Assembly: GCF_013426205.1 (NCBI RefSeq)
Contig: NC_089422.1
Coordinates: 6,661,001-6,725,000 of the forward strand
Length of the DNA stretch: 64,000 bases
Source of the DNA: Metarhizium brunneum
Lineage: Eukaryota > Ascomycota > Sordariomycetes > Hypocreales > Clavicipitaceae
Direction: 5' to 3'
Both the position numbers and the translations under genes were made by a program. A model generated the notes under the pieces. The model did no database searches, had not been told where the DNA came from, and saw nothing but the letters and a program-made list of their open reading frames with translations. This document shows positions 1 through 64,000 of the stretch, piece by piece; position 1 is the first letter of the stretch, and every line of letters starts with the position of its first letter.

Positions 1-2097
1 AATTGCTTTGCTTGGTGCGCACCAGAGGCATCAAGTCTACAGGCTCTTTCTTCCTCGACGTGCTGTCTGCTTTCCTGCCACCCTGTGACACACAAGTTGT
101 GTCGTGTTTGGACTCTCCTAAGTGTAATTCTAATACTCCGTACAAGATAAGAAGACTCTGCTTTTAGCACATCCCGAGATGGAGGCAACCTGTGATCATG
201 TTACCCTCCACCAACCAATTTTGACCGGTATGTGTTCTGGAGAAGTGCTTACTGTGTGTAGGAGGGAGACCATCTCCTCGGGAGAAAGTTCATGGTAGTC
301 GTCGCACTGTCCTACCTGGCGCCGTTGACAGAAACAGATGGATCTTGGTGGCCGCAACCAACTCGTCACCTCGGCCAGTCGACGGGGTGTTGATTGAGTT
401 TACTATTCAGCTGGACTAGGGGACAGCGCACTGAGACTTACATGGGAATTATGCTCTTATTCGCGTCGGCAGGCTGCCTCGGGTACCTCCATGGCTGGAC
501 CGTCAACCAGACAGTTGGAACAAGCCAGCCAGTCAAAGCAGGCAAAAGACAGGTAGGAATCAAAAGAGAAGCGGCACACAGAATGGCTTGACAGAACGAA
601 GTATCAGTCACAAACTCACAGACATGGATGCGCGAACTCCGTCCAGCTGCTGCGTCGATACGGAGCTGAGTACGGAGTACGGAGTACCTAGGTACCCTGC
701 AGAAGCCGGTTGGCCAGAGTCCAAAACTGGGGTCAGGGAGAGACAGCAGTAAGCAGGGAGTGGACGGAGGGCAGAATGATGAACAGGCTCATGCTTGCCT
801 AAGTACGGAGTATTGTCCGTTGAAATGCGATATCGAGTGCGCTTGTATTTGATCTGTGGGTTGAAGATTCAAGATGCTAATGTGGGTTCATGCGCTTGTT
901 CCCACTTGTTGGATGAGAAGGCAGGTACCGACTGACTTGAATTGTATCAGGAAGGGGCGAGGAAGCTGCGTGTTTGGCATGCCAGCGCCGAAGAATGATA
1001 TGTATCTTGGGCCCTTGGCCACGGCAGAGAGTACCTCCTGTCAACTTTAAGTTGACAGCGAATTCCTGCTTGGAGCCACCACAGGCTGCAGACGTGTACC
1101 AACGTGTACCGACGTGTGCCGACGTACAAAGCCAAATAAATACTGACCGTCGACGTCTGGTGTTGCCAATTCATGTGTTCAAACGACGCCAGCTGGCTCA
1201 AGTGGCCAGTCGTCACCCGCCAGAGCTCTTTCTTCAAGCCTGGTTTGCTGTTAAGCCAGGGTCCACGCACTGCACCTTCCTCCCCGCCAACATTGAACGC
1301 TGGCGGCCACGTCGAGCTCCTCCCATAATCCCGCCCGCACATGTACAACATGTCAAGTCCGTCCGATACATGTATGTCGACGGAACATGTCGACATCGCT
1401 CCAGGGTCCAGTCTGGACGGACGGTCTGGTCAACTGAGCTGGTGCCAGCTGGTGCCTCCACCCAAGTGGCCCTTAGCACGCACGCTACAGTGCATGCATG
1501 CATTGATGCCGGCTGCAAATGCGCATGCTCAAGCGCTGTTTGGCCGTGCCCCTCAGTGCCGACATCTGTACGGAGTACTTGGACTTTAATGTTGCCAACA
1601 TGCTCGGTCGGCTCCAGTCCTTTTCTCCTCGTGCCTTATGTATTGCCTCCTACCCCGTCTCTCACCTCCCGTCCCCCATCCCCATCGTACTCCATCCCAG
1701 CTTCTTCTCTTTTTTCGCCTGCCCAATATCCTTGTTCTGGTGTTTCCAGCGTTGCGGCGTTTGCTGCCTGTTTATTTCTCGTTTTCCTCGAACTGGCCTG
1801 GTGCCGGCTGTTTCCTTGTTTCTCTCCAGATCCGACACGGAGCTCCCGCAACCTCATGTCTGGGCCTGTCCATGACCAACTCCACTCATTGTCGCCCCTC
1901 AACCTCCAGAATCGTTCCTTGGACAGGGCTCCCTCGTGCTACTTCTTCAAGTTCAGAGCTCGAGTCCTCATGACCCATCTGATCTTCTAGATTCTTGTTC
2001 CTGCTATTTCCCTGGGCGACGTACGCGCAACAGCCGGTTGGCGGCTTTGTGTAGAAGCTGCTTCTCGTGCTAGTGCGCAACGCCAACAAGCGTCTGG
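1..2097. other. Intergenic, no supported gene
   Basis: I find no gene with convincing coding character or splice structure here. A 338-codon open frame at 974-1990 is low-complexity, has overlapping rivals on both strands and resembles nothing known, so I leave it out. The stretch holds several copies of the TACGGAGTA(C) motif (134-143 inverted, 671-688 tandem, 804-812, 1569-1579). A pyrimidine-rich tract at about 1640-1740 may belong to the promoter or 5' leader of the large gene that starts at 2098. Confidence 0.6.
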
Positions 2098-5000
2098 ATG
2101 CATGGTAGCACTATGATTTCCATGCAACGCTCGCTCTCGTCGCCGGTTCTCACACAGTCTCCTGCATGTATGTTGACATGTACCAGAATGAAACTTGCCT
2201 CGCTATTTGTACGCCCTGTTTCTAAACTGCCGGCCTTTGCTAATGTATGTCCTTTTGCTAGCAGTGCCTGCATCTCCAACCCGTACCCCCGGGTCTCCCA
2301 GTCCATCGCCCGCTGAAGATCAAAAAGATGTCTCCCAGGCAAGCTGTTACCGATCCCGCACGCCCCCTCGATCTCCAGAAGTCTCGCAGCAGACTCTACC
2401 CTTGCGTCATACCGATGGAGGCAACCGCTGGAGCTATCAACGGACACATTCTGGCCTAACAACCTCACGGCGGCCCTTGGTAGCACAGCCCGATGTCGCT
2501 GTCCAGACCAACGACCGGTGCAACTCAAATGAGCTACTAACTGGACCTCAAATCGAACCGCCTAGTGAAAGAGCCTGTCGCCGCCCTTGTACCCAACCGT
2601 TGATTGTGGATGTGACCCAATATACCAACCCTCACCTTACCAAGGAGGACGAAAACATCACACTGCAGGAGCTCGCCCATGTTGTGCGCCTGTCCAAGTA
2701 CCAAGAGCGCAAGCGCGCCAATACTCGAGTGCGTTTGCAGAGAAGTCTAATATCTACAGCCTTGAGTGCCCGTCTTACTCGGTGTGGTGATATTGCCAAC
2801 CGTAATCTGGTGGAAAGCTTCCGAAAGGACGATAAGGATGGCTTTGCAATGCTGTATAACGCAATACAGGACGTCCGAAAAAGCTGCGATGAGCTGCGCC
2901 GATATGCCTTGCTGGAGCCAGACATGGAACCGCTGTCGTCACCCGCTCTGGGTTCTTCGGAGAGCCTTGATACTCCCACTAGCTCCGTTGTTGGCGTTGC
3001 TCCGCTGAGGCCAATTACCCCCTTTCTCCATGATATTTCTGCTACGTCCCGGGATACCATTTTGGATTTTTTGTCAGAGCTGAGGACAAACCCTGATTAC
3101 CTGGCCACACGAATCTGCGCCCTCTCAAGCTCCGAGCTGAACGCTTTCCTTGGCTTTCACAAGGGAATGGAACCAGTGGAATCCGTTTTGCCATACCATG
3201 GGAGGTCTGCTAGCAGGCATCACGCAGGTGTGTCGTCTAGCCGAAGTAACGCAAGCTCCGATATAGAACGTCTCTTGTCATTTCAGCGTCATGACCCCTT
3301 GTCTATTTTAATACACTCCTGCTTTGCTAATTCTGCCGGCCCGGATAGCACCGAGGATCAACGACGAACTGATATTTGGGCAACAACGCTTGCTCGGCTC
3401 ATTCAGCAGCCCAAGTCTAGCAGTGAACATTTCCTAGTTTCTGTACTCAATATATGGACTGGGATGCGTGATTGGTCTGGCAAATCCAATATGGAATGGT
3501 ATCTTATGAAGATCCTTGAGGAAGGTGCCTTCATCCTTGACCGTGCCGAGGACCAGCACGGTACGCGGTTTAATCTTTCCGACTGGAATTCCTCTGACGA
3601 AGTTGCTGCCAAGGAGTTTTATGATAGGGCCGTTCAGGGACTCTTCGAACTGATTGATGACGAGGATGCGACAGGGATCCCCGAAGGTCTTCTGGAGCTT
3701 GGTAATGCCATCGTCAAGAAACTGGACAACAAATACGTGGAAAACACATCTCGATGGCTCGTCTGGAAATGTCTTTTCTTTGGTTTTCTTTTGGGAGTAA
3801 TCGTCCACCCTGAATCCCATGGCATGCTGGCTGAATATCACATCACCCCTTATGCGAGGGAAACGATCCTGAAGAAAGTTGCCATGAAAGCTTACGAATA
3901 TGTTTCTAGCATGTGGAGTGGTAAGCCTTCTGCCACCTGTGTGCCAGTGGAAGTGCCTCCGCAGATCAAGGACCACGTAGAGAGAATTCTTGCCAGGTTC
4001 CAAGGATCCCGCTCCAAGACACTTTCCGCAAAGCTTCTTCCTGCCCGATCCATTACTTCCCTGAGGGAGACGGTGGAGGTCCATCCGTACTTGGTCCTCA
4101 GCCCACCAGACTTGGCCACATTAGCCAATGCATTGTTTCCTGAGCGTCGGCCCATGTCTTCCATGTCCAACACTCTTCGATCTGGCGCCGCCTCCATATC
4201 TGGGCTGTCAGCTATTTCACAACAAGTCCCCACGCCCAATCTCCGGAACAGTAACTTGGAGACTGCGTCCATCATTAGTACCAGCTTTTCGTCCGTAATC
4301 AGCGATGGGACAACGGCCCCGCGAGAAGGGTCACAAGATGGCCAACCACATACGCCCTCTCAACGGCATTCTCCTCCGTCTGCTGACCCTGATGCCCAGA
4401 GAAAACTAGCGAATTACGAGGACGATGGCTACCGTCTGGGACTTGCTATGCACGAATTGAGCCAAAATTTAGGACCTGAAGCTCTCAAAGGAACCTTCCA
4501 CCCATGCGCCGAAAGATGGATTATCCTTTTTCTATCACCCGATGGTAAAAAATTATCGACTTCCATGACTTATGACCCAGAGGACGAGGCGGACGAAGAT
4601 GATAACTCTTCAAGTACCGACACAGATGAGGATGAGGGTACTAAAGGCCCCGAACTTGACAAGGATTACCACCAAATTCGTGACGCGATTCTTAGACTGG
4701 TGGAGGAATATGAAATTCCGAGAAATTTGGAAGCAGAAGGCGATCGTGCCCCCCAACTGACCAATCGAGCGTCCAGGCTCCGACGATACAAATCGAAAAA
4801 CAAAATCATCACAACAGAAAAGTCAGTGTCCCGTCGAAATCCATATAGAACGCATGATGGCAACAGCAGGTCCAATAATGCCTCTTTGGGGGACTCGGCA
4901 GTGCCAGATTCTGCCTTCCGGACAGCCTGGGAGGAGGATGAAGAACCTGTCCTAATCAAGATGCTGAGGGCTGCTTCGTCGCAATCCAAGGCACAGGCGG

Positions 5001-7630
5001 ATTTTGTTTCAGCTCATGTCTATTGGAAGACGCTCAAGAATCTCTGCGCCCTGGAATCACCTTCTCTTCGTGCGAATGGATTTGCGGTATTAATTAACAT
5101 ATTCTCCCGTGGCCCACGTGACTCTATCAGAAGATCTGCAGCAGCCATTGAGGAATACGACGCATGGTTGGTATGGCTTAAACAAAGTCAAGAACGCCAC
5201 GAGGGTTCAATAGACCGTATGATGAGGCGGGTTCGGGCAATGCGTGACAAGATGTGGTTTGTTGCAGATGTGCGAAATTCCAAAGAGTACGGTCACAGTC
5301 GTGACATCTGCCAAGCTTTGAAGACGATGGGAATGCCGCGGAGATGGAGCTCCATTCAAAGGTCCCGAGCAAACGTTGGTCGTGCTCCGGGGTCTTCCTA
5401 TCTTTATCGCACCGAGTCCCAAATCATGGACCTTCTGGCTGCGTCGGAGGAGCAGGGCGGCCCTAACAAGCTGAGCGACGACCAGGCAGAAATGACATCC
5501 AATTGGCTGCAACAGTACGGGGTCGAAAATTTCTGTTATGGGGAGGAGCGCATACATCGATTCTGCTGCGAGGTGGACAAATGTATATCTAAGCTCGTGG
5601 GAGAGACTATTCGGGATGCACCCGTATTGTGGTCAAGCGACCTGTACAAACGGGAGAAGGTCGTTTATGACCGGATAAGAGTCCGCGAGAGGGATCAGTC
5701 ATGGTCTGGAGATGATACGGCAAGCATTTTGAGCGACGGCGAAAGGCGGTTGGGTTCGCCATCATCCAGACCATCTTGGATGTTGCGTGAGCCCGAGAGG
5801 GGACGATTTCCGAATAGTCCGAACGGGGGTCAACATGCTCTGGACATGCCCCGAATCAATTTTGCGAGACCGACTGCTTCTCTGTCTGATGTAGTGGAAA
5901 ATCACGATGCTTTTGAAAAATCCTCACCCGTTAACACGGTCGATTCTATGAGTACGTTCTGGTCTCCATTCAAGCCAGTCATGACGCCGGGGTCTGGTGT
6001 CTCTAGGGCGTATTCTCCCACCACAAGTCTCACAAATGTTTCAACGACCTTCTCCGGGCCCCTACATCACTTTCCCTTGCCTTCGAGCTCTAGTGTCTCT
6101 ACGGGGCGTCCTGGTACATCGGCAACTTCTAACGAGACAATCTTCCAACAGCGGGCCGAAGATGAGAAATCTCGCTTCCTGAACGAGCTGCGGCAAACAC
6201 TGACGAGCCTGTTGCTGTCCGACCTAGGAAACCAAGTCTTGGCCCGTGGGTCTGAAACAGACGCCTGGTTCCATGTGTTGGGACAGCAGCTTATAGATAG
6301 AAAGGATGCCCATGATCATGCTCGACGACGGTCCGAAAGGAAGGACAAGGAAGTGGGCGGTCGGAGCTCCACGAGGCCAAGGGTGATTGAGAAGAAAAAA
6401 AGTTTTAAAAATTTGAGAAATGCTGGCGACAACGCCTCCGAACGATCTGCTGATGTGCCCCTGGTTGGCATGGCAGATGAAGCAGACACCACCGGGACTG
6501 GAAATGGGAGCAAAGCCAAAGAGGCTACAACTGACTTTCCCTTCAAGAAGGCGTACCACCGGCTCCTCAGCATGTTCAGTGTGAACCCCAATCCCTTTGC
6601 GAAACTCAATGCTCTCAATGAACTGGAAAACCTCATCATTGCCTCGTTGATGTGGCATGGTTCTAAAAAGCTTAGAGCAAATCTGTCCGACGCAGGTTCC
6701 AGTACAGCATCAGACCGTGGACCATACAACCACCAAACGCCTTTGGATGGCACGATTGACAACGTAAAGGAGCGCCGATCCCAGGCTATCCAGTCTGTAT
6801 TTCATCCAGCAGGATACGGGAACCAACCGCGACAAGCTAACGCGGAGACAAAATCAATTTCCAGCGGTTCTTCGAGTACTGATGCCATTACCAGCGAGCT
6901 TCAGAGGCTTTTCCGGGATGCTGGAATTCGACCTAAGTCTTTGTTTCGCGATCTTCAACTTATTGCGGCGTTTGTACCATCAGCAATTCTCGACAAGCCG
7001 GAGCGTGGCAAGGCTTTTTGGAACGTTGGCTTAGCTGCTTTGAAGCTCAAGTCGGAGGTTTGCCGGACCATGGTGGAAATAGCTGATAATGTCATTGAAG
7101 TGCATACTCAGCATCGAAAGCTTGTCAACGACAGCCACATATTGTCCGAATCAAAGCCATCGGTAACGGGCACGCCGCCTCCGCCACCAACTATATACAA
7201 TTTGCATGATGTGGGGAAGATGTGTGTAATCACTGCCAGAGAGGGCTATCCGGCGGCACAACGCGAGCTTGCTCTGCTTTATATGTCCAACCCGGAATGT
7301 GTTGAGCGCACGACTTTGCCACTCTCTAAACCTCGGGAAGTATTCAAACAGGCTGTCATGGAGAGGTATGGAAGAAGTGAAAGGACACGTGGAAGTTCTG
7401 GAGCAGCAGGGCCAGCTGGTCTCGCCAATGCTAGCATGAACATGCGGGCAATGGGTCCTGCTCACCCAGCGGGAGATGGACCGGCGCTGGGTGGCAAGGA
7501 TAGCGATGCCAGGAATGACGCGGGACTGCTGTGTATTGCTATTCACTGGATGAAATCAGCAGAGCAAGGTGGTGATGAAACGGCGGCGAGATTCTTCCAA
7601 CAGCAGGACTTCAAATGGGATGAAGGGTAA
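2098..7630 (+). CDS. Large cytosolic protein with C-terminal Sel1-like repeats
   Basis: The model is join(2098..2167, 2262..7630), 1812 aa. The 94-bp intron has a GTATGT donor, a TGCTAAT branch site and a CTAG acceptor, and it joins the short first exon in phase to the long frame. Without it the protein would start at an internal ATG at 2195. The N-terminus is Ser/Pro-rich and disordered. A helical stretch around residues 330-610 includes a segment (WLVWKCLFFGFLLGVIVHPE) that looks RasGAP-like, though I am unsure of this. An acidic run (residues about 790-815) and a long Ser-rich region follow. The last 200 residues hold Sel1-like repeats ending in the motif A-x-H-W-M-K-S-A-E-Q-G. There is no signal peptide or clear membrane helix. 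Yeast Dsf2 is a distant analogue in layout only. The coding call is firm; the function is unknown. Confidence 0.85.
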
Positions 7631-9578
7631 AATCATGGAATGATGGCGTTTCGGTGCAATATGTGTTCTTTGTTCATCTTATTCAACATGTTCGTTTTTC
7701 TTGAAGTTGACATTTGGAGAGCCCTTTTGTTTTAGTCTTGTTTATCGTCATGCGGGTGTGCTTGGGATAATGGGTGGGATTTGGCTTGCTTTTGTACGCA
7801 AATGCAGCTGATGGAACGAGAGTGGATAATGACTCGTCCCAATACTGGATAGCAGAGGGCAGAGGGCAGATTAGAGTTGAAGCGGTTGATTGTGCGTTTG
7901 TTTGGTCAAACCAAAGGGTTTGGCATTTATAGATTGTAGGGATTGGGAAACTGGATGGCATACAGCGAGCACGATAGACGGCGTCACTTGGATCTGAGCT
8001 TTCACGCTGGAGGATATACCAACTATTTTCAAACCAGAGTCCGGAGAGAGAAGATATTGTAGTGCCTTTTTTCTTTCTTTTCTTAACTATAGTGGAAATG
8101 TACTATTTTAGTTATTTGTTTCATCAAAAAAAAAATATTCGCACATGAAAATTGATGTTCAAGGATTGTGCGGGATTTGGAAGGTTCCACAAGGGGATGC
8201 TGGCATGCAAGGCGATTGGGCCATGCAGGCGGTGACGGACGGGAGGTCTGGAGTTTGAAGCACCACAAATTCTGTTCGTTGCTACGCCAAGGTTGATGAG
8301 TGTTGGCGATTGGTTTAAACATGGCCGAAACAAGGTGCATTTCGGCAATACCGTCGTCTGACCCTGGCAATGCATGGCTCTCCACCACACACAATATACA
8401 TATATGGCAGGGCATGACTGAGCATGGCCCGGCATAGCATGACATGATGAGCCCGTCAACTCGAGGGGTTGATTTTCAATTTATTACAGTTGGTCCGCGA
8501 TATAGTGATGCACTTCCGTGCTACTCCACGCTGGCTGGCCGTGTGGGACGAATCGCATCGCTCTGGGGTAAACTCGGGGCCACTGGGGGACGTGTCATGG
8601 CATTAGCGGCGTGTGGCGATTGATGGCGGGCGAGTTTTTGTCGACGGTTTCTGTCCGTGTTCCAAGTCTCATCAAGAGACACAACTCGTCGCGGGCTACG
8701 TCCGTTTTGAACTCTCGAGCGGTGCCTAGATGCTGCGGGCCGAGACGTCAAAATCGCCTTGATCGCATGCCCGAGTGCTTCTTGTCGTTGCCGCCTTGGT
8801 CTCAACGCCGTTGACTTTTTGCAAGTCGGCGCGCACCGTGTTTGCCTTCTGACATATCAAGTCAGTCGACAGTCACCACCGTCTTTGGACTGGCTACACC
8901 TCACTGGCCTCATCGCCACCTGCCAAACCGTCAGCTAAGTGTTCTCTCCGTCTTGCTCCTTTGCAGCCATTTCCTTCCGCGTGCCCCATCGCCTTTCATC
9001 ATCATCATCATCATCATTGTCATCCTGGTTGTTGTCTGGGCTGGGCAGGTGCCCCCAATCGGCGGCTCAAGCTCCTTTGTGGCTTGAAGGGCCTCAGGCC
9101 GGTGGCGGCTTTTGGGGGGTTTTGGCGGTTCCGGTGCTGCCTGCGCTGCGCTGCGCTGCCTGGTCACGGCCTCAACAGGGGCAGTCAGTCCCGGTGGAGG
9201 CAACCACATCCGCACGCTGACAGACGAGTGTGAGTATATATACTTATGCATGGCTATGCTTTTACATGGCTCTGTTTGACGAGCGCGCAGGAACACTGGA
9301 CTGGACAAGCTGTGCACCAGACTCTTTTTCGAGCAACAGGCACGGACGTTGCAGGTCAGGCACAGGCAGGTCGTTGGCGCGGGGACTTGGCCGGTGACGA
9401 GCACTGTCTGGTTGACTTTGGACTCTGCGCTCTGGTGCCACTCGACCGACTTCACTGGAGCAGCTGCTTCCGCTTCACGACCACACCAGACTTTTGATAT
9501 ATCGCACACTGCACAACCATAGCAAGCAATCTTTTACACGACGCAAATTCTCCATATTTACCTTGCCAGACGCCCACC
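7631..9578. other. Intergenic between Sel1-repeat and F-box genes
   Basis: This is about 1.9 kb without a supported gene. It should contain the 3' UTR of the upstream gene and the promoter and leader of the F-box gene. It carries a (CAT)7 microsatellite at 8997-9017 and a TATA-like run (TATATATAC) at about 9235. Short open frames on both strands overlap each other and show no recognisable domain. Confidence 0.6.
8997..9017 (+). repeat. (CAT)7 microsatellite
   Basis: Seven uninterrupted CAT units lie about 560 bp upstream of the F-box gene start. It is a simple repeat, likely length-variable, with no coding role seen. Confidence 0.9.
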
Positions 9579-11233
9579 ATGGCGGACCCGGCTCTCCACG
9601 ACTGTCCCATGCAGAAGATACCCGTCGAAGTTCTTTTGCGAATCACATACCATCTTGGCACGCCAGATCTCGGTAGCGTTCGCCTGACCTGCCGCTCTAT
9701 GGAACAGGCTCTCTACACACCATTTGTCATTGAATTCTTCACCCGCAAGCAGTTCATGATAGCCGAAGACAGCCTGCAGGCCCTGATAGACATATCCAAA
9801 AGTCGCCTCGCACACCACCTGCGCTTTGTCCACATTGGCCTCGACCGTTTCTCCGAGGGCATCCAGCGGCCTCTGCCAGACGACGACAAGGAGCGCAAGT
9901 TCAGGGAGAGATATGCAAACAACTTTACCTTATGGAACACTGGACACCACCGGGATATGATGGCCGAGGCCTTTCGCAACCTCCCCTATTTAGAGGGGGT
10001 CGTCATCAGGGATGCCAACTCGCACCGCCGGTCAAGGGACGGGCCCAACGCCGAGTGGCACAGCTACGGCTACACGACGGCTTTTCATGACACGGGTATT
10101 AGCTTGAGCCAGGGCATGACTGGAATTTGGAACTCGGGCTTCCCGTACCAGTATTGCAGTCAGGTCTTCACCGCCGTCATGTTTGCCTTGGGTGCGGCCA
10201 AGGCCAGCATCAAGAGCATCGAGATCTTGTCCCGGAATGCCAACCACCTGCGCGACTTCGCTTTCAACATCCCAAAATTCATGGAGCCGTCCGTAGTGCC
10301 GGTGCTTCAGGGCCTGGAAAAGCTACACCTGTGCATCGACCTGTCCTGGCGCACTCCGCACGTGGGCTTGCCTGCCATCGTGGGCTCGAGCCGCTATTCC
10401 CCAGACTTGTTTATTAGAAACTTCCTGGCACATGCGACGAACCTCACGAACCTGCGCATCAACGAGCATCGGACCAACTCCCTTGGGCTGGCGAGCCTCA
10501 TTGACTGGATGGTTGACGGTGGCAGTGACGGAACGGCCACTTCGATGCCCAAACTGCAGGAGCTGAGCCTCGGCACAATGAACATCGACGCCCCCAGACT
10601 CTTGAAGCTCATTTCTAAATTTGCACTGTCGCTGGAAAGCCTGGAGCTGTGGAAAGTCACAATGTTGCGACACTTGCCGTCGGATGCGCCCAGCCCCGCG
10701 CCCAAGGAGATTTTTTGGGCCCATTTCCTGAAAAAGCTCATCGAGATCCCGTGCCTTGAGCTGAGGCATTTCAAGATGGGCATGCTGCAGCAACATTGGA
10801 TTGAGAAGCCCGTGCCGGCACATGTCGCCTTCAAAGGGAGGGGCCCAACACGCCAGTACACGGGGCCAGACTGGAGGCAATTCGTCACCGAGATCATGCC
10901 GGAGCTGGAAGTGCAGTGGCCATACGAAGCAGCGGATGAAACTGACGAGGACAACGATAGTAAGTCATCAGGCCTTGTGCTGTGGACGGGGTGGTTGCGG
11001 CGTGGCTAGATGGCTGACAGTGAAGTTAGTTACGGATGAAGTGCTCGAGGGTGAAATTGACCTTGATAGCGACGACGACGTGTGAGCCCGAGGCTAATAC
11101 CGTTATAGGACTGGAATTGGGGCTGTTCGACGACGACGAAATGGAGATACCTAATCCGGCCGAATTGTTGATCCAGGAGTTGCTGGAGTCGAATGATCAT
11201 GTGCATTTCACCACACACGCGCCATGGGATTGA
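9579..11233 (+). CDS. F-box domain protein
   Basis: The model is join(9579..10959, 11109..11233), about 501 aa. The N-terminal segment (residues about 10-50) has the F-box pattern: I-P-V-E-V-L-L-R-I, then G-S-V-R-L-T-C-R-S. F-box proteins are usually substrate receptors of SCF ubiquitin ligases, binding Skp1 through this segment; the target is unknown. The rest is leucine-rich with irregular LRR-like spacing (for example L-T-N-L-R-I, L-Q-E-L-S-L, L-E-S-L-E-L-W). The start ATG sits in a good context (CCACCATGG). The C-terminal intron (149 bp; GTAAGT donor, GGCTAATA branch site, TTATAG acceptor) keeps the frame and adds an acidic tail. Alternative splicing around 11029-11108 is possible because two further in-frame boundaries exist. 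Confidence 0.85.
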
Positions 11234-12408
11234 TGTGGTCAGTTAGGATACGCGGCGGGGAGGTGGACACGTAACGGAGACAGATTTTGACGATGTAACT
11301 AACGCCGAGTACATGCATTCATAGTGCAGCATGTATATATCAAGTACAATTGTGCTAATAGTGCCCACTGAAGATGGGCTTATGTACTTAAGTACGTGAC
11401 TTGCAAGATTACAGCCCAATGCTTCCCCCGCAACTTGCCTGGCACTGCTGTGTGTGTTACCGTTTAAACTCATTAGCATATAGTATTAGCATATATTTCC
11501 AAATCTCTGTAGATGCGGAATGGCTCGTGGAGACTCGGTTACCTAATAAAGTTCTATGGCAGAGGAGTCTCCGCGAGCCATTCCGCATTTAAGGAGATAA
11601 TAAGGCGATAAGTGCATCTAGTAAAAAGAGTAAGCCCGCCGAGGAATTCACATTGCAACGCTGGCGACATCCACATCCGCAATAGTCGACTAATTGTGCC
11701 ACGAACATGCCACGACACGGCCAATTGACTGCCCTGCCCATAAAATCAGAGACTTCGTCGTCGGCAGACAGGCAGCATCTCCACTTTCCGCAACACCAAG
11801 CAGCCAGACGAAACAAGAGGATGAGTTGTAGCCACGTGATGTCGTGTATGATTCGTGCATGGATGTCGTGAGAATCGAGGTCGGTGGCATGCATGGCCGG
11901 CATCTGGTGTCTCGCGCCTGTGGTCTGTGGATGAAATTGACCAGACCCGCTGGTGCCTGGAGCTGGGAGCGGGATGGAGACGCTGGAAGACGCCTCACGG
12001 CGAGGCGGCGGGGCCTCGCAGCCTAGTGAGTCGTTAGTTAGCTCGCCAGTGGGCTCTCGCACGCGGCTGAGGACTGGTTGAAAGTCAAGTGAGGAAAAGC
12101 AAGTTTAATGTTTGGTCCCTGCAGGGGGCTTGAAGCTGCTGGCGGCGCTTGCCTAATGAGTCTGGTGAGCTGCTCAACTGTCACAGCTCCAGTCTCTCTC
12201 TGGATCGTCTGCCAGTGGACTGCTGTGCCTGCATGTGGCCTTGACGGCTGGCCAGCTGGCGAAATAATAAAAACGGCCACATCCCGATGCTGTGCTCGTC
12301 CAACGCTTTCGTCTGTCGACCACTCCATCCCTCACCATTCCTTCACTCTCTCCAATTGGCCTATTCCATCGTCCTTTTTACCTCATAAATGGTTAATCCT
12401 TACTCACA
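11234..12408. other. Intergenic with strong hairpin
   Basis: About 1.2 kb lies between the F-box gene and the PARP gene, and I see no protein gene in it. Its main feature is the inverted repeat at 11510-11591, listed separately. The last 150 bp before 12409 are pyrimidine-rich, as expected for the promoter and leader of the PARP gene. Confidence 0.6.
11510..11591 (+). repeat. Near-perfect 27-bp inverted repeat (hairpin)
   Basis: The arms 11510-11536 and 11565-11591 are reverse complements over 27 positions. The only two non-Watson-Crick positions are G:T pairs, which become G:U wobbles if the plus strand is transcribed. The 24-bp core (11513-11536 with 11565-11588) has one such wobble. The loop is 28 nt. 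No coding frame uses the stem. It could be a precursor of a microRNA-like RNA, a structured 3' element of the F-box transcript, or a small inverted-repeat relic. Confidence 0.85.
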
Positions 12409-14732
12409 ATGCCTGCAACGCGAGGTCGCCGGACAGCTGCAGCCGCAGCCGTACCAGCAAATCCCCTCCAGGCCCATCGCCTCGCTTTCTCTGGCAAGTT
12501 TCCTGGATTCTCCCACAAGGACCTCAACACCCTATTCACTTCTCTTGGCGCATCTGTGACTCCCTCAGTGAACGGACGCAACACCCATCTCGTCTGTGAC
12601 GAAAAGGACTTCCTCAGGAAGGCCCCTAAAGTCAGAGATGCCGAAGCCGCTGGCGTTTCGTTGGTCAAGCCCGAGTGGGTGGCTGAAGTGGCCAAGCTGA
12701 GGACAGACGTGGACCCAAGCAACTACCTCTGGCCAGAAGAGCAACACGATCAGGGCGATCATGAAACTCCAGATGATTGCAGTGCAGATGGAAGTGGAAA
12801 GAAGCGCCCTATCGCCGTGGCCAACTCCAATGGCAGTGACCTAGATGCGGGAGCAGACGATGGGCACGTCGCCAAAAAGCCTCGAGGCAAGGCTGCTCAA
12901 GTAAAGGATGAAGCAGAAGAAGAAAGAGAAGAAGTAGTAGACCAAGGAAATTCAGTCAAGGAGGAAACCATTGAGACGAAACTCAAGGAGCTATCCAAAG
13001 GTCAATTTTTGAAGAAGAAGGACATTGTTATTCCGGTTGATGAGCGTTGTCCCCTTCAGACCTATGCCGTATATATTGAGCCGCGGAGCGGCATGATCTA
13101 CGACGCCTCTCTAAACCAATCCAGCACTTCAAATAATCACAACAAGTTTTATCGCTTGCAGGTAAGCCGCCCGGTTTTCGCCTTCGCTCCCTTCCACTGC
13201 GATTTTTCTCAAAGCAAAATATTGACTCCCACAGATCTTGTTTCAAGGCTTGACCTACAAAACTTGGACGAGATGGGGCCGCGTTGGCGAGATGGGACAG
13301 AATGCCATTCTCGGGGACGGCTCCCTCGATGATGCCAAGAAGCACTTTGAGAAGAAGTTTAAAGATAAGTCTGGTCTTGCCTGGAAGGACCGCACCAAGG
13401 ACCCCAAACCCAACAAGTACGCCTTTGTGGAGAGAAGCTACGACGAGGAGTCTGAAGACGGCGAGCAGGGCACAGCTCCCGACGCCAAGAAGGAAAATGA
13501 ACAAGATTACAAACCTCCCGAATGCACACTTCCCGCACAAGTCCGCGAGGTCATGGAGCTTATCTTCAACCAAAACTACTTCGACGCAACTATGTCCTCT
13601 CTTAACTATGACGCCAACAAGCTGCCTCTCGGGAAGCTCAGCAAAGCTACCATATTGAGAGGCTTCCAACAACTCAAGGACCTTGCTTCTCTGATGGACG
13701 ATCCTGCCCTGGCCACCTCACAGTGGGACATGACTGTCGCAGCAGCAACAGAACACCTCTCTAATACATACTACTCTCTCATCCCGCACGCCTTTGGTCG
13801 TAATCGCCCGCCCATCATCAACAATGAAGCTCTCCTTAAGAAGGAAATTGAGCTCCTCGAAAGTCTGTCCGACATGAAGGACGCGTCCAACATCATGAAG
13901 ATTGATCGCTCAAAGGCTCGTACAGTCCATCCTATGGACAGCCACTTTCAAGGGCTGGGCATGCGTGAAATGACACCCTTGGACCACTCATCGTCCGAGT
14001 TCGACTACCTCCAAAGATACCTCAACGGATCCAAGGGCTCAACCCATGGAATCAACTACAAGGTCCGCAACATTTTCCGTATCCGGCGTGCTGGCGAGTA
14101 CGAACGCTTCAACGACTCGGTCTTCACCAAAATTCCTTCCGACAGGCGCCTTCTCTGGCACGGTTCACGATGCACCAATTTCGGCGGTATTCTGAGCCAG
14201 GGACTCCGAATCGCACCTCCGGAGGCTCCTGTATCGGGATACATGTTTGGAAAGGGTATTTACCTAGCAGACATGTCCACCAAGTCTGCCAACTACTGCT
14301 GCTCCTATATTTCCAATAGCCACGCACTTTTGCTCCTCTGCGAGGCTGAACTAGGCGACCCGCTTCAGAAACTCACTGATGCATCGTACAGCGCCGGCGA
14401 GGATGCCCAGAAGGGTGGCATGTACAGTACTTGGGGAATGGGCAGTACCGGTCCCAGTAGTTGGGTGGACGCGGGAGCGGTCCACCATTCCCTGGAGGGT
14501 ATTAAAATGGTATGTTGATTCTCTCCGTTGCTGCCGCTTCGCCAGCTTGACCGCCTGCTGCCCTCTTGACACCCTTTTTCTATGCGCAGAATCACGCTAA
14601 TGTGAACAGCCCGACACAAAAGTAGCCCCCGGCCCAACCAACGTCGATGGCGCATATCTCGCCTACAATGAATATATCTGCTACGACGTGGCGCAAGTCA
14701 AGCTCCGCTACTTGTTCCACGTGGAGATGTGA
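12409..14732 (+). CDS. Poly(ADP-ribose) polymerase (BRCT-WGR-PARP)
   Basis: The model is join(12409..13161, 13235..14509, 14610..14732), 716 aa. The enzyme transfers ADP-ribose from NAD+ to nuclear proteins in DNA-damage signalling. The order is a BRCT domain (residues about 25-100), an acidic/basic linker with a likely nuclear signal (K-K-P-R-G-K), a WGR domain (about 205-300, with T-R-W-G-R-V-G), the helical regulatory domain (about 340-470) and the catalytic domain. The H-Y-E triad is visible: His in L-L-W-H-G-S, Tyr in G-K-G-I-Y-L-A-D, and Glu in the last exon (N-E-Y-I-C-Y-D). Both introns are phase 0 with canonical ends (GTAAGC..CACAG and GTATGT..AACAG). The zinc fingers of animal PARP1 are absent, as is usual for filamentous fungi with a single BRCT-type PARP. 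No damage to the gene is visible. Confidence 0.97.
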
Positions 14733-15051
14733 TTTACCATGGGGATGTACGATAGTTTATAAACCAGCGAGGATATAGCCCCTGCCAAGGCGGACTTGCG
14801 GGCTTGGGAGGTTTTGTTATATAGTATTTTTAAATTTTCCCCTCGGATGAGACTAAACAAGCTCCCTTGCCATGATTTGCTTCTCATGGCTAGAAATATA
14901 CCAACTACACTCATACATAAACGCCGTAATGCAAAAGCAGGTGTTACTTATATAAACACGTCTGGCTCGCCTCCGCCGGGTATCACACGTTATTTCATCG
15001 TCGTGCCACCATTAAAAAAAACATTGCACATGCCTAGATCTCTATACGAGC
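14733..15051. other. Convergent intergenic region
   Basis: 319 bp lie between the 3' ends of the PARP gene (plus) and the zinc-cluster gene (minus). The stretch is AT-rich, with both 3' UTRs expected, and no gene or repeat was seen. Confidence 0.6.
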
Positions 15052-17679
15052 TCACACACCCACGCCGCTGCTCAGAAAATCGGGCCACTGCAAATCACTG
15101 CTCCAGTTCCAAGGGCTCAACTCGACGCCCATGGCGTGAGCCAGTCCGTTGTCTTGGTCGAAAATTTCCAGCGCTCCCTCGTAAGCGCTGTTGAGTTCGC
15201 CTGCACCAATATCGGACTTATTGGAAGCGTTTGTCAAATCCATTGGCTCTGGCTCCGCGTGGGCTTGTACAGCTGCTTCCATGCTGGGGAATGCTGGCGC
15301 GGTAGTCCAAGCATTTGGGGTGGCCAGTTCCTGGGCGGACAGCGACGTCTGCATTGGCATGGCGGTGGCTGCTGTTACGGGCGTAGTGATGAAGGGTTCC
15401 GGAGGGTGCGAGTTGGTGCGACATGCCACTGTCTGCGTCGTCGATATCACGCTTGGTTCCTCCGTCACCTCGATATTTCGAAGGACGGGATGTCTGGATG
15501 GGGCATCGGTGCCAGCGCTGTTGGTCCGGTTGGAGTCGACCATGGTGTCTTGCGGAGAGGAGACTTCCGACCCAAGACCCTGGCTGATCAGTCGTTCCAG
15601 GTCAGATCGAATGGCCCCTGCCGCCGGACCCATGCAGCACTGCTTGATGGTATGCAGACAAACTTTGGCCTTTTCCGTCACCACCTCGACCGTCAACCCC
15701 AAGTTGTGGGCAGCGCCGTGGAACGCATATTTTAGCATGCGAGCACACTGATAGGCGCAGAGGGCCAAATCTAGGTCTGCCACAGGCCTGGCCCCGAGTT
15801 TATGCATGGAAGAAAATATGCTGGCCATGGCCAGGGAGTGATCTACGCACTGGCGTTGGCAGTGAGCGAGAAATGATGGGTCCAACTTTTGCAATGTGGC
15901 CTCGGGCAGGGCTTCCCTGAATCCAGCCATGGTCATACGATATAGGTCACAATGGCATTGATGCCACCAGACGTGGATCATGACAAAAACACAAATCCTG
16001 GGAGAGTATGCTCTTAGCCGGAGAGAGCTTTCGGAGAATTGAAACGAAGACGGGAGTCGGCCGGCAAAGTCGTCTAGTTGCTTGTGCAATGCTAGGACAG
16101 GATCTTGCAGACTTGACGTATCGGTGATGGTGCGGCCCACGAGAACATCTTTGGTGAACTCGATAATCTTCTGGCGCAGATGGAGGATGCGGATATGAAG
16201 TGCCAGACTCCCAACGTCTTCCGGGGGCGGTATGTCAGGGCCGTTGCTTGCAGGGTCAAGCATTTCGGCGGCTTGTGGCAGATCGAATTCGAAATTTCGT
16301 TCGTTGCAAGGCAAGCTAACAAAGATTCTGTCCGCTCGCCACAACGCAAAATCCCGGTACCCCGCTGAAATACCAGTGTCGATGCAGTATAGTGACCACA
16401 TCAACCGTCTTCGAGACTCCTGGGCCAAGAAGCACAGATTGGGGCTGGCGTGGTTCAGGCGTAGTGCTGCAGCGAAACGAGACGCCATGCTCAGGAGCAT
16501 AAAGGCGCTAGGGTATTTGTTGGACAGTATTCTGTGCTTGATCATGAAGACTAGGGCCTGGACTTTGAATGTCGACGGTCGTGAGTAATCGGAAAAGATG
16601 AGGTGCTCCGCGCGATCAATGCAACGGTCACCGTACTCACGCACGCCAGCGCCCATATCCGTCAAACACGATGTGATGCCGATGAGGGCTAACAAGAGTG
16701 CTTTGTCGACTTTGTCAGAGTTGTATTGCTCCATGAGTGATGCGCGATGCAAGAATGAGTACATGGGGATATGGTGAACATGGCGGAAGAATTGGTCAAA
16801 GGTGCGACTAGTCAGAGAATCAAAAGACTCGTCGATGCTGGGACTACCATCATGTTAGCCGAGACATGCCCTATTATCCCATACGCTTATAAAATAGGAC
16901 ACATACATTTCGTGGTTAAAGGTACTTGGCGTGTTTGCCGGATCAGTGACGGGTGTGTCGCTATCATCATGTTTGTCTTGATCCCGATCCTTTGTCCTGT
17001 CCTTGTCATCGCCATCGTGACTACGAGGGCTCCGAACCTCGCCGTAGCCGCCCCTACCCGTGCCCTTGGCTCTTTTTCCAGGGCGGTAGACGCATTCGAT
17101 ACCCTGGGAGCGACATCGGTCGCAAGCGGGCATGTGGCCGGAACATCGGGCCTTGCGGCTATGGCAACTCAGACATGCCTGCTTGACTCTGCGACGCGGC
17201 AGGGCCAGGGACCAGTTGTCGGCATCAGAGTCGTCGTAGGAGCATGGGAACCCAAGCCTTTGGCAGTTGGAACAGACTGGGCGAAGGCCGTTACAACGGA
17301 CTTTGCGGAAGCGACAAGTTGAGCATGTCGTCGAAGACTTCTTGGGCCGCTGACCGGGCGAGAAGGCACCGTGAGATTCCGACTTGGAGTGGGATTGTGT
17401 GTGATCCGGAGCCGGGGAAGCCGACTGCGGCTGGGGCTGGGACTGATGGGGCTCAAAGGGTATTGCAGATGTTGCGGGCGTGGACGTTGAGGTGTCTCGG
17501 TCCAGTTCCATGACGGGCGAGGCAAACCCGTTGGCGGACACGTGGGATGCAGCAGGAGAAGGTGATGGAGGGCGACGACCCGAAGCGGGCGCCGGATCCT
17601 GAGAGAAATGCAGCGTCACAAGACGGCCCCAAGGGAGAGGCCAGAGTGAACAAATGGCGAGCGGATTGGCAAACACCAA
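15052..17679 (-). CDS. Transcription factor with two Zn2Cys6 clusters
   Basis: The model is complement(join(15052..16843, 16907..17679)), about 854 aa. Two complete fungal zinc clusters follow each other near the N-terminus (Cys 119-146 and Cys 169-196). Each has spacing C-x2-C-x6-C-x6-C-x2-C-x6-C and basic residues after the second Cys (R-F-R-K-V-R and H-S-R-K-A-R). A basic linker and a Ser/Asp-rich segment follow. The second exon holds a fungal-type middle homology region (residues about 290-600, with R-R-L-M-W-S-L-Y-C-I-D-T). The C-terminus is Pro/Thr-rich. The 63-bp intron (GTATGT donor, GGCTAACA branch site, GGTAG acceptor) is in frame. The start is uncertain: the first residues look unlike a normal N-terminus, and Met at 17511 or an upstream exon is possible. 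A nuclear DNA-binding regulator is expected; targets are unknown. Confidence 0.92.
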
Positions 17680-18912
17680 GCATGGAGAGCAGGCAAGCGA
17701 GGGGCCGAAGCGACAGGCGAGGACGAGGACGATGAGGCCGGAGATGCTTCGGGCGCGGTGGTGTTGAGTTTGGCCTGAGCAGACTCGGGTGTGCCGTCAA
17801 GAAACATGAGAGAATGAAGCCGGTTTGAGATGACCAAGGCAGGCGGCAGGAAGAGCACAGAAAAGCAACTACATTGTGCGAGCAGGTAAATTTGAATCGG
17901 CGACTGGTTGTGAGGGCGAGACGAGAATCCAAGCGGGCAGAAACCGGACCACTTGGCTGCGGTGACTGGCACTGACTACTTAGTGGAGTGGGGACCTCGA
18001 TGCTCCGACCTCCATGTCTGGACTCTGCAACTCCTGCGCGCTAGGCCGCCGTTGACAGGAAGGGGCAGGGCAATTTGTGGAGCCGGGTGGCGCCTTTGGA
18101 CCAATCGATTGATGCCCTCGAGCTGGTGGCAAGTCCTGTCTGGGCTCCTTCCCACGATCGGCGCACATCAGTGACTACGGTGAACGCAGCGTGACTCTGT
18201 GAGTGAGCAGGGCAGACGCCGATGGCCCGAAGCACGCCAGCGGTGACGAGGACGCAGGCGCAACCGCCCGTCACTGGTTGAGCAATGCCTTGCGCCGTCA
18301 TCAATGCGTCCCTCTCACGGCCATGGTTCCGGATGCCTTTCGACACGCCTGCGCCGAGGCGTCTCGTGGCACAAGAAGCGAATTGAATTTTCCCCTTCCC
18401 TTCGCCGATCAAAATCGCCCGACGGCAACACGGCGGCCCGCCACGCGGTGGCCAGCCACTCATTGCGACGCCATTGGCATGTACCAGACGCCGACGGCCC
18501 GCTCCTCTTCAGTCCCCCCGCCCGGAGAAGCAGTCGAAAACTCATGCGTCGGTGTTTGCTTACCCTTGCCCATGCGGCGTGGCCACAACCCGTCTGTCTC
18601 TGTGTCCAAATCCACCCAAAAAAAAAAAAATAAGCTTGAATCTGGACTGTCTTACCATGCCCCCAACAAAGGGCCTTCTTTGCATCTTCTAGACGTCTTG
18701 TATCCCAGCAAGCCACGCTGTGACCTCCTTCACCTCGGATCCCGGGCCGTTGAGCCCCATGGGCAACCCCGCATTCCTGCCGCCCAACTGCCCGCTTTGG
18801 GGCCGTTTCGTGCTCGACTTCCGACTCCCGATCCGAGAACCGCTATAGTATTAAGCTGACGCCATGGCCACAGTATTTCTGCCTTGTTCCTTCGTCTTTG
18901 CTTTCGCCCGCC
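17680..18912. other. Divergent promoter region
   Basis: About 1.2 kb separates the zinc-cluster gene (minus) from the small plus-strand gene at 18913. It should hold both promoters and perhaps an undetected first exon of the zinc-cluster gene (a frame at about 17680-17810 is Ser/Pro-rich, but no in-phase splice was found). There is an A-tract at 18618-18630. Open frames here are overlapping and unconvincing. Confidence 0.55.
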
Positions 18913-19305
18913 ATGTCCCTTCGCGTCTTCCTTGTTGAGTCCCTCGGATTCCCAAGAAGCCACCATGCCATTTTCGTCGAGGCTTCACGCGGCGGTGGCG
19001 GCTACATATTCCACGTTACCGGCAATATCCAACAGGGGATGAGATACGAAATGAAGGCCACCGATGCCGCGCCAGACACTGACCCTTCTTACCACGGACA
19101 GACGAGGCTAGGATGGAGTTCCGCCAACGACATGGCGCGCATCGATGCGATTTGCAAGTCTAATCCCGCCCCCGAGAAGCAATTTGAGGGTGCCCGGAAG
19201 ATCACGGCGTATCCGGTTCGGCGGTGTCAGGAATGGACGGCAGAGACTATTGGGTTGCTGAGGGAGCGAGGCGTGCTTGTGGATGGTGGTGATGCGGCTG
19301 CTTGA
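18913..19305 (+). CDS. Small conserved-looking protein, unknown function
   Basis: A single exon encodes 130 aa, starting M-S-L-R-V-F-L-V-E-S. There is no signal peptide or membrane helix. A compact alpha/beta pattern is suggested by H-H-A-I-F-V-E, followed by Y-I-F-H-V-T-G-N-I-Q-Q-G-M. This layout (small cytosolic protein with an H-x-A-I-F-V strand and a G-x-I-x-x-G-M turn) recalls small uncharacterised fungal proteins that I cannot name with confidence. The C-terminal half has an intact helix-rich segment and no low complexity. The start was chosen at the first ATG (18913). It lies head-to-head with the zinc-cluster gene, about 1.2 kb away. Confidence 0.75.
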   Translation: MSLRVFLVESLGFPRSHHAIFVEASRGGGGYIFHVTGNIQQGMRYEMKATDAAPDTDPSYHGQTRLGWSSANDMARIDAICKSNPAPEKQFEGARKITAYPVRRCQEWTAETIGLLRERGVLVDGGDAAA

Positions 19306-20609
19306 CGCTGACCATGTTGCCAAATAGCCTAATTCCGGGACGTAACGGATACAATACTCATCCATCACCTACAATCGTCGCATGGGTTTTGCATTGGTGA
19401 AGCTACTCGGCCGTGCCGCGTTGTCTCATAGACATTGATTCGGCATAGACACGACAGGCGTCTCTATTTCCTCCTTTCCATGGTGGCAAGAAATAAGACG
19501 AGTTGGCCTTGGATCAGTGGGACAATGGCTCTGGGGCAAGCCATAATAGGCGACCTGGTATTTGTAGCGTATTTGATGCTATAGAAGATTCTTTCAGGTT
19601 CCAGCACTGAACAAGTCTACAGGGCTCTTGTAGATTGCCACTTGCATCACCAGCCTCATTCTAGCTTTGGCAGGGACGTAGATTCCAAGTTTTCTGTACG
19701 AGCTACATCATACATGCTACCAATGCCGTGGTAGACTCTTGGTGGAAAAACGCTGTTGTGTGAGACCCAACAGACGTTTGGCGGGAAAAGTATCCAACCA
19801 AACACATGTTGCAACTAGCGAGGGTGCCATCCACTCGTCTCTTCATCTTTCAACCCTTTTACCGTTTCATTGCTGGCTTTTCAACAGGTCGAGTGACAAG
19901 TGAATTAGCCTTGTTGATTCCGTTGCAGCTCTTTCGCTGCCGGCCGTACGCCAACATGGTCCCCATTCTCTTCCTGTGTCCACGCCAACTTCGGTGTGTT
20001 GTAAATCACCAATGCAATATCCGTCCTATTGTTATCATCATGTTACATAGCCTTGGTTCCTAGGTAACTAGGTATTGACCCCAGTACTTCAGACTCACCT
20101 TTATGTTGCACAAGGTGGGGAGAAGTATGTGACGTCGTAGCCGTCGTGGAGATGCACGCATCCTCCCGTCGAACTTGGATAACCTTAAATTTAAGACTCC
20201 CAGTCGTCGCATTGAAACCGCGATTGTATTTGAAGATGCCAATTGGAAGCTTAGCAGGGTCATAATCCCCCATAGCCAACAAACAATCCATTGCGAACCA
20301 TCTGTTCGAATTGCTTGATAGTTTCGGGCTTACGTATAAATACTCATGATCAGGCCAAAATAGTACGGTTCTGCATTCCAAGCATCCTAGCTACAATATC
20401 CAGCAATAAACAACAAGCGCCTAAAATCATTCTCAATCTCCCCTCTGGTCGTAACGACTATCCTGCCTTGGTAGCCGCTGCCATAACATCAGCATATATG
20501 TAACTTGCATTTCCGCCCATGCTCGCCAAGGCACACCCGGTGCATGGACACGTCGATAGGCTTCCGCAGATGACGGCTGCACAAAAGTGTACTTTGGAAC
20601 GCCAACCCT
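19306..20609. other. Intergenic, one orphan open frame
   Basis: 1.3 kb between the small gene and the DUF6590-like gene. A 112-codon minus-strand frame (20043-20381) reads through balanced, non-repetitive amino acids, but it has no recognisable domain and no clear splice partners. It may be a remnant or chance. Nothing else was seen. Confidence 0.4.
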
Positions 20610-21658
20610 CTAGATGAGTTCCGCGTGGCCCAGTAGATTCCCAAACCAATTCTTGATAGTCGCCGCCATGTGTGTGACGGCGTGTTGCAGCCAGAGCCAA
20701 CATACCGACACTAGCTGAACCAAGTGTTCGACGAGCCAATATATTCCGTAGCATGCCGCAATAATAATCACCAGCGCCCAGAGTATTCCAAAGACCTTGG
20801 CCCAGTCTATCGACACTAGTCGTCGTGAATTCCTCGCGTGTGTATTCCGTCCCCAAACTCGCCTTGCAAGAACTGGCCGCGGAGGATTCGCAGGCCGGGG
20901 AGTCGGCAACAAAGGCGTCCTCTCATTATACCGCGCCTGCCGCGTGACACTCATCTGAGAATAGGAAAAAGACGTCGGCAGGCGCCCCGGCGATTGTATC
21001 CCGCCGTAAACGGGCCGGTCCGGGATATCATACCGCGACCTCTGGGGCCTTGTTGCAGTCTGCGAGGGAGGCAGCACCAATGTCCAGCCGTATCCAGCAA
21101 TTCTGCCATTCAGCTGCCCGGGAACCGGATACTGAGCATGCAAGATGAGCTGACGGTACGAATTATCCGAGAGATACGGGCTCCGGAGCCAGTGCGACGC
21201 ATAGGGCCGCAGTGCCTTGAATTTAGCTCTGAGAACCTTGCTAATGTGCACGTACGAGTCCTTGGTCAGCCTGTCCTCGGCCTCGCACAGCTCGAGCAGC
21301 ATCTTGTTGTCGGGATGAGGAGCACTCGGCTTGATGGGCAGGTAACGGCCCCTGGCTCTCGTCTCGGTGGGAAACTTGTCCACGAGGCTGGTCCCTCCAA
21401 ACGAAGTCAACTTCGGGTCTCGAGTCAGCAAAACGGCCCCTTTCGGCACGGGGATGACGCGCTACTTGCTGGGAAAAAGTCCACCTCGCCGGCACTCAGC
21501 ATGGGCGACAGGACGACGACGGGGTGGTTGTAGACGCCGGGCTCGAAGCCCAGATCCATTGTATCCCTTGTCGGGAGCCACATGATGCGTCCTGTCAGCC
21601 GGGGACAGGACGGACTGGCCGTGGCAGGGTGCCTCTGGGGAGTATGAGGACCGAGCAT
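20610..21658 (-). CDS. DUF6590-like protein with C-terminal membrane helix
   Basis: Two coding-like blocks in different frames make this gene. The upstream block (21466-21658) contains the strand P-V-V-V-L-S-P followed by G-E-V-D. The downstream block (20610-21418) continues with L-T-S-F-G-G-T-S-L, K-F-P, R-Y-L-P-I-K-P-S-A-P-H, then D-S-Y-V-H-I. This series matches the fungal DUF6590 pattern as I remember it. One in-frame join is an intron at 21419..21465 (47 bp, GTAGCG donor, GCTGAC branch site). It is short with a close branch site, so the boundary is uncertain. The C-terminal half adds a disordered segment and a transmembrane helix (W-A-L-V-I-I-I-A-A-C-Y-G-I-Y-W) with an amphipathic tail. 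Length with this join is 333 aa. The true start could be any of three Met codons. Function is unknown. Confidence 0.7.
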
Positions 21659-23302
21659 GATGGACGCGTCTCACGCCGAGCATGTATGTTTGCTGCTGGG
21701 TCATACGGCCGGATTCAAACATGGTATACGGAGTAGCAGTGAAGCGTTTGTCGTTCGTTACGACCCCGCTTTGTGATTGCAAACGGCTTGCATGGTTGTG
21801 TAACCGTGATTCCATACCGGCGGTGATGTCATTGGATAGAGTGCCGCGCTGATGCCTAACTGCCGTGTCTCGGTTTGATTACACTCGCTCTACGGAGTAC
21901 CTGGGACGTGACTCTTTGGAAACAGCACGGCCGTACTTGATTGCGTTGCGCGTACCGATGTGATATAAATGCTCGATTTGTTTTCATGTCCCGATATAGT
22001 GTGGGTGACTTTGATCATGCCCAACAGCAAAGAAAAGCTGGCTTGATAGATGATGCTGGACAAGAGGAAGAGCTTGTTGTCATTTTGTGATGTTCCAACC
22101 TTACAGCCTTTCTGCCTGGAACTCGGTGAATTATACACATCTCACCTCCAGGGCGGCCAAAGCGCGTCCGTGGTCTCGGTGTTGGCTTTTGAATGTGTGA
22201 GGGCGTGATTTGTCGCTTAGTAGTTTACAACTTTTTTTTCAAGCAGACACCACCACATATACGGCAGCAGTCTACCTTGTGCGACCTTGGACTATCAGAG
22301 AGGGCCCATGACAAAGCCGTGGTTTGTGTTTGCTGTGTAGGCACTATATACCCAATGGGAATTGTTACCTCGCTTTGTTCAACCCTTGTCAAGTTTTGAA
22401 ATTACACATGGGGTGCCCAATACTATAGTGCTTGTCGAGCTGTGTATTGACTCTTTTATATCAGACATCCTTGGGGCGTCAGAATTTGGTCAACAAAAGT
22501 GTCTATTTGTAACAGTAAACAACTCCTCCTGGTGCTATTATACACGCCGTGGAAGGACAAGTCGAAATAAAAGAGTTTGCCGCCTCTGAAACGCAGTAGT
22601 CACGCAGCTCGGTCTGTCTTTGTGGAAATGTCTGCAAGGATACAGATTCAAGTAGCATTGTGCAAAGTTGGATGAATTTCATCTTTTACCAGGTCAGAAC
22701 CGACCCTGCAAAGAGCCTCGCATGGTGCTACATGTAAGCTTAATTTGACAGCGGGGGCTATTCGTGCTCCATCCGGCTAACTGTGACAAGGGCAGTGATA
22801 TTGGGCTTGGAACAATGTTCGATATTCAGCTAATAATTCGCTTTAATATCAAAGGTCCTTGGTTTTCTCAAGGCCTTAAGGGGCAGATGACCCTTATTTA
22901 TATCAAGAGGCGGTCAAAGGGCTGTCCTAGGTGCCTGAGGCCTCTGTTAGGTCTCAAGCCCTTATGTAACTATCGTCATGTTCAAGGTACGGCCCGTGCC
23001 TTTATGGCAACGTGACATTCGTGTAACACTAACCAACTTATTTCCACAGGTTAAGCCATTACCGTTGTCCGACTCTATCAGTCACGTCACAATAGCGGAT
23101 TGCACTCTATTTTTCTCGGGACCGTACCAAACAAATGTACAAGGATGCAAAATATAACGGGCGGAAACAGCCGAACCACCACAAAAGCATCTCCATCAAC
23201 AACCAAAGACTCTCCACAACGGCCATTGGTCATCAGCACAAAGTAGTCTTTGCCAAGCAGACTTATCCCAGTTGTTTCGTCCCATTCATCTATCAAAGTG
23301 AT
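21659..23302. other. Intergenic, no supported gene
   Basis: 1.6 kb of mostly AT-rich sequence between the DUF6590-like gene and the 3' end of the reductase gene. Two TACGGAGTA motifs lie at 21727-21735 and 21891-21900, just upstream of the DUF6590-like gene. Only short, overlapping open frames occur. No terminal repeats or target duplications were recognised. Confidence 0.55.
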
Positions 23303-24601
23303 CTACGTCGCGCCATCCCGATACGCCGGATAATCCGTATATCCCACCACAGGATCAGCAAACGGCCCATAAAACGTAGATCGATCATACGGCGCCAGCG
23401 GCAGCCCCTCGCGCAGTCTAGCCACAAGATCAGGATTACTTATAAAGTACCGCCCGTACAGCAGCCCATCGTACCGTCCCGCCTCCAGCAGCCCCCACGA
23501 GTTCCCGCCGTCAAACCCACCAGCCGAGAAGAACGGCGTGTCGCCCCAAATGCCCCTAAACACAGACAAGTCCACCCGCGACAAGCCCCAGGAATCGAGA
23601 AACGCCTGCTTCTCCGCCCCGGAAAAGATCTGCTCGTACCGCGGCTCGACGAAGCTGACGTACGAGAGGCGCGGGAGGCGCCGCTTGAGCTCTCTACAGA
23701 GGTGAGCCCACGTCTCGACCCTCTGCTCGCCGCGCGCCTGGTTGAACAGGCCAAAGGGCGTCAGGCGAATGGCCAGGTTGTCCTCGCCGACGGTCCTCGC
23801 CAGCCCGTCCATCAGGTCAATGACAAACTTGCACCGCTTCTCCGGGGTCCCGCCGTACTCGTCCGTTCGCTGATTAGCGTTGGAGCTGAGGAACTGCTCG
23901 GGCAGGTAGCCGTTGCCGCCGTGGAGCTCTACGCCGTCGAAGCCGACTTCCATGGCCGTTCTGGCCGCGTCGCAAAAGTCGCCAATGGTTCTCGTGATGT
24001 GCTCGTGGGTGAGCGCGATCGGCGGGTGGTCGGCGAGTTTGACCGGGGCGGTGGTGTGAGGCGGCGGGTAGGGGAAGTACTCGTCCGGGTCGTCCCACGG
24101 CACGCTCGACGGCGCGACGATGGGTGTGCCGGTGAGTTGGGGGATGTTGGCGCGGCCCGAGTGCCATAGTTGCGCGTAGATGTAGCCGCCTTTGGCGTGG
24201 ACGGCGTCAACTACCTTCTTCCACCCTGCGGCTTGCTCTTGGCGAAACAGCCCGGGGACACCGGGCATGGCATTTCCCTACACGTCAGGTTAGGTTGGGT
24301 TGTGATTCAGCGAGTTGGGATCTACATTGTCCGGGGGGGATATCACCTCGAGCGAGGGCGGGAGGCCTTCCGAGATGATCAACCCGCCGGCGGTGGCTCG
24401 CTGGGAATAGTAGTCGACTACGTGCTCGTTGGGGACCCAGACACGATTTGGTTTCTCGGGTGTCGAGTCGGAAAGGGGCGTTCCGCGGTTGCGGGTGAGG
24501 GGTGCGTGGACAACCCGGTGCTTTAGCTCAATCTTGCCATTGGCAATCTTTAAAGGCTTGAACAGCTTTGAATCCCAGTGAGGGTTGACGAGTTCGCCCA
24601 T
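23303..24601 (-). CDS. Old Yellow Enzyme (FMN, NAD(P)H-dependent ene-reductase)
   Basis: The model is complement(join(23303..24277, 24347..24601)), 409 aa, the usual size. Enzymes of this family are FMN-bound (beta/alpha)8 barrels that reduce activated C=C bonds using NAD(P)H. Visible signatures include P-L-K-I-A-N-G-K near the start, [23 protein letters not shown], and the substrate-binding/catalytic motif [10 protein letters not shown] with R-T-D-E-Y-G-G. The His-x-x-Asn pair and the Tyr match yeast OYE rather than the His/His type. The 69-bp intron (GTGATA donor, CCTAACC branch site, TGTAG acceptor) is phase 0 and falls before the conserved P-G-V-P-G-L-F. There is no targeting signal, so it is likely cytosolic. 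Nothing nearby suggests a metabolite cluster, so the natural substrate is unknown. Confidence 0.95.
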
Positions 24602-26154
24602 CTTGCTGATGCCCCGAGGAAGGCGTTGACCGGCAACGCCAAGCGTATAAGTGGTTAGGAAGGGTCAATATTGGCGTGGACAACTGCCAACACAGAGTAT
24701 CGCCAAGACGGAAACCCCCAGTACAGGGTTCGAAAAGGAAAAGCAGAGCACAACGTTGGGAGGGCACAAGAGTATAATCGAGATGCGGTACAAGGGACTG
24801 CGTACGAGGAATGAGCGGCAGATGTGCTGATTTCGTGGCGCCCGGGTACACGACTTCTGTACGCGCGACAGTCAGAATTATAAAGGCCAATGGCAAGGAG
24901 CCCTGACAGAGGGCAAGTACATTATTGCGTCATGTATCACTTTCCACGTCAATCCATGCGGGCAATATATTCTGCCACAGACTGTGTATGGGCAGTGCAA
25001 AACAGCCAAGCAAGCACCGTCGACCGTCGACATGTTTGGCGAACAATATCAAGCGCCTGACCCAGTTTTGCACCGGGGCAGTCTGACGATGAGAAACCAA
25101 TGGGATATGGTTGCCATTCGCAATTTCTGCCATCCATGTCGGCGTCGGTCGTCAAGACGAGCGGTGCGCGGGCGCTAGAAAGCCGTCCATGTCTGGTTGA
25201 TGATGATGGAGACGTGTCAGGGGACGAGGTGGATATGCGGTGTAAAACGTGTCCGTATCATGGCCACGACAGCAACGAAACCCGATGCCTTGGATGCCTT
25301 GGATGCCATGGTCGCGCGTGGGCAGCACCGTCGACGTTTGCGATGCCAAGTCGCCCAGGTTTGGCCTTTGTCACGGGGCAAGTCATGGACCGCTGCTTCA
25401 GCCGGACTGGAAAAGGCCAAGTGGATCAAAGCCCGCCTTGGTGCGCAAAAGAGGTTAGCCGTACTCTGTAAAGCTATCGAATCCAACGTGGAAGGTTGAG
25501 TTTACCTTTTCGAGCAGATTGTTACACCGTCGACGCTTCGGCTCGCGTTGCCCTGCCGCCTTCGCACGAGGACCGCCGGATGTAACCCGCGCAACGAGGG
25601 CTTTGCATGGCCACGATGGCGCAGAGCGCATTTCCCTCACGTTTGCCCCTGTTTTAAGAACAGGGGCTGGCACATCCTCGCCAAGCATCATGGCCGAAAG
25701 CATGAAAGCCGGTGGGCCATGGCACATGCCATTATGCAGCATGCAGCATACACATGGGGGAAATAGGGAATTCTCTCATAGTCTGGTACTGGTACTACTA
25801 GTACCAGTACATGCCGTATAATAGCCGAATTAAGCTTTCGGCGGCCACGTTTCTGGAAGCAAGTTTCGTCTCGAGCACCAGTAGCAGCGGCAGGCGAACC
25901 GCATGAATACCCCGGCGTGGCCTTAAATTTCCGCCTGCCGAGCAAGAAACATCTTGTCCCGTCTTATGATATTCCGGGGGGGTCATGGGGATTCCGTCGC
26001 TGCTCCCCGAAACTACAACCCGCGCCTGGTGCCTTGGTCGAAGCGAGCATCGTGTGCCCTCAGCGACACATGAACGAATGAAGCTCTGCGCTCGAGGACC
26101 GAAGCATTGATTGCACCGACAGACACGGAAAGCAAAACCCCTTCGGCGGGCAAC
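24602..26154. other. Divergent promoter region
   Basis: 1.55 kb between the reductase (minus) and the seven-helix membrane protein (plus). No gene was found. A perfect 11-bp inverted repeat with a 3-nt loop lies at 25786-25810 and is listed separately. Confidence 0.6.
25786..25810. repeat. Perfect 11-bp inverted repeat, 3-nt loop
   Basis: GTACTGGTACT is followed by the loop ACT and then the exact reverse complement AGTACCAGTAC. It is also internally repetitive (GTAC units). It lies 345 bp upstream of the membrane-protein gene at 26155. It could be a cruciform or a binding site; no known motif was recognised. Confidence 0.85.
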
Positions 26155-27505
26155 ATGAGCTATCCCGGCGCCGCTCCGCCGCCACCCGGCGCCACGGCCG
26201 ACCTCGACAACCCCCAGGACGTCTTGAGAACAGTCAACTATGTCACGCAGGCCCTGACGCTGCTTCTCACGACGGCATTTGTCCTCACTCGCCTGTACGC
26301 CAAGTCGAGAATACTCGGCGGCGGCGTCAGCATCGACGACTGTAAGTCCTGTCTTTGTGACAGTCGCGACAACACGCTGACCCTCTTGCTCTCCGGACAG
26401 ATGCAACCTACATCGCATACGTGAGTGTGAAAAGAGACCCGTCGCAAGCTCGACAACTGACACATGTAGCCAGGTGCTAATGGTCGGGTACTGCATCACC
26501 GCCGTGTTCGGTAAGTAGCCTCAACTCGCACCGACATTCGCCCCAAAGCCTAACACAACCTCCAACCTCGCAGCGTCCATGCACGGCGGCGGCCTCAACC
26601 AATGGGAAGTGCGCCGAGAAGACATCCAGCCCTTCTTCCAGGTGAAAGACTCTCAAAAAAACCACACACCCCAAATATACTGACGCCCGGCAGTCGGGCT
26701 ACGCAGCCACCCTCTTCTACGCCCCCATGGCGCTGGCCGTCAAGCTGGCCTTGCTCGTCATCATCATCCGCGTCTTCGGCGCCGTCCACAAAAAGACCCT
26801 CGTGGGCGTCTACGTCCTCATCGGCATGCTCGTCGCCTACTACGGCTCCGGCTTCTTCATCAAGCTCTTCATCTGCTGGCCCATATCCGCCTACTGGCGC
26901 GGCGAGCGGGACAAGTGCCTCAACCAGTCGGCCATCATCACGTCCGACGCCATCATCAGCGTCATCAGCGACCTGACCATCCTGCTGCTCCCCACGCCGC
27001 TCACCTGGTCCCTCCAGCTGCCGAGGAGGAAGAGGCTGCGCGTCAGCGGGATCCTGTGCGCGGGCGGCATCGCCACCGCCTTCAGCATATACCGCCTGGT
27101 GCTGATCGTTGCGGAGCGCAGGAGCGCCAACCAGACGGTTGTCTTTGTGCAGGTGATTTTGTCGGGGTACGGAGAATCCTGCCGCGTTTGTGTGTGTCTC
27201 TGCTGACTTTGTCTTGTAGCAACGCCGAGGTGGGCATCGGCCTTATTTGCGCTTGTCTGCCGGCCGTGTCGGCGCTGTATATTCAAAAGACGCGCGGGTC
27301 GTCGTACCTCAAGCAGAGCGGCTACGGGCGCACCGGGTCCAGCAACACGCCGTCGCGGAATAACGAAATCATGCTGACGAGGTCGTTTCACGTCGACACG
27401 TCGAGTGTCCATTATGAGGCGCAAAACATGGGCAATGACGAGCTGGCGCTGGTTTCTAAACACCCGCTCAGCCACAAGGGTAGTCGGTCTGATTCTGTGT
27501 ACTGA
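26155..27505 (+). CDS. Seven-helix fungal rhodopsin-fold integral membrane protein
   Basis: Six exons: join(26155..26341, 26401..26420, 26474..26510, 26574..26641, 26694..27166, 27220..27505), 356 aa. All five introns have canonical ends and join in phase; exon 2 is only 20 bp and exon 3 only 37 bp. Hydrophobic helices cover V-N-Y-V-T-Q-A-L-T-L-L, A-T-Y-I-A-Y-V-L-M-V-G-Y, L-F-Y-A-P-M-A-L-A-V-K-L, V-L-I-G-M-L-V-A-Y-Y-G, I-I-S-V-I-S-D-L-T-I-L-L-L-P, I-L-C-A-G-G-I-A-T-A-F, and I-G-L-I-C-A-C-L-P. The D-L-T-I-L-L-L-P-T-P and I-C-A-C-L-P motifs are typical of the large fungal family of rhodopsin-like plasma-membrane proteins (the Pth11-like/SAT-like superfamily). The ligand is unknown. The cytosolic tail is Ser-rich. 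Confidence 0.9.
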
Positions 27506-28029
27506 TTCCCCGGGTGGGAGTGCGCAATCGTGCTCTGCGTAAAACTGTGCTGGCTGATGTAGGGAGATGGGGGTGAATATATGCAACGGCCGCAGGTTTG
27601 GCGGATGCGTCATGTCTGCAGACTAGATGTTGTGATGATAATATTAGTATTCAATAGTATGGCACCAACTGTACCGGTGGTGATTTACCTGGCGATGCTG
27701 GTGTCTCGCTTTGCGTGTGTTTGCGCGCGCCTAGAGCTGCGAGTATTTCCGCAGGACGTTTGACCCAGGATACTGGTTGCAGTCTCGGATCACTCTGAGA
27801 CGGGGCAGACACATGTACGGCATGTCCATCATGTTGATGGATGACAATAGCCCCGAGTCGTCGACATTGGCTGCACATCAGAATGATAATAGATGGCGTA
27901 ATCTTGAAATTGTACTCCAAAGCTGATCCAAAGGGACCCGTGAGCCAGCTGGCCGTCGAATGCCGTCCGACATCCAGTTGCACTAGGTCTATATGTAACA
28001 ATAGACCAACAACCGCCAACATAACACAA
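27506..28029. other. Intergenic before tRNA
   Basis: About 520 bp between the membrane-protein gene and the tRNA. The 3' UTR of the former is expected. No gene was recognised. Confidence 0.6.
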
Positions 28030-28123
28030 GGCCGTGTAGCTCAATGGCAGAGCGTCTGACTACGATCATCATTATTCAATATCTGTAATCAGAAGGTCGC
28101 AGGTTCGACCCCTGTCTCGGTCA
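28030..28123 (+). tRNA. tRNA-Arg(ACG) with a 22-nt intron
   Basis: The cloverleaf folds by eye. The acceptor stem GGCCGTG pairs with CTCGGTC (one T:T mismatch, one G:T) with discriminator A. The D arm is GCTC/GAGC, the anticodon stem TCTGA/TCAGA with CT-ACG-A in the loop, and the T arm GCAGG-TTCGACC-CCTGT. About 22 nt between position 37 and the 3' half of the anticodon stem form the intron, in the canonical tRNA intron place. The A box (TAGCTCAATGGC) and B box (GGTTCGACCCC) are both present. Anticodon ACG reads CGN Arg codons after A-to-I change. The loop sequence resembles other fungal tRNA-Arg(ACG). Confidence 0.93.
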
Positions 28124-28130
28124 TTTTTTT
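28124..28130 (+). terminator. RNA polymerase III T-run terminator
   Basis: Seven T residues directly follow the discriminator base of the tRNA. A further T-rich run follows within 20 bp. Confidence 0.85.
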
Positions 28131-28711
28131 GGGCTTTTTTTCTTTTTGCCTAGCTTGTGTAACTTTTCGCGGAGTCAGCAAAGCAGTATACAGGACGTAG
28201 TGCTATCCTGTCATTATATAAGCGTAGTCTTTTTCATTTCGTCGGGGTGATTCCGCGAATCGGGGTTAATTTTAAATCTTTGTCTGCAAGGTCCTGCACA
28301 GGCGCCAAATTCGGATCGTCCCACAATTCGCCTCGGATTTCTCACCGCGAAAGGCGCAACCTTAACCTGAATATGGCAATTACTACAGGCAGCTTTATAC
28401 TCGTGTTTTCTAGGCATTTACGAGGTTCTTTATAAATAAAGACCCTGATGCCAGCAATCACCCATACCCTTTACTGCCATATTTTGCTACATTCAAGAAT
28501 TGCAGCGCCTCTAAATCTTGTAGTTTGATGTATTTGATAGTAATTGATTTTGACTACTAGCTTACAACATGTCAGGTTTCTTTGAAATAAGCATTCTGTT
28601 CTCGACGCCCTTCAGTACTACAGCCCGAATTCAAAGGAGCGAGTTGAGGGAAGAGAAGCCAAGAGCCGATTGTGTGATTGTACGCTGTACGTTTTACGCG
28701 TTCAGTCTTGG
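28131..28711. other. AT-rich intergenic, no gene
   Basis: About 580 bp of AT-rich sequence between the tRNA and the solo LTR. Nothing coding was recognised. Its last five bases (CTTGG, 28707-28711) are the left target-site copy of the LTR. Confidence 0.6.
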
Positions 28712-28963
28712 TGTTACACGGAAAAGGCCCAACAGTTCGTGAGGCCCAACAAAGGGGCCTCGCCGATACAGGACTTGTTAGTTATACAGCTGGAACACGT
28801 GCCCGGGCAAGGACCATAGGCCCAGGCGTTCCTTTCATGTATATAAGGCGGTCACCCTTCTCTTCCTCTCTCGTAGCAACTCAGGACCTTTGATATCCTA
28901 CGAGATTATTATTGAATTGAGCCCTTTATCGCTTCAAGCCTTCATAATTGAACCCTTGTCACA
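28712..28963 (+). mobile_element. Solo LTR of a retrotransposon with 5-bp target duplication
   Basis: The 252-bp segment starts TGTTAC and ends GTCACA (TG...CA termini, imperfect inverted). It is flanked on both sides by CTTGG (28707-28711 and 28964-28968), the 5-bp target duplication expected of LTR integration. A TATA box (TATATAAGG, about 28840) followed by a pyrimidine-rich tract fits the U3/R layout. No internal gag-pol sequence or second LTR is present, so this is a solo LTR left by LTR-LTR recombination. Its length suits a Copia- or Gypsy-type element; the superfamily cannot be told. The intact target copies suggest a fairly recent event. Its proximity to a tRNA gene (about 590 bp) is typical of some LTR elements. 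Confidence 0.82.
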
Positions 28964-29341
28964 CTTGGTCTTGGGTTTCGGTTGTTCGTATTGCTGTCAT
29001 TGGATGACTATCATATATTCTGATACGTGCTTCAACTCTCAACTACTTTCACACCATGAAAAGCGTGATTTTCTTCTTTTGCCATTCTCAGGGCTCCCCG
29101 CTGGCCATCCTGACACACGCTCAGCACTTGTAACATAAACACTAACATATTACCACAGCCTGTAACAGGATCGAGATGTGCATACTCAAGTCTTGCAGAG
29201 ACCACGAGAGTAAAGCTGGGAACAGCCTGCCAATTTGTAAACATCACTCCCCATCATATCCGTCTAATCACTTTTTCCAAATCACTTTGCAACTTCATCA
29301 CATCTATAACCCCCATCACAATAGCAACCCCCAAACCATGC
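28964..29341. other. Intergenic, no gene
   Basis: 378 bp between the solo LTR and the 3' end of the GH76 gene. No gene or repeat was recognised beyond the right target-site copy at 28964-28968. Confidence 0.6.
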
Positions 29342-30841
29342 TCAGAGATCTTCATCCCACAGCATAAACGCAGACCCCCCAATGCCAATGCCCACCAAAA
29401 TAATAGTAATAATCGCAGCACCAGCCCTGTCACCCGCAGTGATTGCCTTGGGAAGCGGTAAATGGCTATCATCCGATTCCCCCCCAGCAGCCGGATTCCC
29501 CCTCGACGTGCCGCCGGTATCATGCGTCACCGCAGCACCCACCCCATCGACAAGAGTATACATGACGGCATCCAGCGCGCACATCTGCTGCCCAACACCA
29601 ACCAGTCCGTCAAACTTGCCTCCATCCGTCCACGCGAACCCGCACGCCGTCCCCGGAACGCCCCTAAACGACGCATCCGACCCAGAGCACGCCCGCGCCG
29701 CCGCTTCCGCAGTCTTCCTCATAACGGGGTATACAGCCTCATACGTATGAGGGGCCATCTTGATCGTCGCCGCCAGCCAGCGTATATAGTACCCCTTGAA
29801 CGAGAGACCATTATAGTCGCACCCCCTGACCGGCTCACACGCCGGCTCGAAGATGACGCCGTCCCTGGCAAATTCCCCCAGCGAGTGCCTGACAAGCCCG
29901 TCGGTCCGGGCTTTCCACACCTCGCCCCCCGTCAAGTTGTACATGACGGCGGCGCCGTGCAGGAAGATGCCCGCATTGTACGACCACTGCGTGTCGGTGC
30001 GGTTGACGCACGTCCCGCCGCCGCCGTGGTCGACGTGTATGCCGTCCAGCACGGCGAATTCCTTCGTGATGAGGCCCGCCTTTTGCTCCCACTCGAATAT
30101 GGCCGTCGCCCAGTCGGCGTAGGTGCTGTTCCCCGTGTACCGCGCCAGCCGGGCGGCAATGTTGAAGAAGCACCCGTTTGAAATGGAGTTTTTGTAATTG
30201 TACCCCGCGTTGAAGGTGAATACCTGCCAGCGCAGGCCGCCGCCGCAGTTATCCTCGTCCCAGCGCGAGACGTAGTGGTTGAAGACGGCTTGCGTCAGCT
30301 CGAGCCAGCCGGGCTTGTCGGGCGGCGGGTCGGGATACTTGTTCTCGGCGGCGCTCATGGACGCCATGGCCCAGAAGCCCTGGTCGTCGTTGCCCTCGGT
30401 CCGCGTTTGGTTGATGGGCATGAAGTCGCGCGTTGGGCTGGCCTGGTGGATCATGGCCTGGCTCGTCGCCGCGTTGTAGGATGCGTCGCCCGTCATGTAC
30501 CAGTAGTCGATCATGGTTCCGAACATGGCTCCCGCCTCCCACCCTGGGGACTGGTTAATTTTGCCCAGAGAGATGGTGATGATGGGGAGACTTGCAGTAG
30601 TAGGGGGAGGGGAGGTTCCCGGGTGTATCTCCCGTGTTGTTTCCGGTGTAGTACTTCATCAGGCCGTAGGCGATTGTGCTCGCGGCCGATTTGACCGATG
30701 CTGTTGGTTTGTGGTTAGGAAATCGTAGCCAAGACTGGCTGCTGCTTGGCGAGACGTACCATCGTCGCCTGGTGTTATGGAAAGACTTGTGGTTTCGGCG
30801 CACAGCAGAGCAAAAAGCAGACTTGTCACTGGTTTTTTCAT
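29342..30841 (-). CDS. GH76 cell-wall alpha-1,6-mannanase-like protein (Dfg5/Dcw1 family)
   Basis: The model is complement(join(29342..30543, 30596..30700, 30760..30841)), about 462 aa. Dfg5/Dcw1 proteins act at the plasma membrane and wall, thought to transfer GPI-anchored proteins to wall glucan. A signal peptide ([13 protein letters not shown]) starts the protein. The GH76 catalytic Asp-Asp pair is in [10 protein letters not shown], and other family motifs include P-Y-Y-W-W-E-A-G-A and G-L-R-W-Q-V. The C-terminus ends in a hydrophobic stretch fitting a GPI signal, though it runs on to W-D-E-D-L. Intron 1 has a GTACGT donor. Intron 2 (30544..30595) has a GCAAGT donor, a GC-AG intron, required to give the conserved Y-Y-W-W-E. 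An in-frame ATG at 30880 would add 13 residues before the signal peptide. Confidence 0.93.
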
Positions 30842-32716
30842 TGCAGAATCTGATAATGTGGTTGTCTTTTGGAGTTTCAATCAACCATGGCGTGATAGTA
30901 TAAACAGAGATATCGACACTTGACACTTTAGAAATGCTCAAGATGGAAGGATCGTGTCGTCTGAAGATGTAGCCATGTAAGTGGGGGACCTCAGTCCATT
31001 CATGACAATGTCAGGGATTTGGCAGCTATAAACAGCCTGCAAGGGACTTTAGAGGGTCATTTCAGGATAGCAATGCCTCTCTTGTTACAGGTTGCACTGC
31101 CACCAAAACGGGAACGGGAACCACATGCGCAGTTTTTTCAAGACATCATACCCACCTTGCAACCCTTTCCAACGGGCCGTCACGATGGTTATTGGGCTGG
31201 TGTTACCATAAACCCACAGCCGAAGATCCCCAGTGCTCGGCCTAATCGTCAGCGTGTCTTGTTGGCTCTTGACACGGGATGAAATTAGAATCCTGCGGTG
31301 AGATGTCTTCAACGCCCGTCTAGTGGCTGAGCCGGGAACTGAACCGCCAATGTTCGGCCCCAAGGATGAGTGAGCGGAATGTATTATCTGCAATCTCGTT
31401 TTCATACGCGGGGCCATTAGATGTTCCCATTGGCCTGCTGGAGGCAAACATCTGTCAAACACGGCTCCGAACGAGCATCAGGGGAGTTGATGGCCAGGGG
31501 TCCTTGCACCACCTTCTGACAGGATCTAATCTAACTGACGGAATGTATCTGGCACGCCATTTTGTCCTAACTATTGGATGAGGGATACAGATGTGGATTT
31601 TACTTGGTCCGATGGTGGCCTTTGCATCACTAGGACAGACAACTATGTATGATTGACCGTAGGGCAATGCAGCTCTGTTGATAAAACAAACCGTCTCGGC
31701 GTAGTTTCTACATCTTATAATAAGAAGGGCTCTAAGTTTTTCAAATCCTGTCAAGTAGCATGGTTGTTCATAGAAGAAAAGGGACGCATATAACTAAGGA
31801 AGCACTTGTGAATGATACTGTGACGGCAACAATTTAGGTTCAAAGGGAACGCAGAGTGCAACTTACCCAGACGCCGAGCCTACTTCCACGGCGAAATAAC
31901 TATGGTCGCCTTCATTCGATATGCAATATCCATGGCCCGGTCACCGCTAATCGACCTCCACCGTCTTATTATAATACCCGGCCAGCGTTAAAATTGCTCA
32001 TCGAAACGGCAGCCATATTTGGTAGCTAGCAAAATTTGCCCTGTACGCAAACATCCATTGAGAACCAACTACCAACTCTGTAATTAATATGGTACCCGCC
32101 TGTTAAGGGCATAATTGGTGGAGGCTTAAACCAAGTATCGGCGAGGTCATTGACAATATTGGTCGGGTATGGGTCAGCCCCTTTTGGTATCCAACGGACA
32201 CATGTCGGAGTCACTTTAAATTCCTTATTAATCAACTTGACTACTACACCGTAGAATACCCCCAGTACCTAGCTTATAGTTATGCCCTCTTGGCCGTGAC
32301 AGCTACTATCCAAACCCAAACGAATTGCTCAACCGACAAGATTTAGGGCAGGACAGAAGCATAATGCCACAAGAACAGCATTCGTTCATGTCTATGCCAC
32401 TAGACCGACACTCATATATTCCACTGAAAACAAGTCATTGATGAACAAGAATATATTGCCGGTTTACACTGTTGTTTGCAGAATCCAAATAAACAGCCTT
32501 GGACAATATTTTAAAATTGGGCAACAGTTTAATTAGAGCCTGAGAAGGTACATCTAAATTAAAAACATGTGCCGCGCATATTTACAATCCGCATGTAGTG
32601 CGAATTTGTCCAACAAACAAGGTCAATACCGCCAAATACATAATGGAAGAAAAGTACAAGTCTCCAAAAAAGCTTCCAAGTCTCGATATAAACAAACTGT
32701 AATCGAAGCACTTGAC
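30842..32716. other. Gene-poor AT-rich stretch
   Basis: 1.9 kb between the GH76 start and the GH24 3' end. The proximal part is the GH76 promoter. A 69-codon minus-strand frame at 32026-32235 (balanced composition, P-P-P-I-M-P-L-T-G-G-Y) is the only piece that looks possibly coding; no exons could be attached to it. Other frames are short and overlapping. Confidence 0.45.
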
Positions 32717-33535
32717 CTACTGGCATTGAGGGAAAGCACTCCTAGAGGAAGCAATCTTGAAAAGCCCGACCTCGTCCGCGCGACGCTTAACAAGGCCAGG
32801 CAGGACCCTGCCACCACCCATCTTCCACTTGGGCAGTTCCTCAGAGGCAACAGTGTTGGCATTCTCGCCACGGTTAAGCCGCTTGACGAGACTCGAGGAC
32901 TGGGCAGCGCCGCAGCCGACATTGAACACCCAGGAGGTCAGGGCAGCCCACTGGTTCTCATTGAGCTTGACTTTGCCGGCGTCGAGGGCCCTGCCCAAGC
33001 ACTTGGTGTAGCTGGGCAGGTCGTCGTTGAGAAGCTGGAGAGCCGTGGCCTTTGTCAGCGGGAACGTGTACTTGACCTCGGCGCAGCCCTTCTTCTGGCA
33101 CAGATGGCCGTAGCCGACGGTGGGCAGGCCGATGGGGTCGGGCTTGGGTCGGTCGACGAAGCCCTCCCAGCGGGTGATGAGGTCGGTGCCGGCCTTGTTG
33201 AGCGTCTTGCAGAAACCGCCGGACGGGGGAGGGTTGGAGCCGCCGCCGCCGCCGCCGCCGCATTTGCCCGTGACGTAGCCAGAGGAGCCGGTCTTGATGT
33301 AGTAATCGGCGACGTAGCAGCCGTCCTGGGTCTTGTCCCAGATGGAGTTGCCGTTGATAGAGGGCCCCTCGGTTTGGCAGGATATCTTGACGTCGTCGGT
33401 CTTTTTGTACGTCTTTTTGACGGCGGAGCTGGTGTTGGGCTCGGCTCGGCAGTTGAGAGAGTCGGCGGTGACTGGGAAGGCTGTGACCATGGTGGCGGTC
33501 ATGGCTAGCATGTTGGCAACAACAAGGACCTTCAT
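32717..33535 (-). CDS. Secreted phage-type GH24 lysozyme with SH3-like domain
   Basis: A single exon encodes about 272 aa from the Met at 33535. This start gives a good signal peptide; an in-frame codon at 33562 would put nine polar/aromatic residues before it. Residues about 20-85 resemble a bacterial-type SH3 domain (L-N-C-R-A-E-P-N-T-S-S then T-Y-K-K-T-D). A glycine linker of seven Gly encoded by CCG-type repeats follows. The C-terminal 160 residues are a T4-lysozyme-like GH24 domain. The catalytic spacing E-x8-D-x5-T is exact: Glu in R-W-E-G-F, then Asp and Thr in D-P-I-G-L-P-T-V-G-Y-G-H. Such enzymes cleave peptidoglycan. A secreted antibacterial role is likely. The SH3-plus-GH24 layout is bacterial/phage in style, so ancient transfer is plausible. 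It is intronless and intact. Confidence 0.93.
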   Translation of the reverse strand: MKVLVVANMLAMTATMVTAFPVTADSLNCRAEPNTSSAVKKTYKKTDDVKISCQTEGPSINGNSIWDKTQDGCYVADYYIKTGSSGYVTGKCGGGGGGGSNPPPSGGFCKTLNKAGTDLITRWEGFVDRPKPDPIGLPTVGYGHLCQKKGCAEVKYTFPLTKATALQLLNDDLPSYTKCLGRALDAGKVKLNENQWAALTSWVFNVGCGAAQSSSLVKRLNRGENANTVASEELPKWKMGGGRVLPGLVKRRADEVGLFKIASSRSAFPQCQ

Positions 33536-36500
33536 GTTGGAAAAGTAGCGAAAAGAGTGCAAGGCTTGGTTGAAGTTGAGACAGAGGAGAGTTGATTGGT
33601 TTGTAGAATGATGACCGATTCAGAACCAACGCCTGATTGAGATTCTTCGGGATCTTTATATGTTGCTCTCAGATATAAAAATAGAAGGCGCTAGGATAAA
33701 AAAACCAAAGTTGCAGGTATTCCCAGTTCCGTTATTACTCAACGCCAAAGAGACTTACACGTTATGGAAACAAGCCCCCATGCGGGTCATCCAATTCCTC
33801 AAACACCCGGTTGAGCCACTCACACGATGACGGTTAAAAATGAAGCTATGAGATTGCTGGCACTTGCTCTTTGTGATGCAGAACCGAGTGTAAGCCCCGG
33901 TTGAATCCGACTTACACAGATACTTGGCATGATTGCGGCTGAGATGGCCACCCTCCACTTTGCTTAGTTTCCAGGCACACTCCAATCGGGATCATCTGAA
34001 CCAGCAGGGAACCCTGTAAATAGCACAAGGCCAAACTCCATTAGGAGGCTATTTCTATTTTTAACCCCCCCAGCACACAGGCGCGGATCAGCTTTTCCTG
34101 AGTTGAGTATGCTGCGCGCAGCAAAGGAGATGCGCCATAACGACTAACAGGAGATGCAGTCTAAGAGATCTAGACGAGGCAGGAGTTGAGTTTGGCCGAC
34201 TTTACTGTTGCTTACATGCGAGTTGTGCTCGGTCAAACGGTACGCGTAGCTAAAGGGAGACATTGGCGAACTGAAGACACCATGGGATGCTTAGTGATGG
34301 TTGGTGTGAATACTAGCAAGTCGAGTTAGAAAGGTCCATGGAATCTACCTGTAGGAGAGACTGGCAAGCCGCACAACATGCGATATGTACTGCCCTGTAA
34401 CCTTTGAGACGGAGCTGCAGTCGACTCAAATATACAATCTTGTCGTGAATCATGTAGCGAACCGTGTAAACTAATGTCGCTAACGTCTGTGCTGTGTCTT
34501 GAAAATTCAGCTCGGGAAACAGCCAACATGAAAGAGTCGGTGGTTTTCACAAAAGACTCCTTCAGGGGACTTTTGAATGCAGACTCAACTCCGCAACCTT
34601 GTAGTGGCCGGGATCACGAACTCTTTGGCCTGCGAAAACTGTAAGTAAATCGGGCAGTCACCTATCGACTTGCAAAGTGGCATTATCGTTGGATACCAAG
34701 TAGACCTTGGCACCCGACGTGTCTTCGGCGGACATTCTAACGAACGAGAATGGATAGTGTTTTGGAGTGAGGAAGATTGCGTATCAAAAACGTTGAGGTA
34801 GCGAGGGTGGACGGGATAATGGGTCACATGAAGGATGCTTTCTTGCCTCTCGAACCATAGTCTTTGTCTGGATCGCAATGATGCGGAATCATCCAAGCCT
34901 CACTACCAAGTCTAGCGAGAGATTTATCAGGCGCACCAAAATTATCAATCTCGTCCGACCAAGGGATACCATCATACGCTCCCACGCTCGAATCGTAATA
35001 GCAGCAACCCGTCCGCACGAACGACCGCACTCCTGGTGTCTCGTCTCTCTGGCCTTCTGCCGCCGATAATCCGAAGCGTATGAGCCTGTGAAAGTGTCCC
35101 TAACTCAACGCAAATAGAAATAAAACTCATATGAGTGGTTAACAGGCGAAAATGGAACTTACCCTGCGCCAGTCGTATCCTCGACTTGGACATCAAATGC
35201 AGTATACTAGCCACTCCGCGTTGCAACGGCGTGGAATGCCTCCGGTACCAAGTGTAATAACCACGTTGGCTGTACCACGGTTTCGACATTCTTATGCGAT
35301 GCTAGGCCAAGTATCTTAATGAACGTCGCCTCTGTCACGTTTTGACATGATTGTTGACTCTGGCTCATTCACAAGGAAGTGCGGTTCGCAACCACGGCCA
35401 AGAGGCATCCAGGCCTGCGATGGTTTTTGATGTCGTTGTTGTTCGAACGGGGGAACTTGGCAGCCACGGGGGCATCCATAACATTTAAAGGATCAATGGT
35501 GGTGAGTGTCGTGGCATGATAACTGGTGACAACTGGTGCCAGCTGGTGCCAGCTGGTGCAGGGCCGTAGCTTGCGTAACGTTATTGGCCTGCCTACGCCA
35601 GCATTAACCAGACCAGTCGACGTCAATTGATAACTTGTGCGTGCCGACGGGTAGTTAATGCTACCAGACTCTACCCACAGCTACATCTAGTGCCTCTGCG
35701 CTTTTCCCCTTGATGAGTTGTCATGATAAGTTGGAATTGCTTTACGCGCACCAGACTCGGGCTGCTAATTTATAGTCTCAAGACAATTTTATGCAAACAG
35801 ACAGTGTCACAAAATCGAAGGGACCAGACCCCTCTATTCCGTTGACAGTCGGCTCAGGGGTGCGAACCTTGCCGCTACAGGTACTTGAATACAAGTAAAG
35901 GCAAAAAACATATACTAGCTAGCTACTTGTATTTTATAGCATTAAATAAGAGCAGCTTGTTGGAGAGCATAAGGGGCGAAGAGTTCATTATACTGGTTGC
36001 ACATCAGATGTGCGCACAACATGCGGGATTGATAACATTGATGCATCATGCGGAGGCGTCATTTGTTCCGACTTCGGGGCCGACATTTCCCGTAGAGCAT
36101 AATAAACTGGGGAGAAGAGGAGGAAAAAAGAAACGGTCGTTTTGGCAAACAAATGGATGCTCATAGGATACAGCTTCTAGATTCGCGAACCAATAAATTG
36201 ATCTCAACGGGTAATTTCGCACCGGGTGCTGGTGCCCGTGCTGGTGCCCAACAGCCCCGTTTTCGGATGGCTGTCTCCACCGAGTCTAAAAAGACGCACC
36301 AGGTTGGATCAGCCAATATTTCTGGGGGAAAACAGTAAAAAAATAAATGCTTACTTATGATTAGGGCTAAGAGAGTCTTGCTCACGCCAAGCTCGTGGCC
36401 CTGGCGAATACAACGCCGTAGCTTGGCATGGTGGTTCTCCTGCACATGATGACTGCGTGTGCAGATGCAATCTACCATGGCCATGGAACGCCATTCGCAG

Positions 36501-36842
36501 TGCCTCGATCTGTCAGCCAAGTGCCTGGTCAATGTGGATTTACGGAGCGCCGGACCCTTACCAGGGAGCCGCTAGCAGTTGCCAGTTCTATGCATGCCCA
36601 GACGGCAGACCCTCCAACACCCAAGTCCACGATGGACGAATCCTGGCACCTACCGCCAGGATGTCCCCAAAGCAAACTCATCAGCATCACGCAACACGCA
36701 ATAAGTTCTAGTCCGACAAATTTTTTCCCGCCGTCGGCTAGCATTACTAAAACGAAACAAGAAAAAAAGACGGTGAGGGGCATTGCGCATCAAGTGGCTG
36801 ATTTAGTGCCAACTAGGCTATCCACCATTGTCCACTTATCGT
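33536..36842. other. Gene-poor region with possible gene remnants
   Basis: 3.3 kb without an intact recognisable gene. Two pieces look partly coding: a six-Cys minus-strand frame at 33755-33985, and the spliced-looking segment at about 34824-35206 (separate entry). Repeated GGTGCCAGCTGGTGC-type units lie at about 35531-35560. The first 150 bp are the lysozyme gene promoter. Composition is AT-richer than the flanks. Confidence 0.45.
34824..35206 (-). pseudogene. Possible exon pair of an unrecognised gene or gene remnant
   Basis: Two stretches with coding character join through a clean intron (35086..35162: GTAAGT donor, TTTCACAG acceptor). The upstream stretch (35163-35206) reads D-V-Q-V-E-D-T-T-G-A. 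The downstream stretch reads A-A-E-G-Q-R-D-E-T-P-G, then G-A-Y-D-G-I-P-W-S-D-E-I-D, and ends at TGA (34824-34826). Upstream of 35206 the same frame continues as T-V-V-Q-P-T-W-L-L-H-L-V-P but is broken by TAG at 35207-35209. That TAG may be either a stop or the acceptor of another intron. Downstream, another coding-like run (D-T-S-G-A-K-V-Y-L-V-S) sits in a different frame at about 34665-34740. No family was recognised and no start codon is certain. A decayed gene is the simplest reading. Confidence 0.35.
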
Positions 36843-36861
36843 TTATCTGATGATCAGATAA
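36843..36861. promoter_or_regulatory. Paired inverted SreA-type iron-GATA sites
   Basis: TTATCTGAT (36843-36851) and ATCAGATAA (36853-36861) are inverted copies of ATCWGATAA separated by one G. This is the extended GATA site reported for the fungal iron regulator SreA. The pair lies about 610 bp upstream of the siderophore transporter start, where SreA would repress transcription in iron-replete cells. The match is seen directly; binding is inferred. Confidence 0.75.
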
Positions 36862-37163
36862 AACGAGAGCTGGACACAACAACTGCGAGGCCCATCGTGA
36901 CGGCAATGCGATGCCGTCTTGGCCAGCACCACGGCTCCACAGCGCGGGCCCTTCGGCCCCAAAACCTTGTCCTCTGCTTCCACGATTTGCTCGTCTTGGC
37001 CATTTTGCCGTCTTCTCAACATAAAGGCTAAACGACGCCGCTTCTCAGTCCAGACGGCTGATTGTCGCCCAACCCCCGTTCATGTGGCGTTTTCTGGGAG
37101 TTCTAAACCGGGGGCAGCCAGTTTCTTGCTTGCGGCTTACGTGTGTGGTGGTTGGTCCCGGGC

Positions 37164-37172
37164 ATCAGATAA
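37164..37172 (+). promoter_or_regulatory. Third SreA-type GATA site
   Basis: An exact ATCAGATAA lies 299 bp upstream of the siderophore transporter ATG. With the paired sites at 36843-36861 it gives three SreA-type matches in this promoter. Confidence 0.65.
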
Positions 37173-37470
37173 TCAGTACTCCGCGGTTGATGGGAATCCC
37201 TGCCATCGTGGTGGGTAATCGTCCCCTTCTCTTCACCTGTGGTCGTAGCCGCCTTTGCCGATTATCTCTCTGTGTTGTGACTAGCTGAAAAGCTTCCGCT
37301 GTCGATATAGATAATAGACGCCCGTCGTCGCCATGTGTAGCAAGACGCCTTTTCAACCTTCGCAAGCATAGCATCCTGTGCCACAATCGAAAGACCTCGA
37401 GTCTCGCTGTAGTTCGAGTTGAGGGCCAAGAACCTTTCCTCTGGCCAACGAAACCGAGCAGCAGCTCAAA

Positions 37471-39493
37471 ATGGCGCCGCAAATCACCCACCCGACGACA
37501 CCGGGCTTTGTCCCGGAGCCAGACAGAAACCCCTCCGACGTGGAAAAGGACCAAATCAACACCAACCATGAGGCTGACGACAAGAAACCAGACACCGAGC
37601 CCAGCTACAAGCAGGAAGGTGTCCAGCGAGTCGAGGCAATCACCAGCGTGTGGACAAAACAAATCCTCATCATCATGTTTGTCCTGTACGTCGTCGACAC
37701 ACGGCCAGCTTCCCACCCCTTTTATTCTTTTGCTAACACGTCCTCGCAAGTCTCTACCTCGTCTCCTTCATCGACCAGCTCCAGGGCTCCGTGACAGGCA
37801 ACCTCCAAAACTTCATCACGTCGTCCTTTGGCCAGCACGGCCTCCTCGCCGCCACCGACATCGTCGCCTCCATCATCGGCGGCGTGTGCACCCTCACCAT
37901 TGCCAAAATCATCGACATCTGGGGCCGCTGCGAGGGCTTCGTCGCCATGATTGTCCTCATGGTCGTCGGCCTCATCACAAAGGGCGTCAGCCAAGACGTT
38001 CCCACCTACGCCGCCGGCCACACCCTCTACTGGGTCGGCCACATTGGCCTCGGCTACATCATCACCATCATCCTCGCCGACATGACGACCCTGCGCAACC
38101 GGCTCATCCTGTTTGGCATCCAGCAGACGCCCATCATCGCCACCACCTTTGCGGGGCCCAGAATCGCCGACCTGTTCTACGCCAGTGCCAATTGCCGCTG
38201 GGCCTTTTACTCGTTTTGCATCATCCTGGTCTTCTTCGCCATCCCCGTTGCCATCGTCTTCGTCTTGAGCAAGAGAAAGGCCGTGCGCATGGGCGTCTAT
38301 CCCGAGCGGCCCAGGAACCGGACGGCCTGGGAGTCGTGTAGGCACTATTTTATCGAGTTTGACGGTCAGTCTTTTCCCCTCCCCGCGCCTGGTATTGCCC
38401 TCCCCTTAATGCTCACCTATATCCCTAGTTATTGGCATGTTTTTAACCGTCGCCGGATGGTCTCTTCTCCTGCTGCCCTTCCAGCTGGTCAACACGGCCG
38501 CAGACGGGTGGAAGACGGGCTACGTCATTGCCATGATTGTCGTGGGCGTCGTTTTGCTCGCCCTGTTCGCCATCTGGGAGAAGTACTTTGCGCCCGTCCA
38601 GTACTTCCCATGGGCGTATCTCAAGGACCGCACCATTCTCGGAGCCTGTCTACTCTACGGCTTCATGTTCCTCTCCATCTTGTACGCACTCGCAACCCAT
38701 CATCTCCTTGGCCACAACCAACCCACTAACACCAGAGTAGCTGCTGGGACACGTACTACCAGTCATACCTCGAGGTCGTGCACTTCCAGAGCATCACCGA
38801 CTCAGGCTACATCCTGAACTCGTTCTCTCTCGCATCGTCCGTCATTTCCCCCCTGATCGGAGTGTAAGCCCGCCTGCCACATATCCCCCTCCCCCCATGG
38901 CAAACTCTGCTAACCGCCCCAGCTACATCCGCTACTTTGGCAACGTCAAATGGCCCTCGCTCGCCATGATCCCCTTTGCCATCCTAGGCACGGCGCTGCT
39001 CGTGCGTTTCCGAACCCCCAGCACCTCGGTCGGCGTGCTAGTCATGTGCCAGCTCTTCAACGGCTTCGCGACAGGCGTCTGGGCCATGACCGGCCAGCTC
39101 GCCATCATGGCCTCCATCGACCACCAGCACATTGCCGTCGCCATTGCGCTGTTTGGGCTGTTCGGCTCCATCGGTCAGGCTATCGGCTTCGCAATCGCCG
39201 GCGGCCTGTGGACAAACACCATGGAGGACAAGATGTACCAGTACCTGCCGGACGACTACAAGAACCAGACGGCCACTATTTACGGCGACATCGAGGCCCA
39301 GTTGGCGCTTCCGGCGGGCAGTCCTGCGCGAGATGGGATTATTCATGCGTATAGCGACGTGCAGCGCGTCATGGCCATCTGCGGCTCGTGCTTCATGGCT
39401 CTGGCTATTTTATGCATCTTCATGTGGCGAAGCATCAATGTGCGAACATTGGAAGAGACTAGGGGAAAGCAAACCAAGGGTATGGTTTTCTAA
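37471..39493 (+). CDS. Siderophore-iron transporter (MFS)
   Basis: Five exons: join(37471..37685, 37751..38364, 38429..38681, 38741..38863, 38923..39493), 591 aa. All introns are in phase with strong signals (for example GTACGT..TGCTAACAC..CAAG). It matches the fungal siderophore:H+ symporters (Sit/Mir type): about 14 hydrophobic helices, a long hydrophilic N-terminus, F-I-D-Q-L-Q-G-S-V-T in helix 1, A-K-I-I-D-I-W-G-R after helix 2, F-C-W-D-T-Y-Y-Q-S-Y-L in the mid-loop, and an extracellular N-x-T glycosylation site near the end. It is expected to import ferri-siderophores at the plasma or endosomal membrane; the ligand is not predictable. The promoter has three SreA-type sites, which supports iron control. 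No siderophore synthesis gene lies in the window. Confidence 0.95.
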
Positions 39494-39724
39494 ATCGTAA
39501 CAAACATGGAAAAGGACGCCTAGTGTGTGGATTTCACAATTTTCCATGCCACATCACGGATAGTCGTCCTCGCCACCAACGGACCCCCAAGATTTCACCA
39601 CTAGTATGAAGAACACCAGGATTATATTAGGGTGCTGTTTTCAATATAATAAAAAACTACTCTAGGAATTTGTATCGTTATTACGTGTGTTGTAGGGGAG
39701 CACATGGACCGAAATCCTACCACC

Positions 39725-40321
39725 TCAAGCTGGACACTGGCCGCTCCGCGGGCGAAGCATCTGAATGTACAGATTCACTCCTTCATAATACCAAATGCCA
39801 CCTTTTCCCTGGTACATGCAGTCTGTTGTCAATTGAGACCGCATTTTTCCAGTCACTTGATCTAAGCTAAATGGAACATTCCATTCAAATGGTGCGCAAA
39901 CGACGGCCTGGCAGCATGCCTCGGTAATAGACGTGCAAGATTTTGCACCTATAGCAATTTCCCCCTTCTCGTCCACCATGCGGGTCCAGTATTCAATGAC
40001 TCTGGGACAGTCGTTTATCCTCGGGCCTGCTCCCTGTGAAGAATCTTGTCAGCTGGATGCGTACGCGCTGGCTTGGGTTGACAACAGCCTCACATCAGGG
40101 CAAGAATATTCACGATTTTTGTAATAATAGATGGTATCCCATATAATGTAATTCGGGTCAATCCCAACTTGTTTAGCCATGTCTGAAAAAGGAAAACGGG
40201 CGATGGTGGCATTTCCAAAGTCGAGCGAGGCTGGCTGAGGGGCATCTCTGAGAACCCAACACGTAGTCACGATAGGAAAAAGAACTGCAATAAACCGAAT
40301 ATACTTCATAGTTGCGTACAA
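39725..40321 (-). CDS. Small secreted cysteine-rich protein
   Basis: The model is complement(join(39725..40033, 40094..40321)). From the Met at 40309 it is about 174 aa; the ATG at 40321 adds four residues. It has a signal peptide (I-R-F-I-A-V-L-F-P-I-V-T-T-C). Exon 2 holds most of the cysteines (including the motif E-A-C-C-Q-A-V-V-C) and ends G-Q-C-P-A. The 60-bp intron (GTGAGG donor, AGCTGAC branch site, TTCACAG acceptor) is phase 0. The spacing of Cys, the motif R-V-I-E-Y-W near the first Cys of the mature domain and the Gly/Trp-rich end loosely recall Ecp2/Hce2-type effectors, but I would not assign that. It is secreted, with disulphides likely; the role is unknown. Confidence 0.75.
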
Positions 40322-40957
40322 GTGTCGACGTATTGCTAATCAATGTTTCGTAAGGGACTGTTGCCTAAGTAGGCTATGATGTTGACGGGCAGCGCTTTTT
40401 AGTAGGACGGGAGGAAGAACGAGAGGAAGAACGGCTGCTACCAGAGCCTTTCCTCGATGCGGGCTTCTTGTGAGACTTGGTCTTCTTGTCAGGCTTCTTT
40501 CGTCCAAAGACACGTCGAAAGAAATGTCGAGTTCGCAGATAGGCACGGAAGACCTTGAGCAGTAAACAATGCATGGTGGAGGGAATGGAAAAAGTGTTTG
40601 CGTGACGCAGACGGCAACGATTTATGGAAGGGGGCAGGTTTCAGGTTCATGTCACTTTTGGAAGGCTTGGTCCGGCCCCTTCCTCATGTCGAGTCGCTTA
40701 ACAGAGCATCATCCTCAGCGCTCGGCAGTAGCGTGCCTTGCAGTCGTAATAAGAAAGAGTCTGGTCGCAAAAATCACGAACAAAGCAAGTGTGACACGGG
40801 AACACGCAACGGCAATTTCGTGGCAATCATTAAGCGCTTCTCCGTGCACCACACCTTCCATCAGTTGTCTCGTCGAGGAAAGCATATAAACGGCAAGTAC
40901 AATCTTCGAATTTCCACCCAAACCCTCCTGGCTGCCTTGGTAGTCAACTAACAAGAT
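40322..40957. other. Intergenic with a small basic open frame
   Basis: 636 bp between the Cys-rich secreted gene and the X325-like gene. It contains the promoter of the former and the 3' end of the latter, plus the small basic frame at 40374-40574 (separate entry). Confidence 0.5.
40374..40574 (-). CDS. Small basic Lys/Ser-rich open frame (doubtful)
   Basis: 66 codons from an ATG. A short hydrophobic/aromatic N-terminus (M-H-C-L-L-L-K-V-F-R) leads into a tail made of K, R, S and P (K-K-P-D-K-K-T-K-S-H-K-K, then S-S-R-S-S-S-R). The composition is unlike random AT-rich intergenic sequence and the frame is clean. There are no homologues I can name and no upstream exon. It lies within the promoter of the secreted Cys-rich gene, on the same strand, so it could be an upstream frame in a longer leader. 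Treat as tentative. Confidence 0.25.
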   Translation of the reverse strand: MHCLLLKVFRAYLRTRHFFRRVFGRKKPDKKTKSHKKPASRKGSGSSRSSSRSSSRPTKKRCPSTS

Positions 40958-41882
40958 CTACGCTGATTCGCTTCGAACAGAGGGCGAATCCCTATGCTGC
41001 CCATCCGGTTTTATATTTCGAGGAGAGAACTTCTGTCGCAACATCCGCAGACGCTGCTGCCTTCGTCTGTAAATGAGCAAGGCAGCGACGGCAATCAGTG
41101 CCACGCCGCCAACAACGCCGATGACAACGCCAGCGGTGCCGCCGCCAGAGAGACCGGAACTCGCAGAGCCCGAGTTCTTGGACGCGTCTGATGTGGGCGT
41201 AGGGGTATCCTTTTTGCTGTCCTCGGGCACTGTGGCGTTGAAGCACGGAACCTTCTCCTTGAAGTTGGCAAACTCGACATAGGTGATGTCGGCACACGCG
41301 TAAAACGTCTCCTTGTCGGGCTTGTCAAAGCTGGCTACGTATTTGATCTGGAAAGTGGCGTTCGCTCCAGCCTTGATGAAGGGTGGTGGATTCTGGACGT
41401 TCACGCAAGTGTGTCCCTTGTCCAACTCAGCCATAGCCTCGGGCTTTATAAGTGTTGTGAAGTCATTGTCTTCCTTGGGATCTGGAGCAAAGACCCGTCA
41501 GCTCTTGGATTTGGTGTGCTTTTATTTAGATGATGCAGGGGTCAACAAACCGTCATCGTACGAAATACTTAGTTGGACGCTATGGGCTTCCTTTTGATCA
41601 ACAAGAGCAACCTGACCATTGGCTGTCACATGGTTAGTTGGTCGGAGTTGATGCAGCCACAGCATAGTTGATATGTGCTTCCATACTCAGCGGGAAATTG
41701 GTGCGGTTGCCCACACGAGCGACTGATCCGCAAGGCGCAGTATTATCAGCAGCGGCAGACCAGACTCTGTCTTCCGGCCACATAAAGGCCGCAGGTCCCA
41801 TGTCGTCGGAGGTTGTTGGGTTGGCAGCTGTGGCAACCGAAGTTGCCATGGCCAGGACGGCCAGCAATCTCAACAGAGCCAT
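40958..41882 (-). CDS. X325/Bim1-like (LPMO-like) membrane-anchored surface protein
   Basis: The model is complement(join(40958..41481, 41551..41611, 41661..41882)), 268 aa. It has a signal peptide (M-A-L-L-R-L-L-A-V-L-A-M-A), the family motif D-N-T-A-P-C-G-S, N-R-T-N-F-P-L-S and, in the last exon, A-N-A-T-F-Q-I then Y-A-C-A-D-I-T-Y. These match the LPMO-like copper proteins (X325), which includes Cryptococcus Bim1, a copper-acquisition factor. Here the mature N-terminus (A-N-P-T-T-S-D-D-M-G-P) has no His to form the copper brace. The C-terminus is Ser/Thr-rich, followed by a transmembrane helix (about 24 residues, G-V-V-I-G-V-V-G-G-V-A-L) and a basic cytosolic tail instead of a GPI signal. 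The first intron (49 bp, weak GTGGCT donor, ACTAACC branch site) is the least certain boundary. Confidence 0.85.
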
Positions 41883-42910
41883 TTCGAAACGCGGTTCATT
41901 CAAGAAGGCAGTACTGATATGTCTGGTTCATAGTCAATTCGAGAAAATCCCAAATGTGGGAGACGAGCAACACGAGCGGTATTAATGGAAAGCACACACA
42001 CACACACGCACCCATCACAGCCATGGTCCATCACCACAACTTCATCCAACTGGGCAATTCGCTCCCCCACCGGCCTGCCAAACGCACGGGAGAATTGAAA
42101 ACAAAGTGCACGACAGCATATTGATGCAACGGCACACTCGCACAAAGAGAATGGTCTAAAACTTGTGTGGTAGCATCCAAGCTGCTGGCAACATAAAACA
42201 TTGAAGCCATCCCCGCACACACGGATCGTCCTCGAATCGCCGAGAGGCCCCGACCCACGCCGTGCGCCATGAAAGGCAGGTTGCCAAGTCCCATCAACCC
42301 GCTGCAGCCATTGATTTGCCAGCGAGGTAAATATTGGCAGGGGGGCGAGTTATCAGATGATCAGATAACAGATGTTGGATGAAGCGTGCCACTTCCATTG
42401 GTCCGTCCCGCGCCACTTGACGGCCGACGCACGGCAATCAAGTTCACTGTCTGCTTCGCATGCGAGTGCATAGGCGCAAATTGGTTCATTGGCTGATGAT
42501 GAAGTCCTCGTATCCGCCCAAGGTTGATTTATAGGCCAAGGATGCTCCTCCGATCGGCGCCGAGAGTTTGGGGAGGGGAAGTTGACGAACCCTTGGCAAG
42601 CCTTCCCCAGGTTCCAGTCAAGGCCAAGAAAGATCCCCAACAAGAATGTGCCGGGAGACACAAGTAGAATCGGGCAAGCTGGGAGAGGCACTTTTGGGTT
42701 GCATGGAGTCTGCGCGTGTGGTTCATGGCTCTCGGGTACAGGGATTGCATTTGTTGCTGTTGTATCTGGTCGAGCTGTATATAAAGACCATGCCTCCGGG
42801 GACATTTCCGGCGTCGACCCTCTTGCCCAGTCGGTTTCTGTTGGCCGTTTCTTTAGAAACTCCATCAGCTTCTTCCAATCGTCACTTGTTTGAGCACTGC
42901 GTCCAGCAAG
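41883..42910. other. Divergent promoter region with paired SreA-type sites
   Basis: 1 kb between the X325-like gene (minus) and the GPI-anchored Cys-rich gene (plus). It contains a (CA)-type run at about 41994-42008, the paired GATA sites at 42350-42368, and a TATA-like TATATAAAGACC at about 42776. No gene was recognised. Confidence 0.6.
42350..42368. promoter_or_regulatory. Paired inverted SreA-type iron-GATA sites (second copy)
   Basis: TTATCAGAT (42350-42358) and ATCAGATAA (42360-42368) are inverted, 1 bp apart. This is the same arrangement as at 36843-36861. It lies 468 bp upstream of the X325-like gene start and 543 bp upstream of the GPI-anchored Cys-rich gene start, so it could serve either or both. 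Function is inferred from the motif. Confidence 0.7.
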
Positions 42911-43642
42911 ATGCGCTTCACTGCTTCTGCTCTCGCCATCGGCGCGGTGGCATCCCTAGCCGCCGCCGTTGCCAACCCGGACTTCAGCTTTCCCGACATT
43001 GTCCCCATGGCGAAGCGTCAGAACTCGGGTCCTGCTTATCAATGCCACGCCAGTTGTGGTCAGTACACCGCCGTGGGTGCCCAATGACACGATTTCCGCC
43101 AGACTAACTTGTCCGTAGGATATGCCATCCAGAACTCCACCAAGGATGGCTACTGTCAGGACCAGTCCTGGGTGAAGCTCCTAGACGACTGCCTCGACTG
43201 CGCCCTCAAGTACAAGATCTGGCAGTGGTACGGCGACAAGGTCAGCGCCGCCGCCGGGAAGTGCGGCCTGGAGGCGACTCCCAAGCCCGTTGACGACAGT
43301 GGTTCATCCCAGGTTGGGTCGGGGACTGCAGCCCCCAGCACCACTCCCATCACTACGGCAGCTCAGCAGACGAGCGCTCCAGGCCAGTCTACCCATGCAG
43401 AAAGCCGTTCGGTTTCGGGACCAGTGGCGCCCACTTCTGCCGTTCAAACCACCGCGGCGTCTGATGTTGCCCCCGGTCACAATTCTGTAAGAGTGCCACG
43501 GAGCATATGCTCGGAACACTGCTGACAAAAATGGCAGACCGCCAGTCATGCTCCAACCGTCACAGCCGGGGCATCGCAAAACATGCTTTCCGGCCGTGTC
43601 GTAGCTGGAGTGGCCGTTTTGATTGCCGCCAACATGTTTTAA
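42911..43642 (+). CDS. GPI-anchored cysteine-rich surface protein
   Basis: Three exons: join(42911..43058, 43119..43486, 43538..43642), 206 aa. It has a signal peptide (M-R-F-T-A-S-A-L-A-I-G-A), a Kex2-like site (A-K-R at about residue 36), then a compact Cys domain: Y-Q-C-H-A-S-C-G-Y-A-I, G-Y-C-Q-D, D-D-C-L-D-C-A-L-K-Y and A-A-G-K-C-G-L. A Ser/Thr/Pro-rich stalk and a hydrophobic C-terminus (V-V-A-G-V-A-V-L-I-A-A-N-M-F), the mark of GPI anchoring, follow. The Cys domain recurs in many ascomycete surface proteins, but I know of no assigned function. Introns are canonical (GTCAGT..CCGTAG and GTAAGA..GGCAG). The shared upstream SreA-type pair suggests iron-linked expression, which is inference. 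Confidence 0.88.
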
Positions 43643-43836
43643 TTTTGCGAATTCAGGATACGGGCATGAGGGATCTTGCTGACAACTTCATGTAAGCATA
43701 TACTCGAAAGCCAGAGGTCGCTCAATTCGTACGACAATTATATAATACAACGCCATTGAATACAGTTTATGTTCCAAGTGCTCATGGTAGCTCGTAACTC
43801 GTGTCGAAATATATTCAAAAAAGGAAATAGAAATTC

Positions 43837-44438
43837 TCACTTCAGAGCCATGCCGCCAAAGGCCCTGTCCAATTCTGCCCCCGCGTCAACCACCGGCTGT
43901 GCCGTCCCAGCCCCCATCGGCGGCGGATCTTGTTGTTGCTGATGTTGCGCCGTCGCTCCCGCGGTCGGCCCAGCCTGTGCCGACATTCTCTCGGGCTGCA
44001 GTAGCCGCGACTCACTGTCCAGCCAGCCGGGCGCAACTCTCCTCTTCTCGGCTAGATCGCGCTGTTTGATCTGGTCCTCGAATTCTTGGAGCTCCCGCTC
44101 CGCGCTCTCCTGGACTTTGGTGACGTGGTCCAGGAGCGCTCTGCACGAGTCAATGATGTCGTCGGGGTGTGCGGCATGGCCGGAGCCCGAGACGACGAAG
44201 CGCGCCTTTGGCTGTTGGGAGGGGTCTTCGGATGCCGTGGGGATTCCCATTGCTGAGGGGGGGATGTTGGAGGGCATTGTCTTGTAGTTGTAGGAGAGCG
44301 TGGTGGCCGTTGGGAGAGATACAAACGGGGACACGGTGAGGGGGACCTGCTCTAGCAGGGGGTGAGGGCCTATTTAGCTGTTAGCTTGGCAGGGCGCCGG
44401 CGGGGAGAGAGGAGGTGGCGCATACGATTGCTGTGCAT
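43837..44438 (-). CDS. Coiled-coil protein, unknown function, with 13-bp first exon
   Basis: The model is complement(join(43837..44369, 44426..44438)), 181 aa. The first exon is 13 bp (M-H-S-N plus one base), with a GTATGC donor, a GCTAACA branch site and an AATAG acceptor. The intron removes the need for a non-ATG start and adds a coding-like N-terminus (P-H-P-L-L-E-Q-V-P-L-T-V). A Ser/Pro region is followed by a helix with coiled-coil character (residues about 75-120: L-L-D-H-V-T-K-V-Q-E-S-A, E-L-Q-E-F-E-D-Q-I-K-Q-R). The tail is Gln/Pro-rich and ends L-D-R-A-F-G-G-M-A-L-K. There is no signal peptide. I do not recognise the family. It is head-to-head with the ICln gene. Confidence 0.75.
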
Positions 44439-44853
44439 GGTGTATGTTGAGGTTGCTGTGCCAAGGTGCGGTTGTTGATGAGGAGTTTGTCACGAGCCTG
44501 TGAGAAGTAGCCGTAGGGAGGCGGTTGAACAGGTAAGGAGTGCGGTGTGTTGTGTCCTTTTGCGTGTATGAAGGGCTCGAAAACGGGCGTTGAGGAGTGG
44601 AGGTGTGGACGATGAAGCCATGCCTCCCGAGAGCCTCGTCTCGACTCGCGAGGAGACGACGCGGACCGCCGTTACGATGGTGGTCTCGCTGCGGAGAATC
44701 GTCATGCCCCCACTTCCGATAAGATACGGGTTGAACTGGTCAGTTCACCTTCAGAGCTCCCCCGCGATGAATTTGCAAAGCTCCAGCACCGGCGTCCTCA
44801 AACAGTCTGGTGGCAGTCAGTCGTCTCAACCGTCTCCCTCCACGGCGTCCATC
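44439..44853. other. Bidirectional promoter
   Basis: 415 bp between the coiled-coil gene (minus) and the ICln gene (plus). The plus-strand frame stays open upstream of 44854, but only through non-conserved, low-quality sequence, so the ATG at 44854 was chosen. Confidence 0.55.
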
Positions 44854-45795
44854 ATGCTCGCCACGACGATACGGTCGCCGCCCTCGGTGGACGACTACAC
44901 GCCCCTCTCTGAGTACCAGTCCCAAACGCCAGAATCGTTCAGCGGCGGCAAACCAGTGCTGCACTTCCACCTCAAGGGAGCTGTCGCATCCATCCCCAGG
45001 GCGCAATGCGGCACGCTGGCCATCTTCCCCGCGGACTCGCCTGCGGCCGAGAATGCCGTGGCGAGCACAAACGGTGACGCGGAGGGGCTGGTTGAGCAAA
45101 AGGTGGATGTTTTTGTGAACTCAGAGTGAGCCGAACCCTCCAACCACCGACCTCGACGGGCCGTGTACGCTGACAATGGGCGTAGACACTTTACAATCTT
45201 CAGCGAACAGACCGAGTCAGGCGTCTCAATCCCCTACCCTTCCATCTCCATCCACGCTGTCAAGCAGGTCAGCGCGCGTGAAGGCGCCAGCACCCCGGCC
45301 ATATGGATGCAGCTAGAGTTCTCGGACGGCGGCGCCGACGACGACGACTTCAACACGGTTGAGCTTACGATTGTGCCGGCGTCAAGCGAGCCGCCGCAGA
45401 CGGCGCAGCAGCTGTACGACGCCATTGCCAATTGTTCAAACTTGCACCCAGATCCGACCAACGGAGACGAAGACGGGGACGAGGAAGACGACTACGACCG
45501 CATAGTATTTGAGGGCAACGCAGAGCAAGAGGCCGTGGAGGGGTTCACAGGGGTTCTGCGCGGCACGGCCGACGGAGGATTGCCGCCGCCCATGCCGGGC
45601 AGTGGCGGTTGGATCACTGCGGAAAACGTGCACGAGTATTTCGACGAGGACGGGAATTGGATTGGGGGCAGCAATGGAGAGGGCGAGGCAGAGGAGCTGG
45701 GAGATGGCGCGGGCAGGACAAGGCCCAGAGAGGAGATTGACGACGATGGCGTCAATGGCGACGACGCCGAGAGCAAGCGCCCAAGGGTTGAGTAG
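44854..45795 (+). CDS. ICln/pICln-type protein (Voldacs domain)
   Basis: The model is join(44854..45125, 45186..45795), 293 aa. ICln proteins act in Sm-protein handling for snRNP assembly and were first described as regulators of volume-sensitive chloride flux. The N-terminal PH-like domain carries the family pattern: P-V-L-H-F-H-L-K-G, G-T-L-A-I-F, V-F-V-N-S-E-H-F-T-I-F, S-I-P-Y-P-S-I-S-I-H-A-V. Acidic stretches follow (G-D-E-D-G-D-E-E-D-D-Y-D), then the second conserved piece G-G-W-I-T-A-E-N-V-H-E-Y-F-D-E-D-G-N-W and a nuclear-signal-like K-R-P-R-V-E end. The 60-bp intron (GTGAGC donor, GCTGAC branch site, CGTAG acceptor) is in phase. Cytosolic/nuclear. Confidence 0.92.
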
Positions 45796-46499
45796 ATTTA
45801 CCAGGCTACATGGCACTCCGTACGGAGTACTCGTTATACAATAGAGCAGGGCGTTTGGGTGTAGGAACGGGGTCAATGAAATAAAAGATGCACGTCGCAT
45901 CGGAGACGGGCTGCTGGGTCATTGTCATGCAAGCCATGATCGGACGAGCGAAATGTCTCACTTGACATCGGACAGTTTCATTTCGGCAACGGCGGCCAAG
46001 TGTATTTTACTCGGGCGCAGCCATGGACGTGGCAATGCGAGTTTTTCATGTCATGTCGCGAATAGATGAATTGACTCGTCGGAACTAGGCCCAGGTGTCT
46101 ACTTGAGACGAAATGGCCGTCGACTATTCGCCGCCAGCTCCGGAGCCCCAAATGTCACGATTCCGGTTTTCCCAAGAGAAGAAAAGCGGCCGGTGGGCTC
46201 ATGCAGACGTCTGGTGGACTTCTCCGCCCTCTTCGTGTCTCCCACATCGCCAATTGGCCATCTGCAGGCGATCCCCTGTCCGAGGCTAACATGAAGGTTT
46301 AATACTACTATATGCATCTATGCACGGTTGTCTAGAACAAGAGTCGGCCCATCCAGCCCAGTCCAGTCCAGTCCAGTCCAGTCCCCTCGAGGCGACGAGC
46401 GCGGCAGCTCGTTGATAAAGCCATGGCTCCATTCGCTCGTTTTGCCTCGTCTGTTCCTCCCTCCCCATTATACACAGCAACACACCTCGGCATTACACC
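45796..46499. other. Intergenic with palindrome and pentanucleotide repeat
   Basis: 704 bp between ICln and the carboxylesterase. It contains the 14-bp perfect palindrome ACTCCGTACGGAGT at 45815-45828 (part of the TACGGAGTAC motif set) and a GTCCA pentamer array at 46361-46384. No gene. Confidence 0.65.
46361..46384 (+). repeat. (GTCCA)4 pentamer array
   Basis: Four tandem GTCCA units plus a partial unit, 116 bp upstream of the carboxylesterase ATG. Simple repeat. Confidence 0.85.
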
Positions 46500-48347
<1,848 letters not shown>

Positions 48348-48392
48348 GGAAATAGCCTAGCTTAGCTACAACGCCGCTCTATTGTACATGTG

Positions 48393-48414
48393 AAAAAAAA
48401 AAAAAAAAAAAAAA
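48393..48414 (+). repeat. A22 homopolymer tract
   Basis: 22 consecutive A in the short convergent interval between the carboxylesterase and the next minus-strand gene. Length may be affected by sequencing. Confidence 0.85.
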
Positions 48415-48534
48415 GGAACATGGTCTATGTGACGGCAGAAATATAGCCGGGCCGGAACCACGTCGGGCCAAGAAGAACAAGGTCTACACAAGAAATAAAA
48501 AAGGCCAAATGCATGTCAAGACCGTAGCCGCCCC

Positions 48535-51351
48535 CTAAATGCGCAGCGCCCTCCCCCGCCGCGCCCGAGCCTCCCTCTCCGGCGACGGCAGCAAGAAGCC
48601 GTCTCTGTCGTACAGGCCCAGGCTCTCCGCGCTGTCCCGCCAGCCCGCGCGCCCCTCGCGCGCCAGCAAGTCCGCCACGGGGCCCTGCCTCAGCCGGAAC
48701 GTCGAGTGCGCCGGACGCGCCGCCGGCGAAGGGGGCGCGGGCGAGGGCGCCGTCGCGCTGAGCCACGCCTCCCGGAGCCCCCGGACGTCCGGCCGCGCCG
48801 CGCCCCCGCCCTCCTCCACGCCCTCGAGCGTGTTCTCCTTGCCGCCGGGGCTACCGCCGCGGGGCTTCATCGGGTCTTGTCTGCGCCGGCGCCCGAACCC
48901 GCCGTCGAGGTCCGCCATGGACCAGTGGTGCTTCGGGAGGCTGCCGCTGCTACCGCCGCTGTCCTTGCCGACGTTGAGGTAGTGCCTGCTGCCGCTGGCC
49001 TCGGGCCGGGACAGCTGCTTCCGCGGCGTGGCGGGCTGGCCGGTGAAGATGCCCGGCAGGGTGGGCGAGTCGGCCTCGCCGGCGCCGGCGCCGACGGTCG
49101 CGGTCGACGCGACGGACGCGGCGCTGTAGGAGCTCACGACGCTGTTCATGCGGCGCAGCTGCGCGATCGTCGCGCCCAGCGCGGGGGCGGCGTCCCTGCT
49201 GGACCGGCGCGCCGCCCGGCGAGACGGCGTCGCGAGGCTGGAGCTGCACGAGCTGGCCGCCGACAGCTTCCTCCGCGGCGAGCTGGCCGCGCTCTTGACC
49301 GACGGGCGCGGAGACAGGCCCGTCGGGAGGACGCTGCCGTCTGCGCTGGCCACTGCCGCCGGCGGCTGTGGCAGCGCCCGCCTGTTGCCCCCGCTGGCCA
49401 GGAGCATGGACAGGATCTCCTGCTCGCTAAAGGGCGACGACGACAGGTCGGCGTCCTTGTCGCCGCGGGCCCCCGGTGTGAGCGGGCTGCCCTCCGTGGG
49501 CGAGTGGCCGCGGTCCGCGGCAGCAACCCACTCGGCCTTGGGTGTTTCGCAGGCCGGCAGCGCCGTTGCCTCCGAGTCGTCGCTGCCGACCGAGTCTGAC
49601 GTGAAGCTGCAGTCTGGCTGCGGTTCCGGCATGGGAGGCTGCTGCTCCGGCGCGCGCTTGGCCGCCACGTCGCCGGATCCCATGGTGCGCGAGGCCCGCA
49701 GCGTCAGGGGGCGCGGCGGCGCAACCTGGAGATCGAGGCCGCGCCCGGGGCCGCTCTTGGAGTTGACCGACAGCGGCCGCAGTGGCTGGGAAATGGGAGA
49801 CGTGTTCGCCCGGGTGGTGAGCACGCTTGGGCTCATCGTCTTGGTGCGCCTCAGCGGCCGGGGGCCGGCGGGCTGCTCCTGTTTCTGCCTGACGTGACGA
49901 CCGCGGGCGCGGCCGTTGTCGGTGAATGGGTCGTCCCCTGCCGTCAGCGCCTGCAGTTCTTCCTGCCGATATCTCTGCTGCTGGAGGAAATACTGCCGCT
50001 GGATCTCCTGCTCCTCGCTCTCGGGCTCCCCGACGCTGTACAAGGTGGACAGGGAGCTCGACTGGTCACTGTCGGCCGACTGTCTCTTTGACGGACTTTT
50101 CTGAGGGCTGCTGCGCTGCGGGCTGCGCTGCGGGCTTCGCTGGGGACTCCTTTGAGGGCTGTCACTCCTATGACTTGGACTCTCCAGCCCTGGCAAGCTC
50201 GGCGGCAGAATCTGATGGTCCTGGGGCTCCCATTCCCGCCCCCGAAGGCGCCGGGGACTAGGCATGCCTTCTGGGAGTTTAAGTTCCTGCGTGGCTTCGG
50301 CAATCAGACTGTTTGCCACGCTTCCAATCGAAGCGGCCGAGGCCTGAGTCGGCAAAGAGGCCGTGTTCCCGGACTTGCTGGGGCTCGGGGTCCCCCTATT
50401 ATGCCGCCCAGCTGCCCGCCCCGATTCGGACTTGCGGCTCGACGGAGTCTTTGCCGGCGATGTACGAGTTGGCGACGGTTGCGGCGTGTCTTTGGCAGGG
50501 GATCGGCTGGATCCCTCCCGCAGACGCTGGTCAGTCGAGCGCAAGATGTCCCTCAGCCCCATCTCCGTCATGGTCACGGACGGCCGCACATGTGCCTGGG
50601 CCGGTGTACGCACGGCAGACTGACGACCCCTCGGAACATCGTTTTGTGAAGACAGGTTCGGCGTCGTCTGGCTGGTCGGGAGGGTGCTTCCACTCCTCCG
50701 TTTCTGCACATGTATCGCCTGCGGTTCCTGATGATACGGTGGGTGGTTCTGAAACTGGTACGGTTCTCCCTGCTGCTGCTGCTTCCGGTACTCCTCGTAC
50801 GACGGTCTGTGCTGGCTGTTCTGCCGTCCAGCATCACGTATCCCGTCGCCGCCCTCCTCGGCAGCCCTGAGGTTCGGCACCGTGGGAACCTGTCGAATCC
50901 AACTATCCCTGCTAAACCAGCCGTCTTTCGAATCTTTCTTCACACTCGGCCCATGGAATTCCTCGCCGTTGAGCCAGCTCTTCCTCTCTGCACGCCGCTT
51001 GCTGGACGATCGGAAAAAATTGAGGTTATTGTACGACAGCATGGGAGGCAGCGGGATTATTGGTGGCAGTGTAAGTGAGAACCGAGAGGACAGTCGGCTC
51101 GGAAGCCTGCCGACGGCCGATTCGGTCATGACGAGCGGTCGTTTTGTCAGACGAGTCTTGGAGTATTCATCGGGCATCGTGTACATTCTTTTCGTCGTTC
51201 GCCTCTGACGGACCTTGACTCTCCATGCCATGAACAGGCCGACGGATGTGAATAACACTATGCCGCCACAGAGCGAAATGGCGAGCAACCCTCCCAGGCT
51301 CAGTCCGCCCGAGCCACCATCTCTCTTTGGAAGAACCGAAACATCCATCAT
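48535..51351 (-). CDS. Single-pass membrane protein with long disordered tail
   Basis: A single exon of about 938 aa. I chose the Met at 51351; an ATG at 51456 would add 35 basic residues that look like leader. One membrane helix (G-L-L-A-I-S-L-C-G-G-I-V-L-F, residues about 20-42) is followed by a basic stop-transfer segment (R-V-K-V-R-Q-R-R-T-T-K-R). There is no cleavable signal. The rest is disordered and rich in Ser, Pro, Arg and Gln. It includes a Gln run and a tandem R-S-P-Q repeat (at about 50100-50165) that looks like a phosphorylation platform. The DNA is strongly GC-rich, giving long shadow frames on the other strand. No enzymatic domain was recognised. A plasma-membrane or endomembrane scaffold is a guess. 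Confidence 0.82.
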   Translation of the reverse strand: MMDVSVLPKRDGGSGGLSLGGLLAISLCGGIVLFTSVGLFMAWRVKVRQRRTTKRMYTMPDEYSKTRLTKRPLVMTESAVGRLPSRLSSRFSLTLPPIIPLPPMLSYNNLNFFRSSSKRRAERKSWLNGEEFHGPSVKKDSKDGWFSRDSWIRQVPTVPNLRAAEEGGDGIRDAGRQNSQHRPSYEEYRKQQQQGEPYQFQNHPPYHQEPQAIHVQKRRSGSTLPTSQTTPNLSSQNDVPRGRQSAVRTPAQAHVRPSVTMTEMGLRDILRSTDQRLREGSSRSPAKDTPQPSPTRTSPAKTPSSRKSESGRAAGRHNRGTPSPSKSGNTASLPTQASAASIGSVANSLIAEATQELKLPEGMPSPRRLRGREWEPQDHQILPPSLPGLESPSHRSDSPQRSPQRSPQRSPQRSSPQKSPSKRQSADSDQSSSLSTLYSVGEPESEEQEIQRQYFLQQQRYRQEELQALTAGDDPFTDNGRARGRHVRQKQEQPAGPRPLRRTKTMSPSVLTTRANTSPISQPLRPLSVNSKSGPGRGLDLQVAPPRPLTLRASRTMGSGDVAAKRAPEQQPPMPEPQPDCSFTSDSVGSDDSEATALPACETPKAEWVAAADRGHSPTEGSPLTPGARGDKDADLSSSPFSEQEILSMLLASGGNRRALPQPPAAVASADGSVLPTGLSPRPSVKSAASSPRRKLSAASSCSSSLATPSRRAARRSSRDAAPALGATIAQLRRMNSVVSSYSAASVASTATVGAGAGEADSPTLPGIFTGQPATPRKQLSRPEASGSRHYLNVGKDSGGSSGSLPKHHWSMADLDGGFGRRRRQDPMKPRGGSPGGKENTLEGVEEGGGAARPDVRGLREAWLSATAPSPAPPSPAARPAHSTFRLRQGPVADLLAREGRAGWRDSAESLGLYDRDGFLLPSPEREARARRGRALRI

Positions 51352-52142
51352 GACTTGTTCTTTGTTTTTTTTCCTTTCCCTTCTCAGACGACTTGGGGCA
51401 TTGGAGGGTACTCGACGCCCGTCTCGTTGACTGGCCAAATTGACGCCGACTACCACTGGTCGGTCGACGAGGCTTGGTTTCAGTCGCCGTACTGCTGCTT
51501 CGTTAGTATGGCTGGGAAATCTAGCACGCCAGCTTGGTCAGGGAAAATTTTGTCATTTTGTTTCTCTGGGCATAAACATTGGTCAAGCTCCTGGGTGGTG
51601 TTTGGGTCTGTCCCACTCCAGCAATTCGAGGAATGCGTTGCCAGTGTGACTTCATTCCAGTTGTCAGCAACACCACCCTTCATGCTCTTGCAAGCAGCTG
51701 CTTTGCCAATGAAAAAATTGGAGCTCCACTCATCAACTTCTTTGGGTGCTCATGTGGTAACAATGCGAGTGCATTCAAAGAATGAAAGTCTGTTGTGCTT
51801 ATGTCTTGTTACATTGTCAGTCAAGGTCAGCCCACGCCGCACTTGGCGCCCGACGTCTCGGCCTCGCGGCTCGCATTGCAACAATTGAATTTGGGCACGT
51901 TGCTTGATTTAACCCCTATAGTTACCAAGAAGAAACGGTAGCATCTCTGCTCTATGTAAAGAAAAAAACAAGTGAAGCCAACTATGATATCAACCATACA
52001 ACACGAATGTGAGCCCATATTTCTGGAACCCGCCCAGATGGCACCAATGTTCCCCTACCAGAAAAAAAAAAGACTGCGAAAAAACACAACTTTAAATCAG
52101 CAACGTTATTTTACCGCTTTAATTTTGTTATTTTAAACTCCA
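51352..52142. other. Intergenic, promoter of the membrane-protein gene
   Basis: 791 bp between the membrane-protein start (minus) and the 3' end of the DUF1996 gene (minus). No gene or repeat was recognised; several A-runs occur near 52060-52090. Confidence 0.6.
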
Positions 52143-53944
52143 TCAAAATTTGCCATGAACATGTCCATGGCGCATGTGGCGACGTCGATGGTCGTGAGCC
52201 CTGGCAGGTGTAGGAGCAGGCGAGTTGCCGTAATCCGTAACGGTAACCCACTTCTCAACCCAGAGAATCTGGGTTACCTGGTTGCCATTGGTGATGTACT
52301 CGGTGCTGTAATAGCTGGGCTGAACGGACGGTGTTGTCGGAGGCGGCGGGGGAGGTGTCACGGAAGTGGTCGTCGGCGAAGGTACCGATGAAGAAGAGGG
52401 GGCGTTTTCTTTGAAAGCCAGGCCGGGGAGAGGAGAGACCGCAGCCGATGGCTTGCTGACCGGACTCTGGGCGGAACTGGAGGCGGAACTGGAGGCGGCC
52501 GGTTTAGAGGCGGCAGGAGGCTTCTTGCCGTGATCGCCACTACCAACCTGGCCAACCTTGATGCCTCCAGGCAGGTTGGCCATGGGCCCAACCACATCCT
52601 CAGCAAACAATGCCTTCAGAAGTGGCTTCTTGATCTTACAAGAGGTTGCCTTCTCCTTGTCGACGACGTCGAAGATATGGCAATCCTGAATAAGGCCGGA
52701 GAGGTCGGTGCACTTGTTGATGGCTCTTTGGAGGAATTCGGGATCCCAACCCGTCATGAAGTCGCCATGGTATCCATATCCTAGCCTCGTTAGTATACAA
52801 ACGTGTCAGCTGTTACTGCAACAGAGAAGACTTACCAGTAGTGTCTCCATTGGAGACGACAAAACGGCCGTCACGGTTCTTGAAGGCATAGGTGTTCCAG
52901 ATGGTCTCGTAAAGTATGCTGGGCGTTCGGACCGGGTACCCTTCCGGGCAGGTACCCGTCATGACCTGGTCAGGGAAAGCCATATGGCTCTTGTGGTCCT
53001 CACTGTCAATGGCATTGCCGCCCTTCCAGCAAGACGGGAACATGATCTCGAATCGGACACCGTCGGTACAGTCCTGGTCCAACTCGGCCTTTGGCGGAAG
53101 GTAGTGTCGATACAACGTCTGTTCGGGGTTCTTGGCATAGTTGAGACAATTGAAACCAATCGCGCGTTGAGCCAGAGCTTCCTGCGTGGTCTGGCCAAGG
53201 CCAGCCCATTGTGATCTATCAGGATCTGGTTGCCTTGCGTCTCCCAGCGTATAGGTTCGTCTATCGTTGTCTCCAGAAATCATTTGGAATCCTGGAGGAA
53301 AGGCGGTGATGTTATCTCCGTAAAGGAGATAGTACCTAACAGGACAGTCAGGGGCTATTTGCAACTGGCGTATCGTCGTGCAGCATAGGACATCACTTAC
53401 GCAAGCATTCCGCCAACTTGGGGGACGATTTCGAATTTCTCGGTTTTGGCGTCTTGGAAGTAGATAGTGGGAGTCCAGTAGGCGGACTTGTCTTGAGTAA
53501 CACGGCATGAAGTGCAATTGCCGTCAAGTAGGTCGGCGGTGGTCGCGCTTTCTGAGAAGCCTATCGCTCACGTTAGTATTCACGTCGTGTTCCTCACATT
53601 GCTCCACCAAGAGCAACTACACCAGGGATGTTTTCTACAGTCTTCTTTCGAAGTGGAGGTTCCTCTCTACAACACCGCAAGCCATCTGCTGACAAGGATT
53701 ATCCACCGCAGTGAACAGTCCCGTCTGGCGCTGTGAGATCACCCAAAGGCTGCGAAAAGACAAAATCCAAGCTCGGAAATGACGTACCATTGGATCCATG
53801 GATGGTGTGTGCGTGAGGAGAAGCTTCGTTCGGGTTGATGATTGGGTCCATTCGAGCAAGACCAACTCGACCAGGACATTCCATACGCCAAAAGGCGTTG
53901 GCGCCTGCGATGAGGCCTGCAGACAAGGCCACGGATTTGAGCAT
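52143..53944 (-). CDS. DUF1996 secreted protein
   Basis: Four exons: complement(join(52143..52780, 52836..53335, 53401..53560, 53788..53944)), 484 aa. It has a signal peptide (M-L-K-S-V-A-L-S-A-G-L-I-A-G). The family pattern is clear: F-W-R-M-E-C-P-G, D-P-I-I-N-P, H-A-H-T-I-H-G-S-N-G, G-N-C-T-S-C, V-T-Q-D-K-S-A-Y-W-T-P-T-I-Y-F, V-R-F-E-I-M-F-P-S-C-W, S-H-M-A-F-P and G-Y-G-Y-H-G-D-F. Intron 1 (227 bp, GTACGT donor, ACTAAC branch site) is long for this window; the others are 55-65 bp. A Ser/Pro-rich tail with poly-Pro and a His/Arg-rich end (H-D-H-R-R-R-H-M-R-H-G-H-V-H) follows; that end could bind metal. DUF1996 proteins are secreted and common in fungi; the activity is unknown. Confidence 0.93.
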
Positions 53945-56900
53945 TGCGAATACCAGCTCTTGAGGTTGGGACCAAATTCAGAAACTATCAAGGCACTCGG
54001 GCGGTAGGCGGATGAGGTTTGTGCTGGTGGAATAATAGAAGTCGCAACAGAAACGTCTTTCTATGGAACGAATGTTAGCCGTCTAATAAAATCCGTGTTG
54101 AATCGGCGGTTGCTCGCAGACGAGAGATGACAAAGGGAGGCCGGGGAGAAAGAAGAGTCCGTCAAGCAAGTGAGAGAATCGACAAGAAAATCTTGAGGTG
54201 ACCAGAAATAGCACCCGAGGCAGGCGCAGGCGGCCAGCACTTGCTGGGAGGAGAGGGCACTTGGGCACATTTGAGGCACCAGGTCTACACTGAATGGCCG
54301 GCAAGGCAGGCGCAATACTTGACGCCTGATGCCTTAAATTCTCGCAGGTGCCGACAGCTGGCAGTCGGCTGGTCAAATCCATCCGCAGTCCCCTCCTCGG
54401 GTTTGGGTGTCGGTTTACATCTTCCACGTTTGCTTATGCCGCTTGACATATCACGCCTCGACAGGTCCTTCGATGCAGGGGCCATGGGTTATTGTCGCTA
54501 TTGGATATCCTCCGTTCCCAACGCACAAAAGAGAAGCCAATCCAGGGTGTTCGACAAAGCATGTAAGCGCATGGGCTGGCAGACATCTCGAGCCTCTTAC
54601 CAAGAACAACGTCGGGTCGGTATTCGCACAAATACAAACGTCTTCCTGAGACTTCTTGCGACAAGAACTCAAAACAAGAAGTAAAAAAGGCATTGCCTGC
54701 TTGCAACCAGTTCAGTGAAATTGGAAATACTCCTCAACGAGTTGACAGAACGTCTTTATCGGCTTCCAACTAGAAGCCTGGGCTTCAGCCCAACCCCGCG
54801 GTCGCGCGCCGAGACTTTGAATTCCAGCGAGAGGCACTACCTCAGGTGGGCTGTACACCATTCTTCGCGCGCCTTGCAACGCGTAAAATGGCTGGCAATT
54901 GTGTAGACCTTGGCTCCGCCAATTATGACATTTGGCTCTTTAGCCAGTGCCGTTGCATCCGTGTTGTCGTCGAGGCGGTGGTTGACAAAGACTTGGTCGG
55001 TTACATCACACCACCTGCAACTTTGGCGACTGGCCATTTGCGGCAGCATCATCGAAAAGACTAGTCTGAAAAAGACTGTTTTTTTTTTTCGATTTATCCG
55101 GGGTGTTTATGATCTGTTCCTCAGGTATCGATATCTCCGGTGTCTCTCTGTTGCAAATAACGGGTTCTCTTCGCGCGAGTCGATACGCACACGGCCGTTA
55201 CTGAACTAATACACGAACGAGCACTCAGTTCTTACCTAGTGGTTACAGAAGGATAGAGCAAACTTCAAATAATACAGAAAATCCGAAAAGGAAAAACGAG
55301 AGTGGTCAACAAGTCGATAGTAATGAGCGCAAATGGTCAGAATGACCTAGAAAGGTAGGGAAGTGAACGTCAAGATCGTGAGTAGTTTCTTCTACCAAAA
55401 AGAGAAGGCTCGAATACTTCAAAAGGAAGGGAGGTCCTCTATACCGGGGAGACAAACGAAGAACCTGGCTCCCTACTACTACCACTCTCGGACACAGGAG
55501 AGGCCAGGCCTAGCCGGACACCAGATGTTTGTCTGGGGTTACGTGGATGTCCCGAGCAAAATTACAACAGTTCCAAGGGTCAAGCAGCATGTACATCATG
55601 TGTGTACTGGAAAAGGCCCCCGAAGCGCATATCCTTCTTGGGGTTCGTCTCCTTGGCAGCGCGGACCTGAATTCTCCTCATTCCGCTATCAGTAACTAGT
55701 ACACCGCCAATGCTGATTAAAGGGTTGCGATTGGAAGTATCCAATACACTCAGCGAACCAATAGTCCAGGGAGGAGGTTGGATGGTCTTGCATAGATCTG
55801 AACAGGGGTCCCAAGGGGTAGCGGTAACCAGCCCTGATTGGTCTGATGACTTTAAATGCTACGTGCCTAGTACTTATTTGTCGTTGTAGGTGTCTCGAAA
55901 GGGGCTGGCTCGTTCAGACAGGCTGCATGTCGACAGGACCTGTGTGTTGCGAGGCGCTTGAACTTGGGAATTCAATAAAATTCCGCGCAATTCTTTGGTC
56001 CTTCACATTTCAATTGTTATACAGTATGGCTAAAGCAATCTTGGGAGCCAGAGATGCCAGGAGTTGTCCCAATATCGAGAGCGCCGTTTGCACGGATGAA
56101 CGCGAGTCTCACTCTACGAGGTTAAATCCCGTCTTTTCGACATGCAAATCGCCCTGCGGTTTTAATTTGCCTCGTCTACTCCCTGCCGCTGGGCTGCGCT
56201 CGAAGGATTAGCGCCTGCGCCCACTGGTAGGGATTGCAGGGATACCAAAAGCACACTTGTTCTTCATGACGCAAGTGTGGAGTTTAAAGCCCCTGCAAGT
56301 ATGGCACATACCAGACGGTGGTTATTGATTGTTGCCAGCGATTCAAAATAGCACTTGTTGGTCATGCCCGCTGGGCGCCAGCCACTTGTCAGGCACTGCT
56401 GCAAAGGCAAATGGATCAAACATGGCGTTTTGATGGCGGCCAATTATTCTACATGCTCAGTGAAGCAAATATCAGGGGCCGTGCGGAGATCGATTCCTCC
56501 ACTCTGTTCTCCGGAACTTGAAACTCGGCTGAGACGGAGGGTGTGGCCAGCCAATCCGCACCAAGATATGAACTCCGTAGAGTCCCCATGAATTCCTAGG
56601 CGATTGAATGCAACACGGGTTCAGTCGCCGAGGGACCTGCTGATGATTGACAGGAGTCCAACCGGGCAGAAGATCGATCAGATGGACATCTGATGTTCAT
56701 GACAATCACGCAGGTCCGCATAATGAATGACGTCTCCTCCTGGATATGAAGTACTATTTTGTACAAGACGATCCTAGACGGATTGCATTTGCTAGTACGG
56801 AGTACTACTCAGGTACGGTGGTTGGACACAGTCATCATGGTTAAATGGAAACTTCAATACTTGCGGGCCATGGCCAATCATACATTTGCGCTAGTGATGA

Positions 56901-58590
56901 AAATGAATGCCCATCACCTCACGTGGAATTCAAACGGTTCATGAACCTATCGATCTCCTTCTACTGCATTGCCGACGCAAGAGCACAGACTGTCTCTGTT
57001 TCGGGTCCCCAGCAAACATCGAAACCAAGGGTAGACAGGATGACTCTTGGCCGTTTGCTCATTGGTGTGTGCGATGTTATGTACATGTATGTACTATGTT
57101 GTACGTTCTCCGTCCTTGCACGCAGTGAAACTCTGCTCCGTGTACTCCGTACATGTCTCGGACCCATCTGTTGGTGGCGTTTGAAGAGAAAAGCGTTTGT
57201 GTGCCTTGGATTTAGGCTCGCTGCTCAAGCCCGTGCGTCTCAAACAACAACCCTGTCTCCAAGTCAGTGGATGTACTTTTTAGTCATCATACAATTCCCT
57301 GGTATTTCCTCTGTTGCAGGTATTGGCTGGTAAGAAAGAGGGAGAGCCCGTTGGAAATGAGGCGGATCTCGTGTTGTGAACAACACACCAGTCACCAGTC
57401 ACGACTGTCTGCCTCCCTGACAGGGTCGCAAAAAAAGACGCAGGCAGAGATCAACAAAGAGCTCGGGGCTGTCACCCAGCAGCCAAATAAAGTGAACAAG
57501 CCCGTCGATGCACCGAGCAAGCCCGAGAAAACCTGTTTGGCCCATGTCTTGCCATCAAGAGAGGAAATTGCAAACAATAGATGGTGGAGTCGTTGGTACA
57601 AGGTCCATTCGACGGACAATCTGAATGTGATAGTACTAGTACTAGTACTAGTACTCCGTAGAAGCCAGCATCATTTTGGCTCCACTTACCAAGAAGAATT
57701 ACAACGCCATTTAACTGCGATACGGAATATTGTACGTACACACGGAGTAATCCGCACTTCGTACATGTAGAACCAGAATCAATCCATGCGAAACTATGTA
57801 TGTACGTCTTGCAGTGATGGGCAGGGGGGAATCTTCCGCCATTAAAGCCGTGGCTTTCTAGATGTCTGGTGCATGTCATACCACCCTAAGGGTCTGACTA
57901 GCAGGGTTGATTAGAAGAGAATGCAGATGTGTGTTGCACGCAAAATCTACCGCGGTGGTCATGTACATGTCGTAATTTGTGTCTTCTATCAGACAGAATA
58001 ATAGTATTATAATGTGAAGACCACATCGCCAGTTCGCCATCATTTTTATCAGCATATTGATGAAATGTATAATGGATAAAGTATAGATTGGTGAACCCAG
58101 TGGTTATTTAATAGATGATTCATTGTATATAATGTTACAAGCAGTGGGTTTAGGGTAGGTGAGTGGCCATGATAGGAGTCAATTGCTATACTAAGCTACG
58201 ATGCTCACCACACGTTGCTGCGAGACAAATACGGGGCAGCAGGGCCACACTAGACTCAAAGAAAATCCATCTCATAGCTAAATCACTGCGACAATGCAAT
58301 CTCTCGAACAACTCTTTACCAAAGGCAAGGTAGCCCAGATAGTATCACGAAATGCATGAGCCACCTGTGGCACCCCCTTCCCTATAATTGGTCAGCATTT
58401 GTACTGCGCCACAGCAATACATGTGCAACCGCCACGCGACATCAACCGACCTGAAGCTGGAATGTGCACGACTCGAGCATACGACAATACTATTGCTCCG
58501 CACATTCCGCGTAGCTGCCCATACAATGCATTGAGCTGGCAGCGCCTTAGTGATGACTGATGAAAAACTGCGCTTTACGATTTCTTCACG
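53945..58590. other. Gene-poor region
   Basis: 4.6 kb without a recognisable gene. The first few hundred bases are the DUF1996 promoter. Open frames are short, overlapping and without domains. Repeats seen are four AGTACT units at 57632-57655 followed by TACTCCGTA, and TACGGAGTA-type motifs at 56796-56805 and 57142-57152. AT content rises towards 58 kb. No terminal repeats, tRNA or coding remnants were recognised. Confidence 0.5.
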
Positions 58591-61374
58591 ATGGACGATC
58601 TCTCGGGCCTTGATTGGTCCAAACCGACGGGCTCGCAACCCAAACAACCCTCCATGTCGATTCCCATGAACTCGTCCTACCCAACATTGCGACCAACTCC
58701 GCCCCCGGCCGGTTCAGGACGTACTACGCCTTCGTCGACGTCACAAGCGCCGGGTGTTTCATCGCCATTGTCTAAATCTGCTGCCAAGCCAGCGCAGGAC
58801 AGCTTCAGCAATTTAATGAACTTTGGCCCCGCGAAGGCGAAACAAAACCTGTCCTTGGCCGAACGACAAGCGCAACTCGAGGCTGAGAAGAGGAAGAAAC
58901 AAGACGAGAGAAAAAAACAGGCGGAAGCGCAATTTGGCAGCGCGCAGCAATGGGATGCTTTGGGATCGCGCACATTTACTCCCAGCCCTAGCATACCCCC
59001 TTCCGCCGTGTCAAATGGAGCTGCCAACGACGACGACGACTTGTTTGCTGCCTTCAACAAAGATACCAAGGTGGACAATTCAAGCCACTACCCTCCCCCG
59101 ACATCACTTCGTTCGACACCCCTCGAGGAGAAGAAGACGTTGGATTTGAGTAATCCAAGTGCTTGGGGTGCCTCGAGCATTCCTACCGACATCAATAATG
59201 ACGCAAACGCGAATGGGTTTGACGATGACGATGACCCGTTTGGGCTGAACGATCTGAAGCCAAGCGGACAATCTACAGCCCCTGCACAAGCGACCGCGGG
59301 GGGTGATGATGATTTCCTTGGTGATCTGGCTAAGCCCGTTGAAGAAGTCCGTATGAAACAACAGCAGCAGCAGCAGTCCGAACCTGGTAAACCGATTGAG
59401 GATGACGATTCCACTTCATCAGAAGATGAACATTCACGGCCACGACAACAACAACGGGAGACCAGGGGAGACGCTGGCGTAAGCACGGCACTCGATCGAG
59501 CCGTGGCACAACTTGTGGACTATGGATTCTCTCCCGAGGATGCGCGACGCGGGTTGACTGAGAGCGGCGCGGGGCTTAATGTACAAGCCGCGGCAAATTG
59601 GTTATTGGATGATGCCCATAGGAAGGCCAAAGAAAACTCTCAAGGACGGAGCTCTTCGACCAGTTCCGGTCGGATTGCCAGCCCACATGAGCGTCAAGCA
59701 GGCGGTTTCTCTGGACGGGGTGGCGACTCTGACTTGACCAAGTCTGCGGCCACGGTGGGCAGCAGTCTGTTCAAAACTGCAAATTCGTTATGGAAATCCG
59801 GGCAGAAGAAGGTGCAGCGAGCTGTGGCAGACTTTCAACAAGACGGTGGCGATCCGAGTCAACCAAGGTGGATGCGTGACGCCCAACTCGGGCGAGGGCA
59901 CGATGCTGGGCATGCCAGCCAGGATGCCACCGATGAAGCTATGGCTTTAGAAACTGGTGGCAGAACAAAGCCAAGCAGGACGAATAGCCGGCCGGCAGCC
60001 GACCGTCGACTAGGCTTGCAGCAGTCGCGAACATCATCGCCGTCGGCAACATCGTCTGGAAACCAGAGCCGAAATAGTCCCGTGCCCCGGTGGCAGCAGA
60101 CTTCGTCGCCTTCAGTGTCTGACGCTAGATCAAGGCTAAATAGAATGAACATTGACGACGATGACGGCTTCTTTGTCAGCGCAAACAGAAGAAAGAAGAC
60201 GACCCCTGCGCCAACAGAAGAGCCAAGACAGCCAGATGATGAACCGAATTTGCTCTTCAGCACCGAGGCGCCAAAGCCGTCGCAGCCGTTGCCCCAACAT
60301 CCGGCGCAACGCCAAACCCCACCATTCATGAAGCAGTCGCAGGCAACGCCTCCGGCCTCGCAAAGGGTCACCCCAAAGCCGGCTCGACAAGCCCCTCCCA
60401 TCGGCGCAGCAGCTCTTCAATCGTCTACCAGGCACCGGCTGGAAGGCTCTGCGCATTTCAAGCGAGGAGACTATAGCATGGCTCATTCATCATACTCTAA
60501 TTCCATGTCTGGCATCCCGGATGGGCATCCGTTAATGATCATCCTTCTCACGAACCGTGCGCTGACGGCCATCAAGACGGGGGACACGAAACAAGCCGTC
60601 AGAGATGCTGACGAGGCATTGAAACTCATTGGTCCTGAAAACGGCCAAGGCGAAAGCATTGCCGTCCAAGGGGAAGACGGCAAGGACGAAACCAGAAACA
60701 TGAAGGATCTGTACGGCAAGGCACTCACTCGAAAGGCCGAGGCCTTGGAGCAAATGGAGAAATGGGGCGACGCCCTCAACGTGTGGGAGCAATGCGTTGC
60801 AACGGGCGTAGGCGGGGTGACAGCCACCAAAGGTCGCCAGCGGTGCAGAGACATTGCCGCGCCGAGGCCCAAAGCACCGGCGCCAAAGCCAGCAGCGAAG
60901 CCGAGACCCAAACCCTCTGCGACGGCGGCCCTGTCCTCGGGAAACAGCTCCGAGGCAGTCACCAGGCTACGCGAGGCGAATGCGGCAGCGGCCAGGGAGG
61001 ACGATGAGAAGTTTGCGCTCGCGGACCAGGTTGATGCCAGAGTGGGAGCGTGGCGGGACGGCAAGAGAGACAACCTGCGAGCCCTCATAGCCAGTTTAGA
61101 CCAGGTGCTGTGGGAGAATAGCGGATGGAAAAAGGTCGGCTTGCACGAGCTGGTCGTGGCCAACAAGGTCAAGATTTCGTACATGAAGGCCATTGCCAAG
61201 ACTCACCCGGATAAGGTAAGCTCTCGGTCCCTTTTTGTTTGTTGCCTATAGAGTTGCTAATTGGTGCCATAGCTGCCGCAGACCGCGAGCACAGAGGCCC
61301 GGCTTATTGCTGCCATGGTATTTGCTACCCTCAACGAAAGCTGGGACAAGTTCAAGGCGGAGAACGGACTTTGA
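58591..61374 (+). CDS. SWA2: Auxilin-like clathrin-uncoating co-chaperone (UBA-TPR-J)
   Basis: The model is join(58591..61215, 61273..61374), 908 aa, like yeast Swa2 but longer. It recruits Hsp70 to clathrin-coated vesicles for uncoating. In order: a disordered N-terminus with a Lys/Gln/Glu coiled coil (residues about 85-115) and D-D-L-F-type clathrin/adaptor motifs (D-D-D-L-F-A-A-F); a UBA domain (about 300-345, V-A-Q-L-V-D-Y-G-F); a TPR-like helical block (about 610-750, R-L-E-G-S-A-H-F-K-R-G-D-Y then N-R-A-L-T-A-I-K); and a C-terminal J domain (about 830-908) with the H-P-D motif in K-T-H-P-D-K. The single intron (57 bp, GTAAGC donor, TGCTAAT branch site) directly follows the H-P-D-K codons, as is common for auxilins. 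Cytosolic. No damage seen. Confidence 0.94.
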
Positions 61375-61617
61375 AGTAGAAGAGTTGGAATACAGCATGA
61401 TGAGGCATATGATAGACTATGAGCATGTGATTTTTTTTTCTTTATAAATATTACTATTCGCGTCGCTCCTTTCTGGAGCGGCAGTTGAAGAAGGACGGTA
61501 CCGCCATTGTCGCTCTAGAGACAAAAAAAAAGAAACACCGTGGTATGCTACATGTACACGTTGCAGAATGACGAGGCACCCCCCTTCCTTGCATGGACAT
61601 ACATGGATGGCGTCCTT

Positions 61618-62183
61618 CTATAAGCCCAGCATGCGCCTGACACCGTCGCGGACCTTGTTCTCGTAGTCTGCCCGCCGCTCGCGCCACATCTTGGCCGCTT
61701 CGACGTTGGCGGGGCTCTCGTCGTTGGGCTCGGCGAGCATGCTCATGACGGAGATGAGGATCTTTTCGACGGACTGGATCGGGGACCAGCGCTCAGAGGC
61801 GTGCTCGTAGTGGTTCGGGTCGTCGCCGGGCGGGTGGAGGATGGAGATGCACACCAGGCCACTGGGGTAGACTGCTGCTTGTCAGCGATCGCGGGGAGGG
61901 CGGGAAAAGGCGCGCGAGGTTCATCAGGTACCGTACCGTTGGGGTGCCACATGTCGGCGAGGAACTTCATGGTCGGCGGCGCGAGCGGGTAGTCCTTGGG
62001 GAACTTCAGCTCGGCGGGGAAGACGCCGCCTTCAAAGGGCGTGCCCTCGGGGCCTTGGATGAGGCATTCCCAGTGGAGGAGGTCGTCCTCGGAGACGGGG
62101 CCGGCGGTGATGCCCTCGGGGGGGCTGTTTGTCAGGGCGCGGTATTCTTGGAGGAGGCGCCGGTGGGCGGTGGACTGGGCCAT
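61618..62183 (-). CDS. UBC7: Ubiquitin-conjugating enzyme E2, Ubc7 type (ERAD)
   Basis: The model is complement(join(61618..61871, 61937..62183)), 166 aa, the normal Ubc7 length. Ubc7 charges ubiquitin for ER-associated degradation with ligases such as Hrd1 and Doa10. The H-P-N motif (M-W-H-P-N) is split from the catalytic Cys segment (G-L-V-C-I-S-I-L-H) by the intron. The acidic insertion after the Cys ([11 protein letters not shown]) is diagnostic for the Ubc7/UBE2G class. The C-terminal helices ([10 protein letters not shown]) are well conserved. The intron (65 bp, GTACGG donor, GCTGACA branch site, CAGCAG acceptor) is in phase. The ATG at 62183 was chosen because the family starts A-Q-S-T-A; further upstream codons are Arg/Pro-rich leader. 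It is cytosolic, recruited to the ER by a Cue1-like partner not seen here. Confidence 0.96.
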
Positions 62184-62438
62184 GGTGCCGGTGGTGAGAC
62201 GGGCGTGGTGGTTGGGTCGCCGGGTTTGCGGGCTGCGGGCGAGGTGAGGTCGACGACGGCTGAACCGAGGCGGTGATGGATGGCGGGGCATTCATCGTCA
62301 GTGTTGGAATTGAGGGAGGCTGACGTAATTCCCGCCCGGGGGCGTGGGTCCTGTCGGCGCCGATTAATGCCGGTTGGCCGCACATGCTTGAAGTCACCGA
62401 CACCTCACCGCTCTCCTTGTATTGGTCCAGTCACTCAC

Positions 62439-62647
62439 TGCAGGTCTGATGCACAAATCGCAGCCTTGGAGGTCAACTGCTGTTGATACATACGGGAGCA
62501 GGAGCGGGCAGAGTTGGTCAAGGGCTGGCATACGCTTGTCACTTTGAGAATAACGTCATCTGGATGCTGTATCTTGGGCAAGTCAACCTCTTGGACCTTG
62601 ACCTTGAATGGGCCATTGTAGTTGACGGCTTTCATGGTTGATGCCAT
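62439..62647 (-). pseudogene. 5' fragment of a zinc-type alcohol dehydrogenase
   Basis: Two exons of a medium-chain (zinc) alcohol dehydrogenase: 62534..62647 and 62439..62464. They read M-K-A-V-N-Y-N-G-P-F-K-V-K-V, then D-D-V-I-L-K-V-T-S, then A-A-I-C-A-S-D-L, the start of the catalytic fold with the first zinc-ligand Cys. Intron 1 (GTATGC donor, CCAAG acceptor) and the donor of intron 2 (GTGAGT at 62438) are intact and in phase. The remaining roughly 320 residues are not there: the next 255 bp carry no GHE-motif, cofactor fold or acceptor-led exon, and then UBC7 begins on the same strand. A deletion or rearrangement between these genes is the simplest explanation. No disabling point change is seen in what remains. 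Confidence 0.8.
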
Positions 62648-64000
62648 GGCGGGAGGAATGGGTGTATTCGTCTTTTGCACGAGAGACGAAGGACTACGAC
62701 AACCGTGGTGTTGCAACACGACTGGTGGCTTCTAAAAAGGAGTCTTTCGGAACAAGGGCGAGTCGTCTTTTCTCTTCTACGTCTTCGGATGCGGGGAAAC
62801 TCGACGGGCGGAAATCTTGGCCTCTGACGTGGTAATGATACTTTGTCGAGCAACTAACTCGAGTTGACGCCAAGTCGGGATTGGCCAGTTTCCACATTGG
62901 GCAACGGCCTCTCGCTGGGCGACAAGATAAAATGTCGACGATGGCAATGTTTGGTGACTCGGTCGAAACTCGGCCACCCGGGCTACTGTCATTGTCAATT
63001 TAAAATGTTGATGTAAACTTGGTATTTTGCGCCGCTTTGTAACTTGCTGACCATGGGTCGTACAAGTCTGATGGTGAATGTTCTCGCTGTTCGGGACATG
63101 GACGAGGATGCCAATGTTGGGAATTGGACCCATATATTTCTCGGTTCAAAGGTGCGGAAGAGGTTATTATGTTTATGTCTTGCTCTTAATTAGCTCAGTT
63201 TCGTACTAGTAAGACAGGATGCAACAGCAATGTCCGCGGGGAGTCGATGAAATAGTTAGGCTCCCAGAGGTCGACGAGAGGCAACCTTTTGAACTGAAAT
63301 CCTTCTTTAAAGTCTACTAGCAGCAGGAGTCGCTTGCACCACAAGGCGCGGCGTGCTCCAAGGCTTTTGGCAACCTCGGCAACGTCTTTGGGTACTTGCA
63401 AAGCAAGGCATGGAAACGCCTCAAATATTGATGCCAATGTGGTACAAACAAAGTGCCCAGGACCTGGATATGATGCTGGAACAGGCTCGCCAATCTCTGT
63501 CCATGGATGGCAACAAGAGCCCCTGGTATGATTCACCGTGCACACCTTCTAGATGCGGCCGAGCCCGTCTTGTACCCTGTTCAAGCGCCGGGTTTCCGAT
63601 GGGGACATTCTGTACCGTCTGCAAGGTTGTGGCCCACCATTGGCGACATGTGTTAAGCGAGCTCAGGGATGTCTGCCTAGTGCAGAGCTTAAATGTGCTG
63701 CTGTACATGGGTCCTGTTGGTTGCTGCCAGAACCAAAAAGTTGAAAAGTTGTTTGAAAAACAGCAATCCGGGGCAACACGTCTTGCCAAGACGTAGGCAG
63801 AGGGAGGAGGCGGCTCGCCCGGTTCAACAAACAAGGTGCTACTGAATGATAGAAGTATGGTGGCAAATGGACAAATATCGAAACAATTCTAAAAGATGAT
63901 AGCCTAAATACCAAGTTGTTATATAGTATAGTCCTTTATTGATAGTTTTCCACCACAAGAGACCAGTCAACACTCATACAAACAAGCATAAGACGTCGTG
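62648..64000. other. Intergenic to window end
   Basis: 1.35 kb. A minus-strand run at about 63195-63500 (A-L-Q-V-P-K-D-V-A-E-V-A, then P-L-V-D-L-W-E-P-N-Y) has some coding look. It has no ATG-led model and competes with frames on the other strand, so a decayed fragment is possible. Nothing else was recognised. Confidence 0.4.

Follow-up and report, generated by a model that had tools for sequence, protein, structure and literature searches.

A probable SRE operator in strict paired form between a BIM1-like gene and a cysteine-rich gene of Metarhizium brunneum

The 64,000-nucleotide stretch of Metarhizium brunneum DNA analysed here (the window) carries a 19-bp inverted repeat between two divergent genes for surface-type proteins, which raises the question of whether the pair is controlled by iron together with siderophore uptake. 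The element, assigned to neither strand, lies at 42350..42368 and consists of the inverted pair TTATCAGAT-G-ATCAGATAA (TTATCAGATGATCAGATAA in full). We propose it as an operator of the SRE (SreA-type) repressor; both arms are exact matches to ATCWGATAA. The original prediction held that the arrangement recurs 5.5 kb away at a siderophore transporter. This is confirmed by TTATCTGATGATCAGATAA at 36843..36861, likewise without strand, which lies upstream of mirB and has the identical inverted orientation and one-base spacer, differing at one W-position. An additional single ATCAGATAA is found upstream of mirB at 37164..37172 on the plus strand. The mirB gene (37471..39493, plus strand, several exons, MFS_1) encodes an MFS siderophore iron transporter with 96% identity to the M. 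acridum protein named 'siderophore iron transporter mirB'.

The predicted identities of the flanking genes held as well. On the minus strand is a BIM1-like gene of the X325 family (40958..41882; exons 41882-41687, 41622-41551 and 41481-40958) that encodes 263 aa with a PF20238 domain (E 3.7e-41), and its spliced product is 100% identical over the full length to deposited M. brunneum G6M90_00g020290. On the plus strand is a gene for a six-cysteine secreted-type protein of 206 aa, referred to here as the Cys-rich gene (42911..43642; exons 42911-43058, 43119-43486 and 43538-43642). The divergent promoter region shared by the two, 41883..42910 on neither strand in particular, spans 1028 bp and contains no HGATAR-type sites besides the two arms of the element. 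Four CCAAT/ATTGG boxes are situated no more than 250 bp from it. The 9-mers are offset by 10 bp, approximately one helical turn, which would place both arms on one face of the DNA.

ATCWGATAA is the motif of the SreA regulon in Aspergillus fumigatus, where it is 5.4-fold enriched upstream of 49 SreA-regulated genes and is described in its single form as partly palindromic (PMC2610380). The M. brunneum element resembles that motif in that both arms match it and an SRE orthologue is present; however, two full inverted 9-mers are separated here by one G or C, and this form occurs six times in the genome. A second precedent is the shared promoter of the A. fumigatus iron genes ftrA and fetC, which contains the tighter inverted pair TTATCAATCAGATAA (PMC10294635). 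Both are inverted GATA pairs with an extended arm in the shared divergent promoter of two genes, while the ftrA/fetC site differs in its length of 15 bp, its 5-base left arm and its tighter spacing. The 19-bp form with a one-base spacer was not found described in the excerpts of literature on ATCWGATAA and siderophores or on SreA and palindromic sites, and it is not claimed to be unpublished.

The rarity of the element was assessed across the M. brunneum genome (37.77 Mb, seven contigs, with positions given below as contig:position). As a single motif, ATCWGATAA occurs at 446 sites (236 on the forward and 210 on the reverse strand), compared with 341 (190 and 151) for a control in which the pattern was read backwards, an enrichment so slight that a lone site means little. 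From these counts it could be argued that the copy at 42350 arose by chance or is a relic, with no effect on the pair. The exact pair TTATCWGAT-N-ATCWGATAA makes this highly improbable: about 0.0013 copies are expected for any one spacing and six are found (Poisson tail near 7e-21), and the copy at 42350 has two perfect arms and MirB next door. In the window, six ATCWGATAA sites compare with 0.62 expected, a number that none of 100 shuffles reached, and 0.00 occurrences of the 19-mer with up to three mismatches are expected.

The spacing is as strict as the sequence. Inverted pairs with spacers of 0-30 occur at eight places versus one in the control; six of the eight have a spacer of 1, one has a spacer of 2, and one has a spacer of 18 that encloses a spacer-1 place. 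Head-to-head pairs were found at one place, as in the control, and direct pairs also at one place, within a triple at C2:1878658 (control 0). Relaxing the four inner positions yielded seven places, namely the six exact copies and one new (control 0), and allowing up to two mismatches yielded 12, of which six are exact, one has a single mismatch and five have two (control 1). When TTATC alone was required on the left with gaps of 0-24, 14 places were found (six at gap 5, three at gap 6, two at gap 1, and one each at gaps 12, 17 and 23), and all six at gap 5 are complete 19-mers. The total for this loose search was 22 rows versus 16 in the control, so little an excess that the signal is the gap-5 peak only. 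In 7/7 copies, the one-mismatch copy included, the spacer is filled by a G or a C. Since the 30-bp flanks are unrelated, the copies do not appear to derive from one repeat. No CBC:HapX-type motif was found beside the copies when scored against one consensus for it, nor were CCAAT boxes consistent there; on both grounds a HapX:CBC co-site was rejected.

The genes beside the other copies point to siderophore metabolism. The names SidA, SidC, SidD, SidI and SidF are assigned from domain make-up and arrangement and are taken here as presumptive. Besides the copies that precede mirB (window 36843) and separate the BIM1-like/Cys-rich pair (window 42350), an exact copy at C2:1878676 lies between an NRPS gene (SidC-like) and an ornithine monooxygenase gene (SidA-like; PF13434, E 4.6e-78), about 2 kb from each. 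Another at C1:3427446 precedes a MirB-like MFS gene with 35% identity to MirB, and a third at C6:2125916 is accompanied by two CFEM genes and an MFS gene that is also 35% identical to MirB. The last, at C6:2128784, is 2.9 kb from the third and lies between GNAT and SHR3-like genes, just past the former and 1.3 kb before the latter, with no obvious iron-gene promoter. The one-mismatch copy at C1:2713830 is positioned between an NRPS gene (SidD-like, about 2 kb away) and an AMP-ligase gene (SidI-like), near genes for a GNAT protein (PF13523), an FAD enzyme and an ABC transporter. As a separate observation, the region C6:2117000-2136800 (loci L011/L012) holds two 19-mers, 2.9 kb from each other, amid genes for an MFS transporter, two CFEM proteins, a GNAT protein and a mitochondrial carrier that presumably resembles the ornithine carriers of siderophore pathways.

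The HGATAR core is common to all GATA factors, and a search of the genome for GATA fingers gave eight matches, counted as seven GATA genes since two fingers stand in one frame. A different GATA factor, whether of the nitrogen AreA type or another of these proteins, might then use the element, as the core is also described as shared among GATA factors in PMC2610380. This is improbable given that the full iron-type extension ATCW is present in both arms of 6/6 exact copies, that copies lie at siderophore loci, and that no ATCWGATAA was found in the loci of about 3 kb around the other GATA-factor genes. The gene whose frame contains two fingers, at C1:1998557 and C1:1999025, has the order finger, Cys-rich stretch CPGGGRCNGTGGAEGCNGC, finger; by its sequence this gene is the SRE/SreA orthologue and the expected repressor. 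A ATCAGATAA site is present about 0.1 kb before the ATG of this orthologue (L029:1023-1031), which may indicate self-control of the iron repressor. In A. fumigatus (PMC2610380), the genes under SreA control include sidA, sidC and sidD/sidF as well as transporters, among them one for peptides, and a ferric reductase; the neighbours found here (siderophore synthesis, transporters and ferric reductase) match that regulon. The 19-bp element is very probably an SRE operator.

The element does not accompany every MirB-like gene. Among the ten MirB-like loci with E below 1e-29, the 19-mer is present in three and absent in seven, and four of the seven resemble MirB more closely, at 40-49% identity, than do two of the carriers, at 35%. 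The element therefore marks a subset. At four control loci, two with other pair arrangements and two with tight pairs (L013, L014, L040 and L041), none of the nine ORFs scanned was a siderophore-type gene; these were an alpha-galactosidase, a But2 protein, an S28 peptidase, a GH31 enzyme, a rhodanese, one MFS fragment and three with no match. Tight pairs of the form TTATC-N-ATCWGATAA occur at two places in the genome, neither of which has a recognised iron gene next to it, and were discarded as an iron element.

The five two-mismatch copies are suggestive only and were left out of the count of regulon sites. The copy at C4:948137 is near a ferric reductase gene, about 0.8 kb before it; C1:1063803 (L018:4804-4822) closely precedes an OPT oligopeptide transporter gene; C2:3683011 has an OPT gene about 1.3 kb away; C5:2709403 is about 2.7 kb from a reductase-like gene; and C7:842879 is near nothing evident. 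For A. fumigatus, an SreA-repressed peptide transporter is described (PMC2610380). An identical two-mismatch 19-mer, TTATCTGATCATCTTATCA, occurs at two unlinked places, C4:948137 (L019:4938 region) and C5:2709403 (L020:4914 region).

It must then be asked whether the element serves both genes of the pair. Its distance to the ATG is 468 bp on the BIM1-like side and 543 bp on the Cys-rich side, which does not decide between one gene and both. It is conceivable, if rather unlikely, that it controls one gene only, or acts mainly as a local boundary, with the other gene an unregulated bystander. A TATATA box at 42778 on the Cys-rich side of the promoter only would fit such one-sided control, as would the second BIM1-like gene of the genome, which has ATCAGATAA sites of its own and so suggests the BIM1-like gene as the conserved target. 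Against one-sided control are the A. fumigatus ftrA/fetC promoter, in which one SreA-type site lies between two genes (PMC10294635), and the persistence of the two genes as neighbours, by locus tag, in several genera.

The neighbourhood in other genera was read from locus tags and from contigs of equal size among the listed matches. The BIM1-like and Cys-rich genes have adjacent tags in M. anisopliae (E5D57_011235/011236) and likewise in Tolypocladium ophioglossoides, Aphanocladium album and Cordyceps javanica, whereas in Epichloe festucae the tags are three apart. The difference grows to 25 tags in one M. rileyi assembly and in Beauveria gryllotalpidicola, for which the BIM1-like match listed may be a paralogue. 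With respect to the transporter, the tags of MirB and the BIM1-like gene directly follow one another in Conoideocrella (QQS21_003053/003054). In Tolypocladium capitatum, MirB and the Cys-rich gene are on contigs both 59,751 long, and in M. acridum, MirB and the BIM1-like gene are on contigs both 246,917 long. These tags and contigs indicate, indirectly, that the MirB, BIM1-like and Cys-rich genes keep company in other genera.

From its sequence and surroundings, the element is likely a two-arm SRE operator common to the divergent pair that would keep both genes repressed under ample iron, in concert with mirB and the siderophore genes. In iron-sufficient cells, the SRE/SreA-type repressor would occupy both arms and the BIM1-like and Cys-rich genes would be off; the same repression would extend to the siderophore genes and mirB. 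Under iron scarcity the repressor would leave and all would be derepressed, and the two products would help iron uptake at the cell surface beside MirB. The sequence itself shows the element, its six copies in the genome with their one spacing, the genes next to them and the SRE orthologue; binding, repression, action on both genes and a function of the products in iron uptake are what we infer. As a prediction, iron control of the pair in step with siderophore uptake has strong support from the six exact copies with their one spacing, the siderophore and CFEM loci at which others of them lie, the SRE orthologue, and the proximity of MirB in other genera. The accompanying suggestion of metal capture at the wall by either product is unproven and stays a conjecture.

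The BIM1-like protein is composed of a signal-like N-terminus, an LPMO-like domain, a predicted C-terminal membrane helix (206-241) and a basic tail, with no evident GPI signal at the C-terminus as judged from the model and by eye. The predicted model (mean pLDDT 69.8) has an LPMO-like fold that best matches LaX325 (6ibh, E 4.6e-6). The protein thus shares PF20238 and the fold with the X325/Bim1 copper proteins, of which LaX325 (6ibh/6ibi/6ibj) and Bim1 of C. neoformans are examples; however, its branch is without the histidine brace and has an invariant Gly-His-x-Cys instead, and it differs further in its predicted membrane helix and in a predicted control by iron rather than copper. Among 50 aligned relatives, chosen from the best 120 of 163 matches, the second brace histidine (region 74-78) is present in none, and H79 is present in the window's protein only. 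No histidine keeps a fixed place before the domain across the 50, although a few of them carry one close to a possible cleavage site. At Gly112, His113 and Cys115 the alignment does not vary (His 50/50). The missing second brace histidine and the lack of a fixed histidine before the domain argue against copper as the captured metal, and on its residues a copper role for this protein is unlikely.

Five BIM1-like genes are present in the genome (seven matches, with two genes in two exons). The second, C1:6728106, is 25 kb from the window's gene and just past the window end (C1:6727234-6729029; L015:2234-2610, 2992-4029); it belongs to the same GPAAFMWP branch and has the same tail plan. Three ATCAGATAA sites are located 0.4-0.75 kb before its ATG, each inside ATCTTATCTGATCC. 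No ATCAGATAA site was found within about 1.5 kb of the other three paralogues (L033, L034 and L038), the first two of which have a histidine right after the signal-like stretch. In this small sample the sites track the brace-less branch (2/2) and are absent from the others (3/3).

The Cys-rich gene is single-copy, the next match in the genome having an E of 0.14. Its product has six conserved cysteines and a three-helix core followed by a Ser/Thr-rich tail, and a GPI anchor is probable from the C-terminus as read by eye. It has 18 relatives, and those that are named are presumably all from Hypocreales. Neither a Pfam domain, at 0.01, nor a matching fold in the PDB, at E 0.001, was found. Like the CFEM proteins of haem and iron capture, it is small, cysteine-rich and of secreted type and is encoded next to an SRE-type element, and two true CFEM genes adjoin the C6 copy of the 19-mer. 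A CFEM identity was rejected on the basis of the absent domain, the six cysteines rather than eight and the absent fold match; the protein is also without the CxC of the CFEM pattern quoted in PMC12054149.

Two further identities were considered. The X325-like SymB is tied to hyphal fusion, and the pair was therefore considered as a possible counterpart of IDC2/HAM-7/SymB and IDC3/SymC. That reading was dropped by gene position, because Podospora IDC2 (Pa_1_16080, listed as GPI-anchored) and IDC3 (Pa_1_1990) are not neighbours (PMC6162560). Three BIM1-like relatives (P0113, P0116 and P0120) are named 'cytokine inducing-glycoprotein', and Cryptococcus Cig1 is an iron-regulated haem-binding mannoprotein (PMC3757031). 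Kinship with Cig1 is not claimed, as the link rested on the names of relatives and no literature joining Cig1, Bim1 and copper was found.

By the company and control of its gene, an iron, siderophore or haem role may be guessed for the BIM1-like protein. More speculatively, the brace-less, membrane-anchored X325/Bim1 branch might have left copper for iron and, with its six-cysteine partner, might form an SRE-controlled, MirB-linked surface module at the wall, one that captures iron, haem or ferric-siderophore and passes it on, with Gly-His-x-Cys as part of its site.

The element is the known SreA-type motif in a strict paired form, and it points to an unstudied iron-linked branch of X325. If the predicted control is true, an uncharacterised surface-protein pair is to be added to the siderophore regulon of a biocontrol fungus that kills insects, and the X325/Bim1 family, known for copper, gains an iron-regulated, brace-less branch. 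With an operator as rare and strict as this one, at six copies, members of the iron regulon would be findable from sequence alone in Metarhizium.

Two other features of the window were noted. The minus strand at 32717-33562 encodes a protein of secreted type that contains a phage-type lysozyme domain (PF00959, E 1.1e-37). Between mirB and the BIM1-like gene, two open stretches at 39728-40339 on the minus strand, with no Pfam match, are likely exons of a small secreted-type protein.
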